Shown piece after piece: positions 1 to 64,000 of a stretch of 64,000 nucleotides of DNA (positions are counted from its first letter, which is position 1; the number at the start of each line of letters is the position of its first letter). The stretch comes from an uncultured Coriobacteriaceae bacterium (GTDB taxonomy: Bacteria; Actinomycetota; Coriobacteriia; Coriobacteriales; Atopobiaceae): the NCBI GenBank assembly GCA_902790135.1, contig CADAQM010000007.1, positions 1 through 64,000 of the forward strand, given 5' to 3'. The notes beneath the pieces are model-generated. The model was not told where the DNA came from. It worked only from the letters and a program-made list of their open reading frames with translations, and made no database searches. The translations under genes and the position numbers were made by a program.

Positions 1-331
1 TTCTGCGGCCCTTCGTCTCGCCCCCTCGTCATGCATTGTACAGTCACTCATGAAAGAGCCTCCCATTTCTCGTGTCCAAGAAATGGGAGGCAGTTCATTG
101 CCGCGGGAGCGCCTTCTCTTTTGCCCTCATACGCCGCGGACTGAGAACATTAGTGCGTTTATGTGGGCTTATGTAGCAGATGCATGTCGCAAATCCGAAC
201 ACTCCAGACCCAAACGTACACCTTTTGCGGAACGATGGGGCACTGCTGGCCATGTGCCTCGCCACGCTCAGGTATATGTTTGACTGTGGTTTTGTCTCTA
301 CGCTGTCGATCGGAAGAATCGAGGTGCAGGC
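1..331. other. Intergenic region before the first gene
   Basis: I see no convincing gene in these first bases. The short open frames here lack a Shine-Dalgarno site and a recognisable product. The only clear structure is the hairpin at 58-91, which probably ends a gene lying upstream of the window. The last 40 bases form the leader of the hexulose-phosphate-synthase-like gene. Confidence 0.5.
58..91. terminator. Perfect 13-bp hairpin, probable terminator
   Basis: Arms 58-70 and 79-91 (GCCTCCCATTTCT and its complement) enclose an 8-base loop. No T-run follows on the plus strand; on the minus strand the stem is followed by TCTTTC. It most likely ends a gene upstream of the window. Confidence 0.5.
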
Positions 332-1021
332 ATGAAGCTTCAGGTGACGCTCGATACCTACAGCATTGACGATGGCATTGCGCTCGTGAGGGGAGTCGCT
401 GACTATCTCGACGTGATCGAGGTCGGCACCCCGCTGCTGCTTGAGACCGGCATGTCTGCAATCGACAGGATCAAAGAGGCCTTCCCCTCGGTCAACATCA
501 TGGCCGACACCAAGATCTGGCATAACGGCGCGCGCATCGCGTACTCGGCGTTCTCCCACGGCGCGTCGGCAGTGACCGTGCTCTCCGCTGCGACCGATCA
601 AGAGATCGAGGCGGTCGTCGACGTGGCCGAGGACTGCGGCGGCGTGGTGGTCGCCGACCTCTCCGACGGACGCGGCGGGCTCATGCAACGCGCGGCAGAG
701 CTCGAGGACCTGGGCGTGCGCTACATGGTGGTGCCGTCGGGGCTGCGGGTGTACGAGGACGAGCTGCACGACCACGACGCGTTCCACCGCAACACGCGTG
801 CCGTCGGCGGCATGCCGCTTGCGCTCGTGCGCAACATCGAGCGTGCCCTCAGCGGGTCGGCTCAGGTGGCGGTGGTGGACAACATCACCCTGAACAACCT
901 GGATGCGGTCTTGGCAACCAAGCCGGGAATCCTGCTGGTGGGTCGTGCGATCCTCTCCGCAGACGATCCTGCGGCCGCCGCTGCGGAGTTCAGGCGTCGC
1001 ATGGACGAGGCTGCCTCGTAG
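332..1021 (+). CDS. 3-hexulose-6-phosphate synthase-like protein (OMPDC superfamily)
   Basis: A 229-aa single-domain TIM-barrel protein. The opening MKLQVTLD, the YLDVIEVGTPLLL segment, the ADTK active-site strand and the closing LLVGRAI phosphate-binding region match 3-hexulose-6-phosphate synthase and 3-keto-gulonate-6-phosphate decarboxylase. The first enzyme joins formaldehyde to ribulose 5-phosphate. The usual D-x-K-x-x-D motif reads DTKIWH here, so the second Asp is a His and the exact reaction is uncertain. No phosphohexuloisomerase partner lies alongside. The ATG follows GAGGTG and opens the conserved core directly. Family membership is firm; substrate is not. Confidence 0.75.
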   Translation: MKLQVTLDTYSIDDGIALVRGVADYLDVIEVGTPLLLETGMSAIDRIKEAFPSVNIMADTKIWHNGARIAYSAFSHGASAVTVLSAATDQEIEAVVDVAEDCGGVVVADLSDGRGGLMQRAAELEDLGVRYMVVPSGLRVYEDELHDHDAFHRNTRAVGGMPLALVRNIERALSGSAQVAVVDNITLNNLDAVLATKPGILLVGRAILSADDPAAAAAEFRRRMDEAAS

Positions 1022-1158
1022 GCAGACGGGCATCCGAGGGCCGTGCGTTGTCCGTCAACCTCTCGCGAAAAGATGTTAGACTAGGTAAATCATTAGTTAG
1101 CATCGGTAAACCTTTTGGTGGAAGATAACCAAGGGGCGTATCGCGAGAGGAAGCAACC

Positions 1159-1488
1159 ATGGCTATTCCCGGAATCGTCTATGCCGTCGGCGGCATTGCC
1201 GCAGCCTGTCTGGTTCGCGGCGCAGCTACGACGGGCAAGAGCAGGGGCTCCGAGGTGTCTGACAAGGCCCACGGTGCAGCCGTGAGGATCGTCGCGGCAG
1301 GCATGCGCGCTGCCGACGTTGTGTCATCCGCCACCCAGACCATCGCCGACGAGGCTGCTGACATCAATGTGGAGGCACGCCGCAAGGCCCGTATCGACGC
1401 CGCCGTCAAGGAGCGCATGGACGCGCTCGAGCAGGGCGTTCGCGCCGAGGTGATCGCCGAGATTGACGGCGAGGCGGAAGAGGAATAG
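1159..1488 (+). CDS. Small alanine-rich protein beside P-type ATPase
   Basis: A 109-aa protein whose first 20 residues (MAIPGIVYAVGGIAAACLV) form one hydrophobic segment. A charged, Ala- and Glu-rich helical tail follows, with EARRKARIDAAVKERMDALEQ as possible coiled coil. It ends 6 bases before the metal ATPase start, so the two are almost certainly co-transcribed and translationally coupled. I do not recognise a named family. A membrane-anchored accessory protein or metallochaperone for the ATPase is a guess from position only; there is no Cys or His cluster that would bind metal. Start ATG follows GAGAGGAAG. Confidence 0.65.
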   Translation: MAIPGIVYAVGGIAAACLVRGAATTGKSRGSEVSDKAHGAAVRIVAAGMRAADVVSSATQTIADEAADINVEARRKARIDAAVKERMDALEQGVRAEVIAEIDGEAEEE

Positions 1489-1494
1489 CCGCCC

Positions 1495-3612
1495 ATGCGC
1501 TACACCGTAGTCCGCGAGATGCCGGGGCGCCTGCGCCTGCATCTGAGTGCCGGCACGATCTCCGCGCCTGAGGCCCGCGGCATCGAGGCCGCCATAGGGT
1601 CCGTCAAGGGCGTCAAGAGGGCGGAGGCACACACCGCAAACGCATCGCTTCTGGTCGTTATGGCGCCGAGTGCCCGCACCGAGGTGCTCGAGCGGGTGGC
1701 GGGGCTCGACGTCCTGCATCTGCCCGTGGCCGAGGGAAGCCCCGACGACACCGACCTCGCGCTGCGCCTGGAGGACGAGCGCTTCTCGCTCGAGGCGGGC
1801 AACCTCATGATATGGACGGCCCTGCGCCGCCTTCTGCTGCCCGCGCCGCTGCGCACTGCCTGGGTAGTGATCCGCTCGCTCTGCCACGTGTTGGAGGGCC
1901 TGCAGACGCTGCTCGCGGGACGTCTCACCGTGGAGGTGCTAGACGCGACGGCCATAGGCGCCTCAGTCCTGCGTGGCACCTACGGCGAGGCTGATACCAT
2001 CATGTTCCTGCTCGCGCTCTCCGACGTGCTGCAGCGCCATGTGTCCAACCGGACTCGCTTGGCCCTGCAGCAGGGCCTGGTGGTGCGCGCGGCTACCGTG
2101 TGGCTTGTAGAGGGCGAGACCGAGCGCGAGGTGCCCATAGAGGACGTGCGGGTGGGGGACTGCCTGCGCGTGCGCTCCGGAGCGGTCCTTGGCGTGGACG
2201 GTACGGTGGTCTCCGGCGAGGCCGAGGTCAACGAAGCGTCGATGACCGGCGAGGCCGCCCTCGTGCACAAGGATGTGGGTTCGAGCGTCTACTTCGGCAC
2301 GGCTGTCGAGGAGGGGGAGCTGACGGTGCGTGTCACCGCCCCCGTCGGCAAGGCGCGCATCGATGCCATCGCACAGATGGTGGAGCGCAGCTCGGAGCTC
2401 AAGGCGGAGAGCCAGGGGCGTGCCGAGCGCCTGGCAGACGGGCTCGTGCCTGTCGCCTTCGCCAGCTTCATTGGCATCTACCTGGCCACGCGCAACATCG
2501 AGAAGGCGCTCGCCGTGCTCATGGTGGACTACTCCTGCGCGATCCGCCTCTCTACGCCCATTGCCGTGATGAGCGCCATGCGCGAGTCTGCGGCGCAGGG
2601 TGTGGTGTTCAAGGGAGGCAAGTATCTCGAGGCGCTGGCGACGGCCGACACGGTCGTCTTCGACAAGACAGGCACCCTGACCGTGGCCGCTCCGCGCCTG
2701 GTGTCGGTGGTCTCGGCGGGCGAGGTCGAGCCGGAGGAGATCCTGCGCCTGGCGGCCTGCATCGAGGAACACTACCCGCACTCGGTTGCCAGCGCCATCG
2801 TGGAGGGAGCGCGCGAACACGGCCTTGCCCACGACCGCGAGCTCCATGCCGAGGTGCGCTACGTGGTGGCCCATGGCATCGCGGCCAACGTCGCCGGCGA
2901 GCATGCCGTCATCGGCAGTGCGCACTTCGTCTTCGAGGACGAGGGCGTGCCGGTGCCGGAGGGCTTCGAGGAGCGTCTCGAGACCGAGGCACCCGGTGCC
3001 AGCCACATCTACTTCGCGCTTGCCGGCAGGCTGCTTGGGGCCCTCTGCGTCGACGACCCGCTGCGTCCTGGCACAAGGGCTCTGATCGCGCGCCTGCGCG
3101 AGCTGGGACTCTCTCGTATCGTGATGCTTACGGGAGATGCCGAGCAGGCCGCGCGTGTGGTGGCCAAAAGCGCAGGTATCGACCACTATCTGGCGCAGGT
3201 ACTTCCCGAGGACAAGGCGGCCGAGGTCGAGCGGCTCGAGTCGGCGGGGCATCGCGTGGTGATGGTGGGCGATGGCATCAACGACTCGCCGGCCCTTGCG
3301 GCTGCGTCCGTCTCGGTCGCGCTCGCGGACGCCTCCGACATAGCGCGCACGGTGGCCGACGTGTCGGTGCGCGACGACTCGCTGGAAAAGCTGGTGTACG
3401 CGCGCGTCCTGAGCATACGCCTGCAGAGGAGGATCTCCTCTCGCTACCATCTCATCGTGGGTTTCAACACGGCTCTGATTGCTCTCGGCGTTGCGTCGGT
3501 CATTCCGCTCACCACGGCCGCCACGCTGCACAACCTCTCGACGGTGGGCATCGCCGCCCTCAACACGCGCCCCCTCGTCCGGCAGGGCAGGGCCCGGCTG
3601 GCATCCGCTTAG
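1495..3612 (+). CDS. Heavy-metal-type P1B ATPase with SCA membrane motif
   Basis: A 705-aa ATP-driven cation transporter of the inner membrane. The N-terminal 70 residues (GRLRLHLSAG onward) look like a divergent heavy-metal-associated fold without a CxxC. Then come the actuator domain with MTGEA, the phosphorylation site FDKTGTLT (Asp390), the hinge GDGINDSPA (Asp593) and two C-terminal membrane segments. The membrane motif that is normally CPC or SPC reads DYSCAIRLSTP (about 345-355). The usual SEHP nucleotide motif is EEHYPHS. These changes place it in a divergent P1B subgroup whose metal cannot be named from sequence. The small protein at 1159-1488 is its operon partner. Confidence 0.85.
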   Translation: MRYTVVREMPGRLRLHLSAGTISAPEARGIEAAIGSVKGVKRAEAHTANASLLVVMAPSARTEVLERVAGLDVLHLPVAEGSPDDTDLALRLEDERFSLEAGNLMIWTALRRLLLPAPLRTAWVVIRSLCHVLEGLQTLLAGRLTVEVLDATAIGASVLRGTYGEADTIMFLLALSDVLQRHVSNRTRLALQQGLVVRAATVWLVEGETEREVPIEDVRVGDCLRVRSGAVLGVDGTVVSGEAEVNEASMTGEAALVHKDVGSSVYFGTAVEEGELTVRVTAPVGKARIDAIAQMVERSSELKAESQGRAERLADGLVPVAFASFIGIYLATRNIEKALAVLMVDYSCAIRLSTPIAVMSAMRESAAQGVVFKGGKYLEALATADTVVFDKTGTLTVAAPRLVSVVSAGEVEPEEILRLAACIEEHYPHSVASAIVEGAREHGLAHDRELHAEVRYVVAHGIAANVAGEHAVIGSAHFVFEDEGVPVPEGFEERLETEAPGASHIYFALAGRLLGALCVDDPLRPGTRALIARLRELGLSRIVMLTGDAEQAARVVAKSAGIDHYLAQVLPEDKAAEVERLESAGHRVVMVGDGINDSPALAAASVSVALADASDIARTVADVSVRDDSLEKLVYARVLSIRLQRRISSRYHLIVGFNTALIALGVASVIPLTTAATLHNLSTVGIAALNTRPLVRQGRARLASA

Positions 3613-3729
3613 AGTGACGCACGATAATCCACAAAGGCGCTGGTAGGCGCTATCATGGATGCGTCGTCGCCGAGTGGGTGCCCCATTGTGCCGGCTCGGC
3701 GTGGGGAGGGGAGACCGAGGGGGAGTCAC

Positions 3730-4587
3730 ATGATTCAGGACATCGCGCCGCATGCGCTCAAGAACGAGTTCCAGGCGCAGGCTGTGCCCGTAACTGGTGA
3801 GCTGGTGTTCTTCGTGCGAGGACAGGACCTGGCGGTGCGGCGCATCGACGAACCCTCGCTGAGCTTCGCGTTTCCCGAAGTGGGTGTGGACGTCGCGCCG
3901 GAGGGGCTCACGTTTCTCTTTGAGCTTGATGGCAAGTCCTGCTGGCTCGCGCCCGATCGCGGCATGGCGGAGCCTCCCGCCGGCTTCGAACTTACTAGCA
4001 ACCGCGACCTGCGCATGGAGAAGCGCGGGCCCCGCGAGCTGATGTATGCGGCGTATACGGCCGTCCACCTCGCCGGATGGTATGTCAAGCACCGATTCTG
4101 CGGTGCCTGCGGAGCTCCGACCAACCATCATGCGACGCTGCGCGCCCTCTCGTGCCCCAGCTGCGGCAACCTCGTGTTCCCCAGGATCAACCCCGCCGTC
4201 ATCGTCTGCGTGCGCGACCCGAAGCGCGAGAAGATTGTGCTCACCCGCTATGCGCGCGGGCGTTACATGCCCATCGACGCCTTGGTGGCGGGGTTCGTCG
4301 AGATAGGGGAGACCATCGAGGAGTGCGTGCGCCGCGAGGTGCGCGAGGAGCTCGGCCTCGAGGTCACCAACATCACCTACTACAAGTCGCAGCCGTGGGG
4401 TGTAGCGGGAGACGTCCTGTCAGGCTACTGGTGCGACGTGGTGGGCGACCCGACCCTGCACATGGACAAAGAGGAGCTGGGGCGCGCCGTGTGGGCGGGG
4501 CCGACCGAGATCCCCGGCCAGCCCGACGACCTCTCGCTCACCAATGAGATGATGTGCCTCTGGAGAGACGAGCATTTGCGCAGGTAG
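3730..4587 (+). CDS. nudC: NADH pyrophosphatase-like Nudix hydrolase
   Basis: A 285-aa NudC-type hydrolase, expected to cleave NAD(H) or de-cap NAD-RNA to the mononucleotide. A four-cysteine zinc ribbon (C124, C127, C142, C145) is followed by PRINPAVIV and a full Nudix box (about 188-212, GFVEIGETIEECVRREVREELG). The family signature SQPWPFPxS is only partly kept: SQPWGVAGDVLSG. This may shift substrate choice. The start was set at MIQDIAPHAL because GGGGGAG lies just ahead; an earlier in-frame ATG at 3655 adds 25 unconserved residues. It converges with the PARG-like gene across the 62-bp repeat block. Confidence 0.85.
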   Translation: MIQDIAPHALKNEFQAQAVPVTGELVFFVRGQDLAVRRIDEPSLSFAFPEVGVDVAPEGLTFLFELDGKSCWLAPDRGMAEPPAGFELTSNRDLRMEKRGPRELMYAAYTAVHLAGWYVKHRFCGACGAPTNHHATLRALSCPSCGNLVFPRINPAVIVCVRDPKREKIVLTRYARGRYMPIDALVAGFVEIGETIEECVRREVREELGLEVTNITYYKSQPWGVAGDVLSGYWCDVVGDPTLHMDKEELGRAVWAGPTEIPGQPDDLSLTNEMMCLWRDEHLRR

Positions 4588-4620
4588 ATGGCTTGTAGCG
4601 TTACCTTATGTGTGCCACTG

Positions 4621-4868
4621 GTCCGTCTATCGGGCCGGAACGGGCCGCCGTTGCGTCTCCCGGAGCGGACCAGTCGCCACTAGTCCGTCGATCAGGACGG
4701 AACGAGCCGCCGTTGCGTCTCCCGGAGCGGACCAGCCGCCACTGGTCCGTCGATCCGGACGGAACGGGCCCCCGTTGCGTCTCCCGGAGCGGACCAGCCG
4801 CCACTGGTCCGTCGATCAGGACGGAACGAGCCGCCGTTGCGTCTCCCGGAGCGGACCGGTGGTGCTCA
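4621..4868. repeat. Four tandem copies of a 62-bp repeat
   Basis: Units begin at 4621, 4683, 4745 and 4807, exactly 62 bases apart, and differ at only a few positions; the last diverges after 4857. Each unit holds CTGGTCCG near its start and CGGACCAG near its end. Middle copies also contain GTCCG-TCGATC-CGGAC, so single-stranded copies can fold. The block fills the gap between convergent nudC and the PARG-like gene. It is not CRISPR: copies are contiguous and there are no spacers. Confidence 0.9.
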
Positions 4869-4883
4869 CCCCCGCGCTTACCG

Positions 4884-5726
4884 TCAACCCTCGAACTCCG
4901 CGCTGAAGGCGTCGTAGTTCTCGCGCTCGTAGGGCATGTGGAACACCGCGAACTCGATGAGGTCAAAGTGGTTGCGCAGGGACTCGAGCTCTTGATGCCA
5001 CGCGCTTGCCACGAGGTAGGGGTCGTTGCAGAAGGCGCCGCAGCCAAAAGCCCCAAGCACCAGGCACTGGACCTTCTCGCTGGCCGCGACGGTCAGCAGG
5101 TGGCGGGCGCGACGGCGATGGAGGTCGAAGAGCTCGGTCAGCGACACCTTGGTCGTGCGTCCCATGCGCAGGTGCGCGAGGTTTGCGCTCGTGCGGCGCA
5201 GGTCCGGTGCCGCGCAGGTCACCACGTCGACCGAGATCCACTGCTCCGGTGCGAGGCGTGCCGGCAGTGACTCGTCGCTCTTGCAGATGACGACATCAGG
5301 CGTCCAGATGCAGGCATCGGTTGCCAGCACGTCGCCGGAGCCGCGGTTGGGGCTGTAGTAGGCGTTCCAGAAGCGTCGCTGGTTTAGAGCGCTGTAGAGC
5401 GTGGAGCAGCGGCAGAGGCTCTCCTCCTGGGCGGAGCTGCCCGCAACGACGCCGCCGCCCGGGTGGATGGACGAGGCAAAGTTGTGCACGGCGATACGGG
5501 CATCCGGACGCTCGGCGGCGATGGCCTGCGCAGCCTCGAAGCTGCGACGGCCCGTTACGCGCACGAGCCCCTCGCCGGTGGGCTCGCCCAGCTCAGGCCA
5601 GTCGTTCGCCTCGTAGAGATGCGACGCCTCTGCCGAGCGGCGGGCGGCCTCCTTGAGCTGGGGCGTGTTGGCAATCATGTCCTGCGTATCGGCGAAGATC
5701 GCCGCAAGCTGCTGCTGACGGTTCAT
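4884..5726 (-). CDS. Microbial poly(ADP-ribose) glycohydrolase-like protein (TIGR02452 family)
   Basis: A 280-aa macro-domain protein expected to remove ADP-ribose from proteins or nucleic acids in the cytoplasm. The PARG signature is intact: HPGGG (88-92) followed by QEE (100-102), with the catalytic pair of glutamates. A C-terminal VLGAFGCGAFCNDP completes the macrodomain binding loops. The start chosen is MNRQQQL, which has AAGGGA upstream on the minus strand; a longer frame to 5873 has no conserved residues. It stands alone. No ADP-ribosyl-transferase neighbour is visible, so it may act on host or environmental ADP-ribosylation or on general repair products. Confidence 0.85.
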   Translation of the reverse strand: MNRQQQLAAIFADTQDMIANTPQLKEAARRSAEASHLYEANDWPELGEPTGEGLVRVTGRRSFEAAQAIAAERPDARIAVHNFASSIHPGGGVVAGSSAQEESLCRCSTLYSALNQRRFWNAYYSPNRGSGDVLATDACIWTPDVVICKSDESLPARLAPEQWISVDVVTCAAPDLRRTSANLAHLRMGRTTKVSLTELFDLHRRRARHLLTVAASEKVQCLVLGAFGCGAFCNDPYLVASAWHQELESLRNHFDLIEFAVFHMPYERENYDAFSAEFEG

Positions 5727-5909
5727 CGGCATCCCTTCATGCGCGTTGGTGAATAACTCTACCAACAAATACCGCCTGTGGAGAAAATGGCCGCACGCTT
5801 GAAACGTTTGCGTGCCCGTTATGCCGCAGCTCCCCGATGCGTGGGCCTCGTTTACTGCTTGAGCCTGTATCATTAAAAGCTAGGCACGAGATGTCGCAAG
5901 GGAGTCACC

Positions 5910-6443
5910 ATGGAGAACCGCATCGCCCACACGAGGTTCACCGTCACCATGACGGGTGCCCTGCTCGTCTTTCTTGGCGCCGCGATTCTCTCCAATGCCG
6001 GTGAGGTGACCGCCTTCGTCGTGCGCCTCATCGGTTGTGCTACGGCCGCCTTTGGCGTGGTCACGCTTCTGGGGCATCTCATGCGGGCGCAGGCGATCGA
6101 CCTCATCCCCTTTGAGGACGTCGTCGTCTCTGGCATCCTCATCCTCGCCGGCGCCATCGTCGGAGTATTCCCCGACATGTTTGCCAAGGTGCTCTTCTCG
6201 GTGCTGGGCGTTCTTATCGTGCTGTCTGGCCTGGGGGATGTGGCGCGCTCTCGCACCAAGACTGCCGACGAGGAGGATGCGGAGAAGTACACGCTGCGCG
6301 TGGGCATCATCACCATCGCCACAGGCGTCTTTTTGACTCTCGTTCCCTCCGCCGCTGTCCATGCGCTGCCCATCTTCTGCGGTATCGCGCTTGTCCTGGA
6401 CGGGCTCAGCGAGCTCTACCTCGCCATGCGCATGGAGGCGTAG
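5910..6443 (+). CDS. HdeD/DUF308-like six-helix membrane protein
   Basis: A 177-aa integral membrane protein. Hydrophobic segments lie near residues 10-28, 32-52, 68-86, 90-108, 128-148 and 152-170, in three similar pairs as in the DUF308/HdeD family, whose best-known member is linked to acid resistance. The central loop SRTKTADEEDAEKY is charged and probably cytoplasmic. The ATG follows AAGGGAGTCACC. It is a single-gene unit between divergent and co-directional neighbours; function is not established. Confidence 0.75.
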   Translation: MENRIAHTRFTVTMTGALLVFLGAAILSNAGEVTAFVVRLIGCATAAFGVVTLLGHLMRAQAIDLIPFEDVVVSGILILAGAIVGVFPDMFAKVLFSVLGVLIVLSGLGDVARSRTKTADEEDAEKYTLRVGIITIATGVFLTLVPSAAVHALPIFCGIALVLDGLSELYLAMRMEA

Positions 6444-6528
6444 GGCGGTAGGTCGGCATTCTGCTTTCCGCCTGCTCCATGTCGGGCTATGCTACCCATT
6501 GGCATCGTCTTTGTGAGCAGGAGGTCTC

Positions 6529-7380
6529 ATGAGCAGGTTCGACAAGCCCATCTTGGTGTTTCAGACCGACTTCACCTATGCGGAGGGGGCGGTCAGCTCG
6601 ATGTATGGCGTGGTCAAGCGCGTCGACCGAGAGCTGGAGATCTTTGACGGCACCCATCAGATTCCGCGCTATGACGTATGGAGTGCGAGCTACCGTCTGT
6701 ACCAGAGCATGCCGTTCTGGCCCGAGGGCACGATCTACGTGAGTGTGGTCGACCCTGGCGTAGGCACGTCCCGCCGCGCCTGCGCGGCAAAGACCGCCGA
6801 CGGACACATCATCGTGACGCCCGACAACGGGGCGCTCACCCACGTGGCGCGTCACATCGGCATCACCGAGGTGCGCGAGATCGACGAGACCATCAACCGC
6901 AACCCCGACACGCGCGGGACCGCGGTCTTCCACGGGCGCGACCTCTTTGGCTACTGTGCCGCACGTCTTGCAAGCGGCATCATCTCGTGGGAGCAAGTCG
7001 GTCCGGCCTATCCGGTTGACGAGATCGTCATGCTGCCGCTTGCCGTGCCCACGGTCAGCGGGGGAGTGGCCACGGGCATCGTCGACATCGTCGACCCCAA
7101 CTTTGGCAATGCGTGGACCAACATCCCGTTTGCCCTGCTCGAGGGGCTGGGCGTGACGTATGGGGATGCCCTGCGCATCGAGCTGCGTCACGACGGGGCC
7201 CTCGTGCTCGACGAGGAGATGCCCCTCTGCCGCGCCTTTGGCGACGTCGGTCCCGGTGAGCTGCTCGCGTACACCAACGAGCTCATGAACGTCTCGTTCA
7301 CCATGAACCAGTCGTCCATTGTCGAGCGCTATGACATCGGCTTTGGGGCCGGCTGGGACGTGCGCGTGTCCAAGGCCTAG
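6529..7380 (+). CDS. SAM hydroxide adenosyltransferase (DUF62 family)
   Basis: A 283-aa member of the fluorinase/chlorinase-related family. Members without the halide pocket hydrolyse S-adenosylmethionine to adenosine and methionine. Visible landmarks are QTDFTYAEGAV at the N-terminus, VVDPGVGTSRRACAA, TPDNGALTHV and FHGRDLFGYCAA. Together these define the two-domain SAM-binding fold. Length is normal. The start has AGGAGG 7 bases ahead. It sits alone, so its role (SAM level control or regulation) is unknown; metK is 51 kb away in the same window. Confidence 0.85.
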   Translation: MSRFDKPILVFQTDFTYAEGAVSSMYGVVKRVDRELEIFDGTHQIPRYDVWSASYRLYQSMPFWPEGTIYVSVVDPGVGTSRRACAAKTADGHIIVTPDNGALTHVARHIGITEVREIDETINRNPDTRGTAVFHGRDLFGYCAARLASGIISWEQVGPAYPVDEIVMLPLAVPTVSGGVATGIVDIVDPNFGNAWTNIPFALLEGLGVTYGDALRIELRHDGALVLDEEMPLCRAFGDVGPGELLAYTNELMNVSFTMNQSSIVERYDIGFGAGWDVRVSKA

Positions 7381-7533
7381 CGTCGGGGCGTGCGATCGTG
7401 GCTCGACGGCGCAAGCCACGAAAGGTTTTGGCATTTGCGGGACCGCGAGCAGATTCGAACAATTACTATGTAGCTATCCATCCTTAGGGTCGTCCCGCCA
7501 AGGTGGTGGGACGCGATAGAAAGGAACTCCGTC

Positions 7534-8409
7534 ATGGACTTCATCATCAGCAGGCGTCAGATGCTCAAGCTCGGTGCAAGCGCGGCCGTTCTCGGCCTTG
7601 CAGGCTGCGGTTCCAACTCCAGCGCTTCCGACGGCGGTGCCGCCGAGGCTTCCGGCGACGTCAAGGACCTCACCTTCGAGCCCGGCAAGCTGACCGTTGC
7701 TACCGGCAACCCCGCATGGGAGCCCTGGGTCATGAACGACGACCCCGAGTCCGGCGAGGGCTTCGAGGCTGCCGTCATCTACGCCCTGGCAGAGAGGATG
7801 GGCTTCGCCAAGGAGGAGGTCGTCTGGACCCGCAGCGACTTCGAGCAGGCGTTCGCTCCCGGCGAGCATGAGTGGGACCTCAACATCCAGCAGGTCTCCA
7901 TCAACGAGGACCGCAAGAAGGCCGTGGACTTCTCGCCTGCGTACTTCGTTCCCACCCAGTCCGTCATCGTTCTCAACGACGGCGCCTTTGCCAACGCGAC
8001 CAGCGTCGCAGACCTTGCCGATGCCGTGATCGGCGTCCAGAGCGGCACCACGGCCATCGAGTTTGCCAACGCGCTCGTCAAGGACCCCAAGGAGCAGGTC
8101 AGGATCTATCCCACGAACGTCGAGGCGGCAACCGACGTCAAGGACGACCAGATCGACGCGCTTGTGACGGATACCCCGCAGTGCGTGTACATGGTCGAGT
8201 CCGGCCAGGTGGGCGACAAGGGCGTCGTCATCGGCCAGATTCCCAACTCCACCGACGACGGCCTCGGCATCGCGATGACCAAGGATTCTCCGCTCGTTCC
8301 CTTCGTGACCGACGCCATGAACGCCATCCTGGACGACGGCACCATCGACGGCCTTATCGACACGTGGCTCAAGGCCTACACGAGCGACATTCCCACGCTC
8401 GCCGAGTAA
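7534..8409 (+). CDS. Polar amino-acid ABC transporter, substrate-binding lipoprotein
   Basis: A 291-aa extracellular solute-binding protein, family 3. The signal peptide combines a twin-arginine motif (SRRQMLK) with a lipobox (LAGC, Cys at about 26), so it is probably a Tat-exported lipoprotein. The mature part has the family 3 pattern: FEPGKLTVATGNPAWEPW, then GFEAAVIYALAERMG and IGVQSGTTA. Its exact amino acid cannot be read. It opens an operon with the permease and ATPase. A hairpin between this gene and the permease would favour higher levels of the binding protein. Confidence 0.9.
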   Translation: MDFIISRRQMLKLGASAAVLGLAGCGSNSSASDGGAAEASGDVKDLTFEPGKLTVATGNPAWEPWVMNDDPESGEGFEAAVIYALAERMGFAKEEVVWTRSDFEQAFAPGEHEWDLNIQQVSINEDRKKAVDFSPAYFVPTQSVIVLNDGAFANATSVADLADAVIGVQSGTTAIEFANALVKDPKEQVRIYPTNVEAATDVKDDQIDALVTDTPQCVYMVESGQVGDKGVVIGQIPNSTDDGLGIAMTKDSPLVPFVTDAMNAILDDGTIDGLIDTWLKAYTSDIPTLAE

Positions 8410-8422
8410 CCAACACCCATGC

Positions 8423-8456
8423 GGTCGGCCGGGTCTATCCCGGCCGACCATTTTTA
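8423..8456 (+). terminator. Intercistronic terminator or attenuator
   Basis: Arms 8423-8433 and 8439-8449 form an 11-bp GC-rich stem with loop TCTAT, followed by ATTTTTA. It lies between the binding-protein gene and the permease. Partial termination here would give binding protein in excess over the membrane parts. Confidence 0.8.
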
Positions 8457-8488
8457 TGAGTCCGTATGTAACGAGGTGGTCGAGACCG

Positions 8489-9346
8489 ATGGCCGAAAAG
8501 ATCGTCTACGAGGTCAGTGACATCGAGCGAGGTCGCGAGGAATACCGTCGCAAAGAGAACTTTCGCTCTCATCTCACGAGCGTCGTGTCCTCGCTGTTGT
8601 TTGTCGCGCTTGTCGTTGTCGTGCTAAAGAACTCGCCCGGCTGGCCTCGGGTCAAGGAGTCGTTCTTCTCACCCGAGTACTTTGTCCTCGCATGGCCTGA
8701 GGTCGTCTCTGGCCTCTTCCTGAACATCCGCGTGCTGTGCGTTGCGGTCATAGGCGTTGCCATTTTGGGCACCTCGCTTGCGCTCATTCGCATGACCACC
8801 TCTGCGGTCATGTTCCCGCTGCGCGTGGTGGCGCGCTTCTACACCACCATCATGCGCGGCATCCCGATGGTCGTCGTGCTCTACCTCATCGGCTTTGGCA
8901 TCCCGGGCCTGGGGCTCTTTGGACGCATGGACAAGGCCGTGCTCGGCACCATAGCCGTGATCATGAGCTACTCGGCCTACATCGCCGAGGTACTGCGTGC
9001 CGGCTTCCAGGACGTGCATCCCTCGCAACGTGCCTCCGCCCGCTCCCTGGGCCTCACGCAGACCCAGACGATGCGCCTGGTGATCATTCCGCAGGGCCTG
9101 CGCAAGATCGCCCCGGCGCTGATGAACGACTTCATCTCCATGCAGAAGGATGTGGGCCTGATCTCGACGCTCGGTGCCGTCGACGCCGTCCGCGCCGCGC
9201 AGATCGTGGTCGCCAAGACCTACAACTTCACGCCCTATATCGTCGCGAGCATCGTCTTCATCCTGATGAGCGTGCCGTTCATCCTGCTGAACGACTGGTA
9301 CTCCGAGAGGCTGCGCAAGCGCGAGCAGACGGGAGGCATGGTCTGA
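8489..9346 (+). CDS. Polar amino-acid ABC transporter, permease
   Basis: A 285-aa inner-membrane permease of the HisM/GlnP family. A charged cytoplasmic N-terminus (EVSDIERGREEYRRK) precedes five or six membrane segments. The EAA-type loop is clear: YIAEVLRAGFQDVHPSQRASARSLGLTQTQTMRLVIIPQ. This binds the ATPase. The start at 8489 was preferred over an in-frame ATG at 8456, because that codon overlaps the terminator tail. Its stop codon overlaps the ATPase start (TGATG), showing translational coupling. Confidence 0.88.
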   Translation: MAEKIVYEVSDIERGREEYRRKENFRSHLTSVVSSLLFVALVVVVLKNSPGWPRVKESFFSPEYFVLAWPEVVSGLFLNIRVLCVAVIGVAILGTSLALIRMTTSAVMFPLRVVARFYTTIMRGIPMVVVLYLIGFGIPGLGLFGRMDKAVLGTIAVIMSYSAYIAEVLRAGFQDVHPSQRASARSLGLTQTQTMRLVIIPQGLRKIAPALMNDFISMQKDVGLISTLGAVDAVRAAQIVVAKTYNFTPYIVASIVFILMSVPFILLNDWYSERLRKREQTGGMV

Positions 9347-10071
9347 TGGCTGGCACCGATCTCACCAACAACAAGAAGGTCCTGCGCATTGACAACGTGG
9401 TCAAGCGCTTTGGCGACAACACCGTCCTGGACCACATCTCCTTTGACGTGCACCAGCACGAGACCGTGGCGCTTCTGGGCGCCTCCGGCTCCGGCAAGTC
9501 CACGCTCATGAAGTGCGTCAACCTGCTCGAGCAGGTCAACGACGGCCAGATCTGGCTGGGCGACACCGACATCACCGACCCGAGCATCAACATGGACAAG
9601 CAGCGCTCGCGCATCGGCGTGGTGTTCCAGCAGTTCAACCTCGCCGCGCGCAAGGTGCACAAGTGGCCGCGCGAGAAGGCCGAGGAGAAGGCCATGGGGC
9701 TGCTGCGTCGCATCGGTATGGACCAGAAGGCCAAGGAGTATCCCGACCGCCTCTCCGGCGGCCAGCAGCAGCGCGTGGCCATCTGTCGTGCCCTCATGAT
9801 GGAGCCCGAGCTGCTCCTGCTCGACGAGATCACCTCCGCCCTCGACCCGCTTCTGGTGGGCGAGGTGCTCGAGATGGTTGGCGAGCTCAAGGCGCAGGGC
9901 GCCACCATCCTCATGGCTACGCACGAGATGGGCTTTGCCCACGACGCGGCGGACCGCATCGTGCTTTTGCGTCGCGGCAAGATCGCCGAGAACGGAAGCC
10001 CCTACGACGTCATGGACCACCCGACCGACCCGGAGACCCAGGAGTTCTTTGCTGCGTACAACCGGGTGTAG
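9346..10071 (+). CDS. Polar amino-acid ABC transporter, ATPase (short Q-loop region)
   Basis: A 241-aa ATP-binding subunit. Walker A is GASGSGKST, the signature LSGGQQQR, Walker B LLLLDE, and the H-loop ATHEMGF. After the Q-loop glutamine (VVFQQFNL) the sequence jumps directly to AARKVHKWPREKAEEKA. Relatives in this family usually have about 12 more residues here (the FPHxTVLxNVTL stretch). This part contacts the permease coupling helix, so the in-frame shortening is notable: a real deletion, or an assembly collapse. All other motifs are intact. Confidence 0.9.
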   Translation: MAGTDLTNNKKVLRIDNVVKRFGDNTVLDHISFDVHQHETVALLGASGSGKSTLMKCVNLLEQVNDGQIWLGDTDITDPSINMDKQRSRIGVVFQQFNLAARKVHKWPREKAEEKAMGLLRRIGMDQKAKEYPDRLSGGQQQRVAICRALMMEPELLLLDEITSALDPLLVGEVLEMVGELKAQGATILMATHEMGFAHDAADRIVLLRRGKIAENGSPYDVMDHPTDPETQEFFAAYNRV

Positions 10072-10100
10072 ACCGGGTCCTTCCTAACGACGTGCATATG

Positions 10101-10143
10101 CGGCTCCCCCGAGTACTGCCTGGGGGAGCCGTTCTGTTCTTTT
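10101..10143 (+). terminator. Terminator of the amino-acid ABC operon
   Basis: A 10-bp stem (10101-10110 with 10122-10131, CGGCTCCCCC) is followed by TTCTGTTCTTTT. This is a standard intrinsic terminator 30 bases after the ATPase stop. Confidence 0.85.
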
Positions 10144-10236
10144 GGCGCCGTGTCATGCAACTCGAGCGTGCGCCGGTGTCTCTCCTTGCGCTACGATTTG
10201 TCTGGATAGCAATTGCGACCGACAGGGGAGACACTC

Positions 10237-11439
10237 ATGCAGTTCGACTTCACGTCCATCATTGACCGCGGTGGTACCGGCGCTCTCGCCGTTGACGGGC
10301 TGGGCATGCCGGGAGGCTTTGCTCCCGCCGCACCGGAGGAGGGCTTTGACGCGATTCCCCTGTGGGTCGCCGACATGAACTTTGCCGCGCCGTCCTGCAT
10401 CACGGGCGCCATCACTCGCCGCGTCGAGCACCCGCTCTTTGGGTACTTCCTCACCTCGGACGCCTACTACAATGCGATCATCGACTGGCACAGGCGTCAC
10501 AAGGGCGTCGACGACCTCACGCCCGAGTGCATCGGCTACGAGAACGGCGTCCTCGGCGGCGTGGTCAGCGCCATCTGCGCCTTCAGTGCCCCGGCGGACA
10601 AGATCCTCGTGCATTCGCCCACCTACATCGGCTTCACCGGCTCGATCGAGCGTGCTGGTCGCGTCATCGAGCACAGCCCGCTCGTGCTCGACGACGAGGG
10701 CGTCTGGCGCATGGACTTCGAGGACATGGAGCGCCGTCTGGCCGAGAACCACATCCACCTTGTCGTCTTCTGCTCGCCGCACAACCCCTGTGGGCGCGTC
10801 TGGGAACGCTGGGAGCTCGAACGCGCCATGGAGCTCTTTGAGAAGTACCAGTGCACCGTCATCTGCGACGAGATCTGGAGCGACCTCATCATGCCTGGTC
10901 ACACCCACATTCCCGCCCAGCAGGTGAGCTCGTGGGCGCACGACAACACCATCGCGCTCTACGCGCCGAGCAAGACCTTCAACCTCGCCGGCCTTATCGG
11001 CAGCTATCACGTGATTTACGATCAGCGCCTGCGCGACCGCGTGCGCTCCGTGGCGGACTCCACGCACTACAACAGCCTCAACGTGCTCTCGCAGGAGGCG
11101 CTTGTCGGTGCCTACAGCGAGGAAGGCGATGCCTGGCTGGAGGAGCTGCTGCAGGTGATAGATGCGAACATGACCCTCGCCTGTGACTTCTTTGCTGGCA
11201 TCGAGGGCGTGAGCCTCATGCGCCCCGAGGGCACCTACATGCTCTTCGTCGACTTTGCCGGCTGGCTCGAGAAGCATGGGAAGACCCTGACCGAGCTCGA
11301 GGAGGCGGCCTGGCGCGTCGGCGTGGCCTGGCAGGACGGCGCCATGTTCCATGGTCCCACGCACATCCGCATGAACCTCGCCCTGCCCACGACGCGCTTG
11401 CAAGAGGCATTCCATCGTCTGATGAGCTACGTGCTGTAG
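10237..11439 (+). CDS. MalY/PatB-type cystathionine beta-lyase (PLP)
   Basis: A 400-aa fold-type I pyridoxal-phosphate enzyme. Motifs are IPLWVADMNF near the start, FCSPHNPCGRVW, CDEIWSDLI (Asp for the pyridine ring), and YAPSKTFNLAG with the Schiff-base Lys. These match the MalY/PatB subgroup, which cleaves cystathionine or cysteine conjugates to homocysteine or H2S, pyruvate and ammonia; MalY also acts as a regulator in E. coli. Start ATG follows CAGGGGAGACACTC. It is monocistronic between two terminator-containing gaps. The precise C-S substrate cannot be read from the sequence. Confidence 0.88.
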   Translation: MQFDFTSIIDRGGTGALAVDGLGMPGGFAPAAPEEGFDAIPLWVADMNFAAPSCITGAITRRVEHPLFGYFLTSDAYYNAIIDWHRRHKGVDDLTPECIGYENGVLGGVVSAICAFSAPADKILVHSPTYIGFTGSIERAGRVIEHSPLVLDDEGVWRMDFEDMERRLAENHIHLVVFCSPHNPCGRVWERWELERAMELFEKYQCTVICDEIWSDLIMPGHTHIPAQQVSSWAHDNTIALYAPSKTFNLAGLIGSYHVIYDQRLRDRVRSVADSTHYNSLNVLSQEALVGAYSEEGDAWLEELLQVIDANMTLACDFFAGIEGVSLMRPEGTYMLFVDFAGWLEKHGKTLTELEEAAWRVGVAWQDGAMFHGPTHIRMNLALPTTRLQEAFHRLMSYVL

Positions 11440-11835
11440 GGCAGATGATCGGTTCGGCACTTCGTCATACCTGCGGCATGCGAAGAATCTCAAAATCATC
11501 GAACAAATGTACTTATTAACGTGATACACTAAAGCTGCTTGGAGGGAGCGGTTGTCGATACGTGTCCACGTCCGGTCCGGACCGTGTACCCTCATACGCA
11601 GAAACCCGCGGCTATACGGGGTTTCCGGCTGACTCACCTGCGGGTTCGTTCCGCGGAGCCGGGGCTTTCATTCCGTGGCGGGCGTTCTCGAGCGAATACA
11701 TGCACCACCCGTATTCGTCCCCCAGAGGATGCCCATGCACGCTGCCGCGCGCTCACCGCCCATAGCCATTCCAGTCATGGTCGCCCTGTCGACCATGACT
11801 CCCATCGCTTCACTCGCGTACAGAGAGGACTTGGA
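11440..11835. other. 396-base leader region upstream of Rpn-type gene
   Basis: I see no gene here that I would defend. A -10-like TACACT near 11525 follows an AT-rich stretch and could be a promoter. Two short dyads follow: GTCCGGAC-type around 11568-11583 and GAAACCC/GGGTTTC around 11600-11625. The long upstream in-frame extension of the Rpn gene through this region lacks conserved residues. Confidence 0.4.
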
Positions 11836-12780
11836 ATGGCTGACAACACCGTTTTCGACTCCGTCTTCAAGACGATGGTCCATAAGACACCCAAGCTCGT
11901 CATCCCCCTCATTAACGAGGTGTTCGGCAGAAGCTACGCTCACGACGAGCGGGTTGTGCACTTTAGTAACGAGCATGAGACGCCCCGTGGCAGCAAGATT
12001 GACGACACGGTGTTTCGCCTTGGGGACAAGATCTATCACATTGAGTGCCAGAGTACGCCCGACACGGATATGGTCGTGCGCATGATCGAATACGACTTCA
12101 GCATTGCGCTCGAGCGTGCCCTGAGCGGAGGCGCTCCCTATCGGATGGAGTTTCCCGCATCATGCGTCTTGTTCCTGCGTCACAACGAGAGAACCCCGGA
12201 TGTCCTGCAGATGGAAGTGAAGCTGCCCGACGGCAACTCGTTTGAGTACCGCGTCAGGGTGATGAAGGCACAGCTGATCGGTGAGGATGAGATTTTTTCC
12301 AAGCAGCTGTTCTTGCTCCTTCCGTACTATCTCATGCGCTACGAGAAGGCTCTGTCCCAGATCGCCAATGACGACAATCGCACGGCGTACCTGCTGGCTG
12401 AGTGTCTCGACCTGCGCATGCGCCTCGCCGAGGCAACGATCGGCCAAGGCGAGGTCATACTGTTTGAGGAGATCATCGAGCTTATAATCAGGGTGTCAGA
12501 CCATATCACGGCAGCTTACGAGACGCTGCAAAAGAAGGTGAGGGCTGTCATGGGCGGCGAGGTTCTTGAGTTGTGGGCTGATAGAGTCGAACGTGTCGAA
12601 CGCGAAGCACGTGAGGCTCGTGAGCAGGGTCTCGAGCAGGGCCTCGAGCAGGGCCTCGAGCAGGGTCTCGAGCAGGGCATAAACGAGCTCTCGCAGAAGC
12701 TTCTCGAGCTTGGTGTCAGCGAAGAGCTCATCGCGCAGGCTGTCGCACAGGTGCGTGGGGAGGAGAAGGCCATCCTGTAG
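11836..12780 (+). CDS. Rpn-family PD-(D/E)XK nuclease/putative transposase
   Basis: A 314-aa protein of the recombination-promoting nuclease family. It opens with DSVFKTMVHKTPKLVIPLINEVF. The nuclease core follows, with DDTVFRLGDKIYHIECQS carrying the D...ExQ catalytic pattern. A second region FLLLPYYLMRYEKAL is also typical. The C-terminal tail carries five EQGL repeats, as is common in this family. Members are ubiquitous in anaerobes and promote RecA-independent recombination. The start MADNTVFD follows GAGAGG; the frame is open further upstream but without homology. No terminal inverted repeats or target duplications were seen, so I do not call a mobile element. Confidence 0.85.
   Translation: MADNTVFDSVFKTMVHKTPKLVIPLINEVFGRSYAHDERVVHFSNEHETPRGSKIDDTVFRLGDKIYHIECQSTPDTDMVVRMIEYDFSIALERALSGGAPYRMEFPASCVLFLRHNERTPDVLQMEVKLPDGNSFEYRVRVMKAQLIGEDEIFSKQLFLLLPYYLMRYEKALSQIANDDNRTAYLLAECLDLRMRLAEATIGQGEVILFEEIIELIIRVSDHITAAYETLQKKVRAVMGGEVLELWADRVERVEREAREAREQGLEQGLEQGLEQGLEQGINELSQKLLELGVSEELIAQAVAQVRGEEKAIL
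12622..12679 (+). repeat. Five 12-bp in-frame repeats (EQGL)
   Basis: GAGCAGGG starts at 12622, 12634, 12646, 12658 and 12670, encoding EQGL repeats in the Rpn-type protein. Units are nearly identical at the DNA level, so copy number is likely to vary by slippage. Confidence 0.9.
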
Positions 12781-12851
12781 GGCGGGCTGTCTCACTCGTA
12801 CATGTTCATTGAGGGTTAATCATCCTCCGGTAAGGCTTGACCTACCAGGCT

Positions 12852-13742
12852 CTACCGGAGGCTGCCCTCTGCGCCTTTAGAGGGATGCGAGTAGCGCATC
12901 TCTTGCGGCGTGTTTGCCAATCCCTCGCGCAGTATGGTCAGCAACGCCTCCTTGTCGCGCGGGAGCAAGCCGTTTGCAGGGATGGGGTTGGAGACGTGCG
13001 CCCCGAAGAACACGCACTCGTCCAGTTCTAGCCCCTCCAAGAAGGCGATCTCCTCCTCAACATACTGTCCGAGCGTGCACTCCTCGAAGGCGCCTTGGTC
13101 AAGTAGCGTTTCAAGGGGCGTGCCTGGGTCTACGTGCAGGGGAGAGACAAAGATGAGCGTGGGCTTGGCCTCGTTGACGAGCGCGGCGTTTGCGGCGGCA
13201 TGCTCGGCGATGCGGTTTGGTCCGGCTGCGGCATTGATGATGTTCACGTTGAAGGGGAGGCTCGCTGCGTTGAGCCGAGCCAGCTGCTCGCGTGCCTCTG
13301 CCGCAGTGTAGCCCTTGTTCATAAAGGTGAGCACGTCGTCGAGGGCGCTCTCCACACCGATGTTTATGTCCGCGTAGCCTGCCTGCGCAAGTGCGGCAAG
13401 CTCGTTATCTGTCTTGCTTGCGATATTGGTGATGCGCGCATAACAGCCGATGGACTCGACAGTGGGAAGCGCTTCGTGGATCATCTCCGCGATGTTGAGC
13501 AGAGCATCCGTTGGCAGGCAGAAGGCGTCTCCATTGACGAGGAACACGCGCCTTGCGCGCGGGTAGCGATATGCGGCCTCGGCGATGTCGTCAACGATCT
13601 CCTCGAGCGGCGAGACAGAAAACGGCACGTCACGATACATGCTGCAGAAGGTGCAGGCGTTGTGGCTGCATCCGCGCGTGACCTGCAGCAGCAGCGAGTA
13701 TGCCTCGTAGGGCGGTCTGAAGGTCATTCCGTCGTAGTGCAT
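12852..13742 (-). CDS. Radical SAM protein (Elp3/HemN-like fold)
   Basis: A 296-aa radical SAM enzyme. The cluster motif is RGCSHNACTFCSMY, with C-x4-C-x2-C spacing as in one known subgroup rather than the usual CxxxCxxC. The radical SAM barrel strands follow: VFLVNGDAFCLP and YADINIGVESALDDVL. After these come an IFVSPLHVDPGTPL segment and a C-terminal helical region. The start MHYDGMTFRPPYE was chosen because AAAAGGAG precedes it. It is a single gene convergent with the Rpn gene. The substrate is unknown; no neighbour suggests one. Confidence 0.82.
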   Translation of the reverse strand: MHYDGMTFRPPYEAYSLLLQVTRGCSHNACTFCSMYRDVPFSVSPLEEIVDDIAEAAYRYPRARRVFLVNGDAFCLPTDALLNIAEMIHEALPTVESIGCYARITNIASKTDNELAALAQAGYADINIGVESALDDVLTFMNKGYTAAEAREQLARLNAASLPFNVNIINAAAGPNRIAEHAAANAALVNEAKPTLIFVSPLHVDPGTPLETLLDQGAFEECTLGQYVEEEIAFLEGLELDECVFFGAHVSNPIPANGLLPRDKEALLTILREGLANTPQEMRYSHPSKGAEGSLR

Positions 13743-13973
13743 GCGACTCCTTTTGTTAACCCCTGATCCGTGAGTGGTGCGAGCAGCGGCCTCGATTCCA
13801 GAGCGACTGTCAGCGAACAGTATCGCAGAGTGGTCTTGTACATAGGGGCAGATTACGACTTTTGCTGTTGACAACACGTGCCGGAACCTCGCCGAGAGTC
13901 CCGGGGCATCAGCCCGTATCGGCGGCCATCATGATACGATGGGCGCGAACGGATTGCTGGAGGCGAGGTGGCC

Positions 13974-14405
13974 ATGGGACTGCTCTCGGACATTCGCAAG
14001 ATGATTGAAGGCCAGGGCGCGGCGAACGAGCTCGAGCAGATGGAACTCGAGCAGGTGCGCAAGATGGCTGCGGCGGCCGAGAGGGGGGAGGCGACCATGG
14101 ATGACACCGTGCTAGGCCCCAAGGTTCGCCGACGCTACCGTTTTGTCGGCAGTGTCCAGGGGGTCGGCTTCCGCTGGACTACGACCAACCTTGCAAGCTC
14201 GGTCGGAGCGACGGGATGGGTCATGAACGAGCGGGATGGTTCGGTCACGGCTGAGATCCAGGGAATCCGCGAGCAGGTGCAGGCGGTCATCGACGGTCTC
14301 GAGCGCTACTACAACGGGCGTCGCTGGATGGCGGGCTTCCGCATCGAGGAGGCGCGTGACGTGGACGTGATCGAGGGCGAGTACGACTTCAGGCCGCTCT
14401 ACTAG
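13974..14405 (+). CDS. acyP: Acylphosphatase with N-terminal helical extension
   Basis: A 143-aa protein. The C-terminal 90 residues are an acylphosphatase: YRFVGSVQGVGFRWTTTNLASSVGATGWVMNERDGSV holds the signature VQGVGFR with the catalytic Arg and the later Asn. It hydrolyses acyl phosphates such as acetyl phosphate. About 48 N-terminal residues (LLSDIRKMIEGQGAANELEQME...) form a charged helix not found in the minimal 90-aa family; its role is unknown. The start ATG at 13974 is preferred over GTG at 13968 for spacing from GGAGG. The downstream HAD gene is 31 bases away and probably co-transcribed. Confidence 0.85.
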   Translation: MGLLSDIRKMIEGQGAANELEQMELEQVRKMAAAAERGEATMDDTVLGPKVRRRYRFVGSVQGVGFRWTTTNLASSVGATGWVMNERDGSVTAEIQGIREQVQAVIDGLERYYNGRRWMAGFRIEEARDVDVIEGEYDFRPLY

Positions 14406-14436
14406 GCCGCGAGCCGACCTGCCGGAAGGGCCCCAT

Positions 14437-15402
14437 ATGTCTCAGCTTCCCACAGAATTGCTGGTAGATGCCCTGCGCATCGACCTTGCCCACATGCGCT
14501 GCCGCCGCGTGGTGCTCTTGGGCAACGAGGGTGACATGGGGGTGGAGGGCCTCAGGGTGGCGCTCGCCCGGTGGGGCTTTCAGGTGCTGGTGCCACCCGA
14601 GGGCGAGCGCGCATGGATTGCCGGTCTCTCCTCTGCAAATGCCGCGAGCCTGCCAGATGCAGAGCTCCGTCGCCTGGCGGCGCTCCTGTCCGACGCCATC
14701 GAGCATGGCGTCGATGCAATCGTGACCACCGAGAAAGGCTTGGCCCGGCTGGTGGAGGCTTGCAGATTGGAGATTCCCACGCTCGCGCTCGATCCGCGTG
14801 GCTCCGTCGTGCCTGTGAGAAACGTCGTCTTTGACATGGGGGGCGTGCTCTTCAGGTGGGAGCCGCTCGGGCAAGCCCGCCGCTTCTGCGAGAGCGATGA
14901 GGATACGCGCCTTCTCGCCGATGCCGTCTTTGGATCTGTGCAGTGGGCGTTGATGGACGCTGGCGCCGTGGACGAGGGGACCGTTGCCTGGACGGCAAAG
15001 ACGCGCCTTCCGCGCCGGCTGCATGCCGCTGTGAACGAGCTCGTGCGCCACTGGTGCGATGAGCGCGTGCCCGTGGAGGGCATGGGTGGGCTTATCGGAG
15101 ACCTCAAGCAGGCGGGATATGGCATATACCTGCTCACCAACGCGGGGGAGCCCTTCGAGCGCTACGAGGCGCAGTTGCCTGGCAGAGAGTGCTTTGACGG
15201 CATGGTCGTCTCCTATCGCGAGCGGGTGGTCAAGCCCGACGCGCGCATCTATCGCGCGCTGCTCGAGCGCTACGGGCTGGAGGCGGGGGAGTGCCTTCTT
15301 GTCGATGACGCGCGCGACAACGTGCTCGGTGCCCGGATGCTGGGCATGCGCGCCTGGCACTTTGACGGCACCGTGCAGAGCCTGCGTGACCTGCTGTTGT
15401 GA
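14437..15402 (+). CDS. HAD-family hydrolase with N-terminal racemase-like half-domain
   Basis: A 321-aa two-part protein. Residues from about 128 form a YihX-like HAD phosphatase: VVFDMGGVLFRW (nucleophile Asp133), LLTNAGEPF, KPDARIYRALLERYGL and the acidic pair LLVDDARDN. Residues 1-125 (RVVLLGNEGDMGVEGLRVALARWGFQVLVP through IPTLALDP) resemble one half of the Asp/Glu racemase fold. The usual GCTE cysteine motif reads TTEK, so racemase activity is unlikely. Such an N-terminal module on a HAD enzyme is unusual. I treat the racemase resemblance as tentative and the HAD assignment as firm. Confidence 0.78.
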   Translation: MSQLPTELLVDALRIDLAHMRCRRVVLLGNEGDMGVEGLRVALARWGFQVLVPPEGERAWIAGLSSANAASLPDAELRRLAALLSDAIEHGVDAIVTTEKGLARLVEACRLEIPTLALDPRGSVVPVRNVVFDMGGVLFRWEPLGQARRFCESDEDTRLLADAVFGSVQWALMDAGAVDEGTVAWTAKTRLPRRLHAAVNELVRHWCDERVPVEGMGGLIGDLKQAGYGIYLLTNAGEPFERYEAQLPGRECFDGMVVSYRERVVKPDARIYRALLERYGLEAGECLLVDDARDNVLGARMLGMRAWHFDGTVQSLRDLLL

Positions 15403-15431
15403 CCTGGGCCAGACGCCTTCGAGATTCCGTC

Positions 15432-15482
15432 GCCTGCGCCGGCCTTGTCGACCCCGAGATCGAGGTCGTGCTCAAGCTGTAG
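15432..15482 (+). pseudogene. 17-codon remnant of an MBL-fold hydrolase gene
   Basis: The segment reads ACAGLVDPEIEVVLKL and stop. This matches the C-terminus of the intact metallo-beta-lactamase-fold gene at 29529-30170 (FAGLVDPGIEVVLKL). Bases 15459-15483 are identical to 30147-30171 over 25 bases. No start or metal-binding part remains, so this is a decayed duplicate or a by-product of rearrangement. Confidence 0.75.
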
Positions 15483-15609
15483 CCACTGACCTGCCTCCAG
15501 ACCGCGTGCGATACTTGGCAATACGTGTATAAAGTATGATTATTATTGTGTTTTCCTTCTGTCGGGTGGAGTATAGCCCAAACGACGCTCGTGTGGTTTG
15601 GGGGAAGCC

Positions 15610-16494
15610 ATGGCACAGAGGGTGCTCAGAAGCGGTCTCATCGTAGACTCGGCATACATTGTCTTGGGGTCGGTTCTGTTCGCGGTCGGTCTCGATTGCT
15701 TTGAGATCCCAAACGGGATTGCGGCGGGCGGTGCTTCGGGCCTCGCAACCGTCATAGCCGAGCTGTTGCGTCGCGCCTCGTTGCCGGTCGTGCCAGTCGG
15801 CATGCAGGTCCTTGCCATGAACGTCCTGCTCATGGGTGCTGTTTTGCATGAGGGTGGTGCACGCTATGCCGCGCGTTGCATACTGGGCATCGTGGTCTCC
15901 TCGGTTGCGACCGATGCGCTTGCACCCGTGCTTCCCGTGTTGGGCAACGGCGACATGCTGCTGTGTGCCCTCTGGGGTGGTGTGGTGTGCGGCATTGGGC
16001 TGGGCTTGGTCTTTCGCGCCGGTGGCAACACCGGGGGGACGGACATCGTCGCGCAGATCGCAGCAGCCCACACGTCGCTCTCGACAGGTATGGCCTCGCT
16101 TGTCGCAGATGCAGCGGTCGTCGCGCTCTCGGTACCAGTGTTTGGCATAGAGAACGCACTTTATGCAACGATAGCAATGTATCTTGGTACCCGCGTGCTC
16201 GACATGGTCATAGATGGCTTCAACACGCAGCGTGCGGCTTACGTGATCTCCGACCAGCATGATGAGATAAAGGCACACGTCTTCTCCGACCTTGATCGCG
16301 GGTGCACGGAGCTGCTTGCGCGCGGTGGCTATACGGGCAGGGACCGTCCCGTTCTTCTCGTGGTACTCACGCGCTCGGAGATGGCCTATCTGAGACGCAT
16401 CGTCGCCGGGATAGACCCGTCTGCAACCATTGTCGTGAGCATGATTCACGAGGCCTTTGGGAACGGCTTCACTTCGCTCTCTGGTACCGACTGA
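15610..16494 (+). CDS. YitT-family membrane protein (DUF2179)
   Basis: A 294-aa protein with five or six membrane segments in the first 200 residues. It has the family pattern IPNGIAAGGASGLATVI and GLVFRAGGNTGGTDIVAQI, followed by a soluble DUF2179 domain (DRGCTELLARGGYTGRDRPVLLVVLTR through DPSATIVVSMIHEAFGNGF). YitT proteins are widespread in Firmicutes and Actinobacteria but without a settled transport substrate. ATG at 15610 follows GGGGGAAG; an upstream TTG in frame is possible. Convergent with the cystatin-like lipoprotein. Confidence 0.85.
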   Translation: MAQRVLRSGLIVDSAYIVLGSVLFAVGLDCFEIPNGIAAGGASGLATVIAELLRRASLPVVPVGMQVLAMNVLLMGAVLHEGGARYAARCILGIVVSSVATDALAPVLPVLGNGDMLLCALWGGVVCGIGLGLVFRAGGNTGGTDIVAQIAAAHTSLSTGMASLVADAAVVALSVPVFGIENALYATIAMYLGTRVLDMVIDGFNTQRAAYVISDQHDEIKAHVFSDLDRGCTELLARGGYTGRDRPVLLVVLTRSEMAYLRRIVAGIDPSATIVVSMIHEAFGNGFTSLSGTD

Positions 16495-16582
16495 CACGCC
16501 GTCCCGACCAGCCTCCTTAACGACCGCCCACAGGCCTAGTGGACACCTATTTGTCTCATGTCATCACTCATGCTTTCCTGAC

Positions 16583-16659
16583 AAAAGTGTGCACAACAAA
16601 GCGGCTATTCGGAGCCTTCCTGGAAGAGTCCGAATAGCCGCGTTCACGTGCGCACTTTT
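16583..16659. terminator. Long bidirectional terminator hairpin
   Basis: An outer stem (16583-16594 with 16648-16659, AAAAGTGTGCAC) encloses an inner 13-bp stem (16601-16613 with 16629-16641, GCGGCTATTCGGA). T-runs are present on both strands, so it can end transcription of yitT and of the convergent lipoprotein. Confidence 0.8.
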
Positions 16660-16699
16660 CTAGGACATGCGGGCGACTCCCGTGGTCCCGGGCGCTTGG

Positions 16700-17434
16700 T
16701 TAGTTGTTGATGTAGGAGAGCAGGTCGAAGGTCTGGACGCTGGTGAACTCGGAGTTGCCGTCGAGATCGCAGTAGACCTCGGCCACGTAGAGCTGCGCCA
16801 CCGGGTTGGCAGTGGTGGGCTCTCCGGCGCAAAGCACGAGGTAGTTGGTTCCAGCGACGACCTGCGTTCCGAGCGTCGCCAGGGGCTTGAGGCTTACGCC
16901 CACATACGCCTCGGTCGCCTTGGTGAAGGCCTCGGCAGCATCGGCGGGTAGAAGCTCGGTGGCTTCGGGCATCACGACGGCCCAGGCGCCGGCGGCCTCG
17001 CCATCGGCGGTCTCGTCGGTGACGTGCACGTCAGCAAGGTCGATCTGCTCGGCCGAGGTCAGCTCCGCCTCGCCAGAGAGATTTTCGTAGACGACCAGCA
17101 GGTACCATCCAGTCGTTCCCTGAGCGTCTGCGACCTCGCCCTTGCAGAGGAAGGCGTAGTTGGTACCCGCCACCACCTGCGTGGCCAGTGTGGAGACGGG
17201 AGTGTAGGTGACCCCGACGAGCTCCTTGGTGGCGGCTGCGAAGACCTCCTGCTCATGATCGGTGAGGGTGGAGGTTGGCGCTTCGTCAGAGGCCGTGTAG
17301 CCACCGACGACCTCGGTCGCCTCGGGACTGGCTTCCGACGGAGTGTCTTCCGCAACTGGCTTGGCGCCGCATCCGATGAGGGACAGGGAGAGTGCGAGTG
17401 CTCCGGTTGTTGCAAGTGCCGCGATCCTCTTCAT
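16700..17434 (-). CDS. Lipoprotein with two cystatin-like domains
   Basis: A 244-aa predicted lipoprotein: the signal peptide ends in LIGC with Cys22. Two similar domains follow, about 55-130 and 163-240. Each has a helix, then TQVVAGTNY or GTQVVAGTNY, then a VVYENLSGEAEL or EVYCDLDGNSEF hairpin region. QVVAG (86-90 and 191-195) is the protease-binding loop of cystatins/stefins. A VVGG element (42-45) precedes domain 1, like the LVGG trunk of cystatins. This suggests a surface-anchored cysteine-protease inhibitor, a rare fold in bacteria. The duplication and motifs are seen directly; inhibition is inference. Start follows GAGGAAGG. Confidence 0.8.
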   Translation of the reverse strand: MKRIAALATTGALALSLSLIGCGAKPVAEDTPSEASPEATEVVGGYTASDEAPTSTLTDHEQEVFAAATKELVGVTYTPVSTLATQVVAGTNYAFLCKGEVADAQGTTGWYLLVVYENLSGEAELTSAEQIDLADVHVTDETADGEAAGAWAVVMPEATELLPADAAEAFTKATEAYVGVSLKPLATLGTQVVAGTNYLVLCAGEPTTANPVAQLYVAEVYCDLDGNSEFTSVQTFDLLSYINN

Positions 17435-17677
17435 GGCAAACCTTCCTCTCTTATTTGGGCCTGCGCTGGCCTTACCCCTAATACGATCGTCGGAGGGACT
17501 TTGTCGCATGTTACAAACCCTTCATAAGGTCATCGTAGGTTGCCACGCCAGCGCGCGCAATCGAGAGCAGCTTTGGAGGCCGCGCAAGTAGACGAATCAG
17601 TGCGATTGTATGTCGCGTGATTCCGTTTTCTTACGTATCATCAAATTGGGGATATTGGAATCGTTGGGGGGGATGGC

Positions 17678-18904
17678 ATGAAGCTCTCTGGTAGGCACCT
17701 GCTGGTGGTCGTGGCCATGTGTGGCCTGTTGGCGTCGGGCGTTGGCCTGGTGACCAACGTTGCGGGACTGTTCTTCACCCCGGTCTCGGAGGAGTTTGGG
17801 GTCCTGCGCGGACAGGTGAGCCTCATGCTCACCATCACCAACATCTCGTTCGCCTTCGGTGGCATGATCGCCCCGCGCCTGCTCACCGAGAAGACCCTGA
17901 AACCGCTGCTCATTGGCGCGACGGCTGTTAATGCGGCTGCGACGGTGGGCTTCTCGTTCTGCCAGGGCGTCATGCCCATGTACGCGCTCTGCGTCGTGCG
18001 CGGCCTGGTTGCCGGCATGATCGGCTTCGTGTTCGTCACCTCGGTCATCAACCGCTGGTTCGTGACCAACGTCGCCCTTGCGTCGAGCATCGCCATGGCT
18101 TGCAGCGGTCTTGCGGGTGCGCTCTTCTCGCCGATCATCAACGGCATCATCGGTGGCGTGGGCTGGCGCATGGGATACGTCGCCATTGCCGCCTTCACCG
18201 TGCTGCTCAACCTGCCCGCCATCCTGCTGCTGCCCTCGCTCGACCCCGCAACGGCCGGTCTCGAGGCGCTCGGTGCGGGTACCGTCGCAAGTGAATCCAA
18301 GGCAAAGGCAGAGACGGGCTCCGCGGTCTCCGCCGCTCCGGTGAGCATGGTCATCCTTGGCGCGGTCATCGGCTACGCGGTTCTCGCCACTGCGGTGACT
18401 GCCATACCGCAGTTCTTCCCTGGCATGGCAGAGAGCTACGGCTTTGGCGCGGCGCTGGGAGCCTCGATGCTGTCCGCCTCCATGGTGGCCAATAGCCTGG
18501 GCAAGATCGTGCTCGGTGCGCTCATCGACCGTCTGGGTACCCGCATCTCCACGCTGATCTATGCCGCAGTCGTTGCCGCGTCGCTGGTCATGCTGCTGAT
18601 CATTCGCAGCCCCCAGATGCTCATCGTGGCAGCGGCCCTGTGCGGTCTGTGCTACTCGCTGGGCACCGTGGCCATTACCATGATCACGCGCGACGCCTTT
18701 GGAGTTGCCAACTACGACAAGACCTATCCCACCATCAGCCTGGCGGGCAACTTCGCCAACGCCATCTTCTCGTCCGTGGTCGGCTTCATGTATGACTTCT
18801 CCGGTGGCTACGTGCTGCCCATCATCGTGCTGCTGGTCTGCCTGGGAGCCGCTGTCGCATCCATGCTGTATGTGTATACGCATCGTTTGGAGACTGTAGC
18901 GTAG
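17678..18904 (+). CDS. Major facilitator superfamily transporter
   Basis: A 408-aa inner-membrane transporter with 12 predicted helices split by a hydrophilic loop near 195-215 (GAGTVASESKAKAETGS). NRWF in the first half and DRLGTRIST in the second half match the oxalate/formate-antiporter-like group of MFS. It opens the catabolic stretch, directly before a PucR regulator and the LigM-like demethylase. A role in uptake of a methoxylated or carboxylated substrate is therefore plausible but inferred. ATG at 17678 follows a GGGGGGG run. Confidence 0.85.
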   Translation: MKLSGRHLLVVVAMCGLLASGVGLVTNVAGLFFTPVSEEFGVLRGQVSLMLTITNISFAFGGMIAPRLLTEKTLKPLLIGATAVNAAATVGFSFCQGVMPMYALCVVRGLVAGMIGFVFVTSVINRWFVTNVALASSIAMACSGLAGALFSPIINGIIGGVGWRMGYVAIAAFTVLLNLPAILLLPSLDPATAGLEALGAGTVASESKAKAETGSAVSAAPVSMVILGAVIGYAVLATAVTAIPQFFPGMAESYGFGAALGASMLSASMVANSLGKIVLGALIDRLGTRISTLIYAAVVAASLVMLLIIRSPQMLIVAAALCGLCYSLGTVAITMITRDAFGVANYDKTYPTISLAGNFANAIFSSVVGFMYDFSGGYVLPIIVLLVCLGAAVASMLYVYTHRLETVA

Positions 18905-18992
18905 GGTCCCTGCAACACTCCGAAAGCCCCTCCGTCCAAGTGTCCCATTGATGTGATAAGTTCACAGGGGAAGGTCGAAGAACGGGGGCAGC

Positions 18993-20210
18993 ATGGAGTT
19001 CAGGCAGGGCAAGGCGCGCATCATGGATGCGCTGCTCGATCATGGCGGCCTGCAGCATCTGGTGGATGTCGGCGCTGAGGTCATCGGCAACCCCGTGTTC
19101 GTCTGCGACCTTGCGGCACGGGTCATGGCGATGAGCCATGCGACAGAGGAGGACCGTGCCTTTTGGGACGAGTTCTTTCCCGGGGGAAGAATGGACCCCG
19201 ACAACGCGGCGGACGTCGGGCGCGCGGGTATCTACGAGCGCGTTTTCTCGAACGACACCCCCGTCGTGGGCAAGTTCGACTTCTACCCGGGCCGCTTTGT
19301 GGGTGCCCGCATTCGCCTTCGGAACGATGTCGTCGGCATGGCAACGCTCGTAGAGCGCGAGCCGCTCGGCGAGTGCGACGGGGACTTGCTCGTCGTCCTC
19401 TGCCAGGCCATCGTGCTGGAGATGACCTGGCAGGACATGCAGGTGAGGAGCTCGTCAGCCCTCCTTGACGTGGTGACCGCAGCCATCGAGGGGACGGCAT
19501 CGGGAGAAGAGCTGGACCTCATGACTCACGGCGACCGCCTGGGGCTTCCCTCGCGCAGCCGTGTGCTGGTCATCGCTCTCGAGTCGGGCCACTCGGGGGT
19601 CGTGTTCTCGTTCTCGCAGGGTCTTCTGGCCCGGCGTTTTCCCACATCTCCCACCATCGTGCGCCATGGCCGACTGGTCATGCTCCTTGACCTGAGCAGA
19701 TACGAGGAGGTTCCGCTCCGCGACCTAGAGGCATGCCTCGCGAACCTTCCCCTGCGCGTGGGGGTGGGTGGCGCCTTCGACTCGATAGGGGGCATCAAGG
19801 AGTCCTACCGTCAGGCGCGTGCCGCCATGGTTCTCTCGCAGCGTGCGGGACTGCCTGCGGGTCTGGCGAACTATGACGACTGGCGTCTGGACGACTTGCT
19901 GATGCAGGTGGCGGAGCTGACGGATCTCTCGCACTACATCGACCCGGTGACGGAGCGCATGGCAGGGCACGACCGACGTGAGGGGACCCAGCTCATAAAG
20001 ACCGTCGATGCCTATCTCCGCTGTGCCAACAACGCACAGGCGGCCGCACGGCTTCTGGGCATTCACAAGAACACGATGTACGCGCGTCTCGAGCGGATCC
20101 AGCAGCTCTTTGACGTGGACCTGGAGAGCGGGGAGACCTGCCAGTCGCTGGCACTGTCCCTGCGCATGCGCCGCGTGCTCGCCTGGCGAGGCGACCCTGT
20201 GACAAAGTAA
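18993..20210 (+). CDS. PucR/CdaR-type transcriptional regulator
   Basis: A 405-aa regulator. The C-terminal PucR helix-turn-helix is clear: LIKTVDAYLRCANNAQAAARLLGIHKNTMYARLERIQQLF. A GGDEF-like CdaR middle region precedes it (RLGLPSRSRVLVIALES through LPLRVGVGGAFDSIGGIKESYRQARAAM). The N-terminal 150 residues form a ligand-sensing domain. It lies between the MFS gene and the LigM-like demethylase on the same strand, so it probably controls that demethylase or transporter in response to substrate. ATG follows AACGGGGGCAGC. Confidence 0.85.
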   Translation: MEFRQGKARIMDALLDHGGLQHLVDVGAEVIGNPVFVCDLAARVMAMSHATEEDRAFWDEFFPGGRMDPDNAADVGRAGIYERVFSNDTPVVGKFDFYPGRFVGARIRLRNDVVGMATLVEREPLGECDGDLLVVLCQAIVLEMTWQDMQVRSSSALLDVVTAAIEGTASGEELDLMTHGDRLGLPSRSRVLVIALESGHSGVVFSFSQGLLARRFPTSPTIVRHGRLVMLLDLSRYEEVPLRDLEACLANLPLRVGVGGAFDSIGGIKESYRQARAAMVLSQRAGLPAGLANYDDWRLDDLLMQVAELTDLSHYIDPVTERMAGHDRREGTQLIKTVDAYLRCANNAQAAARLLGIHKNTMYARLERIQQLFDVDLESGETCQSLALSLRMRRVLAWRGDPVTK

Positions 20211-20243
20211 CAGTCCAAGAGGTTCTTCCCATACCGCAGCCCG

Positions 20244-20272
20244 ATGACGGGGCTTTTGCAAGGCCCCATCAT
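20244..20272 (+). promoter_or_regulatory. Leader hairpin before the LigM-like gene
   Basis: ATGACGGGGC (20244-20253) can pair with GCCCCATCAT (20263-20272) with one mismatch. It sits between the regulator stop and the demethylase ribosome site. It could be a weak terminator of the regulator gene or an attenuator for the demethylase. Confidence 0.4.
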
Positions 20273-20324
20273 GTGAGGCGTAAGCAGGAGCGTCGCCATG
20301 ACGTCATCGCACAAGGAGGAACCC

Positions 20325-21659
20325 ATGTCTGCACCGGAGTTCAAGCCCAGCCCCTTCGCACAGAACCTCATCCCGCGCAACACCACGTTCACCAGCCACG
20401 AGGGCGTCTTCACCCCGATGGCCGACGACGGACGCTTCCCCATCCAGCCCTTCTCCTACAGCGGCTGGCTCGACGAGGAGCTCTCGTGGTACGACACCTG
20501 CTACGTGCATGGCGGCCTCAACCCCGCGATGAACTACCTCATCAAGGGCACCGAGTACCTGGACTTCCTGACCGCCGCGAGCGTCAATACCTTCAAGAAG
20601 TACCCGGTGGGCAAGGCGCGCCACGTCATCATCTGCCAGCCCAACGGCAAGATCATGAACGACGGCATCGTCATGCGCCTGGCCGAGGACACCTTCTACT
20701 CCATGTTCCTGCCCGACCCGGCCATGCTCAACCACATCTTCTTCCAGGACAGGTTCAACTTTGAGGTCGAGGACTGCACCGAGAGCCACTTCTTCTACCA
20801 GATGTGCGGACCGCGCTCGCTCGAGGTCGTGGAGCAGGCGACCAAGACCGACCTGCACGACCTGGGATTCATGTGGCTTCAGCAGGGCCTCAAGATCGCC
20901 GGCCACGAGGTCTTCGTGCTGCGCACCGGCATGGCGGGCACGCTGGGCTACGAGATCCACGGCCTCACCAAGGACTGCCAGGAGGTGCTGGCCGAGGTCC
21001 TGCGCGTGGGCGAGCCCTACGGCATCCGCCAGCTCGGCAAGCTGCCCTACGTGACCTGCCATTGCGAGGGCTCCATCCCGCAGGGCACCGAGCACTACGC
21101 GTTCCCCATCCCGGGCTTCGAGTGGAACATCGCCGGCTCCCTGCCTGCCGACAGCGACCTCGTCTACCGCACGCCCATGGAGAACGGCTGGCAGAAGATG
21201 GTGCGCATGGACCACGACTTCATCGGCAAGGAGGCCATCGAGGCCGAGCTGGCGGGCAACTACAAGACCGCTTGCACCCTCATCTGGGATGTGGACAGCG
21301 TGGCCGAGGCCGTCAAGGCGTCCATGGACGGCACCCGTCGCGTCGACCCCATCGAGTTCCCCTGCGACTACGACTACGTGCTGGGCAATGGCACCCTGCA
21401 CATCGACGAGGTCTACGACGGCGACACCTTTGTGGGATGCTCCTCTGGCCGTATGTTCTCCAGCAAGACGCGTCAGATGATCTCCATCGGCACCATCTAC
21501 CACGGCCTTGTCGAAGAGGGCAGGGAGCTCGAGATCCTTTGGGGCAACAAGGGCACCGACCAGGTGCGCATCAAGTGCCGCGTGAGCCTGTTCCCCTATA
21601 TCAAGGAAGGCCGCAACGAGAGCTTTGACACCGAGACCATTCCGCATCCCGTGTTCTAG
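20325..21659 (+). CDS. LigM/DesA-like THF-dependent O-demethylase (GcvT fold)
   Basis: A 444-aa GcvT-fold enzyme. Length and several blocks match Sphingobium vanillate/syringate O-demethylases LigM and DesA, which move an aryl methyl group to tetrahydrofolate. RTGMAGTLGYEIHG (about 201-213) parallels the RHGMAGAPGLEIWG block. PMENGWQKMVRMDHDFIGKEAIE (about 285-306) parallels the DHDFIGRDAL block. The C-terminal SIGTIYHGLVEEGRELEILWG also matches. The usual glycine-cleavage partners (GcvP, GcvH, Lpd) are absent nearby, arguing against glycine decarboxylation. The substrate is not known. ATG at 20325 has AAGGAGG at ideal distance; an upstream ATG at 20298 is possible. Confidence 0.8.
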   Translation: MSAPEFKPSPFAQNLIPRNTTFTSHEGVFTPMADDGRFPIQPFSYSGWLDEELSWYDTCYVHGGLNPAMNYLIKGTEYLDFLTAASVNTFKKYPVGKARHVIICQPNGKIMNDGIVMRLAEDTFYSMFLPDPAMLNHIFFQDRFNFEVEDCTESHFFYQMCGPRSLEVVEQATKTDLHDLGFMWLQQGLKIAGHEVFVLRTGMAGTLGYEIHGLTKDCQEVLAEVLRVGEPYGIRQLGKLPYVTCHCEGSIPQGTEHYAFPIPGFEWNIAGSLPADSDLVYRTPMENGWQKMVRMDHDFIGKEAIEAELAGNYKTACTLIWDVDSVAEAVKASMDGTRRVDPIEFPCDYDYVLGNGTLHIDEVYDGDTFVGCSSGRMFSSKTRQMISIGTIYHGLVEEGRELEILWGNKGTDQVRIKCRVSLFPYIKEGRNESFDTETIPHPVF

Positions 21660-21710
21660 CACCAGCTGGGTTCCCTGCGGATAAGGCGATAGACTTCGCC
21701 TCTTTAGGCA

Positions 21711-21751
21711 CCGCCATTCGTACTCGCATAAGTGGAGTCCGAATGGCGGTA
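21711..21751 (+). terminator. Hairpin after the LigM-like gene
   Basis: Arms 21711-21721 and 21741-21751 (ACCGCCATTCG and complement) pair perfectly across a 19-base loop. No T-run follows, so termination strength is unclear. Confidence 0.45.
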
Positions 21752-21806
21752 CGCATTGAGGTCGTCGAGCCTGACGCAAGCTGGCTAACAACGTTCTTCG
21801 AGAGGG

Positions 21807-21838
21807 GCGGGCCTGTTTCGGTATGTTGACAGGCCCGC
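21807..21838 (+). terminator. Second hairpin after the LigM-like gene
   Basis: A 10-bp GCGGGCCTGT stem (21807-21816 with 21829-21838). A third weaker dyad (AGCACATA/TATGTGCT) lies near 21868-21894. Together they separate the demethylase from the pyroglutamyl peptidase gene. Confidence 0.5.
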
Positions 21839-21924
21839 TCCTCAATGAGCGGTAGTGCCATGCTGAGGGAGCACATATTACTTTGCACTATGTGCTGAGG
21901 TCCTAAAGCTGCTTTAATGGCTGT

Positions 21925-22500
21925 ATGGGACGCAAACGACTACTCATAACCTGCTTCGAGCCGTTTGGTGGCCGCCTGGTGAACGCATCGTGCGACGCGG
22001 TGTTTGCGCTGCCGGATGTGACAGGCACCTTCGAGGTGCAGAGGCTCTGCCTGCCTGTGGTATTTGGCCGAGCTGCGGAAATCGCGCTCGCAGAGGCCGG
22101 ACGCCTCCGTCCGGATGTCGTGATGTGTGTGGGAGAGGCTTCCGGTCGCTCTGCGATCACCCCGGAGATGGTTGCCATCAATCTGCGCTTCGCGCGCATT
22201 CCCGACAACGAGGGAAATGCGCCACTCGACGAATCGGTGCTCGAAGGCGGGGAGAGCGCGCTCTTCTCGACGCTGCCCGTGTGTGCGATGGCGGAGGCAG
22301 TGCGCGAGGCGGGGTTGCCGGGTGACGTTTCCTACTCGGCCGGAGCCTACGTCTGCAACGACCTCATGTACCTGATGTTGCACCACTTGGCGGGAACGGG
22401 CGTGCCCTGCGGTTTCGTGCATGTGCCGGCGCAGGGGCTTGATGCCGGGTGCATGGCGCGAGGGCTGATGGCGGCAATCGGCGCGCTCGAGCAACTGTAG
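21925..22500 (+). CDS. pcp: Pyroglutamyl-peptidase I
   Basis: A 191-aa cysteine peptidase that removes N-terminal pyroglutamate from peptides. The N-terminal CFEPFGGRLVNAS, the catalytic Glu in SAITPEMVAIN, the Cys in SAGAYVCNDLMY and the His in GFVHVPAQ are all present. Length is slightly shorter than the usual 200-215 aa. It has its own upstream hairpins and is probably transcribed alone; no link to the demethylation genes is evident. Confidence 0.88.
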   Translation: MGRKRLLITCFEPFGGRLVNASCDAVFALPDVTGTFEVQRLCLPVVFGRAAEIALAEAGRLRPDVVMCVGEASGRSAITPEMVAINLRFARIPDNEGNAPLDESVLEGGESALFSTLPVCAMAEAVREAGLPGDVSYSAGAYVCNDLMYLMLHHLAGTGVPCGFVHVPAQGLDAGCMARGLMAAIGALEQL

Positions 22501-22635
22501 GTCGCCCCGGGTGGCCAGTACCCCTCTTTCTGTAGGGGGTACGAGCGTTAACTATCCTCGGATTGCCGTGTGTTCAGACTCTCGAGGGGGCACGACAATT
22601 GTCGTGACGAGAAGGGCCCCGATGGAGGAGGAATC

Positions 22636-22851
22636 ATGGGCTATTCGGTTGACGACAAGTGCAGGAAGCTCGCGAAGAACGCTGAGGCCGCAGCCATCAT
22701 CTCTGAGTACTCTGCCGGCTTCACCACCGATCCGCAGATGAAGATGGTCATGGGGCTCACCCTGCGCAAGCTTGCTAGCTTCCCGCAGGCCAAGGAGCTC
22801 GCCGATCACCTTGACGAGATTGATGCCCGCCTGAAGGCCATCGAGGGCTAA
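22636..22851 (+). CDS. Small helical protein of unknown function
   Basis: A 71-aa acidic, mostly helical protein: GYSVDDKCRKLAKNAEAAAIISEYS, then TTDPQMKMVMGLTLRKLASFPQ, then a charged tail. I do not recognise a family. The start is set by GGAGGAGG five bases ahead; an upstream in-frame ATG at 22570 lacks such a site. It is bounded by a strong terminator and sits between pcp and the second PucR regulator. The strong ribosome site suggests it is well translated. Function is unknown. Confidence 0.65.
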   Translation: MGYSVDDKCRKLAKNAEAAAIISEYSAGFTTDPQMKMVMGLTLRKLASFPQAKELADHLDEIDARLKAIEG

Positions 22852-22873
22852 GTCCGTCACAGCAACGCCACTT

Positions 22874-22910
22874 AGGGGCCAACCGCACACGAGACGCGGT
22901 TGGCCCCTTC
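22874..22910. terminator. Bidirectional terminator between convergent genes
   Basis: A 13-bp stem (22874-22886 with 22896-22908, AGGGGCCAACCGC) sits between the 71-aa gene and the convergent PucR gene, with TCT-rich tails. Confidence 0.8.
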
Positions 22911-22922
22911 TCGTATGGCTCT

Positions 22923-24455
22923 TTAGAGCGACGTGTCGCCCATGATGCGACCCCTGATTTCGATAGCCTTGAGCAGCAGCTGGATGCGCAGGCGGACGTC
23001 GGGGTCGTCGAGGTCGAGCCCGAGGTCCCGATTGATGCGCGCAAGCCGTTCGAGCAGCGTGCTGCGATGCACGTAGAGCCTTGCTGCGGCCTGCGTGGCG
23101 CCTCGGTCACAGGCAAGGTACACGCGCAGCGTCTCGAGGTAGCTTGTGCTTGACGTGAGGTCGTGCTCGATGAGCCTGCGCAAGCCCTCGGGACACCAGA
23201 GCTCGAGGGGTATCTCCCCGAGGGAACTCACCACCATGTCCTGAAGCGCGAAGTCCTGGAAGCGGTGAAGGCGTTCTGCACCGCCGAGCAGGGTTCCGTT
23301 TTCGAGGGCGCTGTTTGCCTCGAGGTAGTAGAGCCTTGCCTGCATCAGGTCCTCGACTCGATCCGAGAGGCCCGCCCGCATGTCCATGCTGCCGGTGAAG
23401 GGCTCGATGGCGGCACGTATGTCCTCGGTCGGGTCGCCGGGGCCAAGCTGGTCGAGGTCGATGAACGCAACCACCGAGTTGCCATGGTGCTCGAAGGCGA
23501 AACTGTGGGGGAAGGTGCTCTCAACCATGGTGCGCACATAGCCGAGCGGAAGCGTCGCCATGCGGCTCGACATCTTGAGGCGCATGCATACGAAGGAACG
23601 CTCCCGCGAGGCGTTGTCCACGGCAGCCTTGGTCACCTGGTCGAGCGGCAAGCCGTTGACCAGGTCTTGTATCGCCTGCCTTAAGGAGGCGGGGCCATGG
23701 GGCGTGGTGCTTGACAGGCGCCCCAGGGCACGCTGCACTGCCTGGGCGAGGAGGGAGAGCGCAAAGCGGTCCGAGGGCCGCTCGTCACGCGTACCGTAGA
23801 TGAGCGTCACGCAGCCACAGTACGTGCGTCCCTGGTGCAGGTTGCAGTTGAGCGTGTGCGTCCCCAATACGTCAATGACAAAGGGGTCGCTCACCTCGGT
23901 GGACAGGGCATGGCTGCCAAGGAACTGGTCGAAGGTGCTGAGCGGAAGCGCGCTGCCGTCCCCGCCCGAGAGACCCGCGTCGTGTCGTGCGAGGTCAGAC
24001 GTGCCAAGGATGGTGAAGTTGCCATCTACGGCGAGCAGCGCGTTGCCGAGGATCTCCTCGCTGCGGGTGAGCATGTGGGAGATGTCGCCCTCCTCGTCGA
24101 CCATGCGCCTCAGGTCATGCTCCCATGTGTCGTACGTGTCGTATATGCGCTGGACGGCGTTGAAGGTGGCAAAGAAGTCCGCAGGCTCGAGCGTAACGAC
24201 GCAACAACGCTCGCGGAGGCGGTGCAGGCGCGGGGCGTCGCCGATGCAGATGATGACGGCACCGGCCTGCGCGGCTGCGTGTGCTGGGAGTCGCTCGCAA
24301 CGCATCACATACAGATGACCTGACAAAAACGTTCTCTCGCCGCCTTCGTAGAGCTCTGGCCTGCCTACGAGCAAGCTGTCGTCGCGCATTCCCGTGACGT
24401 CTTGGCACAGGCCGGCTGGCAGGTTGTCCACGATGGCGCTTACGCTGAGGTGCAT
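22923..24455 (-). CDS. PucR-type transcriptional regulator, divergent
   Basis: A 510-aa regulator ending in a PucR helix-turn-helix: YLACDRGATQAAARLYVHRSTLLERLARINRDLGLDLDDPDVRLRIQLLLKA. The N-terminal 130 residues resemble a PucR-like purine or ligand-sensing domain; the middle contains a divergent GGDEF-like part. It is transcribed away from the three-gene unit at 24726-27799 across a 270-base gap carrying an 11-bp inverted repeat. This is the classic layout for a local activator or repressor of that unit. The start MHLSVSAIV has GAGGG upstream. Confidence 0.85.
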   Translation of the reverse strand: MHLSVSAIVDNLPAGLCQDVTGMRDDSLLVGRPELYEGGERTFLSGHLYVMRCERLPAHAAAQAGAVIICIGDAPRLHRLRERCCVVTLEPADFFATFNAVQRIYDTYDTWEHDLRRMVDEEGDISHMLTRSEEILGNALLAVDGNFTILGTSDLARHDAGLSGGDGSALPLSTFDQFLGSHALSTEVSDPFVIDVLGTHTLNCNLHQGRTYCGCVTLIYGTRDERPSDRFALSLLAQAVQRALGRLSSTTPHGPASLRQAIQDLVNGLPLDQVTKAAVDNASRERSFVCMRLKMSSRMATLPLGYVRTMVESTFPHSFAFEHHGNSVVAFIDLDQLGPGDPTEDIRAAIEPFTGSMDMRAGLSDRVEDLMQARLYYLEANSALENGTLLGGAERLHRFQDFALQDMVVSSLGEIPLELWCPEGLRRLIEHDLTSSTSYLETLRVYLACDRGATQAAARLYVHRSTLLERLARINRDLGLDLDDPDVRLRIQLLLKAIEIRGRIMGDTSL

Positions 24456-24489
24456 GGTTCCCTCGCTTCTCGACGGTGTCTGCGGCACA

Positions 24490-24573
24490 TTGTAGGGTCT
24501 GAAGCCGAATAAGTGGCGGTTACAGTGCGTTTTGTGGGCTGTTGGTTCGTTTCCTCGGTAAGAGACCCTACAA
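24490..24573. promoter_or_regulatory. Widely spaced inverted repeat in divergent promoter region
   Basis: TTGTAGGGTCT at 24490-24500 is repeated in inverse as AGACCCTACAA at 24563-24573. Centres are 73 bases apart, close to seven helical turns. The position between the divergent PucR gene and the 409-aa/GcvT/SDR unit makes it a good candidate operator pair for looping. Confidence 0.5.
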
Positions 24574-24725
24574 CTTGTTGGGTCATCGCTGCCTATCCAC
24601 CAACCATCATGCGTCTACCAAGATGCGTCGGTACCCATCAGCATGAGGATGGTGCTCCATATGTCTCACCAAGCGGAGACATGCCGCTGGTGGATACCGA
24701 CGGGTTTCGAGGGATAGGAGAGGAC

Positions 24726-25955
24726 ATGGCCCTGCTCGCACACGTCGACACGCATCGGGGCGTGAAGACGGCTTTTGGCAAGATCATTCCCGAAGAGGAG
24801 GCCTATAGCTATTGTCTGAGGACGATCGCTGCCTTCTCGGCCAACATCTTCCAGGTGATGCGCATCCTGAACGATAGCTGGGAGGAGCGCACCGAGGCCA
24901 TCACCGAAATCGCCAACATGATGAACTGCGCGGCCTGCGCCGGTGGCGAGGACGAGCTGTTCCAGTATCTCGACGCCTTCTATGACGAGTGGAACATTCC
25001 CGAGCTGGTCAAGCGTGCCGCGTGGATCGGTGCCATCTGGGGCGACTACGGCGACGAGGCCGAGGACATGGCCGGTCGCGTGATCCAGTTCACCGAGAAC
25101 CGCGTGGAGAAGGAGCTTGACACCTGCCCGTGGGACATCGTGGGCTCTGAGATGTGCAACATGACCACGGGCATGTTCACGGCCAACTTTGATATCGCCG
25201 CGGGTGGCGAGCATGGGGCGATCACCAACGACGTGCAGCTCAACATGTGCGAGGCGCGCGGCTGCGGAAACCCGCACTGCCGCGTGGTGGCCGAGAGGCT
25301 CGATGCGTTCAATCTGGAGCATCAGGGCTGGCTCGACCATCGTGGGCAGGCCCATGCACCCGTGCACGACACGCCGCCCGAGCGTCGCGTTCGCCACGGC
25401 CAGGGCCTGCGTAACGGCCAGTATGTGCAGGCCTTTGGCGAGGAGAACTCGCTCGAGTGGCAGTACAACTGGGTAGCGCAGATGGGCTGGGTCTGGTCCT
25501 GCAGCTTCCCGCTGATCGCCATCCGCGACATGGCCGACGACGATGACGAGTTCGAGCGCCTGCTGCGCATCGTGTTCGCAACCGCCGGCAAGAACTCCTT
25601 CATCGACTTCTTCGCACGCGAGGGCCTGCGCAGCTGGCTCGACATTCCGCGAGAGATCGGCGACAACGACCCGCGCGTGATGGGAGCCTACATCGACGCC
25701 ATGCTGGGATGCCAGCTCGTGCCGCACGAGTGGGAGGCCTTCGACGCGGAGGGCGTCGAGATTCGCGTCTCGCAGGAGGACTTCGAGGGCCGCTTCGAGA
25801 TGGCGCCGCTTGAGGAGATCACCATGGGCTACGAGGCGCAGTGGAACGGCGCATGCCACACGCTGGTGTCACCCGAGTGGTCGGTCTGGATCGACGAGGA
25901 CGATGACGACTACATCATCACGGTCGGCCGCAAGGTCGATGACCGTGCGCTCTAA
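24726..25955 (+). CDS. Uncharacterised protein, first gene of GcvT-like/SDR unit
   Basis: A 409-aa cytoplasmic protein that I cannot place in a named family. A cysteine-bearing stretch runs TCPWDIVGSEMCNMTTG and then NMCEARGCGNPHCRVV near 145-195, recalling ligand- or metal-binding pockets of V4R or thiazoline-hydrolase-like domains. The C-terminal half (MGYEAQWNGACHTLVSPEWSVW) may be a diverged repeat of the first. There is no signal peptide or membrane segment. The start is set by GGATAGGAGAGGAC directly ahead; the open frame to 24513 lacks a ribosome site. Eighteen bases separate it from the GcvT-like gene, so the two probably act on the same substrate. Confidence 0.7.
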   Translation: MALLAHVDTHRGVKTAFGKIIPEEEAYSYCLRTIAAFSANIFQVMRILNDSWEERTEAITEIANMMNCAACAGGEDELFQYLDAFYDEWNIPELVKRAAWIGAIWGDYGDEAEDMAGRVIQFTENRVEKELDTCPWDIVGSEMCNMTTGMFTANFDIAAGGEHGAITNDVQLNMCEARGCGNPHCRVVAERLDAFNLEHQGWLDHRGQAHAPVHDTPPERRVRHGQGLRNGQYVQAFGEENSLEWQYNWVAQMGWVWSCSFPLIAIRDMADDDDEFERLLRIVFATAGKNSFIDFFAREGLRSWLDIPREIGDNDPRVMGAYIDAMLGCQLVPHEWEAFDAEGVEIRVSQEDFEGRFEMAPLEEITMGYEAQWNGACHTLVSPEWSVWIDEDDDDYIITVGRKVDDRAL

Positions 25956-25972
25956 GGAGGGGAGTGATAGCA

Positions 25973-26968
25973 ATGCTGTTCAAGGATGACGTCGTCGCGC
26001 GCGCTGAGGCCAAGGCCGTGCGCGAGAACGCAGGCTGGTATCGCTGGACGCACGACCTGGTCACGGTATCTGGCGCGGATGCCGAGAGGTTCCTCGACTG
26101 GATGCTGGTAAACAGGGTCGCAGGCACGCCCGAGGGACGCGGCAAGTACACCACGATGCTCGACGAGCAGGGCACGATCATCGACGACCTCATGGTCTTC
26201 AACCGCGGGAATGGCGTGTGGTGGCTCTCCACGCTCTATGGCCCCCATGCCGTACGTTGGTTTGACGCTCACAAGGGTGCGTATGAGGTGACGTATGAGG
26301 ACGTCACCCAGGCGTGGGACATGTACGCCGTGCAGGGTCCCAACTCCGCGAAGATGATGGAAGCGCTGCTCGGCGAGCCCGTCGACGCGCTCAAACGCTT
26401 CCAGATCGTCGACGCCAAGCTGGGAGACGTTGCGGTCGTGGTGGACCGTGGCGGCTTCACAGGCGAGCTGGGATACGAGCTGTACTGCTCGCGCGCTGAC
26501 TCTGCGGCCGTCGCAGAGGCGATCACTGCCGCCGCAGCCAAGTATGACGCGCCTCGCCTCACCACGCTTGAGGTCTACGTGCGCTCGCTTCCCATGGAGA
26601 AGGGCTTGGCGCTGCGTCAAGACTACCGGGGTCTCACGCCGTATGAGGCCAACCTCGGTTGGTCCGTCCGCATGGACAAGGACTTCTTTGGCAAGGATGC
26701 CCTCGAGGCCGCACATGCCGAAGGGGAGAAGCGCGCCTTCGTCGGCGTCGAAATCGAGCGCGAGAGCTACGAGGACATCGCGCAGAAGGAGATCCTGCGC
26801 AAGCGCGGCGTGCCTCGCGGATACGTCACCCAGATGATCTACGGCTACACGGTGGACAAGAACATCGGCTTTGCCGTGGTCGACGCCAAGCGATGCCCGG
26901 TGGGCACCCGCGTGACCATCGGCCCCAACGACAGTCCCGCCGTCATCGTCGAGCCGCGCTGGCTGTAA
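25973..26968 (+). CDS. GcvT-fold aminomethyltransferase-like demethylase
   Basis: A 331-aa GcvT-family protein, shorter than the LigM-like one and closer to GcvT, DmdA and sarcosine-type demethylases. Motifs include VSGADAERFLDWMLVNRV, the folate-site block GGFTGELGYELYCS (about 160-170), and WSVRMDKDFFGKDALEAAH (about 228-243). It should transfer a methyl or methylene group from substrate to tetrahydrofolate. No glycine-cleavage partners lie in the window. It is tightly linked to the 409-aa gene before and an SDR 12 bases after. ATG at 25973 is preferred; GTG at 25964 is possible given the AAGGAGG position. Confidence 0.8.
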   Translation: MLFKDDVVARAEAKAVRENAGWYRWTHDLVTVSGADAERFLDWMLVNRVAGTPEGRGKYTTMLDEQGTIIDDLMVFNRGNGVWWLSTLYGPHAVRWFDAHKGAYEVTYEDVTQAWDMYAVQGPNSAKMMEALLGEPVDALKRFQIVDAKLGDVAVVVDRGGFTGELGYELYCSRADSAAVAEAITAAAAKYDAPRLTTLEVYVRSLPMEKGLALRQDYRGLTPYEANLGWSVRMDKDFFGKDALEAAHAEGEKRAFVGVEIERESYEDIAQKEILRKRGVPRGYVTQMIYGYTVDKNIGFAVVDAKRCPVGTRVTIGPNDSPAVIVEPRWL

Positions 26969-26980
26969 GGAGGCATGGAC

Positions 26981-27799
26981 ATGTCAACCAATAAGGACAA
27001 GGTCATCCTGGTCGTGGGCGGTGCCTGCGGCATGGGTGCAGCCACGGTGTGCGCGCTGTATCGCCAGGGTGCCAAGCTCGTGGTGCTCGACCTCAACGAG
27101 GAGGCCTGGGAGGAGCTCGTCGAGGACGAGGAGCTCACCGACGGCCCCGGGACCATCGACTTCGTGGGTGGCGACGTGTGCGATCCCGAGGTGCGCCAGC
27201 GGGCCATCGATATCGTCCGCGAGAAGTACGGCACGCTCGACAGCCTGCTCTACATCGCGGGCGTGCTCGACCTCATGTGCCCCGCTCACAAGACCGACGA
27301 CGAGCTCTACGACTACGTGATGGACGTCAACGTGAATAGCTGCTTCCGCATGTGCCGCGACTGCCTGCCGCTGCTCTGGGACCACGAGGGGCTACCAGCC
27401 AACATCGTCATCGTGGGTTCCGTGGGCGGCCAGGTGGGCTCGAGCGCCGGCGCGGCGTACATCACCTCGAAGCATGCGGTGCTTGGTCTGGCGCGCAACC
27501 TCGCACACAGCTACCGCTTCCGCAACGTGCGCACCAACGTGGTCAACCCGGGTGCCTGCGTGACGGACATTCTGGGCAACGCCATGGAGAAGTGGCCCGA
27601 CCGCGACATCATGGACCTCGAGGGCAACGAGCTTTACAACGTGCGCGGCGCGGTGGCGCTCGGCGTGGACTGGGACGGCAACAACATCACGGGCTGGCCC
27701 GAGGACATCGCCAACGCGATCCTCTACCTCATCTCCGACGAGGCGCACTATGTGAACGGTGCCCAGCTCAACGTGGATGGCGGCTGGACCAGCTTCTAG
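26981..27799 (+). CDS. SDR-family oxidoreductase (first of four)
   Basis: A 272-aa short-chain dehydrogenase. The cofactor motif is VVGGACGMGAATV, with Asp at the end of strand 2 (VVLDLNEE) favouring NAD. The active site has Ser in IVGSVGG and YITSK. The C-terminus YLISDEAHYVNGAQLNVDGGWTSF is typical. It is third in the unit with the 409-aa and GcvT-like genes, so an alcohol/ketone step on the same compound is likely. The start at 26981 is chosen because AAGGAGG lies too close to the ATG at 26975. Confidence 0.85.
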   Translation: MSTNKDKVILVVGGACGMGAATVCALYRQGAKLVVLDLNEEAWEELVEDEELTDGPGTIDFVGGDVCDPEVRQRAIDIVREKYGTLDSLLYIAGVLDLMCPAHKTDDELYDYVMDVNVNSCFRMCRDCLPLLWDHEGLPANIVIVGSVGGQVGSSAGAAYITSKHAVLGLARNLAHSYRFRNVRTNVVNPGACVTDILGNAMEKWPDRDIMDLEGNELYNVRGAVALGVDWDGNNITGWPEDIANAILYLISDEAHYVNGAQLNVDGGWTSF

Positions 27800-27821
27800 G
27801 CCATATCACGTCACTTCGCGC

Positions 27822-27856
27822 GAGGGGCCCGGAGATTGCTCCGGACCCCTCGTTTC
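27822..27856 (+). terminator. Terminator of the GcvT-like/SDR unit
   Basis: A 14-bp stem with one mismatch (27822-27835 with 27840-27853, loop ATTG), followed by TTTC, 23 bases after the SDR stop. Confidence 0.8.
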
Positions 27857-28010
27857 GCGCTTCGAACCAGACGCCCCCGAAGTCTGCCGGTGCCTCGCTG
27901 TGCCATGTGCGCCGTGCGTAGAACCTGCGGCAGCGGAATGGAAGGGCCAATCCTGTTTGGCGCTATGATGGTCGCGAGCGGACGCACCTATTCGTCAATT
28001 CTGGGAGGCC

Positions 28011-29468
28011 ATGATGGGCTTGGATGTGAAGAAGATCGTCGCTGGTACAGTTGGAGCATTGGGCTCCGGTGCAGCGGCGGCTCTTGCCGTTCGCACAGCA
28101 CGTTTCGTTCCGCCGAAGGAGGCTCCCAGAAACCCCGAGCCGGTCGATGTGGACATGGATTCCCTCGTCAGCACCTTCTCCAGCCTCATCCGCTGCAAGA
28201 CGGTCTCGTACTATGATCACTCCCTCGAGGACGAGGCCGAATTCGACAAGCTCGTCGGCATGCTTCCCGAGCTGTACCCTCACGTGTACGAAGCCTGCAC
28301 GCTCACGCGCTTCGACGACCGCGCCCTGCTCTACAAGTGGCCCGGTCGCACGCAGGGAAACCCCGCCGTGCTGATGGCCCACTATGACGTGGTGCCAGTG
28401 GACGAGGAAGAGTGGGATCACGACCCGTTCTGTGGCGAGGTCATCGACGGTGTCCTCTGGGGGCGCGGCTGCCTCGACACCAAGGCTACCTTCAACGGGG
28501 TCCTCTTCTCGGCCAACGCCCTCATTGCCCAGGGCTTCGTGCCCGAGCATGACGTCTACTTTGCTTTCTCCGGCTGCGAGGAGGTGGGCGGCCCTGGCGC
28601 CAAGTATATAGCCGACTGGTTTGCCGAGCAGGGTGTCGTCCCCGAGCTCGTGCTCGACGAGGGAGGCGCCGTGGTGGGGGACGTGTTCCCTGGCGTGACT
28701 CGCCGCTGCGGTCTCATCGGCATCGCCGAGAAGGGCAACATGTTCGTCCGCCTCTCTGCCAAGTCGGGTGGCGGGCACGCATCCGCACCAAAGCCGAACT
28801 CGCCCATAGCCGTCCTTGCCGAGGCAGTCGACGCCATCGAGACCAGCCCCATGCCCATCAAGCTGAGCAAGCCGGTCGCGCAGATGTTCGACACCCTTGG
28901 CCGTCACGCCACGCCGGTCTACCGCATGCTCTTTGCCAACCTGGACGTCTTCATGCCGGCGCTTGACATCATCTGCCGCAAGTCTGGTGGCAACCTCAAC
29001 GCGCTCATGCGCACGACCATCGCCCTGACGCAGATGAAGGGCAGCGCCGCCCCCAACGTGATCCCGCCCGTGGCCGAGATTGTCACCAACGTCCGCATCA
29101 ACCCCGAGGACACGGTCGAAGACGTGCTGGACTACCTCGAGGATACGATTGACGACCCGCAGGTGAAGGTGGAGATGATCGAGGGCTGGAACCCGAGCCC
29201 CGTCTCGCGCACCGACTGCGAGGGATACGAGCGCATCGCTCGAGCCGTCGCCGACACGTGGACCGACTGCATCGTGAGCCCCTATGTCATGGTGCAATAC
29301 TCCGACAGCCGCCACTACTGCGACCTCTCTGATCGTGTGTACAAGTTCTCTGCCTACGACGCCACCTCGGAGGAGTTGGCTACCATTCACGGCAACAACG
29401 AGCGCATCCGTCTCGACGCGCTGCGCAGCACCATCGAGTTCTACACGCGCTTGATGCGCCAGTGCTAG
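28011..29468 (+). CDS. M20-family metallopeptidase with N-terminal anchor
   Basis: A 485-aa zinc hydrolase of the carboxypeptidase S/PM20D1-like part of family M20. Metal and catalytic motifs are AHYDVVPVDEEEWDHDPF, GRGCLDTK and SGCEEVGGPG, with later HASAP and a C-terminal SRHYC metal site. The first 30 residues (VKKIVAGTVGALGSGAAAALAV) form one hydrophobic helix, so it is probably membrane-anchored. Members hydrolyse dipeptides or N-acyl amino acids. It follows a terminator and is read separately from the SDR unit. ATG at 28011 follows GGGAGGCC. Confidence 0.85.
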   Translation: MMGLDVKKIVAGTVGALGSGAAAALAVRTARFVPPKEAPRNPEPVDVDMDSLVSTFSSLIRCKTVSYYDHSLEDEAEFDKLVGMLPELYPHVYEACTLTRFDDRALLYKWPGRTQGNPAVLMAHYDVVPVDEEEWDHDPFCGEVIDGVLWGRGCLDTKATFNGVLFSANALIAQGFVPEHDVYFAFSGCEEVGGPGAKYIADWFAEQGVVPELVLDEGGAVVGDVFPGVTRRCGLIGIAEKGNMFVRLSAKSGGGHASAPKPNSPIAVLAEAVDAIETSPMPIKLSKPVAQMFDTLGRHATPVYRMLFANLDVFMPALDIICRKSGGNLNALMRTTIALTQMKGSAAPNVIPPVAEIVTNVRINPEDTVEDVLDYLEDTIDDPQVKVEMIEGWNPSPVSRTDCEGYERIARAVADTWTDCIVSPYVMVQYSDSRHYCDLSDRVYKFSAYDATSEELATIHGNNERIRLDALRSTIEFYTRLMRQC

Positions 29469-29528
29469 GCGCCTCTTCTCTGCGACATTGAACCTGATAA
29501 GCGGCGGATACTACCGAGGAGGACACAT

Positions 29529-30170
29529 ATGGACACCAGCTTCATCACCATCAACACCCACAGCTCCATTCGTCTGGAGACCAAGCAGGGGACGGTCATC
29601 TATGTCGACCCATACGGGTTTACGACGGAGCCCCAGGATGCAGACCTGATTCTTGTGACGCACACCCACTTCGATCACTTCTCCCCTGAGGATATCGTGC
29701 GTGTTAGGAAGCCCCACACGGCCTTCGCCATGCCTGCTACTGGCAAAGGGGATTTTGCCAAGGCCGGCTTTACCAGCGAGGATGTGGCCTTCCTTGCCCC
29801 TTACGAGCAGGCGATGCCGCTGCCGGGGATTGAGGTTGAGACCGTCCCCGCATACAACGCCAACAAGCGCTTCCATCCCAAGGGCAACGGCTGGCTGGGC
29901 TATGTGGTGGACGTGGACGGCACGCGCGTCTACATCGCGGGCGACACCGACGATCTGCCAGAGAACCGCGAGATTGATTGCGACATCGCGCTCGTACCTG
30001 CGGGCGGTACCTACACCATGGATGCCCGCGAGGCTGCTGCCTTCGTGAACGCCCTGAAGCCTGCAGTCGCCATCCCCGAGCACTACGGCACGGTTGCCGG
30101 GTCTGCCGACGATGGGAAGACGTTTGCCGGTCTCGTTGACCCGGGCATCGAGGTCGTGCTCAAGCTGTAG
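29529..30170 (+). CDS. UlaG-like metallo-beta-lactamase-fold hydrolase
   Basis: A 213-aa MBL-fold protein. The metal motif THTHFDH (about 39-45) is intact, with later AGDTDD and PEHYG supplying further ligands, as in the UlaG/L-ascorbate-6-P lactonase-like group. It is shorter than UlaG and probably acts on a small cytoplasmic substrate; the reaction is not known. ATG follows GAGGACACAT. Its C-terminal 17 codons recur at 15432-15482 as a remnant. Confidence 0.82.
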   Translation: MDTSFITINTHSSIRLETKQGTVIYVDPYGFTTEPQDADLILVTHTHFDHFSPEDIVRVRKPHTAFAMPATGKGDFAKAGFTSEDVAFLAPYEQAMPLPGIEVETVPAYNANKRFHPKGNGWLGYVVDVDGTRVYIAGDTDDLPENREIDCDIALVPAGGTYTMDAREAAAFVNALKPAVAIPEHYGTVAGSADDGKTFAGLVDPGIEVVLKL

Positions 30171-30229
30171 CGGCGCTTCGGAGCGTACCAAGCCCACGCG
30201 CAACGGGACGTCGGACGCCAGGGGGAGTC

Positions 30230-31036
30230 ATGCCAACACAGGTCCAATGGTCTAAGGTCAACGAGTTTCTCGCGCAGGTCGGTGCGCTTGACGACCCCAT
30301 GTCGCTGGCGGTGAACACCCTTCTGCAACTGCGTAAACTCGTGCTCTTTGATCAAGGTCGCATCTACTTCATGGATGCGGACGGCAAGGTGTTTGACGAG
30401 TACCTGATCGGGGTGAGCAAGAAGACCACGAAAGCCTACCACGGCTATTACCACGAGGTCGATGGCGACCGGTATTCTGTCACGAAGCGCGCCAAGGAAA
30501 AGGAGCGCGGCATGCGGGAGAGGGCTGTCGACGAGACGCTGCCCAAGGGACGCGAGGTACTCTTCCAGCGCATCTACGTGGTGGACTGGTCGAAGGAACC
30601 TCACAGCACGCGGTTCTATCGGGAGTACATCGCTCCTCAGGGCCTGAAGCACTCTACGGGTTTTGCCCTGCACGATACGGAGGGCAGGACGCGCGCCCTC
30701 TTCTGTCTCGACCGTACGCACGATATCGCCTACACGAGGGACGACACCGTGATGCTCGGGCTCATCGCGACGCATGTGGACAACATGTTCAGGAAGCTCT
30801 ATGTGCAAGTCCCCGCGGTGCGCGGCGACCAGATCGCCATGCTCACGGGAACCTCGGGACTCACCGAGCGCGAGCGACAGGTCTGCACGCTGCTGGTGCG
30901 CGGCATGTCACCGAAGGCGATCGCCGAGATGTTTGGGCTCTCGGTGCGCACCGTCTACAAGCACGTCCAAAACGTGCATGCTAAGCTGGGCGTTTCCTCG
31001 CAGCTCGAGCTTGTAGCCAAGCTATCGGAGCAATAG
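30230..31036 (+). CDS. LuxR-type regulator with GAF-like sensor
   Basis: A 268-aa regulator. The C-terminal LuxR helix-turn-helix is standard: LTERERQVCTLLVRGMSPKAIAEMFGLSVRTVYKHVQNVHAKLG. Residues 1-185 resemble a GAF-like sensing domain (VNTLLQLRKLVLFDQGRIYFMDADGKV). There are no membrane helices, unlike many coriobacterial LuxR proteins. It sits just upstream of the SDR/PanB-like/SDR unit, separated by a strong terminator, and is the natural candidate to control that unit. Confidence 0.85.
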   Translation: MPTQVQWSKVNEFLAQVGALDDPMSLAVNTLLQLRKLVLFDQGRIYFMDADGKVFDEYLIGVSKKTTKAYHGYYHEVDGDRYSVTKRAKEKERGMRERAVDETLPKGREVLFQRIYVVDWSKEPHSTRFYREYIAPQGLKHSTGFALHDTEGRTRALFCLDRTHDIAYTRDDTVMLGLIATHVDNMFRKLYVQVPAVRGDQIAMLTGTSGLTERERQVCTLLVRGMSPKAIAEMFGLSVRTVYKHVQNVHAKLGVSSQLELVAKLSEQ

Positions 31037-31052
31037 CGCTGCCAAGTGGCGG

Positions 31053-31099
31053 AGGCTGTGGCGTCCTACGCAATTGTGCGTAGGACGCCACAGCCTTTA
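31053..31099 (+). terminator. 20-bp stem terminator after the LuxR gene
   Basis: A perfect 20-bp stem (31053-31072 with 31077-31096, loop ATTG) followed by TTAT. It is a very stable hairpin and isolates the LuxR gene from the SDR unit. Confidence 0.85.
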
Positions 31100-31154
31100 T
31101 GTTGGTACCTTTCGCTCAAGGAGAAGGACCATCTTCAAGCGAAAGGACCACGTC

Positions 31155-32096
31155 ATGGCAGAGCAGGTACGTCAGATGCCCGATCCAGAGAAGCTCGCGA
31201 GCATGTCGCTGGCTCAGAGCATGCCACTTGGTGATGCGCTCACCAACCTCGATGGCAAGGTCGCCATCGTCACCGGCGGCGCGACCGGCCTAGGCTTCTG
31301 TGTCGCCAACCGCCTCGCGGAGGCTGGCGCCAAGGTCATGATCGCTAGCCGCAACCAGGCCCGTGGCGATGCGGCCGTGGCGGCGCTCGAGACGAAGGGC
31401 TATACAGCCGCCTTCCGCTCCACCGACGTGAGCTCCGTTGAGTCCTGCTACGCACTCGTCGACGCGACCGTCGAGACCTTCGGCAACGTGGACATCCTCG
31501 TCACCTCCGCGGCAGGATGGGACGAGCAGGCCTATCTCGACGTCACCGAGGCCACCTACGACCGCGTGCTCGACGTCGACCTCAAGGGCTCGTACTTCAT
31601 GGGTCAGGCCGTCGCGCGCAACATGGTCGCCAACAAGACCAAGGGCAAGATCGTCTTCATCTCGAGCGCCGCCCACCTGGGCGAGGGCCCGCGCGGCGTT
31701 GGCATGAACACCTACTACCAAGCCGCCAAGGCGGGCGTCTGCGCCCTCACCACGGGCGCTGCAGCCGAGCTTAAGCAGTACGGCATCAACGTGAACTGCG
31801 TGGCGCCGGGCGGCATGCTCAGCCACGGCGTCTTCTTCGAGGGCCGCGACAACGGCGGCGCCTACGGTCCCGAGTACGCGGCCTTCAAGCAGCAGGTCAT
31901 GGGCTGGGAGTCCGAGCGGGTGCCGCTGGCCATGAACCCCGACCAGGTGGCGCTCATGGTCTACGTGCTCTGCACCCACGCCTCCGACTTCATGGACGGC
32001 GCGACGGTGGACGTCAACGGAGGCGCGCTCCTCAACGCCCAGCTCCGCCCCTTCTCCACCACCGTTCCCGGCTGCATCCCCGGGCCTCAGGCGTAG
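31155..32096 (+). CDS. SDR-family oxidoreductase (second)
   Basis: A 313-aa short-chain dehydrogenase with a 30-residue N-terminal extension (AEQVRQMPDPEKLASMSLAQSM) before the Rossmann motif VTGGATGLGFCV. Catalytic Ser lies in FISSAAHLG, and Tyr-Lys in YYQAAK. The extended C-terminal tail LLNAQLRPFSTTVPGCIPGPQA is unusual and may shape the active site or oligomer. It is first in a unit with the PanB-like gene (87 bases later) and another SDR. ATG at 31155 follows AAAGGA. Confidence 0.85.
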   Translation: MAEQVRQMPDPEKLASMSLAQSMPLGDALTNLDGKVAIVTGGATGLGFCVANRLAEAGAKVMIASRNQARGDAAVAALETKGYTAAFRSTDVSSVESCYALVDATVETFGNVDILVTSAAGWDEQAYLDVTEATYDRVLDVDLKGSYFMGQAVARNMVANKTKGKIVFISSAAHLGEGPRGVGMNTYYQAAKAGVCALTTGAAAELKQYGINVNCVAPGGMLSHGVFFEGRDNGGAYGPEYAAFKQQVMGWESERVPLAMNPDQVALMVYVLCTHASDFMDGATVDVNGGALLNAQLRPFSTTVPGCIPGPQA

Positions 32097-32182
32097 GTCC
32101 CTCTTGACCAGGCCCTCTGTGGGCCACGCCAACTTATCGAATGGCGGGCATTTGCCCGACAACAAGCGAAAGGAGCACCACC

Positions 32183-33049
32183 ATGGCAGAGAACACTCAG
32201 AAGGTCGAGACCAGCCTGATGCACAAGGGTCGCAAGACCATCTGGCACCTCCAGCAGATGAAGAACAAGGGTGAGCTCATCTCTATGGTCGGCCCCGGCA
32301 ACCTCGATCCCCTGTTCAGCGCATGGGCCGACGCAGCCGGTGCCGACATCATCCGCTTCGTGGCTCCCGGCGAGAACGCCATCGAGCGCTCCGCCAACCT
32401 CCAGAGCCACCTGCGCCAGGTGCGCAAGATGGCCCCGTACTCGCATTTCAACGTCGTGTGCGAGACCTTCACCGTCGCAGACAACAGGAGCGCCCTCGAG
32501 ACCACCACGAAGCTCATGGCCGATCAGGCCGACTCCATCCTGATTATGGGCATCACCAACGACAAGCTGCAGTTCCTCGCCGACAACCACGTGCCCATCT
32601 TTGGTCACGTCGGCGCCCTCTCCGGCTGGCAGACCGGCAACATCGGTGGTTACAAGCGGATTGCCAAGACCGCAGATGAGGCCTTCAAGGTCTACCGCAC
32701 TGCCTACGAGTATCAGGAGTGCGGCATGAAGGGTATGACCATCGAGCTCGTTCCCGCTGAGGTCGCCCAGACCATCGCCGAGAAGCTCACCGTCCCCGTG
32801 GTGGGTGTCGCCGCTGGCGCCCCGTGCGACGGCTCCGAGATGGTGGTGTGGGACCTGCTCGGCATCGTCCCGCCGGCCACCGTGCACGCCAAGCAGTACG
32901 CCAACATCCCGCAGATCGCCGTCGCCGCCTACAAGGAGTTCATCAGCGAGGTCAAGGAACGCAAGTACCCGCTGCCCGAGCACGGCTTCTCCATGGATCC
33001 GGAGGAGCTCGCCAAGTTCAAGGACATGGTGGACAAGGACGTCCACTAG
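32183..33049 (+). CDS. Divergent PanB-like hydroxymethyltransferase
   Basis: A 288-aa protein of the PanB (ketopantoate hydroxymethyltransferase) superfamily. Diagnostic blocks are GHVGALSGWQTGNIGGYKRIAKTADEA, the catalytic-base Glu in IELVPAEVA (Glu188), and VVGVAAGAPCDGSEMVVWDLLGI. PanB moves a hydroxymethyl group between methylene-THF and a 2-keto acid, reversibly. The usual Mg ligands are changed: GDSLG reads APGEN, the LADLPF region reads VCETF, and the KIEGG block reads MGITN. A different substrate or metal use is therefore likely. It is flanked on both sides by SDR genes. ATG at 32183 follows AAAGGAG. Confidence 0.78.
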   Translation: MAENTQKVETSLMHKGRKTIWHLQQMKNKGELISMVGPGNLDPLFSAWADAAGADIIRFVAPGENAIERSANLQSHLRQVRKMAPYSHFNVVCETFTVADNRSALETTTKLMADQADSILIMGITNDKLQFLADNHVPIFGHVGALSGWQTGNIGGYKRIAKTADEAFKVYRTAYEYQECGMKGMTIELVPAEVAQTIAEKLTVPVVGVAAGAPCDGSEMVVWDLLGIVPPATVHAKQYANIPQIAVAAYKEFISEVKERKYPLPEHGFSMDPEELAKFKDMVDKDVH

Positions 33050-33084
33050 TTCCACGGCGCGTCACAGCTTATGTATTTTGCTCT

Positions 33085-33112
33085 GGTGCCTGCGAGCAAG
33101 CTCGCAGGCACC
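33085..33112 (+). promoter_or_regulatory. Hairpin between the PanB-like and SDR genes
   Basis: GGTGCCTGCGAGC (33085-33097) is followed after AA by its exact complement (33100-33112). No T-run follows, so this looks like an intercistronic stability element or attenuator rather than a full terminator. Confidence 0.55.
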
Positions 33113-33133
33113 GTCTGAGAAAGGAGTCAGAAG

Positions 33134-33973
33134 ATGGGCAAGGTCCAGATCGTCACCGGCGGAACCTCCGGCATGGGCAAGGCCACCGCGAAAGCAATCT
33201 CCAAGTATGGTCCCGTGGTCATCGCGGGCAGAAGCCTCGAGCGCATGCAGGGGGCCCTCGACGAGCTCAAGGCCGCGGGCGTGGATGCCTATGGCGTTGC
33301 GACGGACATCTCCGACCTCGAGTCCGTCAAGAACCTGGCGGCCGAGGCGGCCAAGCTGGGTGAGATCGGCAACGTGGTGAACGCCGCTGCCGTTGCCATG
33401 GAGACCTCCACTCCCGAGCAGATCGCCCGGATCGACGTGCAGGGCACCGTGAACGTGGTCGAGACCTTCCTGCCCCTCATGTCCGAGGGCAGCGCCATGG
33501 GCCTCTTCTCCTCGACGACGGGACGCATGTACCAGCCCACGCCCGAGCAGTACGCGCTGTACGCCAACTCGTGTGGAGCGGACTTTGGCGACCGCTTCCT
33601 GGAAGCCCTGCCGCAGAAGATGGACTCCAGCGACGAGCGCGTGGCGCAGATGCCCGCGAGCTACATCGCCTACTTCGCCGCCAAGAACTGGGTCATGTAC
33701 TACGCTCAGGCCAACGCCTCGCGCTTTGGTGTTCGCGGCCTGCGCATCTTCTCGGTGGCACCCGGATCGTTCGAGACCCCGATGCTGCCTCCCGATGACG
33801 GCTTCCGCACGATGACGATTGCCCAGACCGCCCTTGGCAGGCTTGGCAATCCCGATGAGATGGCATCCCTCTTTGCGGCACTGCTCGACCCTTCGGTGGC
33901 GTACCTCACCGGCACCGACGTCCTCATGGACGGCGGCATGTTTGCCAAGCAGTTCGTGCCCCAGCTGGCATAA
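33134..33973 (+). CDS. SDR-family oxidoreductase (third), with insertion
   Basis: A 279-aa short-chain dehydrogenase. The cofactor motif VTGGTSGMGKAT and the basic residue at VVIAGRSLER suggest NADP. Catalytic Ser is in FSSTTG and the Tyr-Lys in YFAAKNW. About 40 extra residues between them (RMYQPTPEQYALYANSCG and onward) form an insertion also seen in hydroxysteroid-dehydrogenase-like SDRs. It is third in the SDR/PanB-like/SDR unit. ATG at 33134 follows GAAAGGAG. Confidence 0.83.
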   Translation: MGKVQIVTGGTSGMGKATAKAISKYGPVVIAGRSLERMQGALDELKAAGVDAYGVATDISDLESVKNLAAEAAKLGEIGNVVNAAAVAMETSTPEQIARIDVQGTVNVVETFLPLMSEGSAMGLFSSTTGRMYQPTPEQYALYANSCGADFGDRFLEALPQKMDSSDERVAQMPASYIAYFAAKNWVMYYAQANASRFGVRGLRIFSVAPGSFETPMLPPDDGFRTMTIAQTALGRLGNPDEMASLFAALLDPSVAYLTGTDVLMDGGMFAKQFVPQLA

Positions 33974-34069
33974 GGTCGTCGAACGATGCCCTGGCAGGGC
34001 ACCCGTTTCCTGTAGTATCGACGTGGGCGCCACACCCGTGGCGCCCATGGACGTGTTTTGGAGCAGACC

Positions 34070-34588
34070 ATGTCCTCTGAGCAGATGAACCTTTCTCGTG
34101 AGCTGGAGAATGCCGCCCTCGAATGCGCGGATATGGGCGGGTTTGGTGTCTTGCCCAGCCCCTACCGGCGCGCGTTCGTGGATGCGCTGCAGTCGGACCT
34201 CGACGCTGGTGCAGACCTTATCGGGCTTACTGCTTCGCTCGCGAAATTGCGTCCCGAGGAGATGCTCTCGCTTGCGGAACCCCTGCGCGGCTTCCTCACG
34301 TCGCCCGAAGGCCTGGGCATCTCCGATTCCGACCTGCCCATCGACGCCATGGACTACCTGTCGCTGCTGGTGTTTTTGCGCGGCGAGATGGACGAGGGCC
34401 ACCTGCCATACCGCGACTTTTGCGAGATGGCCCATGCGGCGGGGGAGGGCAGGACCCTTGCCGAGGGGCTCGCCCGCTCGGATCGTGAGCGGCTGGTACG
34501 CCAGCGCATCGAGCCCGTGTTGCGGCGGCTCTGGCCGCGTGACGACGCCCGCGTCGCTGCCGAGGTCGCGCGCCTGCTGGAAGAATGA
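34070..34588 (+). CDS. Hypothetical protein, unknown function
   Basis: A 172-aa acidic, Leu-rich, helical protein without signal peptide or membrane segment. I recognise no family. The segment YLSLLVFLRGEMDEGHLPYRDFCEMAHAAGEG is the most structured-looking part. ATG at 34070 has GGAG six bases ahead; a TTG at 34058 is a weaker choice. It ends 22 bases before the GroEL-like fragment on the same strand and may be co-transcribed with it. Confidence 0.6.
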   Translation: MSSEQMNLSRELENAALECADMGGFGVLPSPYRRAFVDALQSDLDAGADLIGLTASLAKLRPEEMLSLAEPLRGFLTSPEGLGISDSDLPIDAMDYLSLLVFLRGEMDEGHLPYRDFCEMAHAAGEGRTLAEGLARSDRERLVRQRIEPVLRRLWPRDDARVAAEVARLLEE

Positions 34589-34610
34589 AGCTGTTGCTGC
34601 CTGGGTTCTG

Positions 34611-35165
34611 GTGTTGTATGACGAGCGAGTTGCCTTGAAAACGGTAGATGGCTTGCCATCTACCGAAATCATCGCTGTGGGTGGCGTCACTGAGACCGAG
34701 CAGTGGGAGCGCAAGATGCGGGTGGAAGATGCCGTCAACGCGGCGCGCGCCGCCTTCGAGGAAGGCGTGGTTGCGGGCGGTGGCGTGGCACTACTGGCTG
34801 TGACGCCAGCGCTCGAGCAACTCGCCGCGTCTCTTGAGGGCGATGAGCGAACGGGCGTGGTCATCGCTCTTGCGGCCTGCCAGGCACCGCTCATGCGCAT
34901 TGCGGGAAACGCAGGCGTGAGCGGGCGCGTGGTCGCCGCGCGACTTGCGGACGAGCCGGCTGGCATGGGCTTCGACGCGGCGCACAACAGCCACGTCGAT
35001 ATGTTTGCAGCGGGCATCATCGATCCTGTGCGTGTGACGCGCTCAGCTGTGGAGGCAGCCTTCTCGGTGGCAGAAACTCTGCTTGTGACCGAGGCGGGCG
35101 TTACGCCCGTTAAGGGTGGCGACGTTAACCTTGCCGAGGCGTTTCACGTGGTAGGTGCAAGGTGA
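34611..35165 (+). CDS. Orphan GroEL C-terminal fragment
   Basis: About 184 codons with clear GroEL homology from residue 20 onward. MRVEDAVNAARAAFEEGVVAGGG carries the intermediate-domain Asp (normally D398) and the GVVAGGG hinge. It is followed by the C-terminal equatorial part (IIDPVRVTRSAVEAAFSVAETLL). The N-terminal 370 residues, including ATP site and apical domain, are missing, so this cannot be a working chaperonin. The start codon is unclear: GTG 34611 or TTG 34614. The frame is open throughout, which is unusual for an old pseudogene. Homology begins at a perfect palindrome (34642-34665). Its stop overlaps the next gene. Confidence 0.65.
   Translation: MLYDERVALKTVDGLPSTEIIAVGGVTETEQWERKMRVEDAVNAARAAFEEGVVAGGGVALLAVTPALEQLAASLEGDERTGVVIALAACQAPLMRIAGNAGVSGRVVAARLADEPAGMGFDAAHNSHVDMFAAGIIDPVRVTRSAVEAAFSVAETLLVTEAGVTPVKGGDVNLAEAFHVVGAR
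34642..34665. repeat. Perfect 24-bp palindrome at GroEL-fragment boundary
   Basis: CGGTAGATGGC and its complement flank a 2-base TT loop. It lies exactly where GroEL homology begins. GGTAGATGGCTTG also occurs at 4583-4595, just after nudC; this may be chance. Confidence 0.6.
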
Positions 35166-35608
35166 GCTTCAGCGACGGGAAGTGGCATCGCTATGTGCTG
35201 GCGTACGGCATTGAGGTACCTCGGGAAGAGGTCGAGGAGGAGCTTTACCTCATACGTGCCGACATGAAGCATCGCATGATGTATGAACAGATGAGTGGTG
35301 GAGCGCCACACCCATTTCCCGAGATGGAGCTTGAGGAGCAAGCAGATGCGCTGCTGGAGGCTGCCGTCTTTGAGGTGAAGGAGCCGCTTGTCCTTAAGAT
35401 GGTCGACATGGACACCTTCGGCGTCATGCCCGAGGCAGCAAGCCATGCCAAGACTCACGCCCAACTGCTTCCGTTCCTCTGCGAGGCCTACATGGACTGG
35501 CTGGACGACGTCCGCGACAGCGATTATCCCGAGGACAAGCATGGCTACCACATGGATCCCGAGGAGCTCGAGAAGTTCAACGCCATGATGGACGCCTTCG
35601 AGGGCTAA
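35162..35608 (+). CDS. Small chimeric protein with PanB-like tail
   Basis: A 148-aa protein starting at GTG 35162, which overlaps the stop of the GroEL fragment (GTGA). The C-terminal 70 residues match the end of the PanB-like protein at 32183-33049: SDYPEDKHGYHMDPEELEKF versus RKYPLPEHGFSMDPEELAKF, with preceding MPEAASHAKTHAQLLPFLCEAY also aligning. The N-terminal 65 residues (VPREEVEEELYLIRADMKHRM...) do not match PanB and faintly recall trigger-factor helices. The catalytic barrel is absent. It is probably a recombination product; whether it is functional is unknown. Confidence 0.6.
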   Translation: MSFSDGKWHRYVLAYGIEVPREEVEEELYLIRADMKHRMMYEQMSGGAPHPFPEMELEEQADALLEAAVFEVKEPLVLKMVDMDTFGVMPEAASHAKTHAQLLPFLCEAYMDWLDDVRDSDYPEDKHGYHMDPEELEKFNAMMDAFEG

Positions 35609-35642
35609 TTCGGCAGATACAGGCACTTCCACGTTCCTGTGG

Positions 35643-35677
35643 GGCGGCGCGTCGTTCATGGCGCGCCGCCTCCCTTT
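35643..35677 (+). terminator. Terminator after the chimeric gene
   Basis: A 9-bp GC stem (35643-35651 with 35662-35670) with a 10-base loop, followed by TCCCTTT. Confidence 0.75.
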
Positions 35678-35913
35678 AGCACCGAGAGTCTGCGTATGAC
35701 ATGCTGGCCAAGCCGCACTAGCGGCCGGATGTAGCGGTGGTCTAGCGGGGGTTAGTGCAAAACGTCCAATAAGAGATATAAGAAATGTGACAGTTTGCCG
35801 GGTGGACAAGGGCGAGCTTGCGCATATGATGAAGATGGCAAAAGGCTCCTGGCATCGGCATGTTCGTGCAAATGGCAGAGCGCACGGAGGCGCTTCGGCC
35901 TTGGGGCGAAGGG

Positions 35914-35927
35914 CTTTCAATTGAAAG
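35914..35927. promoter_or_regulatory. Palindrome CTTTCAATTGAAAG before SDR start
   Basis: A perfect 14-bp palindrome 10 bases upstream of the SDR ATG, overlapping the ribosome-binding region. It could be an operator or a translational control hairpin. Confidence 0.4.
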
Positions 35928-35937
35928 GAAGGCATAG

Positions 35938-36723
35938 ATGTTCGATTATACGGGCAAGGTTGTCGCGGTGACGGGCGCTTCCTCAGGTCTTGGCAAGCAG
36001 ATGGCGGAGGGCTTCGCAGAGCAGGGGGCAAACCTTGTGCTGCTCGCGCGCCGTGTTGAGCGCCTCGAGGCGTCTGCCAAGGAGTTTGCTGATAAATACG
36101 GCGTCCAGGTGCTGCCCTGCGCGTGCGACGTTACCAATGAGGCATCCATTGATGCCGCTCTCGCTGCGGCCGACGAGAAGTTCGGCCACGTGGAAGTGCT
36201 TGTGAACTGCGCCGGTGGCGAGAGGGGCACGGGTACCAAGCTCGTCGACTTCGATCGCGGTGACTGGGACTTCACCATGAATCTCGACCTGTCATCCGTC
36301 TTCACCATGACTAAGAAGTTCGCTGGCTACATGGCAAAGGGCATCGAGGCAGGCAGCCAGACGTACGGCCGTATCATCAATATCGCCTCCATCTACGGCT
36401 TGGTCGGCAACACGGCCATCCCGACGATCGCCTACCACGCCTCCAAGGGCGCCGTCGTCAACTTCTCGCGCGGTGCGGCGGCGGAGCTCGCGCCTCTCGG
36501 CATCACCGTCAACACGATCTGCCCAGGCTACTTCTACACCGAGCTCACCACCGAGACGCTCGATACCGAGTACTTCCAGGCCTTCGCCAAGCAGTCGGTG
36601 CCCATGCAGCGCTACGGCAGGCAGGGCGAGCTCAACGCGGCTGCGGTCTTCCTGGGCTCCGAGGAGGCCAGCTACGTCACCGGCCAGGCTATTGCCGTGG
36701 ACGGCGGCTACACGGCGGTGTAG
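35938..36723 (+). CDS. SDR-family oxidoreductase (fourth)
   Basis: A 261-aa classical short-chain dehydrogenase resembling gluconate 5-dehydrogenase/3-oxoacyl reductase-type SDRs. Motifs are VTGASSGLGKQM, NCAGG, Ser in NIASIYG, and YHASK, then PGYFYTEL and VTGQAIAVDGGYT. LARR at strand 2 end suggests NADP. It is read after a terminator, from its own promoter, and precedes the C1-folate block. Start ATG has GAAAGGAAGG upstream. Confidence 0.85.
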   Translation: MFDYTGKVVAVTGASSGLGKQMAEGFAEQGANLVLLARRVERLEASAKEFADKYGVQVLPCACDVTNEASIDAALAAADEKFGHVEVLVNCAGGERGTGTKLVDFDRGDWDFTMNLDLSSVFTMTKKFAGYMAKGIEAGSQTYGRIINIASIYGLVGNTAIPTIAYHASKGAVVNFSRGAAAELAPLGITVNTICPGYFYTELTTETLDTEYFQAFAKQSVPMQRYGRQGELNAAAVFLGSEEASYVTGQAIAVDGGYTAV

Positions 36724-36924
36724 CGATAGCACGGTGTAAACCGAAGCTGGCTCTCACATTCCTGCAACAGAATGCCCCGTTCGTCGCTCTGGCGGGCGGG
36801 GCAACTCATGCTGCGCCGCATGTTCCGCACACCCATATCGTCTGCGGGGATGCTCACATTTGGGTATGTTCACGTGCGCATGGCTTGGCTTATCGTGGTG
36901 TTGGTGGCAACAGGGGAGGAAGTC

Positions 36925-37506
36925 ATGGGCAACGTTAACGTCGATGCTCGCAAACGCGAGCTGCGCAAGAGGTTCCGCGCCATCCGCAAGGACATGGGGG
37001 AGGAGGCCCGCGCTGCGGCTGACGCTCTCATCGAGGAGAGGCTCTGCGCGCTTCCCGAGTTCGAGCGGGCCGAGGTGCTCCTCCCATACCTCGATTTCGG
37101 GCCCGAGGTGCGCACGCGCGGCATCATCGAGCGCGCGTGGGATGCGGGAAAGACCGTAGCCCTGCCGTGGTGCGTGCCAGGTACGCATGAGATGCGCTGG
37201 TACAAGGTGACGTCGTTCGACGCCCTCGTTCGCAGCAGGCTTGGCGTGGAGGAGCCGGTGCCCGACGAGGCCAACGAGCAGTTGCTGGATACAAGCGAGC
37301 GCATGCTGGCGCTTGTCCCCGGGCTCACCTTCGACCTGGCAGGGTATCGCCTCGGCTATGGCGGCGGATTCTATGACACCTTCCTCGCGCGCTTCGGGGG
37401 CGTTTCGGTCGGTCTCTGCCGCAGGGCGCAGCTGAGCCGCGACCTTCGTGCCGAGGGCATCATAGATGCCCATGACCTGCCCGCCCAGCTCGTGGTGACG
37501 GATTGA
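36925..37506 (+). CDS. 5-formyltetrahydrofolate cyclo-ligase
   Basis: A 193-aa enzyme (YgfA/MTHFS family) that converts 5-formyl-THF and ATP to methenyl-THF, returning this storage form to the C1 pool. ARKRELRKRFRAIRKDM opens the fold; ATP and substrate blocks are LPWCVPGTHEMRWYK and LALVPGLTFDLAGYRLGYGGGFYDTFLA. The start was placed at GGGGAGGAAGTC-ATG; an open extension upstream to 36772 is not conserved. It is followed by a terminator, then fhs. Confidence 0.87.
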   Translation: MGNVNVDARKRELRKRFRAIRKDMGEEARAAADALIEERLCALPEFERAEVLLPYLDFGPEVRTRGIIERAWDAGKTVALPWCVPGTHEMRWYKVTSFDALVRSRLGVEEPVPDEANEQLLDTSERMLALVPGLTFDLAGYRLGYGGGFYDTFLARFGGVSVGLCRRAQLSRDLRAEGIIDAHDLPAQLVVTD

Positions 37507-37518
37507 CCCATATCGATC

Positions 37519-37556
37519 TGCCCATAGGAGCACCACAGCCCGCCTATGGGCATTTG
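37519..37556 (+). terminator. Terminator after 5-formyl-THF cyclo-ligase
   Basis: A 10-bp stem (37519-37528 with 37543-37552, TGCCCATAGG) followed by TTTG. Confidence 0.75.
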
Positions 37557-37686
37557 TTCCAAAACTCCCCGCTGCGTTTTGTGACGAAGTGCTCTGGTGG
37601 CGCCGAAAACGCGTTGCTACGATGGTCGCAGCAGGGCGAATCCGACGAAACGTAGGGAATTACGTGCCAAAGATACGCACTTTTGA

Positions 37687-37746
37687 GCATGATGCACCAA
37701 CGGCGAACTCGGTATCTTATGCTTGATTACGGCGTTGCATGATGCA
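37687..37746. promoter_or_regulatory. Two GCATGATGCA palindromes 50 bp apart
   Basis: Identical 10-bp near-palindromes at 37687-37696 and 37737-37746 (the second extended to TTGCATGATGCAA), in the leader of fhs. The spacing of 50 bases places them near the same helical face, which suggests a repressor or activator pair for the C1 block. Confidence 0.45.
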
Positions 37747-37838
37747 ATGACGTAAATGCAGCAGCCAAGAGGGTCTCCATGAGGGCATGGAGACAGAGGA
37801 AGCAAGCGCATCGCGCCTTTCTTAGACAAGGAGCAAAG

Positions 37839-39480
37839 ATGGCAGAGTACAAGAGCGATATCGAAATCGCACAGGAAGCGACCATGCTGCCCATTTCTGA
37901 GGTTGCTGCCAAGGCGGGCCTCACCGAGGACCAGCTCGAGCACTACGGCAAGGTCAAGGCCAAGGTCGACATCAACTCGATGAAGGACATGCCCAGCAGG
38001 GCGAAGCTGATTCTCGTGACCGCCATTAACCCCACCCCTGCGGGCGAGGGCAAGACCACCACGTCGGTCGGCCTCGCTGACGCCATGAACCTCACCGGTC
38101 GCCAGACGATGCTGTGCCTGCGCGAGCCGTCTCTGGGTCCCGTGTTTGGCGTCAAGGGCGGTGCCGCAGGTGGCGGCTACGCCCAGGTCGTTCCCATGGA
38201 GGACATCAACCTGCACTTCACCGGCGACTTCCACGCCATTGGCGCTGCCAACAACCTGATTGCCGCCATGCTCGATAACGCGATCAAGTGGGACAACAAG
38301 CTCAACATCGACCCGCGCCGCGTGATCTGGCGCCGCTGCGTCGACATGAACGACCGCCAGCTCCGCAACGTGGTCGATGGCATGGGCGGCATTCCCGACG
38401 GCGTGCCCCGTCAGGACGGCTTCGACATCACCGTGGCCTCCGAGGTCATGGCCGCCTTCTGCCTGGCCTCCGACCTCGACGACCTCAAGGCGCGCCTTGG
38501 TCGCATGGTCGTGGCCTACACCTATGACCGCAAGCCCGTCACTGTGCACGACCTTAACGCCGAGGGTGCCTGCACCGCACTGCTCAAGGACGCCATCAAG
38601 CCCAACTTGGTCCAGACCCTCGAGAACAACCCCGCCTTCGTGCACGGCGGCCCGTTCGCCAACATCGCCCATGGCTGCAACTCCGTGATGGCCACCACCA
38701 CCGCCATGAAGATGGCCGACTACGTGGTGACCGAGGCGGGCTTTGGCGCTGACCTCGGTGCCGAGAAGTTCTTCGACATCAAGTGCCGCGCCACCGGCCT
38801 CAAGCCGTCCGCGGTCGTCATCGTGGCAACCGTCCGCGCTCTCAAGTACAACGGCGGCGTGCCCAAGGCCGAGCTCACCACCGAGAACCTCGAGGCGCTC
38901 GAGGCCGGCATGCCCAACCTGCTGCAGCACGTCTCCAACATCAAGGACGTCTATGGCCTGCCCTGCGTCGTGGCCATCAACGCCTTCCCGACCGACACCA
39001 AGGCCGCTCGGCGTCAACGTGGCCCTCTCCGAGGTGTGGGCCAAGGGCGGCAAGGGCGGCGTCGCGCTTGCCGACGAGGTCGTGCGCCTGTGCGACGAGC
39101 CGAACGACTTCCGCTTCTCCTACGACACGGATGATTCCATCGAGAAGAAGCTCAACGACATCGCGACCAAGGTCTATCACGCCGATGGCGTCGACTTGGT
39201 CGGCTCCGCGCGCAACCAGCTCAAGCAGCTCGAGGAGCTGGGCTTTGGCAACCTGCTCATCTGCATGGCCAAGACCCAGTACTCCTTCACCGACGACCAG
39301 AACAAGCTCGGCGCCCCGCGTGGCTGGCGCCTGACGGTGCGCAACCTCAAGATCAGCGCCGGCGCCGGCTTTATCGTCGCGCTCACCGGTGACATCATGA
39401 CGATGCCCGGCCTGCCGCGCGTCCCGGCCGCCGAGAAGATCGACGTCACCGCTGACGGCAAGATCGTCGGCCTGTTCTAA
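37839..39480 (+). pseudogene. fhs: Formate-tetrahydrofolate ligase, frameshifted
   Basis: The enzyme makes 10-formyl-THF from formate and ATP, or ATP in reverse. The first frame (37839-39005) holds [20 protein letters not shown] (P-loop) and [22 protein letters not shown]. The second (39007-39480) continues [18 protein letters not shown] and ends in [24 protein letters not shown]. Between FPTDTKA and LGVNVAL only one base (39006) remains where the family has about 11 residues, so roughly 32-35 bases are missing and the frame shifts. Every other block is intact, so this is recent loss or an assembly fault. Start at MAEYKSD, with AAGGAG ideally placed. Confidence 0.85.
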
Positions 39481-39520
39481 GCGTCTGTCCGAAAGCAACG
39501 GAGAAAGGCGAGGGGTGTCC

Positions 39521-40147
39521 ATGTCCGAGAAGCTCACTGATAGGTCCTGCGAGGCCTTTGCCGAGGTGCTGGCCGCCAAGGAGTCCGTGCCGGGCGGCGG
39601 CGGTGCAGCCGCGCTCGCAGGCGCGCTTGGCGTGGCGCTCTGCTCGATGGTGGGCAACTTCACCACGGGCAAGAAGACCTATGCGGCGGTGGAGGATGAC
39701 GTCCAGCGCATGCTCGCCGACGCCACCGACATACGCCTTCGCCTCATCCAGCTTGTCCAGGAGGACGCCGAGGCGTTCTATCCGCTGTCCCAGGCATACG
39801 CGATCCCGCGCGACGACCCAAAGCGTGCCGAGGTGCTCGAGGAGGCCACCAAGGCGGCCTGTGCCGCTCCGCTCGAGATGATGCGGCAGATCTGCCGCGC
39901 CATCGAGCTTTTGGAGGAGATGGGGGAGAAGGGCTCCAAGATGCTCCTCTCCGACGTCGGTTGCGGCGCGCTCCTGTGCCGTGCGGCGCTCGAGGCGGCG
40001 AGCCTCAACGTCTTCGTGAACACCAAGACCCTCAAGAGCCGCGACTTTGCCGAGGCCACCGAGGCGGAGTGTGACGAGATGCTCCAGACCTACGTTCCGC
40101 GCGCAGAGGCCTGCGCCGCAGCGGTCATGGGGCGCATCAGGGGGTAG
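39521..40147 (+). CDS. fchA: Methenyl-THF cyclohydrolase, cyclodeaminase family
   Basis: A 208-aa helical protein of the formiminotransferase-cyclodeaminase C-terminal family (PF04961 type), present as a stand-alone domain. VPGGGGAAALAGALGVALCSMVGNFT is the signature; DVGCGALLCRAALEAASLNVFVN closes the fold. In Clostridium-type folate pathways this enzyme (FchA) interconverts methenyl- and 10-formyl-THF. No formiminotransferase or histidine-degradation genes are nearby, favouring the cyclohydrolase role. It follows fhs by 40 bases and precedes folD, completing a methylene-THF-to-formyl-THF set. ATG 39521 is preferred over GTG 39515. Confidence 0.85.
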   Translation: MSEKLTDRSCEAFAEVLAAKESVPGGGGAAALAGALGVALCSMVGNFTTGKKTYAAVEDDVQRMLADATDIRLRLIQLVQEDAEAFYPLSQAYAIPRDDPKRAEVLEEATKAACAAPLEMMRQICRAIELLEEMGEKGSKMLLSDVGCGALLCRAALEAASLNVFVNTKTLKSRDFAEATEAECDEMLQTYVPRAEACAAAVMGRIRG

Positions 40148-40162
40148 CAAACGCGCATGATG

Positions 40163-40203
40163 CCAGGGGATTGCCCGCTCGGTTGGGCAATCCCCTGGGT
40201 TTT
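40163..40203 (+). terminator. Terminator between fchA and folD
   Basis: A 14-bp stem (40163-40176 with 40185-40198, CCAGGGGATTGCCC) followed by GTTTTG. It lies within the C1 gene series and may split it into two transcription units or act partially. Confidence 0.8.
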
Positions 40204-40225
40204 GCGCCGGACGAGGAGGTAGTAC

Positions 40226-41080
40226 ATGGCCAAGCTGCTCAAGGGGCTTCCCGTTGCCAAGGCGCTGACGGAGGAGCTGAAGGTTCAGGTGGAAGAGCTT
40301 CGCGAGAGGGGTGTGGTGCCCACGCTCGCCATCGTGCGCGTAGGCGAGCGCGACGACGATCTGTCCTACGAGCGCGGGGCGACCAAGCGTTGCGATGCGA
40401 TTGGCATCGACGTGCGCAAGTTCTCGCTGCCCGCCGACTGCACGCAGGACGAGCTCATGGCCACGATCGCCGAGGTCAATACCGATGCCTCGATCCATGG
40501 CTGCCTTATGTTCCGTCCGCTGCCCGCCCATCTTGACGAGCCGGCAGCCTGCAACGCGCTCGATCCAGCCAAGGACATCGACTGCTCCACCGAGCGCTCA
40601 CTCTTTGGCGTCTTCGCCAACAGGCCGATCGGATTCCCGCCCTGCACGGCCGAGGCATGCATCCAGCTGCTCGACTATTATGGCTACGACCTCACGGGCG
40701 CGGAAGCCACCGTTGTTGGTCGCTCGCTGGTCATCGGCAAGCCCGTCTCCATGATGCTGCAGGCGCGCAACGCGACCGTCACCATGTGCCACACGCGCAC
40801 GCGAGATCTGGCCTCCGCTTGCCGTAAGGCCGAGGTGCTGGTGGTGGCGGCTGGCCATATCGGTACGGTCGGGGCAGATGCCGTGCGCGCCGGCCAGACG
40901 GTCATCGACGTGGGTGTCAACTGGGACGAGAAGGCTGGCAAGCTCTGCGGCGACGTCCTCTTCGACGAGGTCGAGCCCGTGGTGGATGCCATCACGCCCG
41001 TGCCGGGAGGCGTGGGCTCGGTCACGACGGCCGTACTCGCCAAGCATGTGGTCGAGGCGGCACGGCGCACGGTCGGCTAA
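40226..41080 (+). CDS. folD: Methylene-THF dehydrogenase FolD, cyclohydrolase site altered
   Basis: A 284-aa FolD-family enzyme. The NAD(P) part is intact: VVGRSLVIGKPVSMML, VDVGVNWDE-like IDVGVNWDEKAG, and ITPVPGGVGSVTTAVL. In the catalytic cleft the YxxxK motif reads Y48-E-R-G-A52, so the lysine essential for cyclohydrolase (K54 in E. coli) is Ala. The usual VQLPLP reads MFRPLP with Gln replaced by Phe96. This predicts a dehydrogenase-only enzyme relying on FchA for the second step. It starts after its own terminator-separated leader with GAGGAGGTAGTAC ahead. Confidence 0.87.
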   Translation: MAKLLKGLPVAKALTEELKVQVEELRERGVVPTLAIVRVGERDDDLSYERGATKRCDAIGIDVRKFSLPADCTQDELMATIAEVNTDASIHGCLMFRPLPAHLDEPAACNALDPAKDIDCSTERSLFGVFANRPIGFPPCTAEACIQLLDYYGYDLTGAEATVVGRSLVIGKPVSMMLQARNATVTMCHTRTRDLASACRKAEVLVVAAGHIGTVGADAVRAGQTVIDVGVNWDEKAGKLCGDVLFDEVEPVVDAITPVPGGVGSVTTAVLAKHVVEAARRTVG

Positions 41081-41142
41081 CATAGAGGTATTCGGGCGAC
41101 AGGTGCCGAGCCTGTCGCCTTTCTGGTCTGGTAGGGGGAACC

Positions 41143-41751
41143 ATGGCAGACGAACGCATCATCAACAGCCAGGGCTTCAGGCCTGTGGACAAGCCGCGCA
41201 TCGAGGCAGCCGTGCGCGAGTTTCTCGCCGCGATCGGCGAGGACCCCGACCGCGAGGGCCTGCTGGGCACGCCCGACCGCGTGGCCCGCGCCTGCGAGGA
41301 GATCTTCGGCGGCATGCAGGAGGACCCAAGCACGCACCTGCTCAGACAGTTTGGCGAGCCTGGCAACGAGAACATGGTCATCGTCAAGGATATCCCGTTC
41401 TCGTCGATGTGCGAGCATCACCTGCTGCCCTTCACGGGCAAGGCGCACATCTGCTATCTCCCGCGTGACGGCCGCATCACCGGCCTCTCCAAGCTCGCGC
41501 GCTGCGTGGTGGGCTATGCGCACCGCCCGCAGGTGCAGGAGCGGCTCACCCAGCAGGTCGCCGACGCGATCGTCGACCGTCTCGACCCGCTTGGGGTGCT
41601 GGTGGTCCTCGAGGCGACGCACACCTGCATGACCATGCGCGGCATCCGGAGCGCTGGCTCGCTCACGGTGACCAGTGCTGTGCGTGGTTGGTTCAAGAGC
41701 GACCTCAAGGCGCGCGAGGAGGCGCTCCGTCTCATCGGAATGGGGGACTAG
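41143..41751 (+). CDS. folE: GTP cyclohydrolase I
   Basis: A 202-aa enzyme making dihydroneopterin triphosphate from GTP, the first step of folate (and queuosine) synthesis. Zinc ligands are present in [11 protein letters not shown] (Cys and His) and [10 protein letters not shown] (second Cys). [30 protein letters not shown] is the family block. Length is normal. It is followed within 4 bases by the formate/nitrite channel gene, then queD, so pterin synthesis is bundled with C1 metabolism. Confidence 0.92.
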
Positions 41752-41754
41752 GGT

Positions 41755-42588
41755 ATGACCAACAAGGAGATCGCAGCCATCAGGCCTGACGCGCTGGCGG
41801 CTGCCCAGATCGAGGAGAAGGCTGAGGTGGTGGGCGAGGGCAAGGCCAAGATGCCCTTGCTGCGCACCTTCCTTCTCGCCATCCTGGCGGGCCTGTTCAT
41901 CGGCATGGGCGGCATGTTCATGCTGCTCGTCAAGAGTGACGCAACGCTGGGCTTTGCCGCGTCCTCGGTGTTTGGTGCGTTCGTCTTCAGCTTCGGGCTG
42001 TTCTTCGTGTTCATCGCCGGTGCCGAGCTCTTTACCGGCAACAACCTCATGACGATGGGCTTCCTCTCCGGCAGGTACACGCTGTCCGCCCTGCTGCGCA
42101 GCTGGCTCGTGGTGTATGCGGGCAACCTCCTGGGCTCCCTTCTGCTGGTGGCACTTCTCAAGCTGGCCAACTTTGCGGGGATGGGCTCTGGTGCCGTGGG
42201 CAACACGATGGTGAGCGTCGCGGCCGCCAAGTGCGCGCTTCCCTGGACGGTCGCCTTCGGGCGCGGCATCATGTGCAACATCCTGGTGTGCCTGGGCGTC
42301 TGGATGAGCTTTGCCGCCCGCACGGTGGTCGACAAGTTCTTCTGCTCGTCGCTGCCGGTGACGATGTTCGTGGGCTGCGGCTTCGAGCACTGTGTGGCCA
42401 ACATGTTCTTCATCCCCATGGGACTTGTCACCTTTGCGGCTGGCGTGGCGCCGGAGGGCGTCGACACGGCCGCGCTCAACCTGGGCGGATTCCTCTCCAA
42501 CCTGAGTGCCGCCACGCTGGGCAACATCGTGGGCGGCGCGGTGATCGTCGCCGGCATGTACTGGATGGCCTACAAGAAGGGCGCGTAA
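41755..42588 (+). CDS. FocA/NirC-family formate/nitrite channel
   Basis: A 277-aa inner-membrane pentameric anion channel with six helices. Signature blocks are LAGLFIGMGGMFML, AGAELFTGNNLMT, MCNILVCLGVWMSFAARTVVDKFFC and GFEHCVANMFFIPMG. These residues line the formate/nitrite pore. Nesting between folE and queD in a C1-folate cluster supports formate rather than nitrite as cargo; direction (export of formate made from formyl-THF, or import for fhs) is not fixed by sequence. ATG is 4 bases after the folE stop. Confidence 0.88.
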   Translation: MTNKEIAAIRPDALAAAQIEEKAEVVGEGKAKMPLLRTFLLAILAGLFIGMGGMFMLLVKSDATLGFAASSVFGAFVFSFGLFFVFIAGAELFTGNNLMTMGFLSGRYTLSALLRSWLVVYAGNLLGSLLLVALLKLANFAGMGSGAVGNTMVSVAAAKCALPWTVAFGRGIMCNILVCLGVWMSFAARTVVDKFFCSSLPVTMFVGCGFEHCVANMFFIPMGLVTFAAGVAPEGVDTAALNLGGFLSNLSAATLGNIVGGAVIVAGMYWMAYKKGA

Positions 42589-42591
42589 GGC

Positions 42592-43011
42592 ATGTACGCA
42601 TTGCAGACCGAGGCGTGCTTTGACAGCGCGCACTTTCTTACCGACTACTACGGCAAGTGCGAGAACCTCCACGGGCATAGGTGGCGCATCGTGGCGACCA
42701 TCGAGCAGGAGGAGCTGCAGACGGAAGGCACCATGCGCGACATGGTGCTCGACTTCGGCGTCTTCAAGCGCTCGGTGCGCGCGCTGGCCGACTCGCTCGA
42801 CCACACCTTCCTGGTGGAGGAGGGCTCGCTCAAGCCCGCGACGATCGCGGCGCTCGAGGCAGAGGGCTTCTCGCTCACTATCCTGCCCTTCCGCACCACG
42901 GCCGAGAACCTGGCGCGCTACGTTGCAGAGCAGCTCGTCTCGCAGGGACTTCCCGTGAGCGAGGTCGAGTGCGACGAGACGCCCAACAACCGGGCCATCT
43001 ATCGCCCGTAA
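42592..43011 (+). CDS. queD: 6-pyruvoyltetrahydropterin synthase/QueD-like
   Basis: A 139-aa T-fold enzyme. The zinc His sites SAHFL and HGHRWR are present. The segment KCENLHGH has the QueD catalytic CxxxHGH form, not the ExxxHGH form of PTPS-III enzymes that replace FolB. This points to 6-carboxytetrahydropterin synthesis for queuosine-type products. Its place between folE, the formate channel and folC nevertheless leaves a folate role open. ATG lies 3 bases after the channel stop, so translation is coupled. Confidence 0.85.
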   Translation: MYALQTEACFDSAHFLTDYYGKCENLHGHRWRIVATIEQEELQTEGTMRDMVLDFGVFKRSVRALADSLDHTFLVEEGSLKPATIAALEAEGFSLTILPFRTTAENLARYVAEQLVSQGLPVSEVECDETPNNRAIYRP

Positions 43012-43054
43012 CCATCGCATCAACCCACGCGACTCCCTTTGGAAGAGGTGTTCC

Positions 43055-44464
43055 ATGTCGTACCGTGTCCCCTTCGACGTCTGTGACCTGAGCTTTGAGG
43101 AGTCGCTGCGTCAGCTGCATGCAACGCTCAAGTTTGGCATCCAGCCGCTTCTCGAGACCGTCGTGGACATGCTGGTCGAATGCGGGAATCCCGACCTGTG
43201 CTACGACTGCATCCAGGTCGCCGGCACCAACGGCAAGACCTCCACGTCGCGCTACTCGGCAGCCATCCTTGCGGGCGAGGGCATGCGAAGCGCCCTCTAC
43301 ACCAGCCCCGAGCTGGTGAGCTACACCGAGCGCATGGAGATCGACGGCCGCCCCGTCTCGGAGGAGGCCTTCGCGCACGGACTCTCTGTGGCCATCGAGG
43401 CGGGCCGTCGCGTCAACGCCCGTCGCAGCGCCGCAGGAGAGCGCCCCTACGACGTGACCGAGTTTGACCTGCTCACGGTGGCCGCTCTGGTGGTTTATGC
43501 TGAGGCGGGCATCGACGTGGCAGTGCTCGAGGTGGGCATGGGAGGCCGCTGGGATGCGACCTCTGCGGTCAAGAGCATCAAGGCGGTTGCCGTGACGGGT
43601 GTCGGTCTCGATCATACGCACATCCTCGGCGACACGCTGGAGGCGATCTCGGGCGAGAAGGCCGCCGTCATCAAAGCGGGACGCAGCTGCGTGCTGGGGG
43701 TGGGTACCGCCACTCCCGACAGCGTGGAGGACGTCTTCTTGGACCAATGCGCTGCAGAGGGTGTCGCGCCGGTCCTGCTCAGGCCCGAGCGCCTCGAGGA
43801 TGCCACGGGCGAGATGCACGCGGGCGTGCCGCGTGCCCATGAGGAGCTTCCGCACGCATCCTTCCTGGTCACCGAGCACCCGTCGCGTATCGGTAGCCCC
43901 CTCAGACTCTCCGTCACCACCCCTCGGGCGACCTATCCTGAGGTCGAGGCCCTCAAGCCGGGCTATCAGGCGGCGAACATCGCCTGTGCGGTGGCGCTCT
44001 GCGAGAACTACCTCGACCGTTCGCTCGACGCCGACACCCTTCGCGCGTCGGTGCTCGGCTGCCCAACGCCCGGACGCTTCGACGTGGTCCGCACCGATCC
44101 GGTGGCGCTCATCGACGCCTGTCACAACCCCCAGTCGGTGGAGACCTTCCTTACGGCCGTGCGCGCCATATCGCCCGAGGTCGCCGACCGCCCTGCGCTG
44201 CTTGCAGCGGTTCTCGCGGACAAGGACGTGGAGGGCATCGTCGCGCTTCTGGCGGGGGAGTTCCCCCAGGTCTACGTGACCCAGACCTCCTCGCCGCGCG
44301 CGCTTCCGGCATCCGAGCTTGCGACGATCTTCCGCGCAGCTGGTGCCAACGTGGCCGGTGTCTTCGAAAACGTGGACGCTGCCGTGAAGGGCTTGTGTGA
44401 AGTTTCCTATATTGCCTGTGGTTCAATCACGCTAGCTGGTGAGGTTGCGGGTCTGCTAGGATAG
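43055..44464 (+). CDS. folC: Folylpolyglutamate synthase/dihydrofolate synthase
   Basis: A 469-aa Mur-ligase-type enzyme that adds glutamate to folates. The ATP motif is AGTNGKTSTSRYSA (from residue 56). MGGRWDATSAV replaces the family GGRLDATN block, and THILGDTLEAISGEKAAVIK follows. The C-terminal Mur domain has DACHNPQS. The length is slightly above typical. It ends the C1/folate block. Polyglutamylation retains THF and tunes folate enzymes, fitting a pathway with a high C1 flux. ATG follows GAAGAGGTGTTCC. Confidence 0.9.
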   Translation: MSYRVPFDVCDLSFEESLRQLHATLKFGIQPLLETVVDMLVECGNPDLCYDCIQVAGTNGKTSTSRYSAAILAGEGMRSALYTSPELVSYTERMEIDGRPVSEEAFAHGLSVAIEAGRRVNARRSAAGERPYDVTEFDLLTVAALVVYAEAGIDVAVLEVGMGGRWDATSAVKSIKAVAVTGVGLDHTHILGDTLEAISGEKAAVIKAGRSCVLGVGTATPDSVEDVFLDQCAAEGVAPVLLRPERLEDATGEMHAGVPRAHEELPHASFLVTEHPSRIGSPLRLSVTTPRATYPEVEALKPGYQAANIACAVALCENYLDRSLDADTLRASVLGCPTPGRFDVVRTDPVALIDACHNPQSVETFLTAVRAISPEVADRPALLAAVLADKDVEGIVALLAGEFPQVYVTQTSSPRALPASELATIFRAAGANVAGVFENVDAAVKGLCEVSYIACGSITLAGEVAGLLG

Positions 44465-44540
44465 CTTCTGTTACAATCTGAACGTCCATGACTTTATTCG
44501 GCAGTTCTTTGGCCGTTGGATACGAAGGAGTACGAGGCAG

Positions 44541-44972
44541 ATGCGTGAACTTCTCGACCAGCTTATGACCCCCGAAGTACGCATGGTGCTGTACCTGATG
44601 GTTGCATGCATCGTGATGGTGTATATCCTGTCCATCGTCTACGTCATTCGCGACGCTCAGCGTCGTGGCGCTGAGCCGTGGTGGGTCTGGGCCATCATCT
44701 CGGTCATTCCCATCGTGGGCATCCTCGCCTACGTCATCCTGCGTCCCAGCTCCTATCTGGTCGACCGCGAGGAGCAGGATCTCGACATCGCCCTGCGCGA
44801 GCATCAGCTCTCCCACTACGGCATCTGCCCCAAGTGCGGTGCGCCGATCGACCGCGACTTCGTGGTCTGCCCGATCTGCAACACGCAGGTGCGCAACGTC
44901 TGCCCCACCTGCCACCGCCCGCTCAACGCCGACTGGAAGGTGTGCCCGTACTGCCGCACCCGCATCCAGTAG
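44541..44972 (+). CDS. Membrane protein with double zinc ribbon
   Basis: A 143-aa protein. Two N-terminal membrane helices (VLYLMVACIVMVYILSIVYVI and WWVWAIISVIPIVGILAYVIL) resemble the phospholipase-D N-terminal membrane module. A cytoplasmic tail follows with two zinc ribbons, CPKCGAPI...CPIC and CPTCHRPL...CPYC (DZANK type). Such small proteins are common in Actinobacteria; a scaffolding or RNA-contact role is possible but not shown. It has a terminator of its own. Confidence 0.75.
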   Translation: MRELLDQLMTPEVRMVLYLMVACIVMVYILSIVYVIRDAQRRGAEPWWVWAIISVIPIVGILAYVILRPSSYLVDREEQDLDIALREHQLSHYGICPKCGAPIDRDFVVCPICNTQVRNVCPTCHRPLNADWKVCPYCRTRIQ

Positions 44973-44992
44973 CGCCTGCATCCAGATATGCC

Positions 44993-45032
44993 AGAAGGGC
45001 GTCGGAGTCTCTGCTCCGGCGCCCTTCTCTTG
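44993..45032 (+). terminator. Terminator after zinc-ribbon membrane protein
   Basis: A 15-bp stem with one G-T pair (44993-45007 with 45014-45028), followed by CTTGTG; it separates this gene from convergent trmL. Confidence 0.8.
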
Positions 45033-45060
45033 TGACGAGTGTGTCATCCGGTCTGGGTGC

Positions 45061-45660
45061 TCACATGCCGGGGAAACCCGTCTGGCGGAGCGCCTCGTAG
45101 ATGACGATGGCGGCGGCGTTCGAGAGGTTGAGCGAGGTGATCTGGCTCACACGGCTGTCGACGAAGTTGCCGCAGATGTCGCGCTCGAGCTCGGGGTGGA
45201 GGCGCTCGTGGGTCTCATGCCAGCTCTGCGCGTTGTCAAGTGCATCGTCGCCGCGCATGGGGATGCGCTCGCAGAGGTTGGGGTGCGCCCTCAGCAGATT
45301 GGCGTCGAGCCCGGAGCTTTCCTTGCCAAAGACGAGGTAGTCGCCATCGCGATAGCTGCTCTCGGCGTAGGTTCGCGCGCCTCGCTTGGTGAGCAGGTGT
45401 ACGCAGGAACCCTCGGGCGAGGTGGACGCGAGCGCAGCCCCAAAGCCCTCGTTAGCGGCGACAAAGGCGTCCCAGTCGGGATAGGTGCGCACGTCGAGGC
45501 TCTCCCAGTAGGCGAGACCGGCCCTGCGCACCGCCTGGTCGGAGAGGCTGAAGCCCAAGGGACCCACCAGATGGAGGCGTGCCCCGGTGAGCACGCAGGT
45601 GCGGCCGATGTTGCCGGTGTTGGCGGGAATCTCTGGCTCCACAAGCACGACGTTGAGCAC
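45061..45660 (-). CDS. trmL: tRNA (cytidine/uridine-34-2'-O)-methyltransferase
   Basis: A 199-aa SPOUT methyltransferase that modifies the wobble base of tRNALeu. LVEPEIPANTGNIGRTCVLTGARLHLVGPLGF is the family opening; LVFGKESSGLDANLL and NLSNAAAIVIYEALRQ form the trefoil knot. Length is near the usual 155-200. The start is GTG at 45660 with AAAGGAGAGGAGA ahead. A longer frame to 45699 adds unconserved residues. Confidence 0.88.
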   Translation of the reverse strand: MLNVVLVEPEIPANTGNIGRTCVLTGARLHLVGPLGFSLSDQAVRRAGLAYWESLDVRTYPDWDAFVAANEGFGAALASTSPEGSCVHLLTKRGARTYAESSYRDGDYLVFGKESSGLDANLLRAHPNLCERIPMRGDDALDNAQSWHETHERLHPELERDICGNFVDSRVSQITSLNLSNAAAIVIYEALRQTGFPGM

Positions 45661-45821
45661 GGCTCTCCTCTCCTTTGCTCCTGCGCTGACGCAGACCATA
45701 GGGTAGCACCATGCCCAAGTCGTGAGGTTTGGGGATGGTGCCGCCCATCTTGCGGGGCATGGCGCGCGGTTGCGGTAGCATCTTTCCCTGACAAATCGAC
45801 AGGCCGAAGACGGGAGAGACG

Positions 45822-46127
45822 ATGGATCGCATCGAGAGGATTAAGGCGATGGAGGCTGCGCTCAACGAGACGCGCGATGCGGCTGACCAGCTGCGCGAGG
45901 CGGTGGCGGCTCAGGCCGTCGCCCTCGACAGCGTGCGTGCGCTCTCCGCCTACTACGGCAGCCAGGACTGGTACTCCGACCTCGAGGCGGACGAGCGCGG
46001 CAAGCTGCCCGAGAGCCTGGAGCGCGGCGTGCTCTCGGAGGACCTGCCCTACGAAGCGCTGGTGGATGCCCGTGAGGCGGCCCTCGGTGCGCTCGAGGTC
46101 GCAGCATCGATGCTGCGAGCGCTCTAG
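45822..46127 (+). CDS. DUF4298 family protein
   Basis: A 101-aa helical cytoplasmic protein. The DUF4298 pattern is clear: VRALSAYYGSQDWYSDLEADERGKLPESLERGVLSEDLPYEAL. The function is unknown. Its stop TAG overlaps the GTG start of the rRNA methyltransferase gene, so the two are translationally coupled. Confidence 0.8.
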   Translation: MDRIERIKAMEAALNETRDAADQLREAVAAQAVALDSVRALSAYYGSQDWYSDLEADERGKLPESLERGVLSEDLPYEALVDAREAALGALEVAASMLRAL

Positions 46128-48364
46128 TGGCTCGCGGAAAGAAGGCGCGCGCGGAGGGGGAGGACCTTGAGTTCTTCGCTCGTTGCGCGAGCGGTTTCGA
46201 GCAGGTGCTCGCCGGCGAGCTCAGGCGCCTGCGCATGAGGCGCGTGCGACCCCTGCGCGGCGGGGCCGCCTTCTTTGGCACGCTTGAGGACGGGTATCGC
46301 GCCTGCCTGTGGCTTCGTTCGGCCACGCGGGTGCAGCTCGTGCTCACGCGCGTCGCGGCAACTGACGCGGACGAGCTCTATCGTGCGGTCAAGGCCTACG
46401 CCTGGGAACGGCAGGTGCGGGGCGGCGCAACCATAGCCGTGGATGCCCATGGCGAGAACGACGCGCTGCGCAACAGCAAGTTCACGGCACTCAAGGTGAA
46501 GGACGCCCTCTGTGACCGCCTACGCGAGCAGCTCGATTGGCGCCCGGACGTGGATCCGCATGACCCGGACTTTGCAGTCAACGTGGCCCTGCACCGCGAG
46601 AAGGCAACCATCTACCTCAACCTCTCGGGTGCCTCGCTGCACAGGCGCGGGTACCGTGCCGATGGCGTGCAGACCGAGGCACCGCTCAAGGAGACGCTGG
46701 CTGCGGGGCTGCTCCTGGCAGCGGGGTGGCCAGACCTCGCGCGCGAGGGCGGCGTGCTCGTCGATCCCATGTGCGGGTCGGGAACGCTTGCGATCGAGGG
46801 TGCGCTCATGGCCGCGGATATTGCCCCCGGCCTGCTACGTGAGCGCTGGGGCTTCGAGGGCTGGCTGGGCCATGATCCCGCGCTCTGGAGGCAGGTGCGT
46901 GAGGCTGCCGCTGCGCGTGGAGCGGTCGAGGGCTGTGGTGCGCTCATCCTTGCGAGCGACCTGGATGCCCAGGCGATCGCCATCGCGCGCGACAACGCGA
47001 CGAGGTCTGGGGTGGTCCGGCTCGTGCGCTTCTCGGTCGATGATGCGGCTCGGCTTGGCCGTCACCTGCGGGGCAAGCGAATCGCGCATGCTCCAGGCGG
47101 ACTGCTCGTGGCAAACCCACCCTATGGCCAGCGCCTGCTCTCCAAGGATGAGCTGCCCAAGGTCAACGAGACCCTGCGCGCGGCAGTCGAGGCGCTGCCG
47201 GCGGGCTGGTCGACGGCGCTCATCACGCCCGACGCGGGTGTTGACACCGCGCTCGGCATGGTGCCCGACGAGCTCATCTCCTGCTACAACGGCCCCATCA
47301 AGGCATGGGTGCGCATCTATCGGCACGGCGCAGCCGAGCGCCAGACCTGCGAGGTGGTCTCGCTTGCGGGCGTGCGCAGGAGCGTGCCGATAGCCGAGGC
47401 GACAAGCGAGCAGTTTGCCGCGCGCCTGCGCAAGGTGGCGCGTGAGTCCGCGCGCTGGGCACGGCGCAGCCAGGTGAGCTGCCTGCGCGTCTACGATGCC
47501 GACCTGCCCGACTACGCGCTCTCGGTGGATCTGTACCTTGCTGACAAGGCGGCCGATGGGTATGCGGTGGTCGAGGAGCGCCGTCGTCCGGGCTCGGTCG
47601 ACGAGCTACGCGCCACCCATCGCTTTGCCGATGCGGTCGCCCTTGCTGGCGTGGTTCTCGACGTGCCCGTCGATCACGTGATCGGCCGCCCCTGGCAGGC
47701 CGAGGCGGAGAGGCGCCCTGCTGGCGCATCGGCTCGTCGCATGGTGTCGGCCCGTGAGGACGGCAATCGGTTTGAGATCGACCTCGAGGGTCGGCCCGAC
47801 ACGGGGCTGCCCCTCGCCTTGCGCGGCGTGCGCGAGCAGGTGGGTGCGCTTTCCAAGCGGGCCCGCTACCTGGGGCTGTTTGCCGCGTCTGCGGCGACGG
47901 CCGTGCATGCAGCCCGCGGGGGAGCGCGCAGGACGACGACGGTCTGCTCCTACCCCGATCGCATCGAGTGGGCGGAACACGTCCTGGCCGACAACGGCTT
48001 CTCCGATACCAAGCACATCTGCGTCTGCGAGGACGTGCGCGATTGGGTGAGCGAGCGACGCAAGGCGGGGTCGAGCTTCGACCTGATCGCATGCACGCCG
48101 CCCGCCTGGCTTCCTGCGCAGAGGCAGGGCCAGACGGACTTCGAGCTCAGGCGCGACCACGTGGAGCTCATCTGCCAGGTCGCGGGTCTGCTCGCACGGG
48201 GCGGCACGCTGGTGTTTGCCTTCGAGGACAAAGAGTTCAAGCTCGACGAGAAGGCGCTGCTCAAGGCTGGTCTTACCGTCGAGGACGCGCGCGTGCAGAC
48301 GCTCGCCCACGGGTTCGAGCGCCGTGCCAACGAGCACCACTGCTATCTGGTGAGGCGTGCCTAG
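46127..48364 (+). CDS. rlmL: RlmKL-like bifunctional 23S rRNA methyltransferase
   Basis: A 745-aa protein: N-terminal THUMP domain, then an RlmL-type N2-guanine methyltransferase with DPMCGSGTLAIEGALMAADIAPG and the catalytic NPPYGQRL. A C-terminal RlmK-like domain follows. In that part the usual LNLFAYTG motif reads LGLFAASAA and DPPxF reads CTPPAW, so the second activity (N7-G2069) may be weakened or lost. The start is GTG overlapping the DUF4298 stop. RlmL activity is well supported; RlmK activity is doubtful. Confidence 0.85.
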   Translation: MARGKKARAEGEDLEFFARCASGFEQVLAGELRRLRMRRVRPLRGGAAFFGTLEDGYRACLWLRSATRVQLVLTRVAATDADELYRAVKAYAWERQVRGGATIAVDAHGENDALRNSKFTALKVKDALCDRLREQLDWRPDVDPHDPDFAVNVALHREKATIYLNLSGASLHRRGYRADGVQTEAPLKETLAAGLLLAAGWPDLAREGGVLVDPMCGSGTLAIEGALMAADIAPGLLRERWGFEGWLGHDPALWRQVREAAAARGAVEGCGALILASDLDAQAIAIARDNATRSGVVRLVRFSVDDAARLGRHLRGKRIAHAPGGLLVANPPYGQRLLSKDELPKVNETLRAAVEALPAGWSTALITPDAGVDTALGMVPDELISCYNGPIKAWVRIYRHGAAERQTCEVVSLAGVRRSVPIAEATSEQFAARLRKVARESARWARRSQVSCLRVYDADLPDYALSVDLYLADKAADGYAVVEERRRPGSVDELRATHRFADAVALAGVVLDVPVDHVIGRPWQAEAERRPAGASARRMVSAREDGNRFEIDLEGRPDTGLPLALRGVREQVGALSKRARYLGLFAASAATAVHAARGGARRTTTVCSYPDRIEWAEHVLADNGFSDTKHICVCEDVRDWVSERRKAGSSFDLIACTPPAWLPAQRQGQTDFELRRDHVELICQVAGLLARGGTLVFAFEDKEFKLDEKALLKAGLTVEDARVQTLAHGFERRANEHHCYLVRRA

Positions 48365-48393
48365 GGGGTTCTGGCTCCTCGTTCGGTGTCCGC

Positions 48394-49875
48394 CTATTGG
48401 CGGATCGGCCTCATGACGGCGGTCGAGCCTGCGGGAGGGTCTCCGCCAAGTTCCTCGTAGGGGATGACCGCACCTTCCCCGTAGAGCGCAATGGCCTCGT
48501 CGAGGTCGCTGCGCTGCGCGTTCTCCCAGTTGGTGACCAGTGCGTCGCGGGACACCATGCGCGCCTCCCACAGCTGCGCGAGCTCGCTGAGGAGCCGACG
48601 CTCCTCCATGTCGTCGAGGCCGCGCAGGGCGAGGACGACGAGCTCGTTTGCCAGCTGGTCGACCCAGCGCTTGAACACGCGGGCGTTCCAGCCCATCTCC
48701 CTGAGGTCGTGGTAGATCTGGTCGAGGTCGAGCTCCTCGAGCTCGCCGATGCCGACGAGCCGCTCCACCGCCTGCCGAATGTCGGGGGTGGCGAGAAGGC
48801 CCTTGACCAGCGCCGCATAGCCACCAGCCAGGCGTGGGGGCAGGGAGTCCGCGCACCTGAGCTCGATCCGTCCGTCAAAGCGCACGTCGGGCCAGACGGA
48901 GTGTGCCAGCCGCTTCGCCTCCATAGGCGTCAGGTCGCGCTCCTCCATCACGTATTCGCAGGTATCGGTGCCCGTTGAGAAGACGATGCCCTCGTCGCTC
49001 TCAAAAAGGATCGGACGTACGCTCTCAAGCCAGCGCTCGTAGCTGGCAAGGCCAAAGCTCTCGCGCAGGACGGAGGGCATCGTGGCGTGTCGCGCGGGAT
49101 CCATCTGCTGCCAGACGAGCTGGCGGGCCATGGGGGGCGTGTCGGCCGGCGCGCACCCGCGCAGGGAAAGCGTGTTGTCGCAGAGGAAGGAGAGCAACGG
49201 CGCGAGCGCCGTGAACAGGCGGAATATGGCTACGGCCTCCCGCTCGTCCTGCGGCATGGGAAGGCAGAGCCGCGTCATGGCCGAGCAGCGCAGTGCGTCC
49301 TTGGCAAAGCGGCCCGAGCGTACGAGATAGGTGCCCAGAAGGACGTTGCGCCTCAGGGGCACCGGCACGATGTCGGAAGGGGAGACGACGGGACTCAACC
49401 CCTGCGCCACCAGGTCGTACTCCCTGCCCAAGGCGCGTGCGGCGAGATGGGCCTGGCGGTCGAAGACGCGGATGGCGTCGATGAGCCCGGTGATGCTCCG
49501 GGAGGGGCCGACCTCGAGCACGAGCTGCGCGCCGACGCCGACGCTGGCACGAAGGCCAATCGTCTCGTCCCGCCCCTCGATGGCAAGGGCGCCGCGCACG
49601 CCCACCAGGCGCCCCTCGCAGACGATCTCGCCGCCCACGTAGGTGCCCGTCAGTTGGTGCAGGATCCTCTCCACGCCATAGGGACCCTCGAAGGGCACGG
49701 GGCATCCTGTGGCGTGGTCACACACGATGCGTTCGAGCACGAGCGTCAAACCTGCAGTTTGGATGGAGTCGCCGCGCTGGTCGGCGTCTCCCTTTAGTGC
49801 CGCGAGCATAATCTGGCGATTGCGCTCGAGACGTTGTCGCTGCTCATCGGTGCGGATGCGTGCGTGCTTTGCCAT
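48394..49875 (-). CDS. Glutamate-cysteine ligase, plant/EgtA type
   Basis: A 493-aa protein of the glutamate-cysteine ligase family 2. Landmarks are TAGLTLVLERIVCDHATGCPVPFEGPYGVE near the start, VGPSRSITGLIDAI, TLSLRGCAP, and RIELRCADSLPPRLAGGYAALVKGLL, parallel to the LEMRGAD...LPALWxGLL block. It would make gamma-glutamylcysteine from Glu and Cys for a low-molecular-weight thiol. No glutathione synthetase or ergothioneine genes are in the window. The start MAKHARIRTD has GGAGGAG ahead. Moderate divergence from characterised members leaves some doubt about substrate. Confidence 0.72.
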   Translation of the reverse strand: MAKHARIRTDEQRQRLERNRQIMLAALKGDADQRGDSIQTAGLTLVLERIVCDHATGCPVPFEGPYGVERILHQLTGTYVGGEIVCEGRLVGVRGALAIEGRDETIGLRASVGVGAQLVLEVGPSRSITGLIDAIRVFDRQAHLAARALGREYDLVAQGLSPVVSPSDIVPVPLRRNVLLGTYLVRSGRFAKDALRCSAMTRLCLPMPQDEREAVAIFRLFTALAPLLSFLCDNTLSLRGCAPADTPPMARQLVWQQMDPARHATMPSVLRESFGLASYERWLESVRPILFESDEGIVFSTGTDTCEYVMEERDLTPMEAKRLAHSVWPDVRFDGRIELRCADSLPPRLAGGYAALVKGLLATPDIRQAVERLVGIGELEELDLDQIYHDLREMGWNARVFKRWVDQLANELVVLALRGLDDMEERRLLSELAQLWEARMVSRDALVTNWENAQRSDLDEAIALYGEGAVIPYEELGGDPPAGSTAVMRPIRQ

Positions 49876-50001
49876 GTGTGCTCCTCCAATACGGAGAGCG
49901 AACTTCATTTGTGGATAGTATGCCTTAACGAGCGAATGAGTAGAATGGTTGCATCAAGAACCTTCCTCCTCCGGTCGGAGGCCGAATGCCAAGGAGGGCT
50001 C

Positions 50002-51246
50002 ATGCCCAACACGGACAACAACAAAAACGTAGCCAAGAAGGTTCCCATCAAGGTTGGTGGCTCTTCTCGCAAGCAGGCCCAGGGCTCTTCGCAGCAGGGG
50101 GACAACAACTCCCAGGCGCGCAAGGGTGCCATCTTCCTCGGTGCGGTGGTGGTCGTCTACATCGTCTACCTCGTGTTCACCGGTCAGATGGCCACCTTCA
50201 TCGAGGCCCTGTCGGGCGTCAACATGAACTGGGTCGTTGGCGCGGCGCTCTGCTACGTCTTCTACTTCATCTTCGGCGTCATGGCTTACGCCATCGCGGT
50301 CTATCTCGACCACGACTCGCCGGTTGGCATCCGCGACCTGATGAGCGTCGAGGCCTCGGGCGTCTTCTTCGGCAACCTCACGCCCATGATGGCCGGTGCC
50401 GTCCCCTCGCAGATCTATCGCCTCACGCGCACCGGGCTCGACGTGGGCGAGGCGAGTGCCACGCAGTTCACGCGCTTCATCATGTTCCAGCTGGCCGTGG
50501 TCCTCTTCGCCGCGCTGATGCTCATCGCCAAGCTGTCGTTCTTCTTCGAGGCCTACGGCAACATCGTGGTGCTCAACCTCGTCGTGTTCGGCGTGCACCT
50601 GGCGGAGTGCATCGGGCTCTTTGTCATCTGCCTGTGCCCCAACCTGGTCATGCGCTTTGGCAACTGGGCCATCGAGCTGCTCTCCCGCCGCAACCTGCTC
50701 AAAGACCGGGCCCACTGGGACGAGATGGTCAACGTGCAGGTGATGGAGTTCTCCGACGCCTTCAAGCGTGCCGCACAGGACCTGCCGTCCATGGGGCTGA
50801 CCCTGCTGGTCACCATGCTGCAGCTGGCGAGCCTCTACATGATTCCCTGGTTTGTGCTCAATGCCTTCGGAGTGCGTGGCGACTTCATCGAGTGCCTCGC
50901 TGCTGGATCGATGGTCCAGATGGTCGCCTCTGCGGTGCCGCTGCCGGGAGGCACGGGTGGTGCCGAGGGCGGCTTCGTGATGTTCTACAAGAACATGTTC
51001 GGGCCAGCCACCTCTGCGGGCTTCCTCGTCTGGCGCATCGTCACCTTCTTCGCGCCGACGATCATCGCGGCTCCGCTTTTGGGCCTGTCTACCCGCAACC
51101 GCACGGTGAGCATCTACCGCAGGGTCCAGCGCATCAAGCGCAGGCTCTCCCGCGGCGGCAAGGGTCACTCCGGGCACCGGGGCTCCAGTGGCGGAGTCAA
51201 GCTGAGCGGCAAGACCGTCGACGAGAAGGTCGCAAAGCACGAGTAA
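50002..51246 (+). CDS. Flippase-like (UPF0104/LPG synthase membrane domain) protein
   Basis: A 414-aa membrane protein of the lysylphosphatidylglycerol synthase transmembrane domain family, with about eight helices. Motifs include GNLTPMMAGAVPSQIYRLTRTGLDVGEASATQFTRF and the later SAVPLPGGTGGAEGGFVMFYKNMF. The C-terminus is Lys/Arg-rich and cytoplasmic. There is no aminoacyl-transferase domain, so it is probably a lipid flippase-type protein, not a complete LPG synthase. The start has AAGGAGGGCTC ahead. Its end is bounded by a terminator shared with gltX. Confidence 0.82.
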   Translation: MPNTDNNKNVAKKVPIKVGGSSRKQAQGSSQQGDNNSQARKGAIFLGAVVVVYIVYLVFTGQMATFIEALSGVNMNWVVGAALCYVFYFIFGVMAYAIAVYLDHDSPVGIRDLMSVEASGVFFGNLTPMMAGAVPSQIYRLTRTGLDVGEASATQFTRFIMFQLAVVLFAALMLIAKLSFFFEAYGNIVVLNLVVFGVHLAECIGLFVICLCPNLVMRFGNWAIELLSRRNLLKDRAHWDEMVNVQVMEFSDAFKRAAQDLPSMGLTLLVTMLQLASLYMIPWFVLNAFGVRGDFIECLAAGSMVQMVASAVPLPGGTGGAEGGFVMFYKNMFGPATSAGFLVWRIVTFFAPTIIAAPLLGLSTRNRTVSIYRRVQRIKRRLSRGGKGHSGHRGSSGGVKLSGKTVDEKVAKHE

Positions 51247-51289
51247 CCACCCTGTGTGAGGCCCCTCCTCGGGTTCTATGGGACGACGA

Positions 51290-51327
51290 AAAGCCGCCCG
51301 TCCGCGCAATGCGGACGGGCGGCTTTG
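51290..51327. terminator. Bidirectional terminator between flippase-like gene and gltX
   Basis: A perfect 16-bp stem (51290-51305 with 51311-51326, loop GCAAT), with T-rich ends on both strands. Confidence 0.85.
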
Positions 51328-51348
51328 TCTCAGTGCCTGATGAATGTC

Positions 51349-52830
51349 CTAGCCAGCCAGCGAGCGGGCACGCTCGATGCGGGCCAGCACGTGGTCGCGG
51401 CCGGCGAGAGCGAGGGTCTCGCCGATGCCCGGGGAGGCGGCGCTGCCCACCACGGCGACGCGGATGGGCTGGAAGACCTTGCCCTTGCCCATGGAGAGCT
51501 GCTCGGGCAGCGGGTCGAGGGCGGCCTCGATGGCCTCGGGAGTCCAGTCGCAGTCGGCGAGGACCTTCTTGGCGGCGTCGAGGGCGTTGCCCGCGCCTGC
51601 CTTGGCCAGCCACTTCTTGACGGCCTTCTCGTCGTGGGCGAGCTCGTCGTCTGCGGTGTAGAGGTAGCGCGCCTGGGCGCACACGTCGGCGGAGAGGGTG
51701 CAGCGCGGCTTGAGAGCTCGGGCGAGCAGGGCATACCACGCCTCGTCGTGGCTCAGGGAGCCCTCCGTCTCGAGCCCGGCCTTGACGAGCTCGGGCACGA
51801 GCACCTCGTGCGCGAACTGCTCGTCGTCCATGGCGTGCAGGTACTCGCCGTTGATGTAGTCGAGCTTCTTGGGGTCCATGATGGCAGGGTTCTTGGATAC
51901 GTGGTCAAGCGAGAACTCGCTGGCCAGACGCTCGCGCGAGATGACCGTGGACTCGCCATCGGGGGCCCAGCCCAGAAGCGAGAGGTAGTTGACGAAGGCG
52001 TCGGAGAGGTAGCCCGCGTCGCGGTACTCCTCCACGGAGGTGGCGCCGTGGCGCTTGGAGAGCTTCTTGCCGTCCGTTCCAAGGATCATGGAGATGTGCG
52101 CGAAGGTGGGCGTGGGGGCGCCAAGGGCCTCGTAGACCATGATCTGGCGCGGCGTGTTGGAGAGGTGGTCGTCGCCGCGGATGATGTGGGTGATGCCCAT
52201 GCGAGCGTCGTCGACCACGGTGGCGAAGTTGTAGGTTGGGGTGCCGTCGGAGCGGAAGATGATGAAGTCGTCGAGCTCCTTGGCGTTGAAGGTCACGTCG
52301 CCATGGACTGCGTCATGCACGATGACGTCGCCGCGGTCGAGGGGCACTTTGATGCGGATGGTGTAGGGCTCGCCGGCGTCGACGCGCGCCTGTGCCTCGG
52401 CGGGGTCGATGTCGCGGCAGGTGCGCTGGTAGCCCTGGAAGGGGTCCTTGCGCTCCTGGGCGGCCTTGCGGTCGGCCTCGAGCTTCTCGGGCGTGCAGAA
52501 GCAGTAGTACGCCTTGCCCTCGGCCACCAGCCTCTCGGCCGCCTCGCGGTACAGGGGCAGGCACTCGGTCTGCCAGTAGGGGCCGGACTCGCCGCCGACC
52601 TCCGGGCCCTCGTCCCAGTCGAGCCCGAGCCAGCGCATGGCGCGCAGGATGATCTGGGTGTTCTCGTCGGTGGAGCGGGTGGGGTCGGTGTCATCGATGC
52701 GAAGGATGAAGGCGCCACCGTTGGCACGGGCAAAGGCCCAGTTGTAGATAGCGGTGCGTGCGCCGCCCACATGGAGCTTTCCGGTGGGGGAGGGCGCAAA
52801 GCGCACGCGGACGGGTGCGTTGTCGGACAT
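51349..52830 (-). CDS. gltX: Glutamyl-tRNA synthetase
   Basis: A 493-aa class I aminoacyl-tRNA synthetase. RFAPSPTGKLHVGGARTAIYNW has the HIGH-type motif (HVGG) and KKLSKRHGA is the KMSKS-type loop. LGLDWDEGPEVGGESGPYWQTE is the catalytic insertion; the C-terminal anticodon domain is helical. Length and start (MSDNAPVRVRFAPS) are standard. It is monocistronic on the minus strand. No mutations are visible in key motifs. Confidence 0.95.
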   Translation of the reverse strand: MSDNAPVRVRFAPSPTGKLHVGGARTAIYNWAFARANGGAFILRIDDTDPTRSTDENTQIILRAMRWLGLDWDEGPEVGGESGPYWQTECLPLYREAAERLVAEGKAYYCFCTPEKLEADRKAAQERKDPFQGYQRTCRDIDPAEAQARVDAGEPYTIRIKVPLDRGDVIVHDAVHGDVTFNAKELDDFIIFRSDGTPTYNFATVVDDARMGITHIIRGDDHLSNTPRQIMVYEALGAPTPTFAHISMILGTDGKKLSKRHGATSVEEYRDAGYLSDAFVNYLSLLGWAPDGESTVISRERLASEFSLDHVSKNPAIMDPKKLDYINGEYLHAMDDEQFAHEVLVPELVKAGLETEGSLSHDEAWYALLARALKPRCTLSADVCAQARYLYTADDELAHDEKAVKKWLAKAGAGNALDAAKKVLADCDWTPEAIEAALDPLPEQLSMGKGKVFQPIRVAVVGSAASPGIGETLALAGRDHVLARIERARSLAG

Positions 52831-53085
52831 GGAGCTTCCTCTCGTGATGCGTCTGAATGTGCAACCTATCCAGTATAGCTCTGCAGTTGGTGCGGCGTGG
52901 GGTGCTCATAAGTTTGCCGCACCACGGCTGCCGTGATACGGCGGATCTGGTTCAAAATTTGAAGAGTGTTTGAAAATATATCAATATTATGACTCGGTTT
53001 TAAAAATGTTCCGAATGGGCATAGACTTGCTGGTTGGCATATAAGACTTCAAGGGAGTCTCATCTACTCAGAGGAAGGAGCGAGG

Positions 53086-53820
53086 ATGGGTACAGCAACG
53101 ACCCCTACGGCGCTTGGCGACGGCTCCGAGCCGTTCGTGATGGCACGTGACCTCTCGCTTGGCGACCTGCGCATGAAGGCCTACCAGCACGTTGACCTCG
53201 ATCTGGCGCGGGGACAGGCCCACGCCCTGTGCGCACAGGACCAGGGAGGCAAGACAGAGCTGCTGCTCACCATTGCCGGACGTATGCATCCCACGTCGGG
53301 AAGCTGCACCGTTGCGGGCAATGACGTGCGCACGCTGCGCGGCATGCATGCCGCGCGCAAGCTGGCGAGCATTGCGTTCATTGACAACGTGAACGAGGTC
53401 GAGTCCGGCCTTAGGGTGCGCACCATCGTCTCTGCCGAGCTTGGCTTGGCGGGCAAAAGGTCGGGAAGCGCCCCCACGAGGGCCTTCTTGGCCGAGTGGG
53501 GCCTCCTTGAGCAGGCTGACGAGACCATTGAGGCTCTGTCGCAGATGGACTATGACCGTCTGGGCATCGCGCTTGCCATGGCCCATGACCCGCAGCTGCT
53601 GTGCGTGGCGGACATCGAGCGCGACCTTACCGAGCGCGAGACCCTCGAGCTCGTCGATGAGCTCAAGGGCTTGGCGGCCGAGCGAGGCGTCACGGTTGCC
53701 TGCGGCGTGCTCGACTATGACCTCGCCGCTCGCTTTGACTCGGCCACCTGCCTCACCGACGAGGCGCGCGCCCAGCAGGCAGCCTGGCTGCAAAGCCATC
53801 GTTATGGAAAGGTGGCGTAA
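53086..53820 (+). CDS. Degenerate ABC ATPase paired with YhgE protein
   Basis: A 244-aa protein with the ABC ATPase layout but broken motifs. Walker A reads AQDQGGKTEL instead of GxxGxGKST. The signature reads LSQMDYDRL instead of LSGGQ. The Walker B region reads LLCVADIERDL, so the catalytic Glu context is altered. It may be a non-hydrolysing regulator or a nucleotide-sensing partner. It stops 6 bases before the YhgE/Pip gene, the usual operon neighbour of such ATPases. The upstream gap is AT-rich and may be a regulated promoter. ATG follows GGAAGGAGCGAGG. Confidence 0.75.
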   Translation: MGTATTPTALGDGSEPFVMARDLSLGDLRMKAYQHVDLDLARGQAHALCAQDQGGKTELLLTIAGRMHPTSGSCTVAGNDVRTLRGMHAARKLASIAFIDNVNEVESGLRVRTIVSAELGLAGKRSGSAPTRAFLAEWGLLEQADETIEALSQMDYDRLGIALAMAHDPQLLCVADIERDLTERETLELVDELKGLAAERGVTVACGVLDYDLAARFDSATCLTDEARAQQAAWLQSHRYGKVA

Positions 53821-53826
53821 CCCCCC

Positions 53827-56800
53827 ATGAAGAATCCGTTCCGTGGCCTGCGCTTCTCGCTGCTCGACTTTCAGGCGGCGCGTTCCAGCACGGGCATGAA
53901 GATAGCCATGCTTGGCATCTCGCTCATCCCGCTCATCTATGGAGCGCTCTATCTCATGGCCTTCTATGATCCCTATGGCAAGCTCGACACGCTGCCGGTG
54001 GCCGTCGTCAACGAGGATGTGCCCGTCGAGACCGAGGATGGCACCCTCGTGCATGCGGGCGACGACCTGGTAGACGAGCTCGAGGACTCCGACGCGCTTG
54101 ACTGGCGCTTCGTGGACAGCGCCGAGGAGGCGCAGGAGGGCCTGGAGAAGGGCACCTACTACAACGTGGTCACCATCCCCGCCGACTTCTCTGAGAAGGT
54201 TGCCTCGGCAGACTCCGACGACCCCCAGAAGGCGCATCTGGAGCTTAAGGTCAATGACGCCAACAACTACCTCTCGTCCATCCTGGGCGCCTCGGTCATG
54301 CGCGTGGTGACGAGCGAGACCAACTATGCCATCGGCGAGAACTACTACGTGCAGATCTTTGACCAGATCTCCGACACGGGCGAGCAGCTGCAGGCTGCCT
54401 CTGACGGTGCGAGCGAGCTGGCTGACGGCCTCACCGACGCTCGTGACGGCTCGCAGACCATCACCGACAACCTGCTGACCGCAAAGGATGGGTCGGCCAC
54501 CCTGCACAACGGTCTCACCGACGCCCACGATGGCTCCCAGGCCATAACCGATGGCCTCGCGAGCGCACGGGACGGTGCGCACCAGTTGGCTGACGGTACG
54601 GTGGATGCCGCCGACGGCTCGCAGAAGATCACCGATGGTCTTGCAGCCACGGCCGATGGCGCCTCGCAGCTCGATGATGGCCTGGCCAGTGCCCAGAACG
54701 GCTCGGCGACCATCACCAATGGGCTTGGCAATGCGGCGGCTGGCTCAGGTGAGCTCGACCGGGGCCTTGCGGATCTGGCGGATGGACTCGAGAAGGGCAA
54801 GGCCGGCGCAGACCAGGTCAACCATGGCGTGGATCAGCTTAAGGACGGGAGCGATCAGCTTGCGGCTGGTGCCAATAGGCTCAAGGGCGAAATCGAGAAG
54901 AAGCAGGTTCAGCTCGCCATGCTGGATGCGGGCGTTGGCGCGCTGGTTGACAAGATGACGGGCATGGAGGATCAGATCTCCGCGCTGCGCGGAGGGCTCG
55001 GCGAGGTCTCACAGGACCTCAAGAGCATCAGCGAACAGAAGGATGCCCTGGTCAAACAGGCAAATGACCTCGTCGAAGTGGGCAATGACGCGAAGGACCG
55101 TGCCGCGGCCGTCCAAAAGCAGATCTCCGGGCTGCCGTCTGCGGTGGAGTCTGGCATGGCTTCGACGAAGCAGTCGCTCGAGGGTACAGGCAGCGACCTT
55201 GCCGCCGCGGGCACCAGCCTCTCTGGTGCGAAGACGAGTCTTGAGAGTGCCGGTTCCAACGTCGCCACCGCTGCCTCTGAGGCAGGAACCGCCTGCAGCA
55301 AGCTTGATGCCGCAAGTCAGAAAGCAAGCTCGCTCGATCTCGAGACCGCGACCGAGAAGGATCTCGATGCCTTGGTAGCAGCGATCGAGGATGCAAAGGA
55401 AAGCGCGGCGGCCTCGGCAGACGCGGCTCAGGCGGCAGGGAGTGACCTGTCAACGGCTGACACCTCGGTGACCCGGGCGGGCGCGGACGTGCAGAGTGCC
55501 GCAGGCAATCTGCAGTCAGGCGCCACGAGCCTCGAGGGCGTGGGAACCACGCTCAAGGGAGTCGCCGCACTCACCGAAAGCGATGACGTGAAGGCGCTCC
55601 TCAAGGACCTTGCCACCATCCAGAAGGCAATGCCGCAGGTGGAGTCTGGCATCGATGGCCTGCTGAGCCAGGCGGGCGAGGTGCTGAACACGGCCGGAAC
55701 GACGCTCGAGAGCGCCCAGGGAATGCTGCCCAGCGAGCAGGAGATGAAGCAGCTGCCTACGCTCAAGGCGGGCACCTCCGAGCTGGTCAACTCCCTCACG
55801 GTCGCAAACGACCAGACCATCTATGGCGGCGTCTGCGCATTGGCCCAGGGCAGCTCCACCCTTGCCACCGGCGCGGGCGTGGCCTCCGATGGCGCCAAGA
55901 CCCTCGCAGCGGGCATGGGCGAGCTGGCCGTGGGCGCCGCCAAGGCAAAGGCGGGCTCGGCCTCCCTGTCCGACGGGCTCGCGTTGCTCCATGGCGGCTC
56001 TCAGACGCTCACCGAGGGTCTCGGGACTGCCAAGGGTGGGTCTGCCGCCCTCAAGGCTGCCCTGGGCACGCTCTATGCCGGTTCCAACACATTGACTAAT
56101 GGTCTCGCTACCGCCAAGACGGGTTCCGCGGCTCTTGCGAGTGGCCTGGACAAGCTGGAGGCGGGCTCAGGTACCCTCACCGACGGCCTTGCCACCGCTG
56201 AGTCCGGCTCCTCCGACCTCACCGATGGCCTGGGCAAGCTGCACGATGGCTCACAGGAGCTCACTGACGGCCTGGCCAAGGCACAGGACGGCTCGGGCGA
56301 GCTCGCCGACGGCCTGGCTGACGGCGTGGAGAAGGTCAGCGACGCAACGTCTGGCTCCGATGAGCGCGCAGCCATGATGAGCGAGCCGGTGACCCTTGAG
56401 CAGGTCAAGTACACCACTGTCGACAACTATGGCTCGGGCTTCGCGCCGTACTTCATCGCACTGGGCCTGTGGGTTGGCGCCCTGGTCATGACCTTCCTGT
56501 TCAAGCCCCTCAACCAGCGCTTGGTCATGAGCGGTGCCCACCCGGCCATCGCAGCCTTCGCTGGCTTGGCCCCGTGGCTCATCGTGGGCGCCATCCAGTC
56601 GCTGCTGCTGGGCTTTACCATCCAGTTCCCCTGCGGCATCGCCGTGGCGCATCCGTTGGCCTACTACCTGCTCATCATGCTGGCGAGCTTCGTGTTCTGC
56701 GCGATGGTGCAGGCGATCGCGGCGCTGTTCGGCTTCCCGGGCAAGTTCGTCTCGGTCGTGCTGCTCATGCTCCAGCTCACCACTGCAGCCGGCACCTTCC

Positions 56801-57030
56801 CCATCGAGACCGAGTTCCCCATCTTCCAGGCCCTGAGCCCGTATATGCCCATGACCTACGTGGTCAAGGCGCTGCGCCAGGCCATGGCAGGCAACGATCT
56901 CTCGCTGATTGGCCCGTCGGTGGCCGCGCTGCTCGGCTTCTTTGCCATATCCTACGGCCTGACCTGCCTGGTGGCGCGTCGCAAGCGCACCGTGACCATG
57001 ATGGATCTCCATCCGCTGGTCAACCTGTAG
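53827..57030 (+). CDS. YhgE/Pip-domain membrane protein, giant repeat form
   Basis: A 1067-aa membrane protein. An N-terminal helix (IAMLGISLIPLIYGALYLMAFYDPYG) and five C-terminal helices are ABC-2-like. A long extracytoplasmic part of 14-residue DGS-repeats lies between them. YhgE/Pip proteins include phage-receptor and ESX-associated proteins and the RND-like MMPL-adjacent exporters in Gram-positives; the exact role here is unknown. The short ATPase before it and the TetR gene after it suggest a drug- or stress-responsive export unit. ATG starts 6 bases after the ATPase stop. Confidence 0.85.
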   Translation: MKNPFRGLRFSLLDFQAARSSTGMKIAMLGISLIPLIYGALYLMAFYDPYGKLDTLPVAVVNEDVPVETEDGTLVHAGDDLVDELEDSDALDWRFVDSAEEAQEGLEKGTYYNVVTIPADFSEKVASADSDDPQKAHLELKVNDANNYLSSILGASVMRVVTSETNYAIGENYYVQIFDQISDTGEQLQAASDGASELADGLTDARDGSQTITDNLLTAKDGSATLHNGLTDAHDGSQAITDGLASARDGAHQLADGTVDAADGSQKITDGLAATADGASQLDDGLASAQNGSATITNGLGNAAAGSGELDRGLADLADGLEKGKAGADQVNHGVDQLKDGSDQLAAGANRLKGEIEKKQVQLAMLDAGVGALVDKMTGMEDQISALRGGLGEVSQDLKSISEQKDALVKQANDLVEVGNDAKDRAAAVQKQISGLPSAVESGMASTKQSLEGTGSDLAAAGTSLSGAKTSLESAGSNVATAASEAGTACSKLDAASQKASSLDLETATEKDLDALVAAIEDAKESAAASADAAQAAGSDLSTADTSVTRAGADVQSAAGNLQSGATSLEGVGTTLKGVAALTESDDVKALLKDLATIQKAMPQVESGIDGLLSQAGEVLNTAGTTLESAQGMLPSEQEMKQLPTLKAGTSELVNSLTVANDQTIYGGVCALAQGSSTLATGAGVASDGAKTLAAGMGELAVGAAKAKAGSASLSDGLALLHGGSQTLTEGLGTAKGGSAALKAALGTLYAGSNTLTNGLATAKTGSAALASGLDKLEAGSGTLTDGLATAESGSSDLTDGLGKLHDGSQELTDGLAKAQDGSGELADGLADGVEKVSDATSGSDERAAMMSEPVTLEQVKYTTVDNYGSGFAPYFIALGLWVGALVMTFLFKPLNQRLVMSGAHPAIAAFAGLAPWLIVGAIQSLLLGFTIQFPCGIAVAHPLAYYLLIMLASFVFCAMVQAIAALFGFPGKFVSVVLLMLQLTTAAGTFPIETEFPIFQALSPYMPMTYVVKALRQAMAGNDLSLIGPSVAALLGFFAISYGLTCLVARRKRTVTMMDLHPLVNL
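54445..54780 (+). repeat. Eight 42-bp repeats encoding a 14-residue DGS motif
   Basis: DGSQTITDNLLTAK and relatives recur every 14 residues (42 bp) in the N-terminal part of the YhgE protein. They are conserved in protein more than DNA, so they form a structural, probably beta-helical or coiled-coil, rod. Confidence 0.8.
55874..56335 (+). repeat. Second block of 14-residue repeats in YhgE protein
   Basis: Near the C-terminal membrane part, the same 14-residue pattern (AGSGTLTDGLATAE type) recurs about ten times. It mirrors the N-terminal block and could pair with it in the folded rod. Confidence 0.7.
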
Positions 57031-57055
57031 GTCTTGCGTAGATAGGAAGGTTGCT

Positions 57056-57092
57056 GCCGCCTCGCAGGCTTTTGGCCTGCGAGGCGGCCTTC
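57056..57092 (+). terminator. Terminator of the YhgE operon
   Basis: A 14-bp stem (57056-57069 with 57075-57088, GCCGCCTCGCAGGC), loop TTTTG, with a short C/T tail. Confidence 0.8.
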
Positions 57093-57179
57093 ATGTGGTG
57101 CGCTCGCCAGACGCCGATGCGCGCTGGCATGCGGGGGATGCTACGATGAGAGGAAAGAGGACGTATGAGGAGCAATGCC

Positions 57180-57908
57180 ATGTCGCTTTTGAATGACGAG
57201 CGAGCCTCAGAGCTGGTGGGCGAGGTCAGGGCTGCGCGGAGCGCGGCGCACGAGCTTGTGGGGAAGCAGATTTCGCGCAGCCGCGAGCGCATACGCTCTT
57301 CTTCGAAGACCCGCAAGAGCGTGCGCACCAAAGAGCGCATCATGCACGCTGCGAGCGAGCTCATGGCAGAGCGCGGCAACACCAACTTCCAGATGAGCGA
57401 GGTGGCGAAGCGCTGCCAGCTGTCCAAGGGCTCGCTCTACTACTACTTTGCGGACAAGGACGAGCTCATCGGCGCCCTCTTTGACGAGTCGGTAGACGAG
57501 CTGGTCGAGGACATCGAGACGTTTGCCGCGCAAGCCCCATCTGCCCGTGAGGCGTTGCTCGGCCTTCATGCCGAGTTTGCTCGCCGCCTGCGTTCCGGAA
57601 GCCCCCTTGCCATGGCCATGACCTACGAGCTGGCGGGACGCGGGGACACGGCGCTGCCGGAGGTCTCGTCCCACTTCTCGCGCGCTGCAAAGGTCATCGC
57701 GGCCCAGCTCGAGCGTGCCAAGTCAGAGGGCGTGGTGAGGGGCGACATCGACGCAGACGTGGCTGCCATCTTTGCCACGGGAGGGCTCGTGGCCACCTCG
57801 CTTGCCGTTGCCAGCGGCAGGGCGGAGGACTCCGCAGACGCCGTTTCGGCAGGCATTCTGGATCTGATGCTGCACGGCGTGGGAACAAGCGGGGCGGCGC
57901 CCGCATAG
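57180..57908 (+). CDS. TetR-family transcriptional regulator
   Basis: A 242-aa regulator. A charged 45-residue N-terminal region precedes the TetR helix-turn-helix RTKERIMHAASELMAERGNTNFQMSEVAKRCQLSKGSLYYYFADKDELIGALF. The C-terminal ligand domain is helical. It lies directly downstream of the YhgE operon and probably represses it. ATG at 57180 has AGGAG eight bases ahead; ATG at 57165, five codons earlier, has GAGG and remains possible. Confidence 0.85.
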   Translation: MSLLNDERASELVGEVRAARSAAHELVGKQISRSRERIRSSSKTRKSVRTKERIMHAASELMAERGNTNFQMSEVAKRCQLSKGSLYYYFADKDELIGALFDESVDELVEDIETFAAQAPSAREALLGLHAEFARRLRSGSPLAMAMTYELAGRGDTALPEVSSHFSRAAKVIAAQLERAKSEGVVRGDIDADVAAIFATGGLVATSLAVASGRAEDSADAVSAGILDLMLHGVGTSGAAPA

Positions 57909-58006
57909 CCTTACTGCGGGCATGCCAGCATGGCGGAAGGGCGGGACCCCTATGCCGCGAGGCAGCGTGCGCAACGGTGCGTCGGATGGAATCGTCCCAT
58001 TTGCGC

Positions 58007-58035
58007 TTTACATCAACCAAGGCAAGACATAGGCT
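58007..58035 (+). promoter_or_regulatory. Promoter of the metK riboswitch transcript
   Basis: -35 TTTACA (58007-58012) and -10 TAGGCT (58030-58035) are 17 bases apart. The predicted start falls about 8 bases later, just where the riboswitch begins. Confidence 0.7.
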
Positions 58036-58043
58036 AATGAATG

Positions 58044-58167
58044 CTCGTCAAGAGGCGCCGAGAGGCGCATAGAGCCGAGGGACCGAGCCCGATGACGCTC
58101 CGGCAACCACCTGCCAACAGGAACGGTGCCAATTCTCGGCAGGCCGTGCGCGGCCTGGAAGACGGGG
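58044..58167 (+). promoter_or_regulatory. SAM-I riboswitch (S-box) for metK
   Basis: Conserved S-box elements appear in order: TCAAGAG, GAGGGAC, GCCCGATGA, CCGGCAACC, GGTGCCAATTC, and a closing strand GACGGG that pairs with CTCGTC (58044-58049) as P1. SAM binding should favour the downstream terminator and switch off metK when SAM is plentiful. Confidence 0.92.
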
Positions 58168-58183
58168 GAGTTCACACCAATTG

Positions 58184-58212
58184 AGCCCCCTTGGCGGCAA
58201 GGGGGCTTTTTG
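58184..58212 (+). terminator. Riboswitch expression-platform terminator
   Basis: A stem AGCCCCCTT...AAGGGGGCT followed by TTTT sits directly after the SAM-I aptamer and before the metK ribosome site. Confidence 0.9.
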
Positions 58213-58253
58213 CTCCCTATAGAACCCGCTCTGCGGGAGAAGGAGGGCATGCC

Positions 58254-59507
58254 ATGTCCAAGAGAAGCTACCTGTTTACCTCCGAGTCGGTGACGGAGGG
58301 CCATCCCGACAAGATGTGCGACCAGATCTCCGATGCCATCCTCGACGCCATCCTGGCCAAGGAGACGCGTCTGGAGGCCGAGGGCTACGTCTCGCCCACG
58401 GGGGTTCCTGCCCGTGTCGACAACGTGCGCTGCGCCTGCGAGACCTTCGTGACCACCGGCACCGTGATCGTGGCGGGCGAGATTCGCACGCAGGCCTACG
58501 TGGACGTGCAGAAGATCGTGCGCGACACGGTCCGCCGCATCGGCTACGACCGTGCCAAGTACGGGTTCGACTGCGAAACCTGCGGCGTCATCAACATGAT
58601 CCATGACCAGAGTCCCGACATCGCCCAGGGCGTGGACCAGAGCTACGACGCCCAGGCGGGGCGCACCGCAGACCCGCTCGACCTCATTGGCGCCGGCGAC
58701 CAGGGCATGATGTTTGGCTATGCCTCCGACGAGACCGATGCCTTCATGCCGATGCCCGCCTACCTGGCGCAGCGGATGGCGGAGCGCCTGGCGCGCGTGC
58801 GCAAGAGCGGCGTGCTCGGCTACCTGCGTCCCGACGGCAAGACCCAGGTGACGGTGCGCTACGAGGACGACGAGCCCGTCGAGGTCACGGCGGTGGTCGT
58901 GTCCACCCAACATGCGCCCGAGGTCGAGGTCTCGCAGATCCGTCAGGACATGATCGAGAGGGTCATCGCGCCGGTGCTCAATGACGTGGGCATCGAGTGG
59001 GGCGACGCCGAGGTCTTCGTCAACCCCACGGGACGCTTCGTGGTGGGCGGCCCGATGGGCGATACGGGCCTCACGGGCCGCAAGATCGTGGTCGACACCT
59101 ACGGCGGCATGGGTCGCCACGGCGGTGGCGCCTTCTCCGGCAAGGACTGCACCAAGGTCGACCGCTCCGCCGCCTACGCGGCGCGCTGGGTGGCAAAGAA
59201 CGTGGTTGCGGCGGGCCTGGCAAAGCGTTGTGAGGTGCAGCTTGCCTACGCCATCGGCGTCAGCAGGCCGCTCTCGGTGATGGTGGACACCTTCGGCACG
59301 GGCACGGTGGACGAGGCGCTCATCACGCGCGCGGTCCAGAAGGTCTTCGACCTCAGGCCCGGAGCCATCATCCGCGACCTGCGCCTTCGCCGGCCGATCT
59401 TCGAGAAGACGGCAGCCTACGGTCACTTCGGGCGCAACGACCCCGACTTCACCTGGGAGCAGACCAACCGCACCGAGGAGCTGCTCGAGGCCGTGCGTCA
59501 GGCCTAA
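58254..59507 (+). CDS. metK: S-adenosylmethionine synthetase
   Basis: A 417-aa enzyme making SAM from ATP and methionine. [38 protein letters not shown] and [29 protein letters not shown] are all intact. An insertion after KETR ([18 protein letters not shown]) is longer than in E. coli. Start ATG follows GAAGGAGG. SAM feeds methylation, and the product methionine cycle links to C1-folate metabolism elsewhere in the window. Control is by the SAM-I riboswitch upstream. Confidence 0.96.
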
Positions 59508-59582
59508 GGTAGAGACGCGAGGCGCGGCCTCGCCATACAGAGTCTCTCGTGGGGTACCCACGAAGGCGACATCGCATCCCAG

Positions 59583-59619
59583 CTTGTGCCTGACCACGGT
59601 TACAATGGTCAGGCACAAG
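59583..59619. promoter_or_regulatory. 14-bp inverted repeat around TACAAT before helicase
   Basis: CTTGTGCCTGACCA (59583-59596) and its complement (59606-59619) flank CGGTTACAA. TACAAT overlaps the centre and resembles a -10 box, so this could be an operator over the helicase promoter or a leader hairpin. Confidence 0.45.
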
Positions 59620-59637
59620 TCAAAACAAAGGACGCAC

Positions 59638-62235
59638 ATGACTGACACCCCCGCCCTCCAAGAGGCCCTCTCCGACCCGTTTGCCTACGCCTCGCTCGCC
59701 CTGATGGCTCCCTATGCCAACGATGACGACTTCCCGCTGCCCGCAGACGAGGCGCTCGACCGCTACATGCAGTGGTGCGAGGCGCGCGGGCTCACGCTCT
59801 GGGACCACCAGGAGGAGGCGCTCATGGGTCTTGCCATGGGCAGCCACGTGGTGCTGGGCACACCGACCGGCTCGGGCAAGAGCATGGTGTCGCTCGGCAT
59901 GTGCTTCATGGCGCTGTGCGCAGGCGAGCGCGCCTACTACACCGCCCCCATCAAGGCGCTGGTGAGCGAGAAGTTCTTCGAGCTCGTGGACGTGCTGGGG
60001 CGCGAGAACGTGGGCATGATCACGGGCGACGTGGTCATCAACGGTGATGCGCCGATCATCTGCTGCACCGCGGAGATCCTCGCTGGCGACGCGCTGCGCT
60101 GGGGCGACGAGGCGGGCATTGCGCGTGTTGCCGCCGACGAGTTCCACTACTTTGCCGATCCCGATCGCGGTTGGGCCTGGCAGGTGCCCCTGCTCACGCT
60201 GCCAAACACGCAGTTTTTGCTGATGAGCGCCACGCTGGGCAACATGGATGCGATCTGCGACCTGCTCGAGCGACAGACCGAGCTCGACGTGGAGCGCGTG
60301 CTCGACGCGCCGCGTCCGGTGCCGCTCTCCTACGAGTACGTGGAGACCCCGCTCGAGGCAACTGTGGAGCTGGCCGTCCGCGAGGGCAAGGCGCCCATCT
60401 ACGCGGTGCACTTCTCGCAGGACGCCGCACTCAAGAGTGCCCAGTCGCTGGTGAGCTACGGCATCAGCACGCGCGAGCAGCGCGACGCGATCAAGGACGC
60501 GGTCAAGGGCACGCGCTTCACCACGCAGTTTGGCAAGACGCTGCAGCGGCTCCTGCTCGCGGGCGTGGGCGTGCACCATGCCGGCATGCTGCCGCGCTAC
60601 CGCCTGCTGGTGGAGAAGCTTGCGCAGCAGGGGCTGCTTCCGGTCATCTGCGGCACCAACACCCTGGGCGTGGGCATCAACGTACCCATCCACACCGTGC
60701 TGCTCACGGCGCTCGCAAAGTTCGACGGCACGCGCAGCCGCAGGCTCAACGCGCGCGAGTTCCATCAGATCGCCGGGCGTGCCGGTCGCGCTGGCTACGA
60801 CAGCGAGGGCATGGTCATCGCTCAGGCGACCGAGTACGACATCGAGAAGGCGCGGGCCCTCGCCAAGGCCGGGGGAGACCCCAAGAAGGCGCGCAAGATC
60901 CGCACCAAGCAGCCTCCCGCAGGCTTTGTGGGTTGGAATCGCCAGACCTTCGACCGTCTGATCGAGGCAGAGCCCGAGGCGCTGCGTCCGCGCATGCGCG
61001 TCACCAACTCGCTGGTCCTCGCCGAGGTGGTGCAGGGCGGGGATGCGCGGGCGCGGGTGAGCCAGCTCGTCGACGACTCCCTGCAGACCGACGAGCAGAA
61101 GCTTCGCCTGCACGAGCGTGCCGACGAGCTCTTCGACACGCTCATGGGTGCTGGTGTGGTGGTGTGCGAGACCGACGAGGAGGGCAACGACTCCTACTAC
61201 ACGACGGTCGACGTGCCCGAGGACTTCGCCCTCGACCAGCCGCTCTCTCCCTTCCTGCTGGCCGCGCTGGAGCTTCTGGACCCCGAGAGCCCCGACTATG
61301 CGCTCGACCTTATCAGCATGGTGGAGGCAACGCTCGAGAACCCGCGCCAGATCCTGGTGGCGCAGGAGCGCCGCGCGCGCGACGAGGCGATGGCGCAGAT
61401 GAAGGCCGACGGCGTAGAGTACGACGAGCGCATCGAGCGCATCGCCGAGGTGAGCTATCCCAAGCCGCTCGAGGAGCTGCTCGAGGGGGCCTTCGCGCAG
61501 TACTGCGCCGAGGTTCCCTGGGCTGCAGACTACGAGCTCCGGCCCAAGAGCGTCCTGCGCGAGATGGTGGAGACAGCGTCGGACTTCAAGGGCTACATCC
61601 AGCGCTGCGGCATCGCACGCGCGGAGGGCATCCTGCTGCGCTACCTGTCCGAGGCCTATCGCTCGCTCGACCGCACGGTGCCCCTCGACAAGCGCGACGA
61701 GCGCTTGGACGACATCGTGCATTGGCTCGGGCTCGTGGTGCGTACGGTGGACTCCAGCCTGGTGGACGAGTGGTCGGGCGTGGGCGAGGACACCGGCGCC
61801 GGCGCAGAGCTCGCGGCGCCAGGCAGCGAGGACGAGGTCGTCATCGACAGGCGCGCCCTGACGCTGCTGGTCAGAAACGCGCTCTGGCGACGCGTGCGCC
61901 TGGCGGCCGAGGAGCGCACCGATGAGCTGGGCGAGCTCGACGCGGAGTGGGGCTGGCGTGCCGCCCGCTGGCGTGGGGCCCTCGACGCGTACTTTGCCGA
62001 GCACGACGAGGTGCTGCTCGATGCCGACGCTCACTCCTGGGACTACCTGGTCATCGCTGACGTCGACGAGCGCAGCGCGCATGTATGGCATGTGCGGCAG
62101 ACCTTCCACGACCCCGAAGGCGACCGCGACTTTGGCATCGCGGCGGACGTGGACCTGGACGAGACGCAGGAGCTTGGCGAGGTCGTCTTCCGCGACTACC
62201 GCGTGGGCTTTGCCGAGGACCTGCTCGACCTGTAG
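59638..62235 (+). CDS. Ski2-like DEAD/DEFH-box RNA helicase with DUF3516
   Basis: An 865-aa helicase. The ATP motif is GTPTGSGKS (74-81), Walker B ADEFHYF (DEFH, from Asp167), and motif III LLMSATLGNMD. The helicase C half has GTNTLGVGINVPIHTVLL and FHQIAGRAGRAGYDSEGMV. From about residue 420, a long C-terminal region matches the DUF3516 part of actinobacterial Ski2-like proteins. It is likely used in RNA turnover or ribosome-linked RNA remodelling. ATG at 59638 follows AAAGGACGCAC. Confidence 0.88.
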   Translation: MTDTPALQEALSDPFAYASLALMAPYANDDDFPLPADEALDRYMQWCEARGLTLWDHQEEALMGLAMGSHVVLGTPTGSGKSMVSLGMCFMALCAGERAYYTAPIKALVSEKFFELVDVLGRENVGMITGDVVINGDAPIICCTAEILAGDALRWGDEAGIARVAADEFHYFADPDRGWAWQVPLLTLPNTQFLLMSATLGNMDAICDLLERQTELDVERVLDAPRPVPLSYEYVETPLEATVELAVREGKAPIYAVHFSQDAALKSAQSLVSYGISTREQRDAIKDAVKGTRFTTQFGKTLQRLLLAGVGVHHAGMLPRYRLLVEKLAQQGLLPVICGTNTLGVGINVPIHTVLLTALAKFDGTRSRRLNAREFHQIAGRAGRAGYDSEGMVIAQATEYDIEKARALAKAGGDPKKARKIRTKQPPAGFVGWNRQTFDRLIEAEPEALRPRMRVTNSLVLAEVVQGGDARARVSQLVDDSLQTDEQKLRLHERADELFDTLMGAGVVVCETDEEGNDSYYTTVDVPEDFALDQPLSPFLLAALELLDPESPDYALDLISMVEATLENPRQILVAQERRARDEAMAQMKADGVEYDERIERIAEVSYPKPLEELLEGAFAQYCAEVPWAADYELRPKSVLREMVETASDFKGYIQRCGIARAEGILLRYLSEAYRSLDRTVPLDKRDERLDDIVHWLGLVVRTVDSSLVDEWSGVGEDTGAGAELAAPGSEDEVVIDRRALTLLVRNALWRRVRLAAEERTDELGELDAEWGWRAARWRGALDAYFAEHDEVLLDADAHSWDYLVIADVDERSAHVWHVRQTFHDPEGDRDFGIAADVDLDETQELGEVVFRDYRVGFAEDLLDL

Positions 62236-62369
62236 GGCACCCGTGCCCTCGCGCTGACGCGTGCCGATGCCTTGAGGCCTGACAGGCGTTTGATGGCGAT
62301 TCCGAATGTCGCATTCTGCTACATTCGGGGGGTGGACTGACGCATGGGTAAGGATGCGAAGGGGTCGGC

Positions 62370-63197
62370 ATGAGCGAAGACAAGAACACGTTTTCCAACG
62401 ACAATCCCGTCGGTGGCGAGATGGGCCAGTCCCCGCTGGTCAACGCCGACATCGCGCAGGACTTCGCCAAGGCGACCGGATGGCTGGTCAACCGTATCCG
62501 CACCGACCGCTCGTCGTTCGTAGAGACCTTCATCAAGAAGCCGCTGCGCTCCTTCTACGAGAGCTACCAGAACGACCCATGGCTTCGCGCCGCCACATCC
62601 ACCAAGATGAGCGCCGTCATCAACCTCTTCTTCGTCTTCTACCAGGCCTACAACGCGTATCGCCGCCAGTCTCTGTGGTTTGCCTCGCTGTCGGTCTACT
62701 ATGCATGGCTGACCTTCATGCGCGTCAACATCGCCACCTACATGCAGACGCTCGCGGCAGACGGGCGCGAGGAGCTCAGGCGCTACCGCCGTACTGGCTA
62801 CTGGCTGCTGTTCCTGAACACGGTCATCTTGGTCTTGGGTATCGTCTCCAACCGCTTTGGGTATCGTCCCAGCTACGCCACGCACATGCTGGTCGTCGTG
62901 GCTCTCTTCGCCGTGTATAACGTGACGGCGGCCATCATCAACCTGCACAAGTGGCGCAAGCTCGAGGACCCGCTGATCAGTGCGAGCAAGGCGCTCTCGC
63001 TGTCGTGCGCGCTGATCTCGGTGTACTCGTTGCAGTCTGCCGCCATCGGCCGCTTTGCCGCCATGAGCGACGCCCGCATCCTCAACTTCTTGACCTATGC
63101 CACGCCGATCGTCATCTTCCTCGTCATCGGCTCGATCTCGCTGTTCATCATCCTGCGCGTCAACTGGGTGCTCAAGGCCATCGGCAGCGACGACTGA
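62370..63197 (+). CDS. Six-helix membrane protein, unknown function
   Basis: A 275-aa protein. A soluble, charged N-terminus of about 70 residues precedes five or six membrane helices (INLFFVFYQAYNAY, SLSVYYAWLTFM, YWLLFLNTVILVLGIV, MLVVVALFAVYNVTAAII, and two near the C-terminus). I recognise no family. ATG follows GGGGTCGGC. It is a single gene with a short gap before the hydrolase. Confidence 0.65.
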   Translation: MSEDKNTFSNDNPVGGEMGQSPLVNADIAQDFAKATGWLVNRIRTDRSSFVETFIKKPLRSFYESYQNDPWLRAATSTKMSAVINLFFVFYQAYNAYRRQSLWFASLSVYYAWLTFMRVNIATYMQTLAADGREELRRYRRTGYWLLFLNTVILVLGIVSNRFGYRPSYATHMLVVVALFAVYNVTAAIINLHKWRKLEDPLISASKALSLSCALISVYSLQSAAIGRFAAMSDARILNFLTYATPIVIFLVIGSISLFIILRVNWVLKAIGSDD

Positions 63198-63357
63198 TCG
63201 TGCGGGCGCCCATCGCCGCCGCAGCTCACGCAAGGTATCGCACGGACTGGCACGCCTGGGGCAGCCCGTCCTGTCACGTGTGTGTTTCCCCTTGCCCTAA
63301 GAGGGGCCTCCTCGGCTACCATTGGGCGTCATGAATCCATTGAAAGGCGGAGACACC

Positions 63358-64000
63358 ATGCCTGTCGTCGACGTACACGTCCACATCTACCCTGACAAGA
63401 TCTCCGAGAAGGCCACGCAGAGCGTCGGGCGCTTCTACAGCATCGAGATGGACGCGCAGGACGGGTCGGTCTCCAAGCTCGAGGAGTCCATAGCGGGCTC
63501 CGACATCACCCACTGCGTGGTGTGCTCCGTTGCGGTCAAGCCCCAGACGGTGGGCCCCATCAACGACTTCATCGCCCGCGAGGTGGAGGGGCACGACAAC
63601 TTCATGGGCTTCATGGCCATGCACCAGGACTTCGACGACCCTGCGGCCGAGATCGAGCGCGCCATGGGACTGGGGCTCTGTGGCATCAAGCTGCATCCCG
63701 ACACGCAGGCGGTCGACATGGACGACCCGCGCCTGATGCGGGTCTACGACATCGCCCAGGCCTACCACCTGCCGCTGACCATCCACTGTGGCGACTACCG
63801 CTACGACTACTCGCATCCCCGCAGGCTCAAGCGGATCCTGCATGAGTTTCCTGACCTGGTGGTCAATGCCGCGCACTTCGGCGGTTGGTCCATCCAGGAC
63901 CTGGCGCTGGAGTTTCTCGAGGACGAGAACTGCTTCATGGACATGTCGAGCTCGATGTTCTCGCTCGGCCCGCGCCGCACGCGCGAGCTGGTCTATGCCT
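63358..64000 (+). CDS. Metal-dependent amidohydrolase, cut by window end
   Basis: At least 214 codons of an amidohydrolase-2-type TIM barrel. The first metal motif is VDVHVHIYP, then GIKLHPDT and TIHCGDYRYDY supply further ligands. Members include ACMSD-like decarboxylases and lactonases. The 3' end, with the final Asp ligand, lies outside the window. ATG at 63358 has GGCGG-AGACACC ahead. Confidence 0.75.
   Translation, partial: MPVVDVHVHIYPDKISEKATQSVGRFYSIEMDAQDGSVSKLEESIAGSDITHCVVCSVAVKPQTVGPINDFIAREVEGHDNFMGFMAMHQDFDDPAAEIERAMGLGLCGIKLHPDTQAVDMDDPRLMRVYDIAQAYHLPLTIHCGDYRYDYSHPRRLKRILHEFPDLVVNAAHFGGWSIQDLALEFLEDENCFMDMSSSMFSLGPRRTRELVYA

Follow-up and report, generated by a model that had tools for sequence, protein, structure and literature searches.

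Gene and protein at the locus

The window, by which we mean the whole stretch of 64,000 nucleotides that was analysed, carries on its minus strand a complete open reading frame at 16700-17434, encoding a tandem-cystatin lipoprotein of 244 amino acids. It begins with ATG at 17434, ends with a stop codon at 16702-16700, and has a Shine-Dalgarno-like AGGAAGG just upstream of its start on inspection of the sequence. All the parts of the protein described here accordingly lie on the minus strand. Residues 1-22 (17369-17434) are a lipoprotein signal peptide that closes with the lipobox LIGC at 19-22, and its sequence predicts lipidation at Cys22; the surface anchoring foreseen in an earlier note on this DNA is thus borne out at the level of prediction. 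A low-complexity linker, residues 23-39 (17318-17368), follows and is predicted to be disordered, with pLDDT below 50 for residues 1-44. The remainder consists of cystatin domain 1 (residues 40-134; 17033-17317) and cystatin domain 2 (residues 145-239; 16718-17002). The earlier note described the two as similar tandem domains, and indeed they are 41% identical without a gap over 93 residues (E=7e-20 for the pair).

Each domain carries the sequence elements that are expected of a cystatin. The two QVVAG motifs, which the same note had placed at residues 86-90 and 191-195, are there (17165-17179 and 16850-16864) and represent the first inhibitory loop, L1, of each domain. The VVGG trunk said to precede the first of them lies at residues 42-45, with V43-G44-G45 (17300-17308) as the N-terminal trunk of domain 1. 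A trunk had been assigned to the first domain only, and this part needs extension since domain 2 also has one, in AAGAW at 147-151 (A148-G149-A150; 16985-16993). Domain 1 further has a putative stefin-like second loop, L2, at L119-S-G121 (17072-17080).

Several other features of the window may be recorded. A strong inverted repeat at 16594-16665, GCGGCTATTCGGA...TCCGAATAGCCGC, separates the cystatin gene from a convergent YitT gene; TTTTCT lies beyond it on the plus strand, and the repeat is probably a terminator. Genes for an MFS transporter (17678-18904), a PucR-type regulator (18993-20210) and a GCV_T-type aminomethyltransferase/demethylase (20298-21659) are consecutive, and 17678-21659 has the look of a locus by which a methylated compound is taken up and demethylated. 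An open reading frame at 11539-12780 has no Pfam match at E<=0.001 and carries EQGLEQGLEQGLEQGLEQG repeats in its tail; we take it to resemble the Rpn-type transposase-like nucleases.

Relationship to cystatins

How firmly can such a protein be called a cystatin? Curated cut-offs are reached neither in Pfam nor in NCBIfam, the latter giving nothing relevant for this protein. Its best Pfam match is SQAPI (PF16845; E=9.6e-5, 23.1 bits, under the cut-off of 31), which is a cystatin-derived family, and Cystatin itself (PF00031) scores 14.9 bits against a cut-off of 22.2. A search of the PDB by phmmer with the single sequence returned no matches, and therefore profiles are needed. When a profile built on 34 domains of related proteins was compared with the PDB, 17 chains were matched at E-values from 7e-4 to 0.17, all of them cystatins, stefins or cystatin-like inhibitors; a chain from outside this group first appeared at E=0.82. 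Alignment by hhalign placed VYENLSGEAE of domain 1 on VFKSLPGQNE of stefin A, a comparison that is supporting only, as the sequences of its five reference cystatins are approximate. The Pro-Trp of the type 2 cystatin L2 is absent, L-x-G being found there instead, and the window protein has no cysteine pairs matching the type 2 disulphides.

Predicted structures agree with the profiles. The AlphaFold model of domain 1, built with 13 related domains, has a pLDDT of 85.5 and contains a helix (20-30) and four strands (36-49, 51-62, 69-78 and 84-92), the first hairpin holding QVVAG at 47-51 (model numbering). The order of elements is helix-beta2-beta3-beta4-beta5, QVVAG lies in the beta2-beta3 turn, and the models and the PDB fold search show the helix packed on an antiparallel sheet that characterizes the cystatin fold. 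Whether the fold is cystatin-like had been proposed as the check on the earlier reading, and the top six PDB hits of domain 1 all proved to be cystatins or stefins, from tick, fluke and rice, with a Foldseek probability of 1.00; their TM-scores are modest (0.47-0.62) and their E-values range from 2e-3 to 5e-2. The full-length model is of lower confidence (pLDDT 63) and has the same element order in both domains, QVVAG of domain 2 again lying in the beta2-beta3 turn. Its fold search gave a phytocystatin as the best match and then fetuin-B, and latexin was also returned.

Conservation and predicted surface anchoring

In cystatins, papain is contacted by the trunk Gly, the QxVxG motif and the second loop. 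Forty related open reading frames were recovered by a whole-protein profile in which the motif was no criterion, and in domain 1 of these Q86 is kept in 38/40, V88 in 38/40 and G90 in 39/40, while the corresponding counts in domain 2 are 36/38 for Q191, 34/38 for V193 and 36/38 for G195. The trunk residues G44 (37/38) and G149 (39/39) are also well kept, the residue preceding G44 being mostly hydrophobic or small, and G121 of L2 is found in 36 of 40. Altogether, the trunk Gly and QxVxG are 89-100% conserved and rank with the best-kept positions of each domain; because the relatives were collected without the motif, its presence is not due to chance. That exactly the inhibitory edge is conserved strongly implies an inhibitor function for the lipoprotein. 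W151 (39/40), N92 (38/40) and G226 (37/38), the L-x-G glycine of domain 2, are also strongly kept. The family has peculiarities as well: the second residue past the trunk Gly is a Trp, its place being taken by Tyr46 in domain 1 of the window protein, and the third strand, beta3, ends in a Cys in 33/40 relatives for domain 1 and in 32/37 for domain 2.

Cys22 is present in 34/38 relatives, and a lipobox of the pattern [LVI][ASTVI][GAS]C in 29 of the 36 inspected, most of the others being truncated or differently anchored. Three relatives (L014, L021 and L055) combine the lipobox with a twin-arginine-like signal. In place of a lipobox, one protein (L045:3032-4894) has five PASTA domains ahead of its two cystatin domains, and another (L046:2095-4530) has choline-binding wall repeats in the same position. 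Several kinds of tether on one domain pair point to a protein that would act at the cell surface.

Distribution and history

Within the bacterial family, 35 of 140 genomes carry the gene, in about six genera, a count that leaves out one partial match. In the order, 46 of 399 genomes match at E<=0.001, a few of them marginally, and among 397 genomes sampled evenly across the phylum only two are carriers, both from the same order. The relatives with names are MAGs of Coriobacteriales and Clostridia, the distribution in Clostridia being drawn from one search of named records. The closest record, RUG12252, is identical to the window protein except at one residue. Record titles of the relatives mention the omasum of sheep, the faeces of horses and two 'RUG' isolates, which we take to be rumen genomes; these few record names point to a gut bacterium, probably of the rumen, as the source.

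Gene neighbours differ between genera and none is conserved, so that the gene stands alone, and the neighbourhood was dropped as a clue to the target for the same reason. As for mobile carriers, there was no phage match, and plasmid matches numbered only three, all of them weak and none above 35% identity; both kinds of carriage were set aside. In the same order, one complete genome (L044) encodes a single-domain form of 93 amino acids with no signal peptide. In a tree of the domains, those of Coriobacteria mostly cluster by position, as domain 1 or domain 2, and thus the duplication seems older than the genera, the tree placing it in no clear order relative to the Clostridia copies.

Possible mechanism and target

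We consider it likely, at a probability of about 0.78, that the protein is a double-headed, tethered surface inhibitor of papain-family (C1) cysteine peptidases. The lipoprotein would be exported, lipidated and cleaved at Cys22, and thus anchored on the outer face of the membrane, from which about 20 disordered residues would lead to the two cystatin domains. In each domain the trunk Gly segment, the QVVAG hairpin and the stefin-like L-x-G loop would form a wedge that plugs the active-site cleft of a C1 peptidase as in known cystatins, and the two heads could hold two protease molecules in a kininogen-like manner.

Whose protease could it be? No Peptidase_C1 protein was detected in the genome of the window (96.6% complete) or in a near-identical relative (G132) that is 100% complete, while the same search matches proteins in 66 of 140 family members. 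Because the bacterium has no detectable C1 peptidase, its genome content suggests that the target is probably foreign. Candidates would be cathepsins of rumen ciliates, which engulf bacteria and whose cathepsins may be lysosomal or secreted, papain-like proteases of ingested plants, and cysteine peptidases of competitors; the sequence by itself does not discriminate between proteases of ciliates, plants, the animal host and competitors. The rumen ciliate Entodinium caudatum expresses C1A cathepsins, and several of its cysteine proteinases have signal peptides (PMC6925433). Cysteine peptidases have also been described as the major type of bacterial peptidase in the rumen (PMC6908469). Many genomes of the family, including L056 and L057, encode large proteins (500-1500 amino acids) with matches to the C1 peptidase, up to 11 matches per genome, and it is possible that these are natural targets between species. 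A bolder idea is that a surface multicystatin is widespread in gut bacteria, has been gained and passed between Coriobacteria and Clostridia and shields prey bacteria from lysosomal cathepsins of protozoa after engulfment; as a whole we regard it as doubtful.

The inhibitor might instead regulate cysteine peptidases that the bacterium itself displays or secretes, and so prevent self-damage, as 19 of the 35 carriers in the family encode C1-peptidase proteins, often large. This appears improbable to us, and an own C1 peptidase was rejected as the target, since such a protein was found neither in the window's genome nor in its near-identical complete relative, and C1 and cystatin carriage are not associated across the family (Fisher p=0.34). 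In addition, no C1 peptidase adjoins the gene in the window, and the genes around it change from one genus to the next.

The cystatin fold has repeatedly acquired other functions, as in SQAPI, latexin, fetuin and monellin. Could this one also have been co-opted, to inhibit another protease class (SQAPI-like, aspartic) or to bind a ligand or a host surface? SQAPI as the best Pfam match, fetuin-B and latexin in the fold search, and the extra conserved Trp and beta3 Cys would fit such a shift. However, a family that had lost C1 inhibition would not be expected to hold the papain-contacting residues among its most invariant positions, as is seen in both domains, and we give co-option little credence. 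The failure to pass any curated family cut-off could even suggest a chance motif in an unrelated lipoprotein, but this is refuted in practice by the internal duplication, the strict conservation, the cystatin fold and the profile matches to cystatins only. The tethered inhibitor of C1 peptidases is the reading that we prefer.

Comparison with known cystatins and meaning

Inhibitors of the cystatin type are familiar from animals and plants; to our knowledge they are rare and almost unstudied in bacteria. Bacterial stefins/cystatins, including a stefin of Eggerthella and proteins of some Clostridia, were first reported by Kordis and Turk (2009), who proposed defence against host proteolysis as their role (PMC2784779). 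Our literature search found no later characterisation of a cystatin from Coriobacteria and no characterised bacterial cystatin. The family of the window shares with the reported proteins the cystatin superfamily, the kept QxVxG and a patchy distribution, but differs in its two domains, its export as a lipoprotein and its extra conserved Trp after the trunk Gly, and it extends across several genera rather than single strains (PMC2784779). The single-domain protein of L044 is probably of the type reported for Eggerthella.

Among eukaryotic relatives, stefins (MEROPS I25A, stefin A/B) resemble the window protein in the QVVAGTNY loop, in having no type 2 disulphides and probably in L2, where the window family has L-S-G or L-D-G and stefin A has L-P-G. 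They are, however, single-domain and mostly cytoplasmic proteins, in contrast to two domains behind a lipoprotein signal peptide, and sequence similarity is low and largely limited to the loops. Type 2 cystatins (I25B) differ by two disulphides and a Pro-Trp loop. The best fold and profile matches are secreted cystatins of ticks and helminths (sialostatin L2 and the Fasciola type 1 cystatin, 6i1m), which inhibit cathepsins of another organism, although they are soluble, single-domain and eukaryotic, with 21-26% identity. Kininogens and plant multicystatins likewise have tandem cystatin domains and can in principle bind several proteases at once, but are neither bacterial nor lipid-anchored, and have other domain numbers and disulphides. 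SQAPI inhibits aspartic proteases, whereas the C1-directed loop is kept intact in the window family. What is new here, as judged from the sequences, is a divergent clade of tandem, exported and predicted surface-anchored cystatins that lies below every Pfam and NCBIfam cut-off.

The family offers a clean and conserved example of a surface-anchored bacterial cystatin with two putative inhibitory heads, found in many gut species. With it one can test whether predators, plant material or competitors are what gut bacteria direct cystatins at, a question that bears on how protein is turned over and ammonia produced in the rumen.
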